Positions 1-34,887 of a stretch of DNA of 34,887 nt are shown here, one piece after another (the first letter of the stretch is position 1; each line of letters begins with the position of its first letter). The notes below the pieces were generated by a model. It ran no database searches, had not been told where the DNA came from, and worked only from the letters and a program-made list of their open reading frames with translations. Position numbers and translations under genes: made by a program. The DNA is from an uncultured archaeon. GTDB lineage: Archaea; Micrarchaeota; Micrarchaeia; CABMEP01. Location of the stretch: positions 1-34,887 of the forward strand of contig CABMEP010000052.1 in assembly GCA_902385155.1 (NCBI GenBank). The letters run 5' to 3'.

Positions 1-5
1 AATTA

Positions 6-3000
6 TTAGCCGTTGCTGATCTTACCGTTTATTTTGTTATTGTTCGTGAAAGGGTTGATAATCAGACTTATTGTGTTGCTTGGGCTGGCTGTGACGCTCA
101 CATTGTCGCAGCCTACGAGGCCGATCATGGCGTAATTGGAGCCAAGGTCAAGGACTTGGCTGTTTGAACACAATCGATTTACCCCGTCATAATACTCTAT
201 CGGAAGGCCATTGATCTTGTTGGTTCGGTCTATGCTGTTCTGGAAGTACCCGATGCTGGTTCCGTATAGGTATAATCCAGATATGCCTTGATCCACTGAG
301 ATGTTGTTGTTTGCGAATGTGTTGCTGCGGCTGAAGGTGAGGGACACGCCATAGTCGCCAATGCTGGTGATGCTGTTGTTGGTAAATGTGTTGCTGGCGC
401 AGAAGTCGAGTTGCACGCCGCGGCTGGTCGTGCTGGTGATGTTGTTGGATATGAAGATATTGTTGTCGGAGTGGAACCAAATGAATGCACCATAGTCGCC
501 TGTGCTGGTGATATTGTTGTTTGTGAAGTTATTGCCGGAGCTGGATGAAAGCACCAAGCTACGGTCGATTGGGGCAGTGATGTTGTTGTTTGTGAATGTG
601 TTGCTGGAGCTGGAAGAGAGGGACGCGCCGGCGCCGATCGTGCTGGTGATGCTGTTGTTGGTGATTATGTTGCCGGAGCTGGATTCGAAATAGATGCCTT
701 GATTGTTCGAGCTGACAGTGTTGTTGGAGATTATATTGCTGAAGCTTGAGCTAAGGAAGATTCCATTGCCGTTTGAACTGATAGTGTTGTCTGTGAGCGT
801 ATTGTTAGCACCAAAGTGGATGAACATGCCCTGATTGTTTAAATCGACAGTATTGTTCGTGAGAGTGCTGTTGGAGCTGGATTCTAGGTAGATACCGATG
901 TCACCATTTGAGCTGGCGATATTATCTGTAATACTATTATTTGAGCTGGAATCAAGGCGGATGCCTTGCTCGGTATTCAAACTGACGGTGTTGTTGGTGA
1001 TGATGCTATTCGAGCTTGAGGAAACGAAGATGCCCTTGCTGAAATTCATGACGATACAATTTTTCACTACGATATTGCTCCAACCACCAGCATTGTCGAT
1101 TCCATTGCCTGCGCCATTGCCGGTGATGCTATGGCCTTGGCAGTCCAGAGTGATGTCATCGACACCGATCGTCAAGGCGGTTCCTGTGCACTGCAGGTCT
1201 TCAGAGAGTACGTAGTCGCCGCTAGACGAGAGAGTTATGCCACAGTGGTTGGTCAGATCCAATGATCTGGTCTCGGAATAACCTATATTGAACGCAGTAT
1301 CGGTGCAATCGACGCTCCAGCTATAGTTGCCAGATGGTAATGAGAAGAATGAGAACGAATCAATGGCCGCATTCACGGAATTGGCCACAGTCTGGTTGAT
1401 CGACCCATTGATGTAGAGATGACATATCCTCATAGTTTGGGATGCATCATCTGTAACATTGAATCTGAATTCCATGCTGGAAGCGTTTATGTTCGCATCG
1501 TTGTCTGGCGAAACTAGGATGACGTTTGGCGGAACAGTGTCCGAAGTGCCCGAACTGGTGTCATACTGCGCCAGTGGCAAGGCATCTATCTCATTCACGC
1601 CCAGTTGATAAGATAGGTCGCAGATTCCTGAGAGGACCGTATCGCTGCAGCCTTGGGAGAATCCATCATCGCTTGGAGTGGCATAGAAGTTGCCGCCGAT
1701 GCACGGTCCGCCCATGATGTTGAGGATGCTGGGGCCGCAGTCGAGAGAAGTGCTCCAGAAATTTAAATTGTCAGAATAGAAGGCGGAATTGTCCGTGTTA
1801 TTGAAGAAGTTGTTGTATATGATGTTGTTCGAGCTGGAAGAAAGGAAAATAATACCTTGATTGTTCGAACTGACATTATTACCGGAGATGGTGTTGTTGG
1901 AGCTGGATTCGAAATAGATGCCTTGATTGTTCGAGCTGACAGTGTTGTTGGAGATTGTGTTGTTGTTCGAGCTGAAGTAGAGATGGATGCCTTCGTTACT
2001 GTTCAAGTCGACAATATTGTTGTAGACCGTGTTATCGGAACTGGATGAGAGCGCGATGCCGCTGTCACCGCTATTAGAACTGACGGTGTTGTTGGCGATA
2101 GTGTTGTCGGAGCTGGAGCTAAGGAAGATTCCATCATTGCCGTTCGAGCTGACATTATTGCCGGAGATAGTGTTGTTGCTGGAGTCGTATTGGAGGAAAA
2201 TACCGCTGTTACCATTCATATCGGCGGTGTTGTTGATTATGATATTGTTGTTACATTCGGGGTCGATCCAGATGCCCTTGTCGCTGTTCGAACTGAAATT
2301 GTTGCCGGATATGGTGTTGTTGCTGGAACTGGAAGAGAGGAAGATACCTCTCTGATTTGAGCTGGCAGTGTTGTTGTAGATCATTCCGTAACTGGCCCCG
2401 CTGAAAAAGATGCCGAATTCGAATCCATTGATGATGCAATTCTTCACAGTGACATCGCCATGGCCGGTATTGTCGATTCCATTGCCTGCGCCATTGCCAG
2501 TGATGCTGTGGCCGTTGCAGTCAAGAGTGACATTATCGTATCCGATCGAGCAAGTGCCGTCGATGTTCCCAGCAAGCACGTAATTTCCTGACGAAGTAAT
2601 TTCACTGCAGTCAGATATTTCAACTGATGAGGGCGCAGACGGATACGCCAATGGCAATTCGTCGACATTGCTGCCGTCGATCTCGTATGGCACGGTGCAG
2701 ATCCCGCTGGAGTTCGATGATCCGTTAGTGGAGCAGTTCTGCGAGAATCCGGTGCCGGACGGATTGGCGTAGAAGTTGCCTCCAATCCATGAACCGCCCA
2801 TGATGTTCGTTCCGCTGTGGAGAGTGGTGTTCCAGAGATTGGAGGACCCACTAGTTATTGATACTGCCGTAGTGCTGTTGATAAAGTTGTTGTAGAATAG
2901 GTTATTCAAGCTACTGTCTATGCTGATCCCGGATGAGACACTACTTATGATGCGGTTTGAGGCAAAAATGTTGTCGGAACTGGATTCTAGATACACTCCG

Positions 3001-3887
3001 ACGTCATTCATGCTGGTAATGTTGTTAGAGATGAATGTATTGTTGTTGGAGCTAGACTCAAGCCACGCGCCGATGTCATTCGCGCTGGAGATGCTGTTGT
3101 TAGTGAATATGTTGTTGTTGGAATTGTATTCCAGATATACGCCATTGCTGTACTCGCCGGTGCCCGTGCTGGAAAGATTGTTGGAGATGAATGTGTTGTT
3201 GTTGGAGTTGAAAGTGAGGATTAAGCCTTTATCGTAATCAGTGGTGATGGTGTTATTCGTGAATATATTATTTGAGCTGGAATAGAGGGCCGCGCCGATG
3301 TCATTCGCGCTGGAGATGCTATTGTTGATGAAGGTATTATTGTTAGGGTCGGAGTATAGGACCGCGCCGATGAAATTCGTGCTGGAGATGTTATTGAAAA
3401 TGAAGATGTTGTCGTTGGAGTTGGAAAAGATGGCCACGCCGCAACTGTCGTTGCCGCTTGAGGATATATCGCTGTATTGGATCATACTGTTGCTCGTGTC
3501 GGATAAATAGACTGCATGCGCGTTGGAGACACCGGAATTCGTCTGCATGATATTGCAGTTCTTTATGACGGTTCCATTAAACCCTGTGATATCGATTCCG
3601 TATCCAGTCTCGGACTGGGCGTAGGTGATCGTGCTGCCGTTGCAGTCCAAGGTTATGCCGCTTGCGCCGATTGTCAGAGCTGTTCCGGAGCAGGGAAGAT
3701 CGGACGACAGGTTGTAGTTGGAGGTAACGGTATCCCCGCAGTTGCAGATTGTTACGCCACCGCAGTCGGCGGCGTATGCTAGGCCCGCGAAAAACATGAC
3801 TAATAATATTATAGTAATAATAGGAAGTCGCTGGGATGCAGATGCGCGGCTCTTGCTTGTATGAAAAGTCACATGTGTGGCGCACAT
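6..3887 (-). CDS. Secreted multi-module parallel beta-helix (NosD/PbH1-type) surface protein
   Basis: A 1293-residue protein with an N-terminal signal peptide: a basic stretch, then a hydrophobic core (about 21-39) ending in LAYA, followed by Cys-rich mature sequence. Most of the rest is Asn/Ser-rich PbH1 repeats of the form SSSNNTIxxNxxSSN, which build right-handed parallel beta-helices. Three related modules start near residues 41, 420 and 880, each opening with a GNYVL- or LTIG-like capping segment and LDCNGxxIT. Between modules 2 and 3 (about 770-880) lies an Ig-like segment beginning VPPNVILVSP. The C-terminal end carries the KINGLPIEYYDG motif seen in NosD-like proteins. I see no C-terminal membrane anchor or sorting motif, so it is either released or held non-covalently. 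The coding sequence looks AT-richer than its neighbours. Function is probably surface or carbohydrate binding; an enzymatic (lyase) role cannot be excluded. Confidence 0.85.
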   Translation of the reverse strand: MCATHVTFHTSKSRASASQRLPIITIILLVMFFAGLAYAADCGGVTICNCGDTVTSNYNLSSDLPCSGTALTIGASGITLDCNGSTITYAQSETGYGIDITGFNGTVIKNCNIMQTNSGVSNAHAVYLSDTSNSMIQYSDISSSGNDSCGVAIFSNSNDNIFIFNNISSTNFIGAVLYSDPNNNTFINNSISSANDIGAALYSSSNNIFTNNTITTDYDKGLILTFNSNNNTFISNNLSSTGTGEYSNGVYLEYNSNNNIFTNNSISSANDIGAWLESSSNNNTFISNNITSMNDVGVYLESSSDNIFASNRIISSVSSGISIDSSLNNLFYNNFINSTTAVSITSGSSNLWNTTLHSGTNIMGGSWIGGNFYANPSGTGFSQNCSTNGSSNSSGICTVPYEIDGSNVDELPLAYPSAPSSVEISDCSEITSSGNYVLAGNIDGTCSIGYDNVTLDCNGHSITGNGAGNGIDNTGHGDVTVKNCIINGFEFGIFFSGASYGMIYNNTASSNQRGIFLSSSSSNNTISGNNFSSNSDKGIWIDPECNNNIIINNTADMNGNSGIFLQYDSSNNTISGNNVSSNGNDGIFLSSSSDNTIANNTVSSNSGDSGIALSSSSDNTVYNNIVDLNSNEGIHLYFSSNNNTISNNTVSSNNQGIYFESSSNNTISGNNVSSNNQGIIFLSSSSNNIIYNNFFNNTDNSAFYSDNLNFWSTSLDCGPSILNIMGGPCIGGNFYATPSDDGFSQGCSDTVLSGICDLSYQLGVNEIDALPLAQYDTSSGTSDTVPPNVILVSPDNDANINASSMEFRFNVTDDASQTMRICHLYINGSINQTVANSVNAAIDSFSFFSLPSGNYSWSVDCTDTAFNIGYSETRSLDLTNHCGITLSSSGDYVLSEDLQCTGTALTIGVDDITLDCQGHSITGNGAGNGIDNAGGWSNIVVKNCIVMNFSKGIFVSSSSNSIITNNTVSLNTEQGIRLDSSSNNSITDNIASSNGDIGIYLESSSNSTLTNNTVDLNNQGMFIHFGANNTLTDNTISSNGNGIFLSSSFSNIISNNTVSSNNQGIYFESSSGNIITNNSITSTIGAGASLSSSSSNTFTNNNITAPIDRSLVLSSSSGNNFTNNNITSTGDYGAFIWFHSDNNIFISNNITSTTSRGVQLDFCASNTFTNNSITSIGDYGVSLTFSRSNTFANNNISVDQGISGLYLYGTSIGYFQNSIDRTNKINGLPIEYYDGVNRLCSNSQVLDLGSNYAMIGLVGCDNVSVTASPSNTISLIINPFTNNNKINGKISNG
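675..732. repeat. 58-bp exact repeat, copy 1, inside the beta-helix gene
   Basis: These 58 bases recur identically at 1899-1956 in the same gene, in the same reading frame. The copies encode one PbH1 repeat unit of module 3 and one of module 2. Identity at the DNA level, including silent positions, points to recent duplication or gene conversion between modules. Confidence 0.85.
1899..1956. repeat. 58-bp exact repeat, copy 2, inside the beta-helix gene
   Basis: Second copy of the 58-base repeat at 675-732, about 1.2 kb away. The flanking repeat units are only partly similar, so the exact identity is local rather than spread over the whole module. Confidence 0.85.
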
Positions 3888-3903
3888 GTATTGATTTGAA
3901 CAT

Positions 3904-3914
3904 CCTTTTTAAAG
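3904..3914 (-). promoter_or_regulatory. TATA box for the beta-helix protein
   Basis: On the minus strand this reads TTTAAAAAGG, centred about 22 bases upstream of the ATG at 3887. A second AT-rich candidate lies at 3916-3922. Either would give a leaderless or very short-leader transcript. Confidence 0.5.
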
Positions 3915-3987
3915 AGTATATCTTGACTGAGCTGTTGCGATCTGGTCGACATCTAGGATTTGTTTAACCTATCAAGGACAAGGTACT

Positions 3988-5220
3988 TCAGGCTTCCGCG
4001 CCCTTGAGTATGCGGGCGACCGCCTCCTTGATTGGCAGCTGCTCCTCCTTGCCGGACTTCATGTCGCGCAGGGTGACCTTGCCCAGGTCGGCTTCCTTCT
4101 TGCCGACCACGGCGACGTGCCTGAAGCCGAGCGAGTTCGCGTAGTCGAACTGCTTCCTCAGGTCGCGCTCCGTCACGTTCAGGGACACGCCGAGTCCCAT
4201 GGAGCGGAACGTCTTGGCGACGCTGATCGCGTACATGTACGCGTCGTCCTTCACAGGAGCGACATAGACGTGCGCAGCGGTCGACGGCTCGCCTTCCTTG
4301 ATCTTCCTCTCGGCCTTCAGCAGGTCCGCGAGGCGCTCCACGCCCAACGAGATGCCGACCGCGGGAGCGGCTGAGCCGTAGAATCCGAGCAGCTCGTCGT
4401 ACCTTCCACCGCCCCCGACGCTGAGGGAGGAGTTCTCGGTGGCGACCTCGAACACGGGGCCGGTGTAGTAGTCAAATCCCCTCGCGAGGGTGTAATCGAT
4501 GTCGACGTGCTTCACGCCGTACTCCTTCGCCATCTCCTTGATGGACTCCAGCCGGTCGGTGTCCACGAACTCCTTCTTCTTGGACGCGATCGCCTTGAAC
4601 AGCAGCTTGATGCTGTCCTCGCCGATCCCGGCTGCGATGAGCTCTTCCCTGACTCCGCCTTCCCCTCTCTTCTCCAGCTTGTCGAGGGCGCGGATCGCGG
4701 GCACCACCTTGTCGGACGATACGCCCGACTTCATGAGGATATCGGACAATGTCTTCCTGCTGTTGAGCCTGAACCTGAATTTCCAGATGCCGAGCGCGTG
4801 CAGCGCATCCATCGCGCATGAGAGCAGCTCGGCCTCGCACCTCTCGCTGGTGCTGCCGATGATGTCGACGTCGGACTGCCAGAACTCGCGGTAGCGGCCT
4901 TTCTGCGGCTCGTCCCTCCTCCAGACGCAGCCGGAGCGGAAGACCTTGATCGGCTTCGGCAACGAGGTGTTGGCGATGAAGCGCGCGAGGCCGACGGTGA
5001 AGTCGAACCTCATGCCCATGTCATCCACCTGGTAGATCTGCTTCGTCACTTCCTCCCCGGACTTGCGGTTGAGGACCTCGAGATACTCGAGCGCCGGGGT
5101 GTCTATCGGGTCGAAGCCGTACGACCTGTAGACCGTCTCTATGGTGGAGACTATCTCCTTCCTCAGGCTGGCTTCTGCCGGATAGAAATCGCGCATCCCG
5201 CGCGGAGGCTGGTTGATCAT
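3988..5220 (-). CDS. hisS: Histidyl-tRNA synthetase
   Basis: Class II aminoacyl-tRNA synthetase that charges tRNA-His. About 410 residues from the chosen start. Visible signatures are the N-terminal PPRGMRDFYP, motif 2 around GRYREFWQSDVDIIG, the histidine-specific ARGFDYYTG (usual form VRGLDYYTG), motif 3 GGGGRYDELLG with GISLGVERL, and a C-terminal anticodon-binding domain from HVYVAPV. I place the start at the ATG at 5220 because the family begins directly at the PRGxRDF motif and because GAGTGAT lies 3 bases upstream of it. An in-frame ATG at 5253 would add 11 residues and overlap the preceding gene by 20 bases. It lies 13 bases after the KaiC-like gene stop and is probably co-transcribed with it. 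Confidence 0.95.
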   Translation of the reverse strand: MINQPPRGMRDFYPAEASLRKEIVSTIETVYRSYGFDPIDTPALEYLEVLNRKSGEEVTKQIYQVDDMGMRFDFTVGLARFIANTSLPKPIKVFRSGCVWRRDEPQKGRYREFWQSDVDIIGSTSERCEAELLSCAMDALHALGIWKFRFRLNSRKTLSDILMKSGVSSDKVVPAIRALDKLEKRGEGGVREELIAAGIGEDSIKLLFKAIASKKKEFVDTDRLESIKEMAKEYGVKHVDIDYTLARGFDYYTGPVFEVATENSSLSVGGGGRYDELLGFYGSAAPAVGISLGVERLADLLKAERKIKEGEPSTAAHVYVAPVKDDAYMYAISVAKTFRSMGLGVSLNVTERDLRKQFDYANSLGFRHVAVVGKKEADLGKVTLRDMKSGKEEQLPIKEAVARILKGAEA

Positions 5221-5233
5221 GGAATCACTCTCA

Positions 5234-6055
5234 TCATTCTTCTGCGTCGGCATTGAGCTTGAGCTTGCCCTTCTCTATCGAGTAGGGGATCCATCCCTTG
5301 TCCTTGATGCTGAGGTATCCGCTCGCCCTCATCTTGCCGTCCTTCATCTCCACAAGGCAGTCCACGAGCGAAGTGACCATGGACTCGAACTTGGAGTCGT
5401 GGACGCCCATCTGCATGGACAGCAGCATCGTGGCGCCCGCGGCCTTCAGCTTGCCCATGAAGAACTGCAGGAAGCGGAATGTCTCCTCCTCGCCGAACAT
5501 CTCGACGAGCGTGGATATGGAATGGAGAATGACCATCGGCCTCTTCTTCATGCCTGACGCCTTCGCCACGAAATTCGAGGTCTCTATGGACAGCGCGCTC
5601 AGCGAGAACGGCACCTCTAGGCACAGCACGGTGTCCGAATTGGAGCACGTGCCGAACTGCTGGGAATAGCCGTCGACGAAGAACGTCCTGTCCCTCACCT
5701 TCCCGCAGTCCCACCCGCCCTGCTTCATCATGGACTGCCAGGCTGACGCGCCGACATCGGTGAGCACGAATATGACCGGCCTGCGGTTCCTGCAGCATTC
5801 GGAATGGGCTGCGTTCATGAGCGTCGGCTTCTTGCCGCAGTGCGGCACGCCGAGTATGAGGAGGGACGACCCCTCCATTATCCCGCCGCCGAGGAGCCTG
5901 TCGAAATCGGGGCTGCCCGTCGGAAGCAGCTTCGAGGACGGGCTCGTCCGGGCGGGCATGGCCGCCTTCCTCTTCGCCTTTGGCGGCGCTTTCGCTGGTG
6001 CCTTCCTTTTCGTTCTCCTGGGCTTCGCGGCCCTCTTGGATTTACCGGCTGCCAT
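5234..6055 (-). CDS. KaiC/RadA-like RecA-fold protein with degenerate ATP-binding motifs
   Basis: A 273-residue protein. Residues 1-42 form a Lys/Arg/Ala/Pro-rich tail of the kind that can bind nucleic acid. The RecA-fold core follows, opening LPTGSPDFDRLLGGGIMEGS, which is the standard KaiC/RadA entry. The P-loop position reads GVPHCGKKP (69-77): the Ser/Thr after the Lys is replaced by Lys-Pro. The Walker B strand reads PMVILHSIS (173-181), with His where the usual VxxDS Asp stands. ATP hydrolysis is therefore doubtful, and the protein may be a pseudo-ATPase adaptor. The start is supported by GAGGATG 5 bases upstream of the ATG. It lies just upstream of hisS and shares an AT-rich promoter region with the divergent mre11. 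Partner and role are unknown. Confidence 0.8.
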   Translation of the reverse strand: MAAGKSKRAAKPRRTKRKAPAKAPPKAKRKAAMPARTSPSSKLLPTGSPDFDRLLGGGIMEGSSLLILGVPHCGKKPTLMNAAHSECCRNRRPVIFVLTDVGASAWQSMMKQGGWDCGKVRDRTFFVDGYSQQFGTCSNSDTVLCLEVPFSLSALSIETSNFVAKASGMKKRPMVILHSISTLVEMFGEEETFRFLQFFMGKLKAAGATMLLSMQMGVHDSKFESMVTSLVDCLVEMKDGKMRASGYLSIKDKGWIPYSIEKGKLKLNADAEE

Positions 6056-6090
6056 GGCGCATCCTCGACGTCCAGTATTGGTATTAGTGG

Positions 6091-6099
6091 GTTTTTAAT
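6091..6099. promoter_or_regulatory. Shared AT-rich promoter element between mre11 and the KaiC-like gene
   Basis: The sequence GTTTTTAAT sits about 35 bases before the mre11 GTG on the plus strand and about 40 bases before the KaiC-like ATG on the minus strand. Both distances allow a TATA box with a leader of roughly 10-15 bases. It is the only AT-rich tract in the 74-base gap. Confidence 0.5.
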
Positions 6100-6129
6100 C
6101 CTTCTAGCAGTAGTCTGGACAGTGATCCC

Positions 6130-7335
6130 GTGATCGTTGGAATTCTTTCGGACACCCACCTGGGATATCCCAGGTTCTACGAGGACTCGTTCTCCCAGTT
6201 CGACGAGGCGTTCAGGGCGGCCTGCGACGCGTCCGATGTTGTCATCATACCGGGCGACATATTCGACACCAAGGTCCCGCGGTTCGAGGTGATAGCGCAG
6301 GCGATGCATCTCTTCGAATACGGCAAGGCCAAGGACTGGGCTGCGAAAGGGGTGAGGAGAGTCGACAGCCCCGGCATGAAGGACAACGTGGAAGGAGACC
6401 TTCCGGTCGTCGCGATCCACGGCACCCACGACCGCAGGTCGAAGGAAATGATCAATCCGGTCCAGCTCCTCGCGAAGTCCGGTTTCGTCACCAACGCGAG
6501 CGATGGGGCCGCCATATTCGAGAAAGACGGGGAGAAAGTCGCGATACACGGGTTCGGGGGCACTCCGGAAGACGAGGTTCACGAGGCGCTCAAGGCGAGA
6601 GAGCTGAAGCCGATTCCTGGCGCGTACAACATACTCGTATCCCACCAGACGATAACCGATGTCATCCCGGTGGCGCAGGGCATAACGCTTGAGGACCTGC
6701 CGCCGGGATTCGACCTCTACCTCAACGGCCACATACACAAGAGGCACCTGATCACGCGCAACGGGAAGACGCTGCTGATACCCGGCAGCACGGTGATCAC
6801 CCAGCTGAAGAAGGAAGAGGAGGAGCCGAGGGCGTGGGTGCGGCTCGACACGAGGAAGAAGGAGATCAAGTTCATCGACATCAAGAGCAGGCCGTTCCGC
6901 CACATAGAGCTCTCGTTCGAGAAGGCGGAACCGGGCCAGATAGCCGACAGATGCAGGAAGGAGATCGAAGCGGAGCTGGCGAAGGGGGAGGACATGCCCA
7001 TCATCCGCGTGCAGCTCAAGGGCAGCGTGAAGGAAGGCTTGAAGAGGGAGAACATCGACCTCTCGTCGCTGAACGAGCTCTATGGCGACAGGTGCCACCT
7101 CCAGGTGGACAACGAGCTCGACTCGCAGGGGCTGAAGGAGAAGATGGAGTCGCTGCGCAAGATGTACGAGCAGAAGATGTCCGTCAGGGAGATCGGCGTG
7201 CAGATGCTGAAGCAGAAGCTCGCAGCCACCGCGAAGGCGAATGGGAGCAAGGCGGTGGATGTGGAGCGCCTGATGGACCTGCTCCAGGACGACGGCAGCA
7301 TAGACGCCGCCATAGAGGAGATGACGAAGGAGTGA
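6130..7335 (+). CDS. mre11: Mre11-like DNA double-strand-break repair nuclease
   Basis: Calcineurin-type phosphoesterase of 401 residues, matching the nuclease that works with Rad50 at DNA ends. The metal-site motifs appear in order: SDTHLGY (Asp8, His10), GDIFD (Asp43), HGTHD (97-101), VSHQTI and NGHIHKRH. A helical C-terminal region follows, as expected for Rad50 binding. The third motif reads HGTHD rather than the usual HGNHD, so the Asn metal ligand is replaced by Thr. Translation starts at GTG 6130, with CAGTGAT 3 bases upstream. Rad50, HerA and NurA are not in the window. The next gene starts 5 bases after the stop, so the two probably form an operon. Confidence 0.9.
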   Translation: MIVGILSDTHLGYPRFYEDSFSQFDEAFRAACDASDVVIIPGDIFDTKVPRFEVIAQAMHLFEYGKAKDWAAKGVRRVDSPGMKDNVEGDLPVVAIHGTHDRRSKEMINPVQLLAKSGFVTNASDGAAIFEKDGEKVAIHGFGGTPEDEVHEALKARELKPIPGAYNILVSHQTITDVIPVAQGITLEDLPPGFDLYLNGHIHKRHLITRNGKTLLIPGSTVITQLKKEEEEPRAWVRLDTRKKEIKFIDIKSRPFRHIELSFEKAEPGQIADRCRKEIEAELAKGEDMPIIRVQLKGSVKEGLKRENIDLSSLNELYGDRCHLQVDNELDSQGLKEKMESLRKMYEQKMSVREIGVQMLKQKLAATAKANGSKAVDVERLMDLLQDDGSIDAAIEEMTKE

Positions 7336-7340
7336 GCGGG

Positions 7341-7757
7341 ATGCAGCACGTCGCCATCCTCACCGGAAATTTTCTGGACAAGATCCTCTCGGGCGAGAAG
7401 ACGATAGAGACGCGATGGTACAAGTCGAGGAGGGCGCCGTTCAGGAGCGTATCCTCCGGAGACACTATTTATCTGAAACAGAGCGGCGGGCCTGTCATAG
7501 CGAGATGCGCTGTCGTGAAATCGCTGTTCTTCGAGGACCTGGACCGCGACAGGATAGCCGACCTGCTCAGGCGGTACGGCAAGGAAGCGTGCATCGGCGA
7601 GGAGATGACGGAAGCGCTCGCTGGCAAGAGGTATTGCACGCTGATCTGGCTCGGCGAAGTCACAAGACTGGACGCTCCTTTTGATATCGACAAGACGGGA
7701 TTCGGGAACATGTGCGCCTGGATACGTGTAGAGGACGTAGACAGGATAAAGAGATGA
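7341..7757 (+). CDS. ASCH-domain protein (PUA-like fold)
   Basis: A 138-residue protein consisting of a single ASCH domain. The signature LSGEKTIETR near the N-terminus matches the family pattern GxKxxExR, and it is followed by the GDTIYLKQSGG strand-turn and a central VIARCAV strand. ASCH proteins have a PUA-like fold and are generally thought to bind RNA; some members hydrolyse N4-acetylcytidine, but I cannot assign that activity here. The start is the ATG 5 bases after the mre11 stop, with GGAGTGAG overlapping the end of mre11 as ribosome-binding site. It ends 10 bases from the convergent dCTP deaminase gene. Confidence 0.8.
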   Translation: MQHVAILTGNFLDKILSGEKTIETRWYKSRRAPFRSVSSGDTIYLKQSGGPVIARCAVVKSLFFEDLDRDRIADLLRRYGKEACIGEEMTEALAGKRYCTLIWLGEVTRLDAPFDIDKTGFGNMCAWIRVEDVDRIKR

Positions 7758-7767
7758 TACGCGCAGG

Positions 7768-8943
7768 TCATTCCTTCTCGGGCAGCTGCGCGAGCTTGGC
7801 GTAGTCGACCGACTTGAAGAACTTCGCGACCTGCGGCCCGACCTGGTCCTGGTAATGCGAGCCGGTCGCCTTGGTGCCGTAGATCTTGTCCGGCCTGATG
7901 TTCCTGTAGACCTCGAGCGTGCTGATGGGATCGGAATCGCTGAACTCTATCATCGTGAGCTCGTCGGACTTCAGCTCGAAGACGAGGAACCCCCTGAAGC
8001 CGCTGTCTATGAATCCCGCGTCGTGGGAGCTCCCCCTGAACGACAGGTTCGCGTGCTGCCTCAGCTTGAGGTTGAGATGGGCGGGGGTGTCGAAGCATTC
8101 GCGCGAGAACAGCAGCAGGCACTCGCCGGGGAACACCTTCAGCTTTGTCTTGCCCTTCCACTTGAGGATCGGCTCGAAGTAATTCTCCACGAAGTAGTAA
8201 TCCACGACGGAGAGGTCTATCGGCTCCGGGTTCTGTATCGCCCTGAGGCCGATCACCCCGGACGTCCTCTGCCCGGAGAGGTCCACATGGACCTGCAGCT
8301 CGTCGCTGATGTAGCTCTGCGCGGGCACGACCTTCCCGTTGCCGTCCTTCACGAACAGTATGGCGTTGCGCTCGAGCTCGCGGATCACTTCGGTGGTGCT
8401 CAGCTTGGCGTCGCGGCCGGAGAAGAAGCGTATCTGGTTCAGCGATATGCCCGGCCTGACTATGACATTGAACGACTGCGGCTGGAGCAGGAGATACATC
8501 CGTACCGCCTTCTCGTGCGCGTACTGCGAGTTGAGCCTGTCGAAGCACGGATTGTAGTCCGCGATGAGCCTGCTGCCCAGGAACAGCCTCCCGCAGCTGC
8601 TCTTCGGGGAGGACTCCAGTATCCAGTCCTTCGGCAGCGCGACGCCCTCCTCCAGCGGGAGGAGGTAGGTGAATCCTTTCTTCAGCTCCGCGCCCGCCGA
8701 GGAGATCTTGAAGCTGCGCCTGTCGCGCTGCGACATCGAGTCAAGCGTCTCCTGCACCGTCTTGCCCGGCTCGGGCCTGAATATCCCTTTCACCACGTAG
8801 CCCTCGTCGGATATCGTGGTCTCGAAAGAATTGGGCTGTATGCGCTTCTCTTCGAGAGGCGCGCGGGTGATCGTCCCATCCCGGAATAGGGTGCGTATCT
8901 CCTGTGAAGCTAGGCACCTGCCTCTCTGCTCGGAACGCCTCAT
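7768..8943 (-). CDS. dcd: 2'-Deoxycytidine 5'-triphosphate deaminase, double-domain type
   Basis: About 391 residues, roughly twice the usual single-domain Dcd length and close to the duplicated form known mostly from bacteria. The first half carries KKGFTYLLPLEE, SSPKSSCGRL and SRLIADYNPCFDRL, followed by VRPGISLNQIRFF. The second half carries the dUTPase/Dcd core HDAGFIDSGFRGFLVFEL, with the Glu expected at the active site. The product converts dCTP to dUTP. I chose the ATG at 8943 because a TATA-like TATTTAA lies about 26 bases upstream, implying a leaderless transcript, and because the family begins near here. A GTG at 9027 would add 28 atypical residues and overlap the ACD alpha stop by 4 bases. 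Confidence 0.85.
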   Translation of the reverse strand: MRRSEQRGRCLASQEIRTLFRDGTITRAPLEEKRIQPNSFETTISDEGYVVKGIFRPEPGKTVQETLDSMSQRDRRSFKISSAGAELKKGFTYLLPLEEGVALPKDWILESSPKSSCGRLFLGSRLIADYNPCFDRLNSQYAHEKAVRMYLLLQPQSFNVIVRPGISLNQIRFFSGRDAKLSTTEVIRELERNAILFVKDGNGKVVPAQSYISDELQVHVDLSGQRTSGVIGLRAIQNPEPIDLSVVDYYFVENYFEPILKWKGKTKLKVFPGECLLLFSRECFDTPAHLNLKLRQHANLSFRGSSHDAGFIDSGFRGFLVFELKSDELTMIEFSDSDPISTLEVYRNIRPDKIYGTKATGSHYQDQVGPQVAKFFKSVDYAKLAQLPEKE

Positions 8944-8965
8944 GGGAATAAGGAGCGCTTCCCGG

Positions 8966-8972
8966 TTAAATA
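8966..8972 (-). promoter_or_regulatory. TATA box for dcd
   Basis: On the minus strand TATTTAA is centred about 26 bases upstream of the ATG at 8943, so transcription would start at or beside the first codon. It is an AT-rich island in GC-rich DNA. Confidence 0.5.
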
Positions 8973-9023
8973 GATTTCGGAGAAGCGAACACGCTGCGAG
9001 ACCGAGATTCGGCCGGAAAGAAG

Positions 9024-11744
9024 TCACTCGCGCTGGTAGTGGTTCATCGCGTACCAGGTGAGCTTGGCGAGCGCCTTCGTGGCGACATAGATGGAGGTGT
9101 ACGTCGGGACGCCGCCCTCCTCTATGATCTTCCTGTTGTTCTCGGTGTAGTCGCCGCCGATGGTGACGAGTACGATCGGCTTCTTCATCTGCTGCGACGC
9201 GTTGACTATGACATCCACCACTCCCGCGTCCATGTTGGACGTCTGGAACAGCGGAGTGAGGACGATGGAATCGACATTGTCGTCCAGGAGGAGCCGGTCG
9301 AGCGCGAACTTGAACCGCTTTGAATCCGCATCGCCCGCGAGATCGAGCGGATTCGCGATGTTGATGTGCACCGGCATACTGTCCCTGAGCTCCTGCTTGC
9401 TGACTTCGCTCAATTGCGCCATCTTCAGCCCGTGGGTGGCGACCCAGTCGGAAGTGAGGACGCCGATCCCTCCTCCGTTGGTGAGTATCGCGACCCGGTC
9501 CCCTGTCGGGAACGGCTGGAGGAACACCTTGGAGAAATCGAAGAGGTCCGTGAGGGACTCCACCTCTATGATGCCGGCCTGCCTGAACGCCGCGGAATAC
9601 ACGGCGTAATCCCCGGCCAACGCGGCGGTGTGGGACGCGGCCGCCCTGGTGCCCGCCTGCGTCTTACCCGCCTTGATTAGTATGATCGGTTTCGTCTTGG
9701 TGATCTCTCGCGCGACATCGAGGAATCGCCTTCCGTCGCGCACTCCCTCGATGTACATCGCTATGACCTTGGTCTTGGGGTCGTCACGCAGATGCTCGAG
9801 AAGATCGGTCTCCGTAACTACGGCAGCGTTCCCGTAGGAGACGAACAGCGACATCCCGACACCCATCTTGGCGGCGAGGTCCATGACCGCCGCACCGATG
9901 GCGCCGCTCTGGCTGATGAATGCGATCTCCCCCTGCTTCGGCCTGCCGAGCTTGTAGACAGGATTGAATACCGAATCGACGCGCATGCCCGGGTTGATCA
10001 GGCCCATGCAATTTGAAGTTATGATGCCGTTCGCTACAAAGTTATGTGTGCCTTCAACTTCGAAGTCATAGAGTTCCATCTCCTGGTCCAGCCGTTCGAT
10101 ATCCTTGATGTGGGCATCAAACACTGGTTTAAGGACTGAGTTGGAAACTGATGGAAGCATGATGGCGCTCTCCAATTTTTTCTGTTGCTTCTTGAACATG
10201 AAACTGAATCCTAATGAATGAAGCCGCTTTATCGCTCCTACGTTCTCTATCCGAACAGCATACAGGTCTCGTGCAGGGTAGACCTTTCCATTGAATGTTG
10301 CGATCTTCCTGTTCGCCTTAGACACGTACCCTCTTACACCGAGCATGGCAAGCAGATATAACACGTCATGGGCAAGGCCTTCCGATACAGAATAGAAATA
10401 GAGGTACGCTCTGTTGTCTGATTGGTAGATTCCTCCATCCCCTGAGAACAGACCCGACAGAAACGCGGCTATGCGCTCGGGCTTTGCTGAGAATATGAAC
10501 TCGGGAGCTCGTTTATTCTCTGCGTACCTTGGTATTCCGAATACATCCTCGAATACGAACCTCCCTATCTTCCTGCCGAACTTTATCTTGTCTGTCGAGG
10601 CGGTCGACAGGTCATTGCCGAAAACCGCCTTGATGCAACGGCACATTTCGCTGCGTTCATCGCTGTTATCGACATATCCTATTGAGAGATGATCGGTCGA
10701 GTAATTGCCATCGGCTACGAAGAAACCGCAGAGCTTCGAAAGCTCATCCGTTATCTCCACGACAGGACTGAGCCTTGTCCGGCTTGATTTCCAGGACAGA
10801 TAGTCCGGCTCCTTATGCATTCTATTATAAGGCTTGAACACGCCGGTGCTGTCGAGATGGAACTGTGCATTAGCAAGGCTTATCTTCAATCCCTCCGCGC
10901 TGTTCACTTGAGTGTTATTGGCAGAGACCCTTGATACGAGCCTTTGAAGCAAGTTCACGCTTGTTTCGTGAGTGCTGTTCTCGATGAAACCTGCGCATGG
11001 AACGCTCTCGTCTCCTGTAAGCGCCCTGCACGGAACTTTCACGTCATTTCCGGTAACGATGAAAGGATGGTCACCGCTGCATACGAGAGTACGACCGCCG
11101 TTCAGCCTGACTCGATAGTTATCGGATGAGACCCGTTTGAACACTTTTGTTATTCTCTTGAATACGATTCTCGATCCGTCCGAGGATGCAGTATAAACGC
11201 CTTCGTTACCATCCAAGTTGAGCATAAACGTACCATTGATGTTTACCACTTCGTTGCTATGTTGAAGCAGCAGTGAATCAACCACGTCTCCAATCTGTCT
11301 GTTGCTTATCTTGCCGTCGTTTTGGATCAGGACATAAGTGTCTTTTGAGACACAGTTAGGGCCGATGACCGCCATGCTGCTCTCCTTGGCGATGCGCTTG
11401 ATCTCCTCCTCGCCCTTCACGTTGCCGACCTCTGCGAACCCGCTGGTGATGATGACGGCCGCCTTCACTCCCTTGTCCGCGCATTCCTGCAGCACGCTGA
11501 GGACCGCCTGCGGCGGGGTGACTATGATCGCGCAGTCCACCGGAGAAGGGATGTCCTTGACAGATGCGAAGCTGTGCTGGTAGAGTATGACATCTGCGGT
11601 GGGATTGACTGGATACACCTGGCCGGAGAAACCCCCTTCCACGAGATTCTTCAGTATCACGTGGCCGATCTTCGTCGGGTCCCTGGATGCCCCTATGACC
11701 GCTATGCTCTTCGGCTGGAACAGGGGCGTGAAATCGAATGCCAT
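9024..11744 (-). CDS. ADP-forming acyl/acetyl-CoA synthetase alpha subunit, interrupted by an intein
   Basis: The precursor has 906 residues; removing the intein (131-578) leaves 458, normal for the alpha subunit. It makes acid, ATP and CoA from acyl-CoA, ADP and phosphate, giving substrate-level phosphorylation in archaea. The N-terminal CoA-binding domain opens PKSIAVIGASRDPTKIG. The succinyl-CoA-ligase-like part carries ISQSGAIG and AASHTAALAG, whose His (residue 695, or 247 after splicing) matches the phosphohistidine of the family. A third domain follows from NGGGIGVLTSD. The insertion splits the conserved GPN/CMGL motif. The matching beta subunit lies two genes upstream in the same direction. 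The start has GAGTGAT just upstream and lies 4 bases after the Nudix-like gene. Confidence 0.95.
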   Translation of the reverse strand: MAFDFTPLFQPKSIAVIGASRDPTKIGHVILKNLVEGGFSGQVYPVNPTADVILYQHSFASVKDIPSPVDCAIIVTPPQAVLSVLQECADKGVKAAVIITSGFAEVGNVKGEEEIKRIAKESSMAVIGPNCVSKDTYVLIQNDGKISNRQIGDVVDSLLLQHSNEVVNINGTFMLNLDGNEGVYTASSDGSRIVFKRITKVFKRVSSDNYRVRLNGGRTLVCSGDHPFIVTGNDVKVPCRALTGDESVPCAGFIENSTHETSVNLLQRLVSRVSANNTQVNSAEGLKISLANAQFHLDSTGVFKPYNRMHKEPDYLSWKSSRTRLSPVVEITDELSKLCGFFVADGNYSTDHLSIGYVDNSDERSEMCRCIKAVFGNDLSTASTDKIKFGRKIGRFVFEDVFGIPRYAENKRAPEFIFSAKPERIAAFLSGLFSGDGGIYQSDNRAYLYFYSVSEGLAHDVLYLLAMLGVRGYVSKANRKIATFNGKVYPARDLYAVRIENVGAIKRLHSLGFSFMFKKQQKKLESAIMLPSVSNSVLKPVFDAHIKDIERLDQEMELYDFEVEGTHNFVANGIITSNCMGLINPGMRVDSVFNPVYKLGRPKQGEIAFISQSGAIGAAVMDLAAKMGVGMSLFVSYGNAAVVTETDLLEHLRDDPKTKVIAMYIEGVRDGRRFLDVAREITKTKPIILIKAGKTQAGTRAAASHTAALAGDYAVYSAAFRQAGIIEVESLTDLFDFSKVFLQPFPTGDRVAILTNGGGIGVLTSDWVATHGLKMAQLSEVSKQELRDSMPVHINIANPLDLAGDADSKRFKFALDRLLLDDNVDSIVLTPLFQTSNMDAGVVDVIVNASQQMKKPIVLVTIGGDYTENNRKIIEEGGVPTYTSIYVATKALAKLTWYAMNHYQRE
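10011..11354 (-). mobile_element. Intein with LAGLIDADG homing endonuclease, in ACD alpha
   Basis: In-frame insertion of 448 codons (host residues 131-578). Block A starts with Cys131 in CVSKDTYVL. Block B is around CSGDHPFIV (222-230) with His226. The two endonuclease helices are LCGFFVADG (338-346) and LSGLFSGDG (429-437). Block F is YDFEVEGTHNFVANG (559-573). The end is ITSN followed by extein Cys. The terminal Asn and +1 Cys are the expected splicing residues, but the penultimate position is Ser rather than the usual His. The intein DNA looks AT-richer than the flanking extein, which fits horizontal spread. Boundaries are set by restoring the host motif GPNCMGL and the normal host length. 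Confidence 0.93.
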
Positions 11745-11748
11745 ATCA

Positions 11749-12192
11749 TCACTCGCGGGCGCCCTCCATTGATGTCAGATGCGCCAGGAGAACAGGATGG
11801 AGAGATGTCGTGAAGTACCTGCGCACCTCTGTCGGCCTTATCCATTTCACTTCCACGAACTTCTCGCCGGCCTTCGCTGTCCCGCCGGTCACTTCGCAGT
11901 CGTAATAGATGGCGAGGAAGTTGCGATTCTCAGGGTATGTCTTCGCGAAGACTACTCCATTGACATCGACGTCGAGGCCGGTCTTGATCTTGATCTCGTG
12001 CTTCAGGTAGAACTCGAGGTCCTTGTCGTACGCCGGCCTGCCCCCGGGGAACGTCCAGGAGAGCTGCTTGATGTGGGGATCGTTCTCCCTCCTGCCGATG
12101 AGGATCATCCCGGTCTTCGGATCGCGCACTATCCCTAACGCATTCAGCAGGAACACGCCGCGATCGAATGATGACCAGTTCAGTTTCTCCAT
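11749..12192 (-). CDS. Nudix-fold protein with a degenerate Nudix box
   Basis: A 147-residue protein with the Nudix core: GMILIGRREND, LSWTFPGGRP, then the helix, and a VKWIRPTEV strand near the end. The canonical box GX5EX7REUXEEXGU appears here as GGRPAYDKDLEF followed by HEIKIKTGL. Arg is replaced by His, and the EE pair that binds metal is replaced by Ile-Lys. Hydrolysis is therefore unlikely in the usual way, and the protein may instead bind a nucleotide or CoA-like ligand. It is wedged between the beta subunit (10 bases upstream) and the alpha subunit (4 bases downstream) of ACD, which suggests it is made with the enzyme and may regulate or support it. That link is inference. Confidence 0.8.
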   Translation of the reverse strand: MEKLNWSSFDRGVFLLNALGIVRDPKTGMILIGRRENDPHIKQLSWTFPGGRPAYDKDLEFYLKHEIKIKTGLDVDVNGVVFAKTYPENRNFLAIYYDCEVTGGTAKAGEKFVEVKWIRPTEVRRYFTTSLHPVLLAHLTSMEGARE

Positions 12193-12202
12193 ATTATCAC
12201 GA

Positions 12203-12829
12203 TCATTTCCTCACTGCGCGGACGTCCACCACGAGGCAGCCTCCGCCGGAGGATTTCGGATACACGATCACCGGATTGAGGTCGAGCTCGCGTATGGGCT
12301 CCGTGATCGCCATGGCGCTCGCCTTCATGAGCACGCTTACGAGCGCGGATGTGTCGTACTCCATGCCGCGCGAGCTGAATATCGCGGACGACTTCAGCTC
12401 GGACACCATCTCGTTGGCGTCCTGCTCCGTGACGGGGCAGACGCGTATGGAGACGTCGCGCAGCGCCTCGGCGTAGATGCCGCCGAGGCCGAACAGCACG
12501 ACGGGGCCGAACGCCCTGTCCTGCTTCAGGCCGACGATCACCTCGATGCCGGGCTTCGCCATCTGCTGTATAAGCACTCCCTTGAAGTCCACGCCGGCGC
12601 TGGCCGCCGACTTGAGTATGTCGTTGAACGTCTGCTTGACCGCGTCGGGAGCGACGTTGAGCCTGACTCCTCCGATGTCCGTCTTGTGCACGGGCTCGTC
12701 GGTCGCTATCTTCATCGCGATAGGGTATCCGATGCTGTCCGCGGAGCGCTGCGCCTCGTCCTCGGTCTTGGCTATCGCTGATTCCACGAAAGGTATGTTG
12801 TACTTGGCGAGCAGCTCTATCGCATCCAT
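12203..12829 (-). CDS. ADP-forming acyl/acetyl-CoA synthetase beta subunit (ATP-grasp)
   Basis: A 208-residue ATP-grasp protein, slightly shorter than the usual ~230. It carries YPIAMKIATDEPVHKTDIGG, where His48 matches the phosphate-accepting His of the beta subunit, followed by GVRLN. Further on are GVLIQQMAKPGIEVIVGL, GPVVLFGLGGIYAE and the metal-binding ELDLNPVIV. It partners the intein-bearing alpha subunit, binding ADP/ATP and passing the phosphoryl group. The start ATG has GATGAT 3 bases upstream. A 62-base gap with a hairpin separates it from the tail-anchored winged-helix gene upstream, and I see no separate TATA box, so read-through from that gene is possible. Confidence 0.92.
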   Translation of the reverse strand: MDAIELLAKYNIPFVESAIAKTEDEAQRSADSIGYPIAMKIATDEPVHKTDIGGVRLNVAPDAVKQTFNDILKSAASAGVDFKGVLIQQMAKPGIEVIVGLKQDRAFGPVVLFGLGGIYAEALRDVSIRVCPVTEQDANEMVSELKSSAIFSSRGMEYDTSALVSVLMKASAMAITEPIRELDLNPVIVYPKSSGGGCLVVDVRAVRK

Positions 12830-12841
12830 CCTATCATCTAC

Positions 12842-12859
12842 TGCCCGCGCCTGCGGGCA
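12842..12859. other. Perfect inverted repeat between the ACD beta gene and the upstream gene
   Basis: TGCCCGC and GCGGGCA are separated by GCCT, giving a 7-bp hairpin in the 62-base gap. No T-tract follows on the minus strand, so it looks more like an mRNA processing or stability element than a terminator. Confidence 0.55.
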
Positions 12860-12891
12860 CCTGGACTAACCTGATGAACGTGATGCGGAGG

Positions 12892-13623
12892 TCAGAAGCT
12901 GAGGTTGCCGGTGACATAGAGGGCGATCGCGATGATCGCTATCAGCACGACTGCCGCGGCGGCATACTTGCCGATGTAGTGCGATGTCTTCGCCATCGTC
13001 TTGCTCATGCCGGTCAGCTTGGCGTCCTTGCCGCCGTTCGCCGGAGTGGCATCCTCGGCGCCCGTGGCCGATGAGAGATCGAGCTGCCTCCCTTTCGGGA
13101 CAGAGACTGGCCGCATCGGCTGGGCGGACGCCGCCGGGGCCGCCTGCGGCTTCTTGGGCACGAATCCTGTGAGCTTGAATCCGTTCTCGGTGAGGTTGAG
13201 GCCGAGCTTCGCGTTCCTGATCTCGTAGTCCGCGTAGCCCTGCTTGATGATCCTGAATATGTGCAGCGAGAGGTCGTCGCTCCTGATGTTCAGCTCGGAG
13301 CGGATGGACTCGAACGTCCTCGCGCCGGAAGCGATCGCCTTCAGTATCGCATGGTCCAGCCCATCGAGGGGCTCGTTGGCGCGCTCCTGGGCGGAGAGCA
13401 GCACGTGCTCGCCGTACTCTGTGCGGTTCACGATGCTCCTGCCGATGGAGGAGTTGATCTGTATGAGCTTCTTCACCTGGAGCGTGCCCATGAGGGACGC
13501 GGTGTCGAAGAACGAGGAATAGAGCTTGCCGCCGAAGCTGTCCATCACGGAGTCCTTCTCCACTTTCTCGAGGACCACCAGGTCCAGTATCGTCAGGTCT
13601 TTCGGCAGTTCCATATCCATCAT
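12892..13623 (-). CDS. Tail-anchored winged-helix domain protein, function unknown
   Basis: About 243 residues, cytoplasmic with a single C-terminal membrane helix (about 219-238, AAAAVVLIAIIAIALYV) and only a few residues after it, so tail-anchored. Residues about 90-140 look like a winged helix: LDHAILKAIASGARTFESIR, SELNIRSDD, then a recognition-like helix and IIKQGYADYEI. An Ala/Pro/Gly-rich linker (155-205) separates this from the membrane helix. The N-terminal 85 residues match nothing I recognise. The start is one of three clustered ATGs (13623, 13620, 13614), with TTTTTAAAC about 43 bases upstream. A longer upstream reading to 14193 is rejected because it runs through the divergent ribonuclease gene. 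It may tether DNA to the membrane or sense signals there. Confidence 0.75.
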   Translation of the reverse strand: MMDMELPKDLTILDLVVLEKVEKDSVMDSFGGKLYSSFFDTASLMGTLQVKKLIQINSSIGRSIVNRTEYGEHVLLSAQERANEPLDGLDHAILKAIASGARTFESIRSELNIRSDDLSLHIFRIIKQGYADYEIRNAKLGLNLTENGFKLTGFVPKKPQAAPAASAQPMRPVSVPKGRQLDLSSATGAEDATPANGGKDAKLTGMSKTMAKTSHYIGKYAAAAVVLIAIIAIALYVTGNLSF

Positions 13624-13661
13624 TCCGTCGTTGGTCGCGACTGTGGAGAATTGCACAACAT

Positions 13662-13670
13662 GTTTAAAAA
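13662..13670 (-). promoter_or_regulatory. TATA box for the tail-anchored winged-helix gene
   Basis: TTTTTAAAC on the minus strand, about 43 bases before the first ATG, would give a leader of roughly 15-20 bases. Confidence 0.5.
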
Positions 13671-13732
13671 GCATTCCCGAATACCCTTCGTAGGCCGCCA
13701 ATAAGGTACAACTACGGCCATGTAGTGAGCCA

Positions 13733-15016
13733 ATGAAATTATCTGTTCTCGGGGCCGGAAATGAGGTCGGAAGGTCGTGCATGCTGCTCAGCACCGCAGG
13801 CAAGCACGTCGTCATGGACGCCGGGCTGAAGGTGAAGGACCAGGACATGACGCTCACGGGCCTGCCGAGGCTGGGACACGACATCCGCATCGACGCGGCA
13901 TTGATCGGCCACGCCCACCTGGACCACTCCGGCTTCGCCCCCGAGGTGTTCCGCAGGAGCAGGTGCCCGATATTCATGACATCCCCGACGCAGGGGCTGT
14001 CCGATCTCCTCATCAAGGACGCCAAGAAGATCGATCCCGAGCTCCCGTTCGGGAGGAAGGACATCGACAGCACGTTCAGCAACACCATAGGCGTGCCGTA
14101 CGACATGGAGCACTCCCTCGGGGACATCAAGTTCACGTTCCGCGACGCCGGCCACATACCCGGCAGCGCCATGATCGAATTGAAATCGGACAAGAAGAGG
14201 ATATTCTACACCAGCGACTTCAAGTCCGACGACACCAGGCTGCTCGCGGGCGCGAAGCAGCCGGAAGGCCAGTTCGACGCGCTCATCATAGAGAGCACCT
14301 ATTCCAAACGATACCACCAGTCGAGGAAGGAGGTGGAGCAGGGCATGATCCGCACCGTGAAGGAGACGCTGAACGGAGGGGGGTGCGTGCTCTTCCCGAC
14401 ATTCGCGGTGGGGAGGACGCAGGAGCTCGCAATGGTGCTCGCGGCCTACAACATCGACGCGCCGGTCTACATCGACGGGATGGGGAGGACCGCATCCGAG
14501 ATAATAGTCAATTTCCCGAGGTTCCTGAAGAAGCCGGGCGAGCTGAGGGCCGCATTGGACAACCTGAAGGAAGTGGGGAGGGACAAGTCCGTCGTGACGC
14601 GCCAGCCGTCCGTCATAATCGCCACATCGGGCATGCTGGAAGGGGGGCCGGCCATCAGCTACACGCTCGCCCTCGACAACATGAAGAAGCAGAAGGAGAT
14701 AGACTCCTCCATCATATTCAGCGGATACTGCGTGGAAGGCACGGGCGGATGGCTGCTGAAGAACCAGCAGGTCCTCCGCGTCAAGCCGAGGGTGGAAGGC
14801 AGGAAGACCAGGATGGTGCCGATCAACCTCGGCGTCTACGACTGCCCGCTCAGCGCCCACTCCGGCAGGCACGAGCTGTTCTCGTTCATAGAGAAGATGA
14901 ATCCCGCGAAGGTGGTCTGCGTCCACGGCGACGACACCGAATCCTTCGCGGCCGAGCTGAGGGAGAACGGATTCAACGCGGTCGCGCCGAAGAACGGCGA
15001 CAGCGTGATGATCTGA
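13733..15016 (+). CDS. Metallo-beta-lactamase/beta-CASP ribonuclease, KH-less (aCPSF2-like)
   Basis: A 427-residue RNA-processing nuclease with an MBL core and beta-CASP insert but no N-terminal KH domains, as in the archaeal aCPSF2 group rather than aCPSF1. Motif 2 is HAHLDHSG (60-67). Motif 3 is RDAGHIPGSAM, and motif 4 is YTSDF. The beta-CASP part contains FPTFAVGRTQE, ATSGMLEGGP and FSGYCVEGTGG, and the C-terminal motifs are LSAHSGRHEL and VVCVHGD. These residues bind two zinc ions and cut or trim RNA, so it is likely to act in mRNA 3'-end formation or decay. The start ATG follows AGTGAG by 4 bases. The following histidine phosphatase gene starts 36 bases after its stop. Confidence 0.9.
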   Translation: MKLSVLGAGNEVGRSCMLLSTAGKHVVMDAGLKVKDQDMTLTGLPRLGHDIRIDAALIGHAHLDHSGFAPEVFRRSRCPIFMTSPTQGLSDLLIKDAKKIDPELPFGRKDIDSTFSNTIGVPYDMEHSLGDIKFTFRDAGHIPGSAMIELKSDKKRIFYTSDFKSDDTRLLAGAKQPEGQFDALIIESTYSKRYHQSRKEVEQGMIRTVKETLNGGGCVLFPTFAVGRTQELAMVLAAYNIDAPVYIDGMGRTASEIIVNFPRFLKKPGELRAALDNLKEVGRDKSVVTRQPSVIIATSGMLEGGPAISYTLALDNMKKQKEIDSSIIFSGYCVEGTGGWLLKNQQVLRVKPRVEGRKTRMVPINLGVYDCPLSAHSGRHELFSFIEKMNPAKVVCVHGDDTESFAAELRENGFNAVAPKNGDSVMI

Positions 15017-15052
15017 TACCCGGCGCGGCGTCTATTCATACCAGTGAGAATC

Positions 15053-15748
15053 ATGGCAGCCAACAAGCAGAAGTGGCCGGGCAATCTCGTCATCGTGAGG
15101 CACGGCGAGTCGGTGAAGAACGTGGAGAAGGCCCGAGTCGACCAGTTCGACTCCAACAAGCTGAGGCTCGACATCACCGAGCGCGACATGGACATCGCGC
15201 TGAGCGAGAAGGGAGAATGGCAGGCGATCGTGGCCGGCAAGGCGCTCGCGAAGAGGCCGAGATTCGATGTCGTTTTCGTCTCCCCATACATCAGGTGCAG
15301 GCAGACCGCGGATCTGATGATCGAACAGCTCGGCTACGCGCCCAGGGTGGTCGTGGAGGAGCGTCTGAGGGAGAAGGAGTTCGGGGTCATTGACAACCTC
15401 ACCAGGAAAGGCATAGAGAAGTTCCATCCCGACGAATGGGAGAGGAGGAACCGGGACGGGAAGTACTACTACCGCCCGTCGGGAGGGGAAAGCTATCCCG
15501 ATGTCGGCATGCGCGTCCATAGCTTCCTCAGCACGCTGACGCGCGACTACAGGGGGAAGAACGTCCTGATCGTCTGCCACTCCGTTGTGGTGAAGATGTT
15601 CAGGAAGCTCCTCGAGCGGATGGAGGAGAAGGACGTCCTCGCGATGGACCTGGTGGAGGACGTGAAGAACGCGAGCGTAACATCCTATTCCTACGACAAG
15701 AAAGGGGACAGGCTGGGCCTCAAGGAATTCAACAGGGTCTTCTACTGA
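15053..15748 (+). CDS. Histidine phosphatase (phosphoglycerate mutase-like)
   Basis: A 231-residue histidine phosphatase superfamily protein. The phosphate-accepting motif VIVRHGES places the catalytic His at residue 17. Other family marks are DIALSEKGEWQA, FVSPYIRCRQTAD, RLREKEFG and the second active-site His in VLIVCHSVVV. The substrate cannot be read from sequence: it may be a phosphoglycerate mutase or a small-molecule or protein phosphatase. I chose ATG 15053 because AGTGAG lies 4 bases upstream; a GTG at 15044 would place that site inside the gene. It follows the beta-CASP ribonuclease closely and probably shares its transcript. Confidence 0.87.
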   Translation: MAANKQKWPGNLVIVRHGESVKNVEKARVDQFDSNKLRLDITERDMDIALSEKGEWQAIVAGKALAKRPRFDVVFVSPYIRCRQTADLMIEQLGYAPRVVVEERLREKEFGVIDNLTRKGIEKFHPDEWERRNRDGKYYYRPSGGESYPDVGMRVHSFLSTLTRDYRGKNVLIVCHSVVVKMFRKLLERMEEKDVLAMDLVEDVKNASVTSYSYDKKGDRLGLKEFNRVFY

Positions 15749-15788
15749 ACGGCGGTTCCCGCGCCGCATGCCCCGGGACATCGTCGGG

Positions 15789-15800
15789 TATTTATATTTT
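15789..15800 (+). promoter_or_regulatory. TATA box for the small basic protein
   Basis: TATTTATATTTT is centred about 26 bases before the ATG at 15821, consistent with a leaderless transcript. Confidence 0.5.
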
Positions 15801-15820
15801 CAGCGACGCATAGTCCTGTG

Positions 15821-16126
15821 ATGACGATGACCAATGCATTCTCGATAAGAAGGAACAGGAAAAGGCTGAACGAGAAAAGAACGGACGCGTTCTGGGGCCT
15901 GATGGAAAGGATGGCGAAGACGCAGTCCCTCTATGAGCAGGCGAGGGAGCAGATGACGGCCGCGGAATTCAGGGCGGCCGCGCAGGGCATGCTCAAGACG
16001 AAGGAGAGGCAGCTGAAGAAGGCGCATCTCTACGGCCGGAAGCTGAAGGTCGACGGCCTGATCGAGGACATCCCCGGGCTGATCAACCGGACGCGCGACG
16101 AGGCGCGGGCGCTCTGCCCGGCCTGA
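15821..16126 (+). CDS. Small basic helical protein, unknown function
   Basis: A 101-residue, strongly charged and mostly helical protein with Lys/Arg concentrated in the first 25 residues (RRNRKRLNEKR) and the middle (KTKERQLKKAH). It has no signal peptide or membrane segment. I do not recognise a family; the composition would suit nucleic-acid or ribosome binding, but that is only inference. Starts at GTG 15818, ATG 15821 and ATG 15827 are possible. I favour 15821 because the TATA element at 15789-15800 places the transcript start there. It converges with the prenyl synthase gene, 9 bases between stops. Confidence 0.65.
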   Translation: MTMTNAFSIRRNRKRLNEKRTDAFWGLMERMAKTQSLYEQAREQMTAAEFRAAAQGMLKTKERQLKKAHLYGRKLKVDGLIEDIPGLINRTRDEARALCPA

Positions 16127-16135
16127 ACCGGATGA

Positions 16136-17206
16136 TCACAGATCCCTGTTGATCACGAAGTCGAAGAGCGCCTCTATGAACCGCTTGGATTCCGAATTCT
16201 TCAGGAACGCGTAGTCGCGGTCGAAGTCGCGCCTCGCCTTCCTCGCGAAGCCGATCGCCTTCTCCTTGGCGTAGGCGATGCTGCCGTACTTCTTCATGAG
16301 GCCGAGGATGTACTTCACTTCCTTGTCGGTCTTCTTGTCCCTGTCCTTGTTCATGATGGCGAGGGCTTTCGCCTTCTCCGACTTGGTGCAGTTGCGCATG
16401 AGATGGATGAGCATCAGCGTGCGCTTGCCCTCCCAGATGTCGCCCGCGATCTCCTTGCCGTACTTGCCTTCCTCCCCCACGAGGTTGAGGACGTCGTCCT
16501 CTATCTGGAACGCGAGGCCGATGTTGTCGCCTATGGCCGTGAACGCCTCCAGCTTGGATTCGGGCGCTCCTGCGATGATCGCGCCGAGCCTGAACGGCGT
16601 GATGAACGTGTATCCGCATGTCTTGCCCTTGCACATGGCGTAGTAGTCGTTCTCCGACATGTCCCATTTCCTGAACGTGACCCACTCGAGCTCGACGTGC
16701 TGGCCCTGGGTGCACCGGTCCGCCATCGCATTGAACTCCTTGAGGACCTTGAAAGCCCTCTCCTCGCCGAGGACCTTCCTGTTGTCCAGCAGGGCGTCCC
16801 ACATGAGGATGTGGAGCGAATCCCCGGCATTGTTGGCGAGAGGCACCCCGTATATCTTGTGCAGCGCCGGCTTGCCCCTACGCTCCTCCGAGAAGTCCTC
16901 TATGTCGTCGTGTATGAGTATCCAGTGCTGGAACAGCTCCAGGGCGATCAGAGTGTTCATCGCCTTCCTGGTGTCGCCTCCGAACGCCTTGCACGAGCCG
17001 GCGCAGAGGACGGACCTCAGGTGCTTCCCGCCCCTGAGCGGGTAGTCCAGCATCATCTTCCTGAGCAGGGTGTTCGGCCTGCGCTCTATGGACTTGATCG
17101 TCGCGGCCCCGATCTCGTTGCCTTTCGCGGAAAGGTAGGCCATGATGTCCATGGGCATCTTCTTTGACGGTTTCGCCGCGGCCGGTTTGGATGGTCTCTT
17201 CGCCAT
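16136..17206 (-). CDS. Polyprenyl (geranylgeranyl-type) diphosphate synthase
   Basis: A 356-residue trans-isoprenyl diphosphate synthase that extends allylic diphosphates with isopentenyl diphosphate, in archaea mostly for membrane-lipid side chains. RGGKHLRSVL binds diphosphate. The first Asp-rich motif is HDDIEDFSEERRG (Asp100, Asp101, Asp104). The second is FQIEDDVLN (Asp237, Asp238), where the last Asp is replaced by Asn. GDIWEGKRTLMLI follows as expected. The N-terminal 18 residues are a Lys/Pro/Ala-rich extension. Large residues (Phe92, Gln93, His94) shortly before the first motif would limit chain length; C20 is the simplest guess. The start has AGGGGGAT 4 bases upstream and a TATA-like ATAATAAAT about 50 bases upstream. 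Confidence 0.92.
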   Translation of the reverse strand: MAKRPSKPAAAKPSKKMPMDIMAYLSAKGNEIGAATIKSIERRPNTLLRKMMLDYPLRGGKHLRSVLCAGSCKAFGGDTRKAMNTLIALELFQHWILIHDDIEDFSEERRGKPALHKIYGVPLANNAGDSLHILMWDALLDNRKVLGEERAFKVLKEFNAMADRCTQGQHVELEWVTFRKWDMSENDYYAMCKGKTCGYTFITPFRLGAIIAGAPESKLEAFTAIGDNIGLAFQIEDDVLNLVGEEGKYGKEIAGDIWEGKRTLMLIHLMRNCTKSEKAKALAIMNKDRDKKTDKEVKYILGLMKKYGSIAYAKEKAIGFARKARRDFDRDYAFLKNSESKRFIEALFDFVINRDL

Positions 17207-17253
17207 AATATCCCCCTATGAAACGTGAACGGATGGAAAGGATATCGCAGGGC

Positions 17254-17262
17254 ATTTATTAT
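17254..17262 (-). promoter_or_regulatory. TATA box for the prenyl synthase gene
   Basis: ATAATAAAT on the minus strand, about 52 bases before the ATG, leaves a leader of about 25 bases containing the AGGGGGAT ribosome-binding site. Confidence 0.4.
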
Positions 17263-17319
17263 GCATTTCGCTGCCTCAGCGACTTCGTCATTCAGCGACA
17301 AAACCGTCCAGAGACGAAG

Positions 17320-17328
17320 TATTTAATA
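17320..17328 (+). promoter_or_regulatory. TATA box for the amidinotransferase-fold gene
   Basis: TATTTAATA is centred about 38 bases before the ATG at 17362, leaving a leader of about 10 bases. It lies in the 155-base gap between divergent genes. Confidence 0.5.
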
Positions 17329-17361
17329 TTGGAAATAGGTGTATAGACGTAGACAGGTACG

Positions 17362-18381
17362 ATGATCCTCATGCAGCGCACGATCAACAATACAGACAAT
17401 CTCGCCGCACGGACGCACGAGACGATAGGGAGGGATCAGCCGCGCAGGGCCGACTGCAGGAAAGGCGAGAGGCCTACAATACTGTTGTCACCGAGGGCAT
17501 TCACGCTCCCTACGAGCTATCCCGGGAAGAGGTACCTGAACGCCCTGAAGAAGAGCGTGGAGAGCTACGACCTGCTGAGGTCGAAGGGCCATAATGTCAA
17601 GATGCTCTGCCCCTCGGACTATGCGATAGGGGATCTCCCGCGGTTCATGCTGGGGACGGACATGGAGGAAAGGAGGCCGGGATCGACCTTGGGCCTGGGC
17701 GCCAACGATTGCGGAGACGCCGAACTCGCGATGCGGTGGCCGAGGGACCGCTTCCAGGTGTACGGCGACCTGGTATTCGCGCAGCACGGATCCGAGCCGG
17801 AGACGAGGGAGATAATCTCTGCCCTCGGCTTCCCGAGATCCGTCGTCATAGAAGGGTCGGTGCTCGGAGAGGGAGGGCTCGTGGCCAGGGCGGGCAAGAC
17901 GCTCGTCATCTCTGAAGCCGCGCGCGCGAGGGGGATAAGGCGTGGCGAGCTCGAATGCCTGAGGCACAGGGGATACGACGTGCATTTCCTGCCCGTCGAG
18001 AATTCGGATTTCCTTGAGAACAACCGGAGGAAGTGGCCGTACGAGCATATAGACACCGAATTCGGGCTCGTCTTCACAGAAGGGGGCAACGCCCTCGCAT
18101 GCGTCAATCCCGGTTACTACAGCACTTTCCGCAAGAGAGTGGACCGCCTCGCCAAGGACATCGGCGCAAGGCTGCACGTCGCATCGGAAGGCGAGAGCTC
18201 GCTGGGGGTCAATTTCATCTCCCTTCCGAAAGGGAAGGCCATCATGGCAGACAGCTGCCCGTCAACGCAGCATTTCCTGGAGAGGAATCTCGGATCCAGG
18301 AATGTCACTGCGCTGCCGATCGACGCCACGATATACCTGAACGGCGGCGGACTGCGCTGCATGAGCAACGTGATAGAATGA
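17362..18381 (+). CDS. Amidinotransferase/arginine-deiminase-fold (GME superfamily) hydrolase
   Basis: A 339-residue protein with the catalytic layout of the guanidino-group modifying superfamily (arginine deiminase, agmatine deiminase, dimethylargininase, amidinotransferases). RWPRD (125-129) supplies the substrate-binding Arg/Asp. LGEGGLV (168-174) is the first Glu motif and HIDTE (229-233) holds the catalytic His. NGGGLRCMS (327-335) ends in the nucleophile Cys333, 6 residues from the C-terminus, as is typical. The substrate is therefore probably a guanidino compound. The arginine decarboxylase elsewhere in the window makes agmatine, so agmatine or arginine are natural guesses, but the sequence does not decide. 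The first ~35 residues are a charged, poorly conserved-looking extension; ATG 17371 is an alternative start. Confidence 0.75.
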   Translation: MILMQRTINNTDNLAARTHETIGRDQPRRADCRKGERPTILLSPRAFTLPTSYPGKRYLNALKKSVESYDLLRSKGHNVKMLCPSDYAIGDLPRFMLGTDMEERRPGSTLGLGANDCGDAELAMRWPRDRFQVYGDLVFAQHGSEPETREIISALGFPRSVVIEGSVLGEGGLVARAGKTLVISEAARARGIRRGELECLRHRGYDVHFLPVENSDFLENNRRKWPYEHIDTEFGLVFTEGGNALACVNPGYYSTFRKRVDRLAKDIGARLHVASEGESSLGVNFISLPKGKAIMADSCPSTQHFLERNLGSRNVTALPIDATIYLNGGGLRCMSNVIE

Positions 18382-18437
18382 CCCGTAACGAGCCCCACGG
18401 TAACGGGAACAACTGCAAAGAAAAGCCAACCTGTTTT

Positions 18438-20300
18438 CTACATCTTCTCGGGCACGCCGATGCCAAGGAGGCCGAGGCTGGACTGGAGCACAGTGAGGGC
18501 GGAGAGCACCATGGCTGCCCTCACCTTCCTGTCGTTCTCCTCGGCCTGGATGACAGGCGAGGTCTCATAGAACCTGCTGAACGCGTCAGAGAGACGCAGT
18601 GAGTAGTCAGTGATGTAGTTGGACTGGTGGTCCGACGCCGCTTTTTGTACCGCAATGGGGAACTCCAGCAGCGCCTTCGCGAGCTGGCGTTCCGAATCTG
18701 AGAGCTTGTGCGTCTTGCGTATGATGGGCTTCTCGCCCTCCGGCATCTTCTCGAGTATCCTCTTCGCCCGCACGCATGCGTACTGGAGGTACGGACCGGT
18801 GTCCCCCTCGAAGCTGATGGCCTTGTCCCACTCGAAAGTCACTTTCTTGTTGGGACTCACCCTCAGTATGGAGAACTTGATGGCGGCGTTGGCGATCTGC
18901 TTCGCGATCTTGTCCCTGTCCTTCGGCTTGATGCCGGATTTCTCCATCCTCTTCTCGATCTCCAATGCAGCGCGCTTGACGCCCTCGGCCATGAGATCGT
19001 CGGCGGAGAATCCGAGCCATGTGCCTTCCCTTCCGCTGAAAGACGCCTCGGGGAGGGTGACGTGCTCGTACGGGATGTGTATGTAGTTCTCGGCCTGGGG
19101 ATAGCCCATCTTCTTCAGTATGTACTTTATCAGCACCTGGAGATAGGACTGCTCCACCCCGATGACGTTCACGACGAGATCCGCCTTGCCGTAGTTCGGC
19201 ATGTCGCGGCCCGCGGCGCTAGTCATGTACAGCGACTTCCCGTTCGGCTGCTTGGTGAAGACCTTGTACTTCATCGTGCCTTCGGCCAGGCCGAACTTCC
19301 ACATCGCGAGAGCGATGTCTTTCGCGGTATAAGTGGGAACCCCGTCAGAGCGCACGATCACCTTCTCGTCGGATCGCACGGACGGGAACTCCGCCTCGTC
19401 CAGGTGGGCGACGATGCACCCCTTCTTGTCGCCCTCGGTCTCCTTGACGAATATGCCGGACTTCAGCATCTTCTTGAATATGCCTTCGTAGAGCTTGAAC
19501 TCGATGAGGTCGCTCTCCCACAGGAGGACGTCCTCGTAGATGCCGTAATCGAACGCGGTCTGCAGCTGCGACATCACGACGCGCTCCGCGATGCCCCTCG
19601 CTGTCGCGGATGTCTTGGGGTCGCGGGCGTCCAGCCGCTTCATGAGGCTCCTGACCTCCGCCTCTATCTTCTCCGGGTTCTTGCTGATCTCGACATACTG
19701 CTTGCCGATGAACAGGTCGAACTTCTCGTTCTCCCATCCGTCAGGCTTCGGCATGGTGAGATATCCCCAGATGCTCTGGGACACCTGCAGTCCGAGGTCG
19801 TTGATGAAGTTCTGCCTCTCGACACTGTAGCCCGAGAACTCGATGATGTTCGCTATGGAATTGCCGAGAAGCGCGTTCCTGAGATGGCCGATATGCCACG
19901 GCTTGTTCGGATTCACCGACGGGTATTCCACGATGGCCTTCTTGCCGTTCGGGGCTCCGGCGCCGAACTTCTCCTTCTCCGTCATGACCTGCTCGAATAT
20001 GGACATGAGGAACGAGTCCGAATAGATGAAATTGACGTAAGGCCCCGCGATCTTGGTCTCCTTGATGAGCTTCTTCTCTATCTTGACCGCCTTGGCGATC
20101 TTGCCCGCGATCTCCATCGGATTCGCCTTCAGCCTCTTGGCGAGATCGAACGCTATCGTGGTGCCCAGGTCCCCGAACTCGGGCTTGGCCGGAATGATCG
20201 ACTTCGCCGCATCCTCGACCGTGACCTCGTACTTGAGAGAGACGCACGCCGCGGCTATCGCTTCGGCCAATGACTGCTTCAGAGGGGATAATGGATCCAT
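18438..20300 (-). CDS. argS: Arginyl-tRNA synthetase
   Basis: Class I synthetase of 620 residues charging tRNA-Arg. It has the N-terminal additional domain (PEFGDLGTTIAFDLAK), the VEYPSVNPNKPWHIGHLRN segment containing the HIGH signature, and NFINDLGLQ. The catalytic domain continues through IGVEQSYLQ and the SGREGTWLGFSADDLM region in place of a KMSKS loop, as in many ArgRS. The C-terminal DALR anticodon-binding domain contains LQYACVRAKRI. Length and order are normal. It is transcribed away from the MFS gene, sharing an AT-rich promoter region, and converges with the amidinotransferase-fold gene, 56 bases between stops. Confidence 0.96.
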   Translation of the reverse strand: MDPLSPLKQSLAEAIAAACVSLKYEVTVEDAAKSIIPAKPEFGDLGTTIAFDLAKRLKANPMEIAGKIAKAVKIEKKLIKETKIAGPYVNFIYSDSFLMSIFEQVMTEKEKFGAGAPNGKKAIVEYPSVNPNKPWHIGHLRNALLGNSIANIIEFSGYSVERQNFINDLGLQVSQSIWGYLTMPKPDGWENEKFDLFIGKQYVEISKNPEKIEAEVRSLMKRLDARDPKTSATARGIAERVVMSQLQTAFDYGIYEDVLLWESDLIEFKLYEGIFKKMLKSGIFVKETEGDKKGCIVAHLDEAEFPSVRSDEKVIVRSDGVPTYTAKDIALAMWKFGLAEGTMKYKVFTKQPNGKSLYMTSAAGRDMPNYGKADLVVNVIGVEQSYLQVLIKYILKKMGYPQAENYIHIPYEHVTLPEASFSGREGTWLGFSADDLMAEGVKRAALEIEKRMEKSGIKPKDRDKIAKQIANAAIKFSILRVSPNKKVTFEWDKAISFEGDTGPYLQYACVRAKRILEKMPEGEKPIIRKTHKLSDSERQLAKALLEFPIAVQKAASDHQSNYITDYSLRLSDAFSRFYETSPVIQAEENDRKVRAAMVLSALTVLQSSLGLLGIGVPEKM

Positions 20301-20329
20301 AGTATCGACTGAATGGCTATTGAACTGGG

Positions 20330-20340
20330 AATTATAAAAG
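20330..20340. promoter_or_regulatory. Shared TATA element between argS and the MFS gene
   Basis: AATTATAAAAG lies about 36 bases from both start codons (20300 minus, 20371 plus). It reads as a TATA box on either strand and would leave leaders of about 10 bases. Confidence 0.5.
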
Positions 20341-20370
20341 CCTTCGGCCGATATCCTTCCACGTGAAGAT

Positions 20371-21618
20371 ATGGTGAAGCGGACGTTGAGGATATTCTAC
20401 CTGCTGAAGGCGATGTCATCGCTAGCCATGGGTTTCGCATTCTCCACTTACGTTCTTTTCCTTATGGGAAATGGTCTCGACTTCTTCCAAGTCAATCTAG
20501 TCAACTTCATATTCATGGCATCGATTTTCCTTCTTGAGATACCTACTGGAGCATTCGCCGACACATTGGGAAGGAAAAACTCTGTGATCATCGGCTACGC
20601 CTTCGGCACACTGTCAGGATTGGTCTATTTCGTGTCCGGCTCGTTCTGGATGTTCGCAGTGGCCGAAATACTCGGGGCATTGCAGACATGTTTTATATCC
20701 GGAGCGTTCGAAGCATGGACTGTAGATTCGCTTAAGTTCAAAGGATATGAAGGCAAATACGAGGACATATTCGCCAAGGGAGGTATATTCTCCTCCGCAG
20801 GAGTCATAATCGGCGCAGTACTTGGTGGTTATCTCGGTGCAGTGGACCTGGCGCTCCCATGGCTCGCAGGCGCCGTGACATTCTTCGTGCTGTTCCTCAT
20901 CGCACGTATGCTCATGACTGAACCGTACTTCAAGCAGAAACCGTTGAAGGTTAAATCGACGTTCGAAGAGATGAAAAAAGTATCAGGGGACAGCATCCGG
21001 TACGGAACGAAGCACCCTATAATCTTCAACATGATCATTGTTGGATTCTTGCTCGGGGTAGCGGTGCAGCCCTGGAACATGTTCTGGACGCCGTTCTTCA
21101 AGGACACGTTGAAGGTCGATACATCCGTGCTCGGTTGGATGTTCGCAGCGATATCGTTATTCTCGATGGCAGGAATGTACTTCGCGAAACGGACTCTGGC
21201 TAAGCTGAAGGACAGGAAGAATGTCCTGATATTCGATGTGATACTCATCTCAGCAATGATCGTCATTTCCACTCTGATCGGAATGCCATATCTCGTGGTG
21301 TTCTTCTTCCTACTACATGAGATCGGACGAGGCATGTGGAACCCGATAGACAGCGCGCTCATGAACGACTATGTCCCGTCCAAGCAGAGAGCTACAATCA
21401 TATCGTTCGACTCTATGATATCCCATGCCGGCAGTGCTGTCGGCCTGTTCGCCAGCGGAATCATAGCGAGCATGTACGGAATCCCCATCTCATGGATAGC
21501 GGGTGCAATTGTACTACTAGTCGCTATCCCCTTCCTGATGAGGATAAAGGAGGACGAACATAGCACGAAGGGGCGAAGCGCTCCATCGCTCGCCAGAGCA
21601 AGGAATAAAATAGGTTAG
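20371..21618 (+). CDS. Major facilitator superfamily transporter
   Basis: A 415-residue polytopic membrane protein, apparently 12 membrane helices in two halves. The family motif A appears between helices 2 and 3 as GAFADTLGRKN (Gly60, Asp64, Gly67, Arg68, Lys69). A charged cytoplasmic loop (about 180-215) separates the halves. The substrate cannot be read from sequence; drug or metabolite export is the common case for such stand-alone members. The coding sequence looks AT-richer than the flanking genes, which may indicate later acquisition. It is monocistronic, and the tRNA-Pro gene begins 23 bases after its stop. Confidence 0.87.
   Translation: MVKRTLRIFYLLKAMSSLAMGFAFSTYVLFLMGNGLDFFQVNLVNFIFMASIFLLEIPTGAFADTLGRKNSVIIGYAFGTLSGLVYFVSGSFWMFAVAEILGALQTCFISGAFEAWTVDSLKFKGYEGKYEDIFAKGGIFSSAGVIIGAVLGGYLGAVDLALPWLAGAVTFFVLFLIARMLMTEPYFKQKPLKVKSTFEEMKKVSGDSIRYGTKHPIIFNMIIVGFLLGVAVQPWNMFWTPFFKDTLKVDTSVLGWMFAAISLFSMAGMYFAKRTLAKLKDRKNVLIFDVILISAMIVISTLIGMPYLVVFFFLLHEIGRGMWNPIDSALMNDYVPSKQRATIISFDSMISHAGSAVGLFASGIIASMYGIPISWIAGAIVLLVAIPFLMRIKEDEHSTKGRSAPSLARARNKIG
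21604..21612 (+). promoter_or_regulatory. TATA-like element ahead of tRNA-Pro
   Basis: AATAAAATA overlaps the end of the MFS gene, about 34 bases before the tRNA. This is suitable spacing for a tRNA promoter. Confidence 0.4.
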
Positions 21619-21641
21619 CGCTGACTAATATCATCACCACT

Positions 21642-21715
21642 GGGGTGGTAGTCTAGCCTGGTATGATGCTTGGTTCGGGACCAAGAGGTCGTGGGTTCAA
21701 ATCCCATCCACCCCA
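21642..21715 (+). tRNA. tRNA-Pro(CGG)
   Basis: Acceptor stem GGGGTGG/CCACCCC with discriminator A. Anticodon stem CTTGG/CCAAG with loop TTCGGGA gives anticodon CGG at 21676-21678, reading CCG. The T arm is GTGGG-TTCAAAT-CCCAT. CCA is not encoded and I see no intron. A T-tract at 21723-21730 follows. Confidence 0.95.
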
Positions 21716-21722
21716 CTTGAGA

Positions 21723-21730
21723 TTCTTTTT
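21723..21730 (+). terminator. T-tract after tRNA-Pro
   Basis: TTCTTTTT begins 8 bases after the tRNA end, a likely archaeal oligo-T terminator. Confidence 0.45.
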
Positions 21731-21747
21731 ATGAACCGGATGATCAT

Positions 21748-22332
21748 ATGACAATGATAGATGACGTCCTCAACGACATATTCGGCAAGGCGCAGAAGAA
21801 GCCCGCGGTGAGCGACGGCCCCGTCATGGAAACGATCGCAGGCAGGAGGGCGATCAGGAGCTTCACGAAGGATGACGTCCCGAAGGAGGCGCTCGACAAG
21901 GTCATTGAGGCGATGCGCCTGGCACCGAGCGCCGGAAACCTCCAGAGCAGGTTCTTCTACTTCGTCAGGGATCCGGAGAAGAGAGCGCAGCTGGCCAAGG
22001 CCGCGCACAACCAGAGGCATGTCGCCGACGCGCCGATCTGCATAGTCGCATGCACGGATGAACGGATAGCGCAGAGGTACGGCCAGCACGGCGTGGACAC
22101 CTACGCTCTGATGGATGTCGCGGCCGCGGTGGAGAACGGGATGATCATGGCGCACTCGCTGGGGCTGGGCACGTGCTGGGTCGGATCAGTGGACGAAACC
22201 GAAGCGAGAAGGATACTCGATATCCCTAATCACCTGAGGCCCGTCTCGCTCATACCGCTCGGATACTCCGCAAATAGGCCGAAAATGCCGGCGAGAAAAG
22301 ACAGCAAGGATGTCGCGCGGATCGTAGAATAA
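21748..22332 (+). CDS. Nitroreductase family flavoprotein
   Basis: A 194-residue FMN-dependent oxidoreductase. The family pattern is clear: ETIAGRRAIRSF near the N-terminus, MRLAPSAGNLQ (FMN contact), a DVAAAVENGMIMAHSLGLG helix, GTCWVG, and the C-terminal VSLIPLGY followed by a basic RPKMPARKD tail. Such enzymes use NAD(P)H to reduce nitro compounds, quinones or flavins; the true substrate is unknown. The first 27 residues are an extra segment before the core. The start ATG lies 32 bases after tRNA-Pro. Confidence 0.9.
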   Translation: MTMIDDVLNDIFGKAQKKPAVSDGPVMETIAGRRAIRSFTKDDVPKEALDKVIEAMRLAPSAGNLQSRFFYFVRDPEKRAQLAKAAHNQRHVADAPICIVACTDERIAQRYGQHGVDTYALMDVAAAVENGMIMAHSLGLGTCWVGSVDETEARRILDIPNHLRPVSLIPLGYSANRPKMPARKDSKDVARIVE

Positions 22333-22385
22333 CACCACCGGCCGATCCTGATCTTTTTGAAACTAGAAAAAAGTCACATTCAGCT

Positions 22386-22413
22386 GCGCTTTTCGGAATT
22401 TTCCGGAAAACGC
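22386..22413. other. Imperfect hairpin downstream of the nitroreductase gene
   Basis: GCG(c)TTTTCGGAA and TTCC(g)GAAAACGC pair over 12 bp with two single-base bulges around a TT loop. It sits in the 345-base stretch 22333-22677, which otherwise holds the micro-gene unit at 22443-22609. The TTTTCCGG core recurs in the hairpin at 22478-22498. Confidence 0.5.
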
Positions 22414-22442
22414 AACCTCGGACGCGCGCGTTCGGAGAATAC

Positions 22443-22451
22443 ATTTAAAAG
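22443..22451 (+). promoter_or_regulatory. TATA box for the lysine-rich micro-gene
   Basis: ATTTAAAAG is placed to start a transcript near 22473, about 42 bases before the micro-gene ATG and just before the leader hairpin. Confidence 0.55.
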
Positions 22452-22477
22452 CGAAGCGATTTCAATCTCTGATTGTT

Positions 22478-22498
22478 GCCGGAAAGATGTTTTCCGGC
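22478..22498 (+). other. 5' leader hairpin of the micro-gene
   Basis: GCCGGAAA and TTTCCGGC form a perfect 8-bp stem with a 5-base loop, directly followed by the GAGGGTG ribosome-binding site (22502-22508). Confidence 0.6.
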
Positions 22499-22514
22499 GA
22501 AGAGGGTGCACATA

Positions 22515-22571
22515 ATGTCATCGAAAACAAAGAAGAAACCGAAGGCAAAAGGCAAGAAGAAGAAAAGATAA
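22515..22571 (+). CDS. 18-residue lysine-rich peptide
   Basis: A complete ORF, ATG to TAA, encoding MSSKTKKKPKAKGKKKKR: 11 of 18 residues are basic. Support for a real gene comes from its setting. There is a TATA box at 22443-22451, a leader hairpin, GAGGGTG 6 bases before the ATG, and a strong hairpin with a T-tract after the stop. Size and charge recall tiny ribosomal proteins such as eL41, but the sequence does not resemble eL41. It could be a ribosome- or nucleic-acid-binding peptide. Alternatively the transcript may be a small RNA and the ORF incidental. An in-frame GTG at 22506 is less likely as the start. Confidence 0.5.
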   Translation: MSSKTKKKPKAKGKKKKR

Positions 22572-22581
22572 GATAAGTCAT

Positions 22582-22609
22582 GGGGCCGTTTGGCCCCCTC
22601 TGTCTTTTT
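22582..22609 (+). terminator. Hairpin plus T-tract terminator
   Basis: GGGGCC-GTTT-GGCCCC (22582-22597) is followed by CTCTGTCTTTTT. It ends the micro-gene unit. The hairpin lies between this unit and the end of the converging pseudo-polymerase gene and may serve both strands. Confidence 0.65.
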
Positions 22610-22677
22610 CCAGCAACCTGTTTTTCACGCAACCGAAAGAGAGAAGATCCCGCGGATCGGCCTATATCAGACGGGAC

Positions 22678-25125
22678 TCAGAAGAGCGTATCCTGCTCAT
22701 GGGAGATGCCGGCTATCCATACGTTCGGATCGCCTTCGGCGACCGCGTTCAGGACATCGCGTACTTCCGCCGACCTTGATGGGAACGCGGACACCAGGAG
22801 ATCGCCGATCGTGCCGCTGGAGAGATCCCTGCTCCCGCCGTTCCTCTTGCCGAACATCCTGTCGAGATACCTCCCTTTCGCGACGAGCACCTCTTCGGAT
22901 AGCTCATCGGAGAGGAACAAACGCGCCGGGACGTCGCCCTCGTATCCGGAGGAATACTCCTTGCCCCGCTCGTCCCTGCCCGGAAGGCCGTTGGCGAGCT
23001 TGGCGTAGGCGTACGAGAGCTTTTCGCCCTTCTTGACCCCGTACTTCACCATCATCTTGCTCCTCTCCTGCTTGAACGACGCCGCGGAGAAGTTCTCGTT
23101 GTCCATCCTCGCCGTTGTGTCGAATACGAGCTTCTCCCTGGACATCGTGCCCTCCACGAGGCACTTCGTCGTCTCCCAGACATAGGAGAGCGCCTTCGCC
23201 TTGTGCTCGAACACCAGCTTTCCGAACTCCGGTATCATCTCCTGCTCCAGTACCGTCTTGTGGCCCTTCCTCCCGGTCGGGTCCCTCTCCTCCGACAGTA
23301 TGTTGCCGTCCGCCGTCCTGTAGAGCACCCTTCCCTGGGTCGCGCTGAGCACGTCGGCCCTCCCGAGGTCGACGCCGAGCCCCGATCCCGTGAGCTCGCG
23401 CAGCGCGTTCCCGTGCTTTGGCTTCGCGAACAGGAACCTGTCGGAGTGGTTTATCACGTCCAGGCCGTTGAGGCCGCGGACAACGAGGTCGACGGAGTCG
23501 CAGATGCTGTTCGTGACGGTCTGGAAATTGTTGGGCCGGTACCCACCCGCGTGATGGTATCCTTGGGAACCGATTCCGTACTTGAATCCAAAATACACGT
23601 CGCTCGGCATCTCGGCGTCCGTCACGTCGAAGGGGGAATGGATCGGGCCGAGATCAGCGACGCGGATCCTGCGCATGCGGCACAGGTCGTATATCATCTT
23701 CTCGATGTAGCCGTTGAGCGCCTCCGCGAAGAGCACGCGCGTCTTCGGGTCGGCGGACTCGTCCATGAACCCCTTGTACAGCGCGGCTCCGGCCTTGTTG
23801 AATGCGGCGTACCTGCCGAGCGCATGGATGAACGGTGTGAGATAGATCACGTGAGCGTTTCTGAAGAGGCCGCGCTTGGCGCCGACGCATCCGGGATCGA
23901 GCTTCTTCAGCATCACGTACTTGGACGCCTCGAGGTCGAATTCCCTGAACTCGTCGTCAATGCCTCCCTTCTCCACCGTCTTCATCTGCGTCATCTGCCT
24001 CTTGCTGTCGAGGTCCATCGCGATGTTCTTCCTGCCGGTGGTGCAGATGGTAGACGGGCTCGCTCCATAGAACATGGATGACCGGATCACATGCGGGAGT
24101 ATGAAGCTGCCGACTTCGTAAGCGTAGATGCTGTCCTTCAGGTTGTAGATGGCGATCTCGGTGATATCCGCAGGATCCTCCTCTTCCAGCATCTCGTCGA
24201 TCTGATCATATGAGAGGTCCTTCTTCACTTCCTTGCCGAGAAGGTAGCTGCCGACTGTCACGAGCTTGTTGTTGGGGGTCCAGCCCCAGTTGGCGGACCA
24301 CGATGCGGTGTCGATGACGCAGCGGCCCTCTATGCCGACGCGCTTGAAGAATCCGCAGTTCGCCTCGAGCCTCGGCGCGCCGCCGAGCACTCCGGGACAG
24401 AATCCGCCAGTCTCCTTCAGCTTGAGAAGATCATACGTCCCGACGTTGCTCCCGTACACGAACAACGGATCGTAATCCCGGAACAGCCCATTGAGCTTCG
24501 CGATCAGCCCTGCCTCGTCCGTGCAGGGGACGAGCTGCGCGGAAATCCCTGATCCCGCCAGCTTCGCCAACATGATGCCGGAATCTGCTTCGGGGGTGCT
24601 GATAACGTAATTACCGAAATTCGACTTGGTGACAAAGGAAGCCTGGTAAATTGTGCCCGCCCTAGCCCCTTTGCCGCGCCAGTCCCTGACTTCGAGGTCG
24701 AGGGCCGCCGCCTTCTCAACAAGCAGATCATCGATGCTGTCGCGCGGCAGGAAGATGACGTTGTCGCCGTCAAAACGAACGAATGAGAACGGCTCTGCTC
24801 TCCAGCGCAAGAGCTGGGTCGCACCGATCCTGCTCACCATGTACTTGTACGATCCGAGCTGCTCCTTCATCTCCTTGGGCCCCTTCGCCCAGATCGCCGC
24901 CTTCTTCTTGCCGCATTCCTTCAGCTCGAATGCGATGGATGGATGCCGCGCCCTGAGCTCGGCCAGCTTGGCCTCCGCGACCCTCTTGTCCATCCTGATA
25001 GACGGCATGATGTGCGGCAGTTTCACGGTCCTGGTGAATGACTTCCCGTTCTCGCGCAGGAAAAGGATGACGTCGTCGCCCCTCTGGACGTTGACCGGCC
25101 TCGCGCTCACTAGATACGGCGGCAT
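22678..25125 (-). CDS. Family B DNA polymerase homologue with disrupted polymerase site and retained exonuclease motifs
   Basis: About 815 residues from ATG 25125. It follows the family B layout: N-terminal domain, 3'-5' exonuclease, palm/fingers and thumb. The exonuclease motifs look intact: LDLEVRD (Asp143, Glu145), YGSNVGTYDLLKL (Asp232) and YNLKD (Tyr327, Asp331). The polymerase motifs do not. Motif A should be DxxSLYPS, but here it is FDLEASKYVML. Motif C should be YGDTDS, but here it is INHSDRF, losing the first Asp (His560) and keeping the second (Asp562). No clear KxxxNSxYG motif B is visible. Inactivated family B relatives are known in archaea (PolB2-type). It probably acts as an exonuclease or structural factor. 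The start is set by TATA element 25145-25154, which predicts a leaderless transcript; the TTG at 25140 is less likely. Confidence 0.8.
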   Translation of the reverse strand: MPPYLVSARPVNVQRGDDVILFLRENGKSFTRTVKLPHIMPSIRMDKRVAEAKLAELRARHPSIAFELKECGKKKAAIWAKGPKEMKEQLGSYKYMVSRIGATQLLRWRAEPFSFVRFDGDNVIFLPRDSIDDLLVEKAAALDLEVRDWRGKGARAGTIYQASFVTKSNFGNYVISTPEADSGIMLAKLAGSGISAQLVPCTDEAGLIAKLNGLFRDYDPLFVYGSNVGTYDLLKLKETGGFCPGVLGGAPRLEANCGFFKRVGIEGRCVIDTASWSANWGWTPNNKLVTVGSYLLGKEVKKDLSYDQIDEMLEEEDPADITEIAIYNLKDSIYAYEVGSFILPHVIRSSMFYGASPSTICTTGRKNIAMDLDSKRQMTQMKTVEKGGIDDEFREFDLEASKYVMLKKLDPGCVGAKRGLFRNAHVIYLTPFIHALGRYAAFNKAGAALYKGFMDESADPKTRVLFAEALNGYIEKMIYDLCRMRRIRVADLGPIHSPFDVTDAEMPSDVYFGFKYGIGSQGYHHAGGYRPNNFQTVTNSICDSVDLVVRGLNGLDVINHSDRFLFAKPKHGNALRELTGSGLGVDLGRADVLSATQGRVLYRTADGNILSEERDPTGRKGHKTVLEQEMIPEFGKLVFEHKAKALSYVWETTKCLVEGTMSREKLVFDTTARMDNENFSAASFKQERSKMMVKYGVKKGEKLSYAYAKLANGLPGRDERGKEYSSGYEGDVPARLFLSDELSEEVLVAKGRYLDRMFGKRNGGSRDLSSGTIGDLLVSAFPSRSAEVRDVLNAVAEGDPNVWIAGISHEQDTLF

Positions 25126-25144
25126 GACTAATTTGAACAAAACT

Positions 25145-25154
25145 CATTTATATC
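25145..25154. promoter_or_regulatory. Bidirectional TATA element between the pseudo-polymerase and Cas4-like nuclease genes
   Basis: CATTTATATC reads GATATAAATG on the other strand. It lies about 25 bases from the polymerase-like ATG (25125, minus) and about 34 bases from the nuclease ATG (25184, plus). It is the only TATA candidate in the 58-base gap, so both genes probably fire from it. Confidence 0.65.
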
Positions 25155-25183
25155 TCTGACGCCTTAACACATAGGCGAATCTG

Positions 25184-27457
25184 ATGTATGTGGAATCCGG
25201 ATCCGTATTGTCCGACCCTCTGAAGATCGAGAGGCTCTACAGGGTCCTGGGCGCTTTCCTGGACGGCGGGACGCATCACCCAATCAGATCGTACGACTCT
25301 ATCCTCCAATCCGCCAAGGCCAAGGCGGAAACCGGAGAAGGCATGGGCTCGCTCAGGAAGTACGTCCAGTACTCCGACATGCTCCTCGCGAGCCTGCCGA
25401 AGCTGAAGGGCAAGCGGATCGTATTCATCAACGGCGTCTCCACCGACAAGACGGAGAACGCCAAGCCGGGCAGGAGCGGGGTCGACCCGTTCTCTCCGTT
25501 CTACGGGCTTTCCGAGGACATCATCGGCATGTTCAGGTCCCTTCCGGACGACGTCAAGGGATACGTGAAGGACAATATCATATTCTGGCCGATCGGGCCG
25601 TTCGATTTCCCATTCACCGTGGAGGACGGCAGGGTCGTCCACTGCCTCAGGGACGAGGTGACCGCGCTGAACGACGAGATAGAGGGCGAGGGCAGGATCG
25701 GATTCGGGTCCCTGACCAAGGAGATGCGCCAGCCCGAAGGCACCTACCAGATAGGAAACTACCAGTTCAACGAGCGGCTGTTCGACATGGGCAGGCTGAA
25801 GAAATCGCTGGAGGACAATCCCTCGATGTACGTCATGGAGAGGCAGAGGTTCGAAGGCACGAAGCCGTTCCTCAGGCACCTGTCCAAGCACACCGCCCTC
25901 GGGAAGTGGCTCCTCGCCCAGAAGTACGCGAGCATCGCTAAGCGGCTCGGCCTGCAGAAAGTCACGACGTTCTTCACCAGGACATCGTACGCGCGCGAGG
26001 TGTTCGACATCGTCGCGAAGGAGACCGGGATCGGGCTCGACAACGTGCTGAGGAGCAAGAAGGAGATGACGTTCCTGAAGGAGCGCGACCCAACCTACAT
26101 CAACCAGCTGATGGGGCGGCTCCAGATCTGGGCGAACGATGCAGGCATTCCCCTCACGTCCGTCCGCGGGATACGGAAGCAGGAGAGCGCGGAGACTCGC
26201 GTCGCGGGAGGATGCGGCAGCTGCATCAGCTGCTCGAGGCATCCGCTGTTCAGGTGCGAATACGACGCGCACGCATGCTCCACTCTCCCGAGGCCCCGGA
26301 GATGCACCGCCGATTTCATAGACGAATTCATGATAGGCAACCGCGAGGCGAGGGAACTCTTCATCGCCCTGGAGAAGGACGCCAAGAGATACGCCTACGG
26401 GGTGCTGCCGATAGAGATGACTCTCCTGCTGCTGAACAGCAGGGACCATGAGGTGGTCGTCAGCCGCAGGGGAAGGGCGTCCCTCATGGAGGAGATCAGG
26501 GGCCGCATCATAGTGCCGTTCCCGATAAGGGATACGACAGCCGAAGGCTGCGAGCTGAGGGCCAGCGAGTTCGGGAGCGCCTGCCCGATCACGGGTGTAT
26601 TCTCAAGGATGGACAAGGACAGCTATCCCGCGAAGACGGACACCTCTTTCGCGGAGATCGGCACCGCGCTGCACTGGATGATCAACCAGCAGCCGCCGGA
26701 ATGGAAGACATTCCTCCACAACAAGCTGCTCACGAAGCTCGGCATACCCGCGATACCAAGGCAGGAGTATTGCGAGCGCTCCATGGTGTTCGACTGCGAC
26801 GGAGTGAAGGTCTCCGGGCATCCGGACGGCATCACCGCGGTGATACCGATGGACGCGCTGGCGGAATACGGCAGGTCGCTCGCCGTGCCCAGGGACAGCG
26901 ACATATTCGTCCAGGACATCAAGCGCGGGATGTACTCGGCGTACGAGAAGATCGGATACCGCAAGCAGCTGCTGTGCTATGCCCTCGGCATCAGGCAGAA
27001 TCAGCACATGACGTCGAGGAACCTCTATCTCAACCTGATAAAGACGCCGTTCGACTCCAGGCGGTTCCTGAGGCACGAGGAGACGCCGATCCCTGAACGG
27101 AGGGAGGAGGCGTACCGCAACCCGAGGTACTCCATCATCAAGGTGCCCGCGCAGTCGGAGGAAGTGGACCGGCTCGTCGCTGAGATAAAGGAGAGGGCCG
27201 AGGCGAAGAACAGGATACTCCACGACAACAGGGCCGCGAGGGAGGAGCTGATGCGCAGGCAGGCGACGGACGAGTGCGGCTGCGGGCTCAACCGCTTCCC
27301 GTGCTTCGACAAGCCGATATGCGACAGCATGTTCAGGGAGATGGGAGAGAAGAAACGCATGATCGACGTGATAAGGCAGTACGGCCCCTATCCGGCGCAT
27401 CCGCGCAGGTCGGAGCTTTTCGGCAAGGACCACGGCCAGATCAGGATCCCGCAGTGA
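25184..27457 (+). CDS. Cas4/RecB-like PD-(D/E)XK nuclease with C-terminal cysteine cluster and large novel N-terminal region
   Basis: A 757-residue protein. The C-terminal part has the RecB/Cas4 nuclease order: GTALHWM (His497), VSGHPDGI (Asp548), VQDIKRG (Asp578, Lys580) and YRKQLLCYALG (Gln595, Tyr599). Cys698, Cys700, Cys707 and Cys713 after the nuclease, plus Cys456 or Cys467 before it, match the split Cas4/AddB type of 4Fe-4S site. A second cluster (Cys344, 347, 350, 358, 365, 374) lies mid-protein and could bind zinc or another Fe-S centre. Residues 1-330 match nothing I know; no Walker A or helicase motif is visible, so this is not a normal AddB. It shares a promoter with the pseudo-polymerase. 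No Cas1, Cas2 or CRISPR array is nearby, so a DNA repair role is more likely. Confidence 0.75.
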   Translation: MYVESGSVLSDPLKIERLYRVLGAFLDGGTHHPIRSYDSILQSAKAKAETGEGMGSLRKYVQYSDMLLASLPKLKGKRIVFINGVSTDKTENAKPGRSGVDPFSPFYGLSEDIIGMFRSLPDDVKGYVKDNIIFWPIGPFDFPFTVEDGRVVHCLRDEVTALNDEIEGEGRIGFGSLTKEMRQPEGTYQIGNYQFNERLFDMGRLKKSLEDNPSMYVMERQRFEGTKPFLRHLSKHTALGKWLLAQKYASIAKRLGLQKVTTFFTRTSYAREVFDIVAKETGIGLDNVLRSKKEMTFLKERDPTYINQLMGRLQIWANDAGIPLTSVRGIRKQESAETRVAGGCGSCISCSRHPLFRCEYDAHACSTLPRPRRCTADFIDEFMIGNREARELFIALEKDAKRYAYGVLPIEMTLLLLNSRDHEVVVSRRGRASLMEEIRGRIIVPFPIRDTTAEGCELRASEFGSACPITGVFSRMDKDSYPAKTDTSFAEIGTALHWMINQQPPEWKTFLHNKLLTKLGIPAIPRQEYCERSMVFDCDGVKVSGHPDGITAVIPMDALAEYGRSLAVPRDSDIFVQDIKRGMYSAYEKIGYRKQLLCYALGIRQNQHMTSRNLYLNLIKTPFDSRRFLRHEETPIPERREEAYRNPRYSIIKVPAQSEEVDRLVAEIKERAEAKNRILHDNRAAREELMRRQATDECGCGLNRFPCFDKPICDSMFREMGEKKRMIDVIRQYGPYPAHPRRSELFGKDHGQIRIPQ

Positions 27458-27477
27458 GCGGCAGCGGCGTCCCGCAT

Positions 27478-27488
27478 AGTTTATAACC
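27478..27488 (+). promoter_or_regulatory. TATA box for tRNA-Leu
   Basis: AGTTTATAACC is centred about 45 bases before the mature tRNA and 20 bases after the nuclease stop. Confidence 0.5.
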
Positions 27489-27527
27489 ATTAGGTGAATA
27501 AACCGATAGCCAGCAGAAGCGACTCAT

Positions 27528-27613
27528 GCAGGGGTGGCGGAGCTTGGTCAATCGCGTAAGGCTCAGAACCTTATGCCTTAGTGGCTGCAAGGGTTCAAAT
27601 CCCTTCCCCTGCA
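27528..27613 (+). tRNA. tRNA-Leu(CAG)
   Basis: A class II tRNA with a long variable arm. Acceptor GCAGGGG/CCCCTGC, discriminator A. Anticodon stem TAAGG/CCTTA with loop CTCAGAA gives anticodon CAG at 27564-27566, reading CTG. The variable arm is GCC-TTAGT-GGC and the T arm AAGGG-TTCAAAT-CCCTT. No intron; CCA not encoded. Confidence 0.96.
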
Positions 27614-27693
27614 CTCCAGACCTTTTCCTCGGCAGAACGCGCGGGACCGATATGTTTATGTCCAGTCCCGCATGAATGAATCAAGGTGAACGC

Positions 27694-27921
27694 ATGACGC
27701 ACGCGCATTTTTCCATGAAAGAGGCTCTCGAGAAGAAGAGCAAGGAGCTCGAGGCGGCCGCGATCCAGCTGAAATGGAGGATAAAGGCCACGCCCCTCAG
27801 CGACGGCACGCTCAGGATCCACACCCCGCTGACCGAAATAGAGAAGATGTGCCAGCGGATAAGGGAGATGGCGGACAGGATAGACCATCTAGAGATGAAG
27901 CAGAAGATGTCTCCCCGCTGA
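27694..27921 (+). CDS. Small coiled-coil protein, unknown
   Basis: A 75-residue charged protein with an N-terminal helix (KEALEKKSKELEAAAIQLKW), a short strand-like middle (DGTLRIHTPL) and a C-terminal helix (EKMCQRIREMADRIDHLEMK). It looks like a small antiparallel coiled coil. No family recognised. I use ATG 27694 because AAGGTGAA lies 4 bases upstream and a TATA-like TATGTTTATG at 27651-27660 puts the transcript start just before it. ATG 27676 would precede that start. Confidence 0.6.
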   Translation: MTHAHFSMKEALEKKSKELEAAAIQLKWRIKATPLSDGTLRIHTPLTEIEKMCQRIREMADRIDHLEMKQKMSPR

Positions 27922-27952
27922 GAGGACAGAACGCGATGCCGGCGATGCGAGA

Positions 27953-28573
27953 TCAGCCCTGATTCTTGCGCTCATGGGAAGTGACTGACGCCAGCATCTC
28001 CGCCGTCATGGTCTGGACAGACGACTTGACTACCATCTCCACGCGCCTGGAGACGATCGCAGCCTGGATGTTGTCGTTCGGATTGAACCTCGCATTCAGC
28101 GAATGCCTGAACTCGTCCATGTCGAAGTTCTTGCCCGGGCAGCGCTTGTCGGTCTGCTGGTGCTCGTGGTGCCCGACCACGTCGGCCGGGGTGAGCTTGA
28201 ATCTGTACATCAGGTGGAGCACGAGGTTCTGGAGCGACTGCAGCTGCTTCTCCGTCGGCTTCGAGACGTTGAAGTTGCCGACGACCACGATCCCTATCGC
28301 GCCCTCGTTCGGTATCGCATGGGCGCCTTTCGAATCGAGTGGGCGCCCGAGCTCTATACTGCCGTCTGCGCTCTCCGCCCATTCCTTCCTGCCGTTGATC
28401 TCATGGTATCCCTTGACGCCGTTGCCTATCACGTAGTGGTAGGAGATCGCGTCGTAGCCCCTCGCAAGGCCCTTCAGGTGGAGCACCCTGGCGTTGGCTG
28501 CCACTGGGCCCTGGAAGCTCTCGGTGCTGTGGTGTATGACTATGCGTCGTACTGCGCCTATCGGCTCGAACAT
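27953..28573 (-). CDS. N-acetylmuramoyl-L-alanine amidase fold (PGRP/Amidase_2)
   Basis: A 206-residue protein with the zinc amidase/peptidoglycan-recognition fold. RIVIHHS gives the first zinc ligand (His14), VVGHHEHQ the second (His135) and RCPGKNFD the third (Cys145). AISYHYVIG with Tyr46 and GAIGIVVVGNF fit the family. All three metal ligands are present, so it could cleave the amide linking muramic acid to the peptide. Archaea lack murein, so the target would be bacterial cell wall or a related polymer; the protein could also be of viral origin. There is no signal peptide or membrane helix, so export would need another route. A charged helical tail of about 40 residues follows the domain. 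A TATA-like element about 22 bases upstream suggests a leaderless transcript. Confidence 0.85.
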   Translation of the reverse strand: MFEPIGAVRRIVIHHSTESFQGPVAANARVLHLKGLARGYDAISYHYVIGNGVKGYHEINGRKEWAESADGSIELGRPLDSKGAHAIPNEGAIGIVVVGNFNVSKPTEKQLQSLQNLVLHLMYRFKLTPADVVGHHEHQQTDKRCPGKNFDMDEFRHSLNARFNPNDNIQAAIVSRRVEMVVKSSVQTMTAEMLASVTSHERKNQG

Positions 28574-28590
28574 GGTTTGTCGCCTTTGCT

Positions 28591-28611
28591 ATAGAATATG
28601 TACAGAATATG
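28591..28611 (-). promoter_or_regulatory. Amidase promoter with paired direct repeats
   Basis: AGAATATG occurs at 28593-28600 and again at 28604-28611, a period of 11 bases or about one helical turn. The first copy overlaps the TATA-like element (TATTCTAT on the minus strand) of the amidase gene. Confidence 0.45.
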
Positions 28612-28633
28612 CCGCATGCCCAGAACGCTGCGG

Positions 28634-28651
28634 ACTGGACATACTGGACAT
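28634..28651. repeat. Tandem 9-bp repeat upstream of the amidase gene
   Basis: ACTGGACAT occurs twice head to tail. Together with the paired repeats at 28593-28611, it could form an operator region. It lies in the 195-base divergent gap before the arginine decarboxylase. Confidence 0.5.
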
Positions 28652-28738
28652 ATACCGGGCTCAAGCTTAAAAAAGGGTCGCATGGGGCTGTCGCACGCCG
28701 CCGGACCGGCGCCGCTCCGCCAATGCGGCCGGTGATAG

Positions 28739-28747
28739 ATTAAAAAG
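28739..28747 (+). promoter_or_regulatory. TATA box for the arginine decarboxylase operon
   Basis: ATTAAAAAG is centred about 26 bases before the ATG at 28769, so the transcript is probably leaderless. No Shine-Dalgarno site is visible. Confidence 0.55.
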
Positions 28748-28768
28748 AATATTTTTCAAGAGTCAGGC

Positions 28769-29320
28769 ATGCAATACGTTCCGAAAGAGCTGTTTTTCAC
28801 GAAAGGGGTGGGGCGCCACAAGGAGAAGCTGGCGTCGTTCGAGCTCGCGCTCCGCGACGCGGGGATAGAGAAGTGCAATCTCGTCTACGTCTCCAGCATA
28901 CTGCCACCGGGGTGCAGGATCGTCCCCAAGCAGGAAGGCCTGAAGGACCTCTCGGCGGGACAGATCACATTCTGCGTCATGGCGCGCTGCGAGACCGACG
29001 AGTCGAACAGGCTCGCGGTCGCGTCCATAGGATGCGCCGTCCCTGCCGACGACAACACGTACGGCTACCTCAGCGAGCACCACGGCCATGGCCAGACCGA
29101 TGAGAAGGCGGGCGACTACTCCGAGGACCTCGCGGCGAGCATGCTCGCGACCACGCTCGGAGTGGAATTCGACCCGGGCCAGAGCTGGGACGAAAGGGAG
29201 AAGATGTACAAGACATCGGGCAAGATCATCAGGACGCGCAACACCACCCAGTCCGCGGAAGGCAAGGACGGGATATGGACCACTGTGATCGCGGCCGCAG
29301 TGTTCACCAAGCTAGATTGA
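28769..29320 (+). CDS. pdaD: Pyruvoyl-dependent arginine decarboxylase
   Basis: A 183-residue proenzyme that cleaves itself and decarboxylates arginine to agmatine, the first step of archaeal polyamine synthesis. The self-cleavage site lies in [10 protein letters not shown], between Ser42 and Ser43, with Ser43 becoming the pyruvoyl group. The catalytic Glu is in SEHHGHG (Glu103). The C-terminal part has [13 protein letters not shown] and TTVIAAAVF as expected. Length and motif spacing are normal. The protease gene begins 14 bases after its stop, so they probably form an operon. Confidence 0.95.
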
Positions 29321-29334
29321 ACGGATGTGATATT

Positions 29335-30294
29335 ATGGCAATCCCGGCATCAGTGAAAGGCTTCCAGGACCAGATCGTGTCCGTGGTCGATAAGACCAAG
29401 CCCAGCGTCGTCAACATCAGCACCGTCCGCATCATGCAGGACCAGTTCCTCCATGTGCACCCCGTCCAGGGAGTCGGGACCGGCGTCATAGTGGACGAAG
29501 CGGGATACGTCGTCACAAATTTCCACGTCATAGCGGGAGCGAACCAGGTCACCGTGACGCTCAGCGACGGGAGGAAGCCGAAGGGCAAGATCATCGGCGC
29601 CGACCCCAGCAGCGACATAGCGCTCATCAAGATAGAGGCGGACGGGCTGAAGGCCGCGCCGATGGCGGACTCCGCCAGGCTGAAGGTGGGCCAGCTCGTC
29701 ATCGCGATAGGCAACCCGTTCGGCATCCTCCTGCCCGGGGCCGCCGCGACGACAGGCATCGTCAGCGCGCTGAACAGGACGATCAACGCGGAAGGGAGGA
29801 CGTACGAGAACCTGATACAGACCGACGCCGCGATCAACCCGGGCAACAGCGGAGGGCCCCTGCTCGACATCGAAGGCAGGGTGATAGGCATCAACTCCGC
29901 CATGATACCGTTCGCGCAGGGCATCGGGTTCGCGATCCCCATCGACCACGTCAAGGAGATAATCGACGACATAGCGAAATTCGGGCACGTGAGGCGCCTG
30001 TGGCTCGGTATCATCGCGATGCCGAACCGCAAGGAAGTGGCACAGTACTACAATCTCCCGACGGACAGGGGAGTGATCGCTGCGCGCATAGTGCTGGACG
30101 GGCCTGCGCACATCGCAGGGATAAGCCCGGGCGACATACTGCTCGAGGTCGGCGGCGTCAGGCTGAAGGAAGTCATAGACATCAAGAAGGCGCTGAAAGG
30201 CAAGAAGCCAGGCGACAAGGTGGAGGCGAGGATCGTCCACGCGGGAGAGACGATCTCGGTGGCCATCAGGCTGAAGGAGCAGCCTACGCAGTGA
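29335..30294 (+). CDS. HtrA/DegP-like trypsin-type serine protease with PDZ domain
   Basis: A 319-residue protease. The triad is complete: VTNFHVIAGA (His64), SSDIALIKI (Asp94) and NPGNSGGPLL (Ser172). One PDZ domain follows, about 225-315, with GVIAARIVLDGPAHIAGISP and GDILLEV. There is no signal peptide or membrane anchor, unlike many HtrA proteins, so it seems to be cytoplasmic. ATG 29335 is chosen because GGATGTGAT lies 3 bases upstream; a longer reading from 29275 would overlap the decarboxylase gene. It probably degrades or holds misfolded proteins. It sits between the decarboxylase and a small membrane protein in one operon. Confidence 0.92.
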   Translation: MAIPASVKGFQDQIVSVVDKTKPSVVNISTVRIMQDQFLHVHPVQGVGTGVIVDEAGYVVTNFHVIAGANQVTVTLSDGRKPKGKIIGADPSSDIALIKIEADGLKAAPMADSARLKVGQLVIAIGNPFGILLPGAAATTGIVSALNRTINAEGRTYENLIQTDAAINPGNSGGPLLDIEGRVIGINSAMIPFAQGIGFAIPIDHVKEIIDDIAKFGHVRRLWLGIIAMPNRKEVAQYYNLPTDRGVIAARIVLDGPAHIAGISPGDILLEVGGVRLKEVIDIKKALKGKKPGDKVEARIVHAGETISVAIRLKEQPTQ

Positions 30295-30316
30295 GAAAGG
30301 AAACGGGTGAACGAGC

Positions 30317-30658
30317 ATGGCGGATCTTGTCCAGGTGATGGCCATCGTGCTGGCGGGCATATCCGTAGGGGTCGCGGACGCCCTGATCAAGAAGACGGCG
30401 AAGGCCGGCGGGATAATCCCTGCGTTCTCCGACCCATGGATGGCCGCGGTGGTGCTGCTGTATCTCCTGCAGATAGCGTTCTTCGTATACGTCTTCATCA
30501 ACGACTGGAAGCTCGGCATAGTGGGGCTGATGCAGATGGTGTTCTACGCCATCACTGTCCTCCTGATCGGCGCGTTCTACTTCGGGGAGGCGCTCTCCCC
30601 GGTGCAGATAGCGGGGATCGTCGTCGCGCTCGCGGGCGTGGTGATGATGAACCTGTGA
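30317..30658 (+). CDS. Small four-helix membrane protein of the drug/metabolite transporter (EamA/SMR-like) type
   Basis: A 113-residue protein with about four membrane helices, and a conserved-looking end FYFGEALSPVQIAGIVVALA typical of DMT half-transporters. The residue corresponding to the essential SMR Glu14 seems to be absent (LAGISVGVAD), so it is not a standard EmrE-type pump. It would have to dimerise to make a transport path. GGGTGA lies 6 bases before the ATG, and it follows htrA by 22 bases. Operon position suggests a link to agmatine or polyamine movement, but that is inference. Confidence 0.75.
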   Translation: MADLVQVMAIVLAGISVGVADALIKKTAKAGGIIPAFSDPWMAAVVLLYLLQIAFFVYVFINDWKLGIVGLMQMVFYAITVLLIGAFYFGEALSPVQIAGIVVALAGVVMMNL

Positions 30659-30723
30659 CCGCGCGCCGCCATATTATTAGAATAGTATATTACACGAAGC
30701 GAGGTCCCGCGCGCCCAGCGCAC

Positions 30724-30733
30724 CTTTAAAATG
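30724..30733 (+). promoter_or_regulatory. TATA box for secF-secD
   Basis: CTTTAAAATG lies about 68 bases before the chosen secF start, which leaves a leader of about 40 bases containing a hairpin. Confidence 0.45.
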
Positions 30734-30759
30734 ATTATTGAAGATATCCTTGCATCTCT

Positions 30760-30777
30760 TCTCTGTTTTAGCAGAGA
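30760..30777 (+). other. Hairpin in the secF leader
   Basis: TCTCTG-TTTTAG-CAGAGA forms a 6-bp stem ending 18 bases before the GTG at 30796. It could affect translation or be a processing site. Confidence 0.45.
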
Positions 30778-30795
30778 TTGTCCAAAGTGATTCTT

Positions 30796-31977
30796 GTGAA
30801 GCTCCCGAATATTTACGCAGGCAATTACAGCCTTCTTGTCGTAGTCCCGCTCTCCCTCATACTGGTCAGCCTGTTTCTCCTGCCGCAGGTGCCCTACGGC
30901 ATCGACCTGCGGGGAGGAATGCTCATCACACTGCAGCTCAAGGGCACCGCGGACCAGGCGCAGATCCAGTCCGCGCTCAGCGGCATCGGGGTGCAGGAGG
31001 CCGAGGTCAGGACATACACCGACCCCAGCGGCAACGTCGCCGAGATCGAGATCTCCACCGACGCCAGGATGAACGCGGTGGACGACCTGCTCGTCAAGCT
31101 CGATTCCATCAAGAAGGACATAGACGCGTCGGAATCCAACCTCGCGAGGATGAGGTCCGAAGAGAAATTATCGGGGAAGAACCTCTCCAGCCAGATCGCG
31201 ACCGAGGAGCAGAAGGAAGCGGACCTGGTCAAGCAGGCGAGGGGCATAGAGACCGAGGTGTTCACCGCTTCCGCATCGCTCGCGGACAGGCCGCTCACCA
31301 CGCAGAAGGCGTCTGCCGACGAGATCATCAGGATACAGAGATCTTCGACCGCCGCGTTCAAGGAGGCGAAGGACGTCTACAAGGAGAACATCATCTCCAC
31401 GCTGACGTCCGCCGCCGCGTTCAACGACTACAAGCTCGAGGAGGTCAGCGCGACCCTCAGCAAACTGTTCCTCAACAAGGTATTCGGGGTGGCGATACTC
31501 TCCGCGCTCATCGCCACAGTCGGCATATTCCTCATATTCAGGGTAGCCATCCCGTCCATCGCGGTCCTCGTGGGGGCGTTCAGCGACATCATCATGGCGC
31601 TCGGCGCGATGGCGCTGTTCCACATACCGCTCACCCTCGCGTCTTTCGCCACGCTCATGATGCTTGTCGGATTATCTCTCGACACCGACATGATGCTCAC
31701 CATCAAGACAGTCAAGCGCAAGGAAGGGACTCCCCGCGAGAGGGCGTACGACGCGTTCAAGACAGGATTCGCGATGACATCTACGGTCATCGTCGCGTTC
31801 ATAGTGCTCCTCGCGCTCGGGATGATCACGCACATACCCACATACTACCAGATCGGCGCCGTCGCGGTCGCAGGGCTGTTCGGCGACCTGATCGCCACGT
31901 GGATGCTGAACGCGGTGCTGGTGCTGTGGTTCCTGGAGAACAAGTACGGGAAGATATTCCACATGCTCAAGAGATAA
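30796..31977 (+). CDS. secF: Protein translocase subunit SecF
   Basis: About 393 residues, RND-type accessory subunit of the Sec translocon. One N-terminal helix (SLLVVVPLSLILVSLFLLP) is followed by GIDLRGGM, the hallmark entry of the external domain. A long external region (about 35-225) contains a coiled-coil-like stretch (LVKLDSIKKDIDASESNLAR). Five more membrane helices follow, with LVGLSLDTDMMLTIKTVKRK and RERAYDAFKTGFAMTSTVIV in the usual positions. I call it SecF because the next gene has the SecD-type P1 domain, and archaea commonly have secF first. The external domain is longer than usual for SecF. The start is uncertain: GTG 30796 has AAGTGAT 4 bases upstream; GTG 30787 and TTG 30778 are alternatives. 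Confidence 0.85.
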   Translation: MKLPNIYAGNYSLLVVVPLSLILVSLFLLPQVPYGIDLRGGMLITLQLKGTADQAQIQSALSGIGVQEAEVRTYTDPSGNVAEIEISTDARMNAVDDLLVKLDSIKKDIDASESNLARMRSEEKLSGKNLSSQIATEEQKEADLVKQARGIETEVFTASASLADRPLTTQKASADEIIRIQRSSTAAFKEAKDVYKENIISTLTSAAAFNDYKLEEVSATLSKLFLNKVFGVAILSALIATVGIFLIFRVAIPSIAVLVGAFSDIIMALGAMALFHIPLTLASFATLMMLVGLSLDTDMMLTIKTVKRKEGTPRERAYDAFKTGFAMTSTVIVAFIVLLALGMITHIPTYYQIGAVAVAGLFGDLIATWMLNAVLVLWFLENKYGKIFHMLKR

Positions 31978-31989
31978 ACGGTGTTCGCA

Positions 31990-33549
31990 ATGACCAACTC
32001 AACGCTATCATGGCTGGCCGACAAGCGCGTGCTGTTCGTAGCCGTGCTCGTGGTGGCCAGCCTCGCCCTGCTCTACCTCAACGGGATGCATTTCGGACTG
32101 GAGTTCACAGGAGGGACCAGGATACCGATCACGCTCGAGAAGGCGGTCACGAAGGCGACGATGGACGACGCGCTGAACACGATCAAGATCAGGGTGACGA
32201 AATTCGGGCTGTCGCAGGTTGTCGTGAGGTCTGTCGGGGACCAGCAGATCTACGTCGAGCTCAGCCAGAGCACCAGCCCTGAGTACATCAGCCAGGTCCA
32301 GACCATACTGAGGTCGGAAGGCAAGTTCGAGGCGATCATAGACGGCCAAGTGGCCCTCACGGGGGAGCACATCGTGTCCGGAAGCGTCCGCGACATGGCG
32401 GAGACCAGCGGGGAGAATGTGAGGTGGGGCGTGGCGTTCGTCATCACGCAGGACGGCGCCAAGCAGTTCTCCAACGCCGCCTACGGCAAGGGCAACTACC
32501 CGGTCAACCTCTTCCTGGACAGGACGGAGGAAAGCGCGATACTCATCAAGGAATCGTACATCAACTCCTCGCTCTCCATCGGCGAGGCGAAAAGCGCCAT
32601 GGAGAAGGTGGCGGGATACGGCAACAACGCGGTCATATACATCGACGCGTCCGGCATGACCCCGGCCGGTGCCGTGGACGCGGTCATCGCATCCAACAGG
32701 ACCAGGGCGACGGTGTCCAGCAACGAGACGGAGCTCATCGCATTGCTCAAGGCGAGGAACATCACCATAGACGGCAAGGATGACGCGGACATGGTGCCCG
32801 AGATAGTCAGCCTCGGGAGCCTTGGCGGAGTCACGGTCAACCAGTGGCCGGCCATCGGACTGCTGTCCGCGCCGACCCTCAGCCCGAACCTCGCGACAGG
32901 GCAGTCGGTCCAGCAGTTCAGCATCGAAGGCCCTGCGAAGGGAGCGACATACCAGGACAAGCAGATAGCCGCGACCGCTGAGATGAAGAAGATAAGGAGC
33001 ATCCTGAGCGGAGGCGCGCTGCCGGTCGGCATAGAGCTCGGAAGCGCGATCACGGTGCCGCCGTCGCTCGGACGCGAGTTCCTCAAGTACAGCGCCATCG
33101 GAATGATCGCAGCGGCGCTGATCGTGTTCCTCATCGTGGCGCTCAGGTACAGGCACCCGAGCCACCTCCTGCCGCTGCTGTTCATAGCGGCGTCGCAGAT
33201 GATCATACTGGTCAGCTTCATGACCGCGGTCGGCACCCTCGACCTCTCCACCATCGCCGGTCTCTTCGGCACGCTCGGAACGTCCGTGGACTACCAGATC
33301 GTCATGACCGACGAGCTGATAGGCAAGGCATCGGGCGGCAAGGACGAGGCCAAGCGCAGGCTGGAGAAGGCGGGATACATCATCACGAGGGACGTCAGCA
33401 TACTGCTGGTCGTCATGATGCCCCTGATGTTCTCCAACATCGTGGAGATCATCGGATTCGTCACCACGACACTGCTCGGGTCGGTGCTCGGGATCACGAT
33501 CACGCTGCTCACGTACAACGCCGTCATCGACCACCAGTACAAGGACTGA
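31990..33549 (+). CDS. secD: Protein translocase subunit SecD
   Basis: About 519 residues. An N-terminal helix is followed by FGLEFTGGTRIPI, then the SecD P1 domain with IKIRVTKFGLSQVVVRSVGD and IYVELSQS, and a second external subdomain starting FEAIIDGQVALTGEHI. Six membrane helices in all end with LSTIAGLFGTLGTSVDYQIV and a RRLEKAGYIITRDVSILLVV block. It works with SecF to help release and pull exported proteins using the ion gradient. ATG 31990 has GGTGTT 4 bases upstream; GTG 31981 is the other possible start. It begins 12 bases after the secF stop. Confidence 0.92.
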   Translation: MTNSTLSWLADKRVLFVAVLVVASLALLYLNGMHFGLEFTGGTRIPITLEKAVTKATMDDALNTIKIRVTKFGLSQVVVRSVGDQQIYVELSQSTSPEYISQVQTILRSEGKFEAIIDGQVALTGEHIVSGSVRDMAETSGENVRWGVAFVITQDGAKQFSNAAYGKGNYPVNLFLDRTEESAILIKESYINSSLSIGEAKSAMEKVAGYGNNAVIYIDASGMTPAGAVDAVIASNRTRATVSSNETELIALLKARNITIDGKDDADMVPEIVSLGSLGGVTVNQWPAIGLLSAPTLSPNLATGQSVQQFSIEGPAKGATYQDKQIAATAEMKKIRSILSGGALPVGIELGSAITVPPSLGREFLKYSAIGMIAAALIVFLIVALRYRHPSHLLPLLFIAASQMIILVSFMTAVGTLDLSTIAGLFGTLGTSVDYQIVMTDELIGKASGGKDEAKRRLEKAGYIITRDVSILLVVMMPLMFSNIVEIIGFVTTTLLGSVLGITITLLTYNAVIDHQYKD

Positions 33550-33568
33550 ACGCCGGCTGAAGGACGCA

Positions 33569-33578
33569 AGTATATTAA
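33569..33578 (+). promoter_or_regulatory. TATA box for tRNA-Arg
   Basis: AGTATATTAA is centred about 29 bases before the tRNA 5' end. Confidence 0.55.
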
Positions 33579-33602
33579 CATCACGCAAGGTAATGATGGC
33601 AT

Positions 33603-33710
33603 GGGCTCGTAGCTCAGCCTGGATAGAGCGGCATGTATCCCGCGCCGAAGCGCGGTATATCCGTAGGCCTTCTAAGCTGATGGTCGGGGGTTCGAATCCC
33701 CCCGGGCCCG
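33603..33710 (+). tRNA. tRNA-Arg(TCT) with a non-canonical intron
   Basis: Acceptor GGGCTCG/CGGGCCC (one G-T pair), discriminator G. D stem GCTC/GAGC, T arm GGGGG-TTCGAAT-CCCCC. The anticodon loop CTTCTAA (33669-33675) gives anticodon TCT at 33671-33673, reading AGA. The 5' half of the anticodon stem is split by a 33-base intron, best placed at 33634-33666 (between tRNA positions 29 and 30). After removal the arm reads GCAGC-CTTCTAA-GCTGA with four Watson-Crick pairs and a G27/A43 mismatch. Spliced length is 75. CCA is not encoded. Confidence 0.88.
33634..33666 (+). other. tRNA-Arg intron with bulge-helix-bulge
   Basis: Central 4-bp helix GCGG (33628-33631) with CCGT (33661-33664). Three-base bulges are CAT (33632-33634) and AGG (33665-33667). 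An inner stem of GTAT/ATAT, a C-T mismatch and CCGCGC/GCGCGG is capped by CGAA. Cutting between the second and third base of each bulge removes exactly 33 bases. The outer exon helix is weak, so this is a relaxed motif. Confidence 0.7.
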
Positions 33711-33718
33711 CTTATGAT

Positions 33719-33729
33719 AATATATAAGG
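33719..33729 (+). promoter_or_regulatory. TATA box ahead of the UPF0147 unit
   Basis: AATATATAAGG is placed to start a transcript near 33750, at the GTG of the 23-codon ORF and about 100 bases before the UPF0147 gene. Confidence 0.5.
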
Positions 33730-33747
33730 ATCAAGAGAGATAAACCA

Positions 33748-33819
33748 GTGAAGAAAGGACAAGGAATGACAGGAAAGGATCGGCAGAGAGACAAAAGACA
33801 CGGCAGCAAGATATCCTAA
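33748..33819 (+). CDS. Possible 23-residue basic leader peptide
   Basis: A GTG-to-TAA ORF encoding MKKGQGMTGKDRQRDKRHGS followed by KIS. It sits where the TATA element at 33719-33729 would start a leaderless transcript, and fills a purine-rich leader upstream of UPF0147. There is no homology I recognise; it may be a leader ORF or chance. Confidence 0.3.
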   Translation: MKKGQGMTGKDRQRDKRHGSKIS

Positions 33820-33851
33820 CAGATATCGTAGCCGCGCGATAGGTGGTTGCG

Positions 33852-34112
33852 ATGACAGACGAAAGAGATGTGAAGATAGGGCAGATTGTTTCGCTCATAG
33901 ACATGGTTCTCGAGGACATGAGCGTCCCGCGCAACGTCAAGCGCGCGATGGAGGACGCCAAGCGCAGGCTGAACGAGAAGGAGGACCCGGTCGTACGCGC
34001 GGGAGGCGCGATATACAGCCTGGAGGGGCTCAGCGAGGACGTGAACCTTCCTCCGCACGCCAGGACCCAGATCTGGCAGATACTGAGCGCGCTCGAATCG
34101 ATAACGGAGTGA
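33852..34112 (+). CDS. UPF0147 family protein
   Basis: An 86-residue all-helical protein of the archaeal UPF0147 family, whose function is unknown. The pattern is a first helix with IVSLIDMVLEDMSVPRNVKR, then AMEDAKRRLN, AGGAIYSLEGLSED and NLPPHARTQIWQILSALE. This is full length for the family. AGGTGG lies 5 bases before the ATG, so I prefer 33852 over the in-frame GTG at 33843, which overlaps the ribosome-binding site. It sits between tRNA-Arg and the DP1 gene. Confidence 0.85.
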   Translation: MTDERDVKIGQIVSLIDMVLEDMSVPRNVKRAMEDAKRRLNEKEDPVVRAGGAIYSLEGLSEDVNLPPHARTQIWQILSALESITE

Positions 34113-34155
34113 TTGACGCTCCAGGCGGATCACCCGAAATCCGGTCCCGCAAATC

Positions 34156-34162
34156 GTATAAG
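34156..34162 (+). promoter_or_regulatory. TATA-like element for DP1
   Basis: GTATAAG in the 132-base gap after UPF0147 would start a transcript near 34185, giving a leader of about 60 bases. Confidence 0.35.
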
Positions 34163-34192
34163 AGCCGGCAGGACTATCCACTTCATAATCAC

Positions 34193-34212
34193 CGCGCGCT
34201 TCCATGCGCGCG
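34193..34212 (+). other. GC-only hairpin in the DP1 leader
   Basis: CGCGCGC and GCGCGCG pair perfectly around TTCCAT, 32 bases before the DP1 ATG. No T-tract follows, so it is not an oligo-T terminator. Confidence 0.55.
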
Positions 34213-34244
34213 AAAGGCGCAGTAGTGCGTCAGGCGAAGCTGCA

Positions 34245-34887
34245 ATGGAGACTGCCGACATAGTGAAGCTATTTAGGGCGAGCAAGAAGCTCATCAAGCC
34301 CGGCGCCATCGAGGCGCTCAAAGGCAAGCCTGACGACGAGATAAAACGAATTGTCGAAGCGCTGTGCATGCGGGACATCCCCGTCATCACCGAATCGGAC
34401 ATCCGCGAGCAGACGCAGGAAGTGAAGGCGCCGGATTTCGTGGAGGTCAAGCGCGCATCCGATTTCCACCCGGCGGCCAAGGAGTACGGCCTCGAATTCA
34501 AGGTCCAGGAGGAATGGGACGTCACAGGAAGGTCCAAGTCCTGCGGATGCCTTGACGATTTCGTCAAGTACATGAACGACCGCTACCAGAGGACGAAAGA
34601 GGTGCTCCTCGCGAGGCCGAGCAAGAACAGGGTGGCCAAGATCAGCCTCCTTGAAGGCATGCAGCCGGGAAACGACGTGAGGATCATCGGTCTCATCAGC
34701 AAGAAGATACTCACCAAGAACAAGCATTTCATGCTGGAACTGGAGGACGACAGCGGCGCCACCATGGTGCTCGTCATGAACGACAAGAAGAACGGCAGCA
34801 CCTATGAGAAAGCGCTGCGCATCATCAACGACGAGGTCATCGCGGTTGACGTACGGGTGGGGACGAACCTGAACATAGTCACAGACA
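34245..34887 (+). CDS. DNA polymerase D small subunit DP1, N-terminal part (cut by window end)
   Basis: The reading frame opens at ATG 34245 and runs off the window after about 214 residues. It contains a helical N-terminal region (VKLFRASKKLIKPGAIEALK), then FVKYMNDRYQRTKEVLLARP, and the start of the OB-fold with VRIIGLISKKILTKNKHFML and ELEDDSGA. These are the usual landmarks of DP1, the exonuclease-bearing partner of DP2 in the archaeal replicative polymerase D. The phosphodiesterase domain with the metal-site residues lies beyond the window. There is no obvious Shine-Dalgarno core before the ATG. DP2 is not in the window. Confidence 0.88.
   Translation, partial: METADIVKLFRASKKLIKPGAIEALKGKPDDEIKRIVEALCMRDIPVITESDIREQTQEVKAPDFVEVKRASDFHPAAKEYGLEFKVQEEWDVTGRSKSCGCLDDFVKYMNDRYQRTKEVLLARPSKNRVAKISLLEGMQPGNDVRIIGLISKKILTKNKHFMLELEDDSGATMVLVMNDKKNGSTYEKALRIINDEVIAVDVRVGTNLNIVTD

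Follow-up and report, generated by a model that had tools for sequence, protein, structure and literature searches.

A divergent gene pair in a micrarchaeal genome: an apparently exonuclease-only, fast-evolving derivative of family B DNA polymerases and a probably lineage-specific, predicted RecB/Cas4-type nuclease

The window (the whole stretch of DNA analysed, 34,887 nucleotides of contig C52 of the draft genome G000) carries two large genes transcribed away from each other. P1 lies on the minus strand (ORF 22678-25140 in the ORF list, with an ATG at 25125, giving a gene at 22678..25125), and P2 on the plus strand (25184..27457), where it encodes an orphan protein of 757 residues that carries a RecB/Cas4-type nuclease domain. 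The two ATG codons are separated by exactly 58 bases, and the only TATA-like element found in this gap is the near-symmetric CATTTATATC (25145..25154, no strand), some 25 bases away from the start codon of P1 and 34 from that of P2. Both ORFs are surely coding, and their codon-bias scores (286 and 293) are the top two in the window. Their GC3 values (0.84 and 0.87) are those of the host and therefore give no sign of recent arrival. The ORFs and the gap sequence agree with the original prediction, which described two large divergent genes, a 58-base gap and a single TATA element at 25145-25154. It also held that no CRISPR, Cas1, helicase or transposon gene accompanies the pair: none of the CRISPR, helicase or transposon type occurs among the identified window genes, and Cas1 was not found anywhere in the draft genome.

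The pair is surrounded by genes for a nitroreductase, tRNAs and an amidase, and the same contig encodes HisRS, ArgRS, an Mre11-like protein, SecD and further chromosomal genes. Its small genome and its gene content suggest that G000 is a DPANN archaeon. Two other window genes include low-GC sequence: a 1293-aa repeat-rich protein encoded at 6-3887, low in GC (47%), resembles a right-handed beta-helix surface protein, and an acyl-CoA synthetase-like gene (906 aa, 9024-11744) is interrupted by a low-GC, intein-looking stretch, its best match in the related genome G001 spanning residues 573-906 only (72%).

P1 comprises 815 residues with its initial Met (residue numbers follow P0001, in which this Met is not counted). 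Single-sequence searches reached DNA polymerase II only, over residues ~200-342, i.e. the exonuclease domain (PDB 1q8i, E=4.5e-5; NCBIfam, E=2e-4), with E. coli Pol II as the nearest named match; no Pfam family was found at cut-off. A family B polymerase (PolB) profile, built from the polymerases of relatives and those returned by a pattern scan of genome contigs, scored 42.8 bits on P1 against 2.4 bits for the best of 100 shuffles, and recognised two regions, the exonuclease domain (E 6e-13) and a thumb-like region (E 6.5e-5; residues ~640-703, 23014..23205, minus strand). Profile-profile comparison (hhalign) gave a probability of 97 over 690 aligned columns, in a colinear, full-length alignment. 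Exonuclease and thumb being both recognised and the alignment colinear, P1 qualifies as a homologue of family B polymerases. This identification rests on sequence because AlphaFold2 gave no usable model (mean pLDDT 38, low confidence).

The exonuclease motifs can be followed one by one along the minus strand. Exo I is D142-L-E144 (24691..24699), ALDLEVRD falling on AFDIETYN of PolBs; it precedes a long insert, and one of three alignments (a tool alignment with four PolBs only) did not place DLE on FDIE. Exo II, SNVGTYD231 (within GSNVGTYD, 24430..24450), and Exo III, Y326-NLK-D330 of the DEDDy type (24133..24147), were located both by the alignments with PolBs and by the 1q8i match. By sequence, P1 hence displays the DxE, N-x3-[FY]D and Yx3D signatures of a DEDDy exonuclease.

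Bacterial DNA polymerase II and archaeal PolBs share with P1 the exonuclease domain, the thumb region, the overall length and the order of motifs, but palm motifs A and C of P1 lack the catalytic aspartates and its C-terminus has only a truncated PIP-like end, EQDTLF. Indeed, Tyr427 in GLFRNAHVIYLTPFI (23842..23844, minus strand) takes the place of the catalytic Asp of D-x-x-SLYPSI in both alignments. At motif C, S560-D561-R562 (23437..23445, minus strand) stands for D-T-D, or else ICD at 540-542 does; the DxD pair is absent in either case. With the SDR choice, motifs A and C are 133 residues apart, as compared to 130-167 in canonical PolBs. Neither the motif A Asp nor the motif C DxD of an active family B polymerase is present, and the polymerase site of P1 looks dead while its exonuclease site looks intact. 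G000 encodes a separate PolB, split by a contig break, whose Exo I, Exo II and motifs A and B are canonical.

Two known cases resemble P1 in part. Like P1, archaeal PolB2 (Dpo2) is a family B paralogue that exists alongside a canonical PolB and has substituted polymerase motifs (PMC2527604, PMC4104785, PMC11791011). Since PolB2 proteins with a substituted motif C were once called inactive and later shown to be active (PMC11791011), we considered that P1 might still be a translesion polymerase of this type despite its odd motifs. This is very improbable: PolB2 lost its exonuclease site first and sits with the iRadA and PPB2 genes (PMC4104785, PMC11791011), whereas P1 retains its exonuclease motifs, has both palm metal-binding motifs changed and adjoins no RadA-like or PPB2-like gene. 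Keeping the exonuclease and dropping the polymerase would be the reverse of the path described for PolB2. The nearest parallel in pattern is poxvirus F12, an inactivated family B polymerase in which the polymerase motifs are lost and the exonuclease motifs better conserved (PMC4304020), but F12 differs in lineage and role, P1 being an archaeal chromosomal gene.

In P2, the motifs of a RecB-type PD-(D/E)XK nuclease (H, D, DxK and QxxxY, in that order) occur on the plus strand as GTALH497, GHPD548, D578-I-K580 and Q595-x3-Y599 (QLLCY), at 26660..26980. The loose motif pattern also fits 27 of 5000 shuffles (0.5%), so that the motif set alone is modest evidence. The C-terminal 300 residues match the PHROG exonuclease family phrog_466 (E=1.2e-4), and a profile comparison gave a weak score, though one higher than those of 150 shuffles. 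Six cysteines precede the nuclease domain, in the cluster C344-x2-C-x2-C-x7-C-x6-C-x8-C374 (positions 344, 347, 350, 358, 365 and 374; 26213..26305, plus strand), and four follow it (C698-x-C700-x6-C707-x5-C713; 27275..27322, plus strand). Cas4, AddB and RecB nucleases likewise have cysteines flanking the nuclease domain, together with GxxxH, GxxD, DxK and QxxxY (PMC3466216, PMC5704561). However, Cas4 binds Fe-S through one N-terminal and three C-terminal cysteines, and Cas4 and AddB space them as CxxCx5C (PMC3466216), whereas P2 has six upstream and ends in Cx6Cx5C; it is also 757 residues long, with an N-terminus of ~330 residues that has no assigned family, and has no match in Pfam, NCBIfam or PADLOC, to a Cas4 model or to any other. 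P2 can therefore be called Cas4-like, membership in Cas4 itself lacking both a model match and the spacing. Solo-Cas4 genes outside CRISPR loci are common in DPANN archaea (PMC5704561). The AlphaFold2 model of P2 was of low confidence (mean pLDDT 33). On both proteins the original prediction held up: a pseudo-polymerase with a family B exonuclease site for P1, in view of the Exo motifs, the lost motifs A and C and the PolB profile, and a RecB/Cas4 nuclease site with cysteine clusters for P2, in view of the motif set, the PHROG match and the cysteine positions.

We then compared the locus with two genomes of the same family, G001 and G002. Estimated completeness is 83% for G000, 92% for G001 and 54% for G002, and absences therefore weigh mainly in G001. 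As HtrA was not found in the relatives, synteny was anchored on ArgRS, which is 70% and 69% identical to that of G000 in G001 and G002. The order ArgRS, tRNA-Pro, X, tRNA-Leu is the same in both, the anchors in the window being tRNA-Pro(cgg) (21642..21716, plus strand) and tRNA-Leu(cag) (27528..27614, plus strand), common to all three genomes. Between the tRNAs, G000 has the nitroreductase, P1 and P2; G001 and G002 each have a single PolB-like ORF (1097 and 1085 aa, 55% identical to each other). These two proteins display Exo I FLDIE, Exo II PYDL and Exo III YSxxD, and their motif A, GVFRNVRIAYIPL, has the same Asp-to-Tyr change as P1. Their profile matches PolB in profile-profile comparison (E 8e-6), and the G002 protein matches Pfam DNA_pol_B_exo1 (E=7e-5).

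Direct similarity to P1 is low: identity is ~20%, the hhalign E-value of 0.17 is not significant, the G001 and G002 proteins are ~280 residues longer, His replaces the Exo II Asn, and beyond motif A no clear alignment is obtained. Nevertheless, P1 is likely orthologous to them, given the synteny, the common descent from PolBs and the Asp-to-Tyr change found in all three. Other window genes with G001 matches are 44-72% identical (mostly above 54%), as against ~20% for P1, which therefore appears to evolve very fast. A match of IleRS to P1 in G001 was put down to chance. Searches for relatives of P1 returned canonical PolBs only, and a profile of the G001 and G002 proteins matched no other genome of the phylum.

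P2, on the other hand, is absent beside the counterparts of P1 (in G001, 115 bases remain before tRNA-Leu), and searches of 627 kb of G001, of 300 other genomes in the phylum and of a broader set of 395 genomes treated as relatives found no homologue; as P2 has no known relatives, some of this absence may reflect homologues that escaped detection. The one match, in G060, was spurious, as it overlaps another gene and contains a stop. Independent occurrence of the two families, which according to the original prediction would count against a pair, was thus seen in part: the PolB-like gene occurs without P2 in G001 and G002, while P2 is known from one genome.

The varying content of the interval (nitroreductase, P1 and P2 in G000, one ORF in G001 and G002) and its tRNA flanks could also be those of a hotspot for mobile or defence cargo, with P1, P2 and the G001/G002 protein as independent arrivals, remnants of viruses, plasmids or casposon-like elements. 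PolB and Cas4-like genes do co-occur in some mobile elements. We regard this as unlikely, however, for in all three genomes the locus codes for a PolB derivative whose motif A has undergone the Asp-to-Tyr change, GC3 is host-like, G000 has no Cas1, and a search of the locus revealed neither clear flanking repeats nor an element integrated between tRNA repeats; the combination of Cas1 and terminal inverted repeats that defines a casposon is not present at the locus. Nor did a closer relative turn up among viruses, phages or plasmids: scans of viral sequences with P1, P2, A5 and domains of both proteins, and tblastn searches of phages and plasmids, yielded generic polymerases and nucleases only, namely PolBs or a small phage nuclease (L014). 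Pattern scans were run with A1-A3, alignments whose randomised rows keep the motifs only and so serve as patterns for searching, not as actual sequences; in the genome contigs they returned four canonical PolBs for P1 and nothing for P2. A second PolB in the relative G019, checked because of its weak score, is not P1-like. This divergent protein of 909 residues (L036, G019:C2:36000-48000) is encoded ~3 kb from a Cas1 gene and possibly belongs to a casposon.

We also determined how common such promoters are in 278 kb of G000. Simple codon-bias gene calling there yielded 244 pairs of neighbours, of which 33 diverge. Besides P1 and P2, four divergent pairs are separated by gaps of 34-51 bases, and a single symmetric TTTAAA-type element lies near the centre of each gap (L063 10531-10566; L061 16464-16515; L047 6703-6755; L050 14987-15039). 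They join an S49 peptidase to CarS, MGMT to an unknown protein, MgtC to an aminotransferase, and an unknown protein to MsrB; none of the four has related family names, two members being unnamed. A symmetric TATA box of Pyrococcus was shown to fire in both directions, from start sites 49 bases apart (PMC6640164). The four similar pairs and this documented bidirectional TATA box lead us to regard the single promoter of P1 and P2 as a local habit rather than a sign of joint function. The claim that a shared promoter implies fixed stoichiometry and a joint task was thus not borne out, four similar pairs having no evident joint task; where archaeal genomes are this compact, a common TATA element is by itself poor evidence of a common function. 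In G000, tight divergent promoters of this kind, with one symmetric TATA element near the middle, look like a genome-wide habit, and suggest leaderless transcripts.

These data bear on whether the pair forms a dedicated two-component end-processing system, in which P1 would trim 3' ends and P2 resect the other strand, both expressed from a bidirectional promoter. Divergent adjacency, the single TATA element, the same codon bias and the prediction of both products as DNA nucleases speak for it, and NurA was not found in G000, G001 or G002, so that a resection partner may be missing. But 10 of 21 genomes likewise yielded no NurA, most of them being without the P1/P2 pair, compact divergent promoters are common in G000 and otherwise join proteins without related names, and the P1 counterparts in G001 and G002 do without P2. 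We therefore hold a dedicated system to be doubtful: since sister species have a P1 counterpart at this position but no P2 next to it, P1 and P2 are probably not a dedicated pair.

The explanation that we favor, with a probability of roughly 0.6, is that P1 is an exonuclease-only PolB relic, inherited vertically and evolving very fast, and P2 a separate, lineage-specific nuclease co-expressed with it by default. It starts from what is read in the sequences themselves, namely the motif content, the synteny, the absence of P2 beside the P1 counterparts and the promoter base rate; from there, we infer biochemical activities, DNA binding and a repair or defence role for P1 and P2 as follows. A family B polymerase ancestor of P1 would have lost its synthesis site but not its DEDDy 3'-5' exonuclease site, and would have been passed down at one locus between tRNA-Pro and tRNA-Leu. 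P1 would most likely use the former polymerase scaffold to grip primer-template junctions or the 3' ends of DNA, and would trim these, in repair or in the removal of foreign DNA. P2 may have joined, or survived, in the G000 lineage only; its fold would be stabilised by a metal or an Fe-S cluster, and it probably cuts or resects single-stranded DNA. One TATA element would bring about co-expression by default, which is not proof of a complex: joint work is possible but not required.

On this favored explanation, a PolB relic has apparently become fixed at a single locus of an archaeal family and diverges far more quickly than the genes around it. If its exonuclease is active, P1 would be a test case for the conversion of a replicative enzyme into a nuclease, and the speed of its divergence would hint at conflict with foreign DNA. 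A bolder proposal, which we consider improbable, is that P1 and P2 form a new two-component end-processing or defence machine, the dead polymerase acting as a DNA-gripping 3' exonuclease that recruits a RecB-like nuclease, with the PolB-like proteins of the sister species as an older, single-component form.

Finally, the window contains a second divergent pair, at 5234-7335. Adjoined by no Rad50, HerA or NurA gene, it consists of a KaiC-like ATPase gene and an Mre11-like gene separated by a gap of 74, and both have neighbouring homologues in G001.
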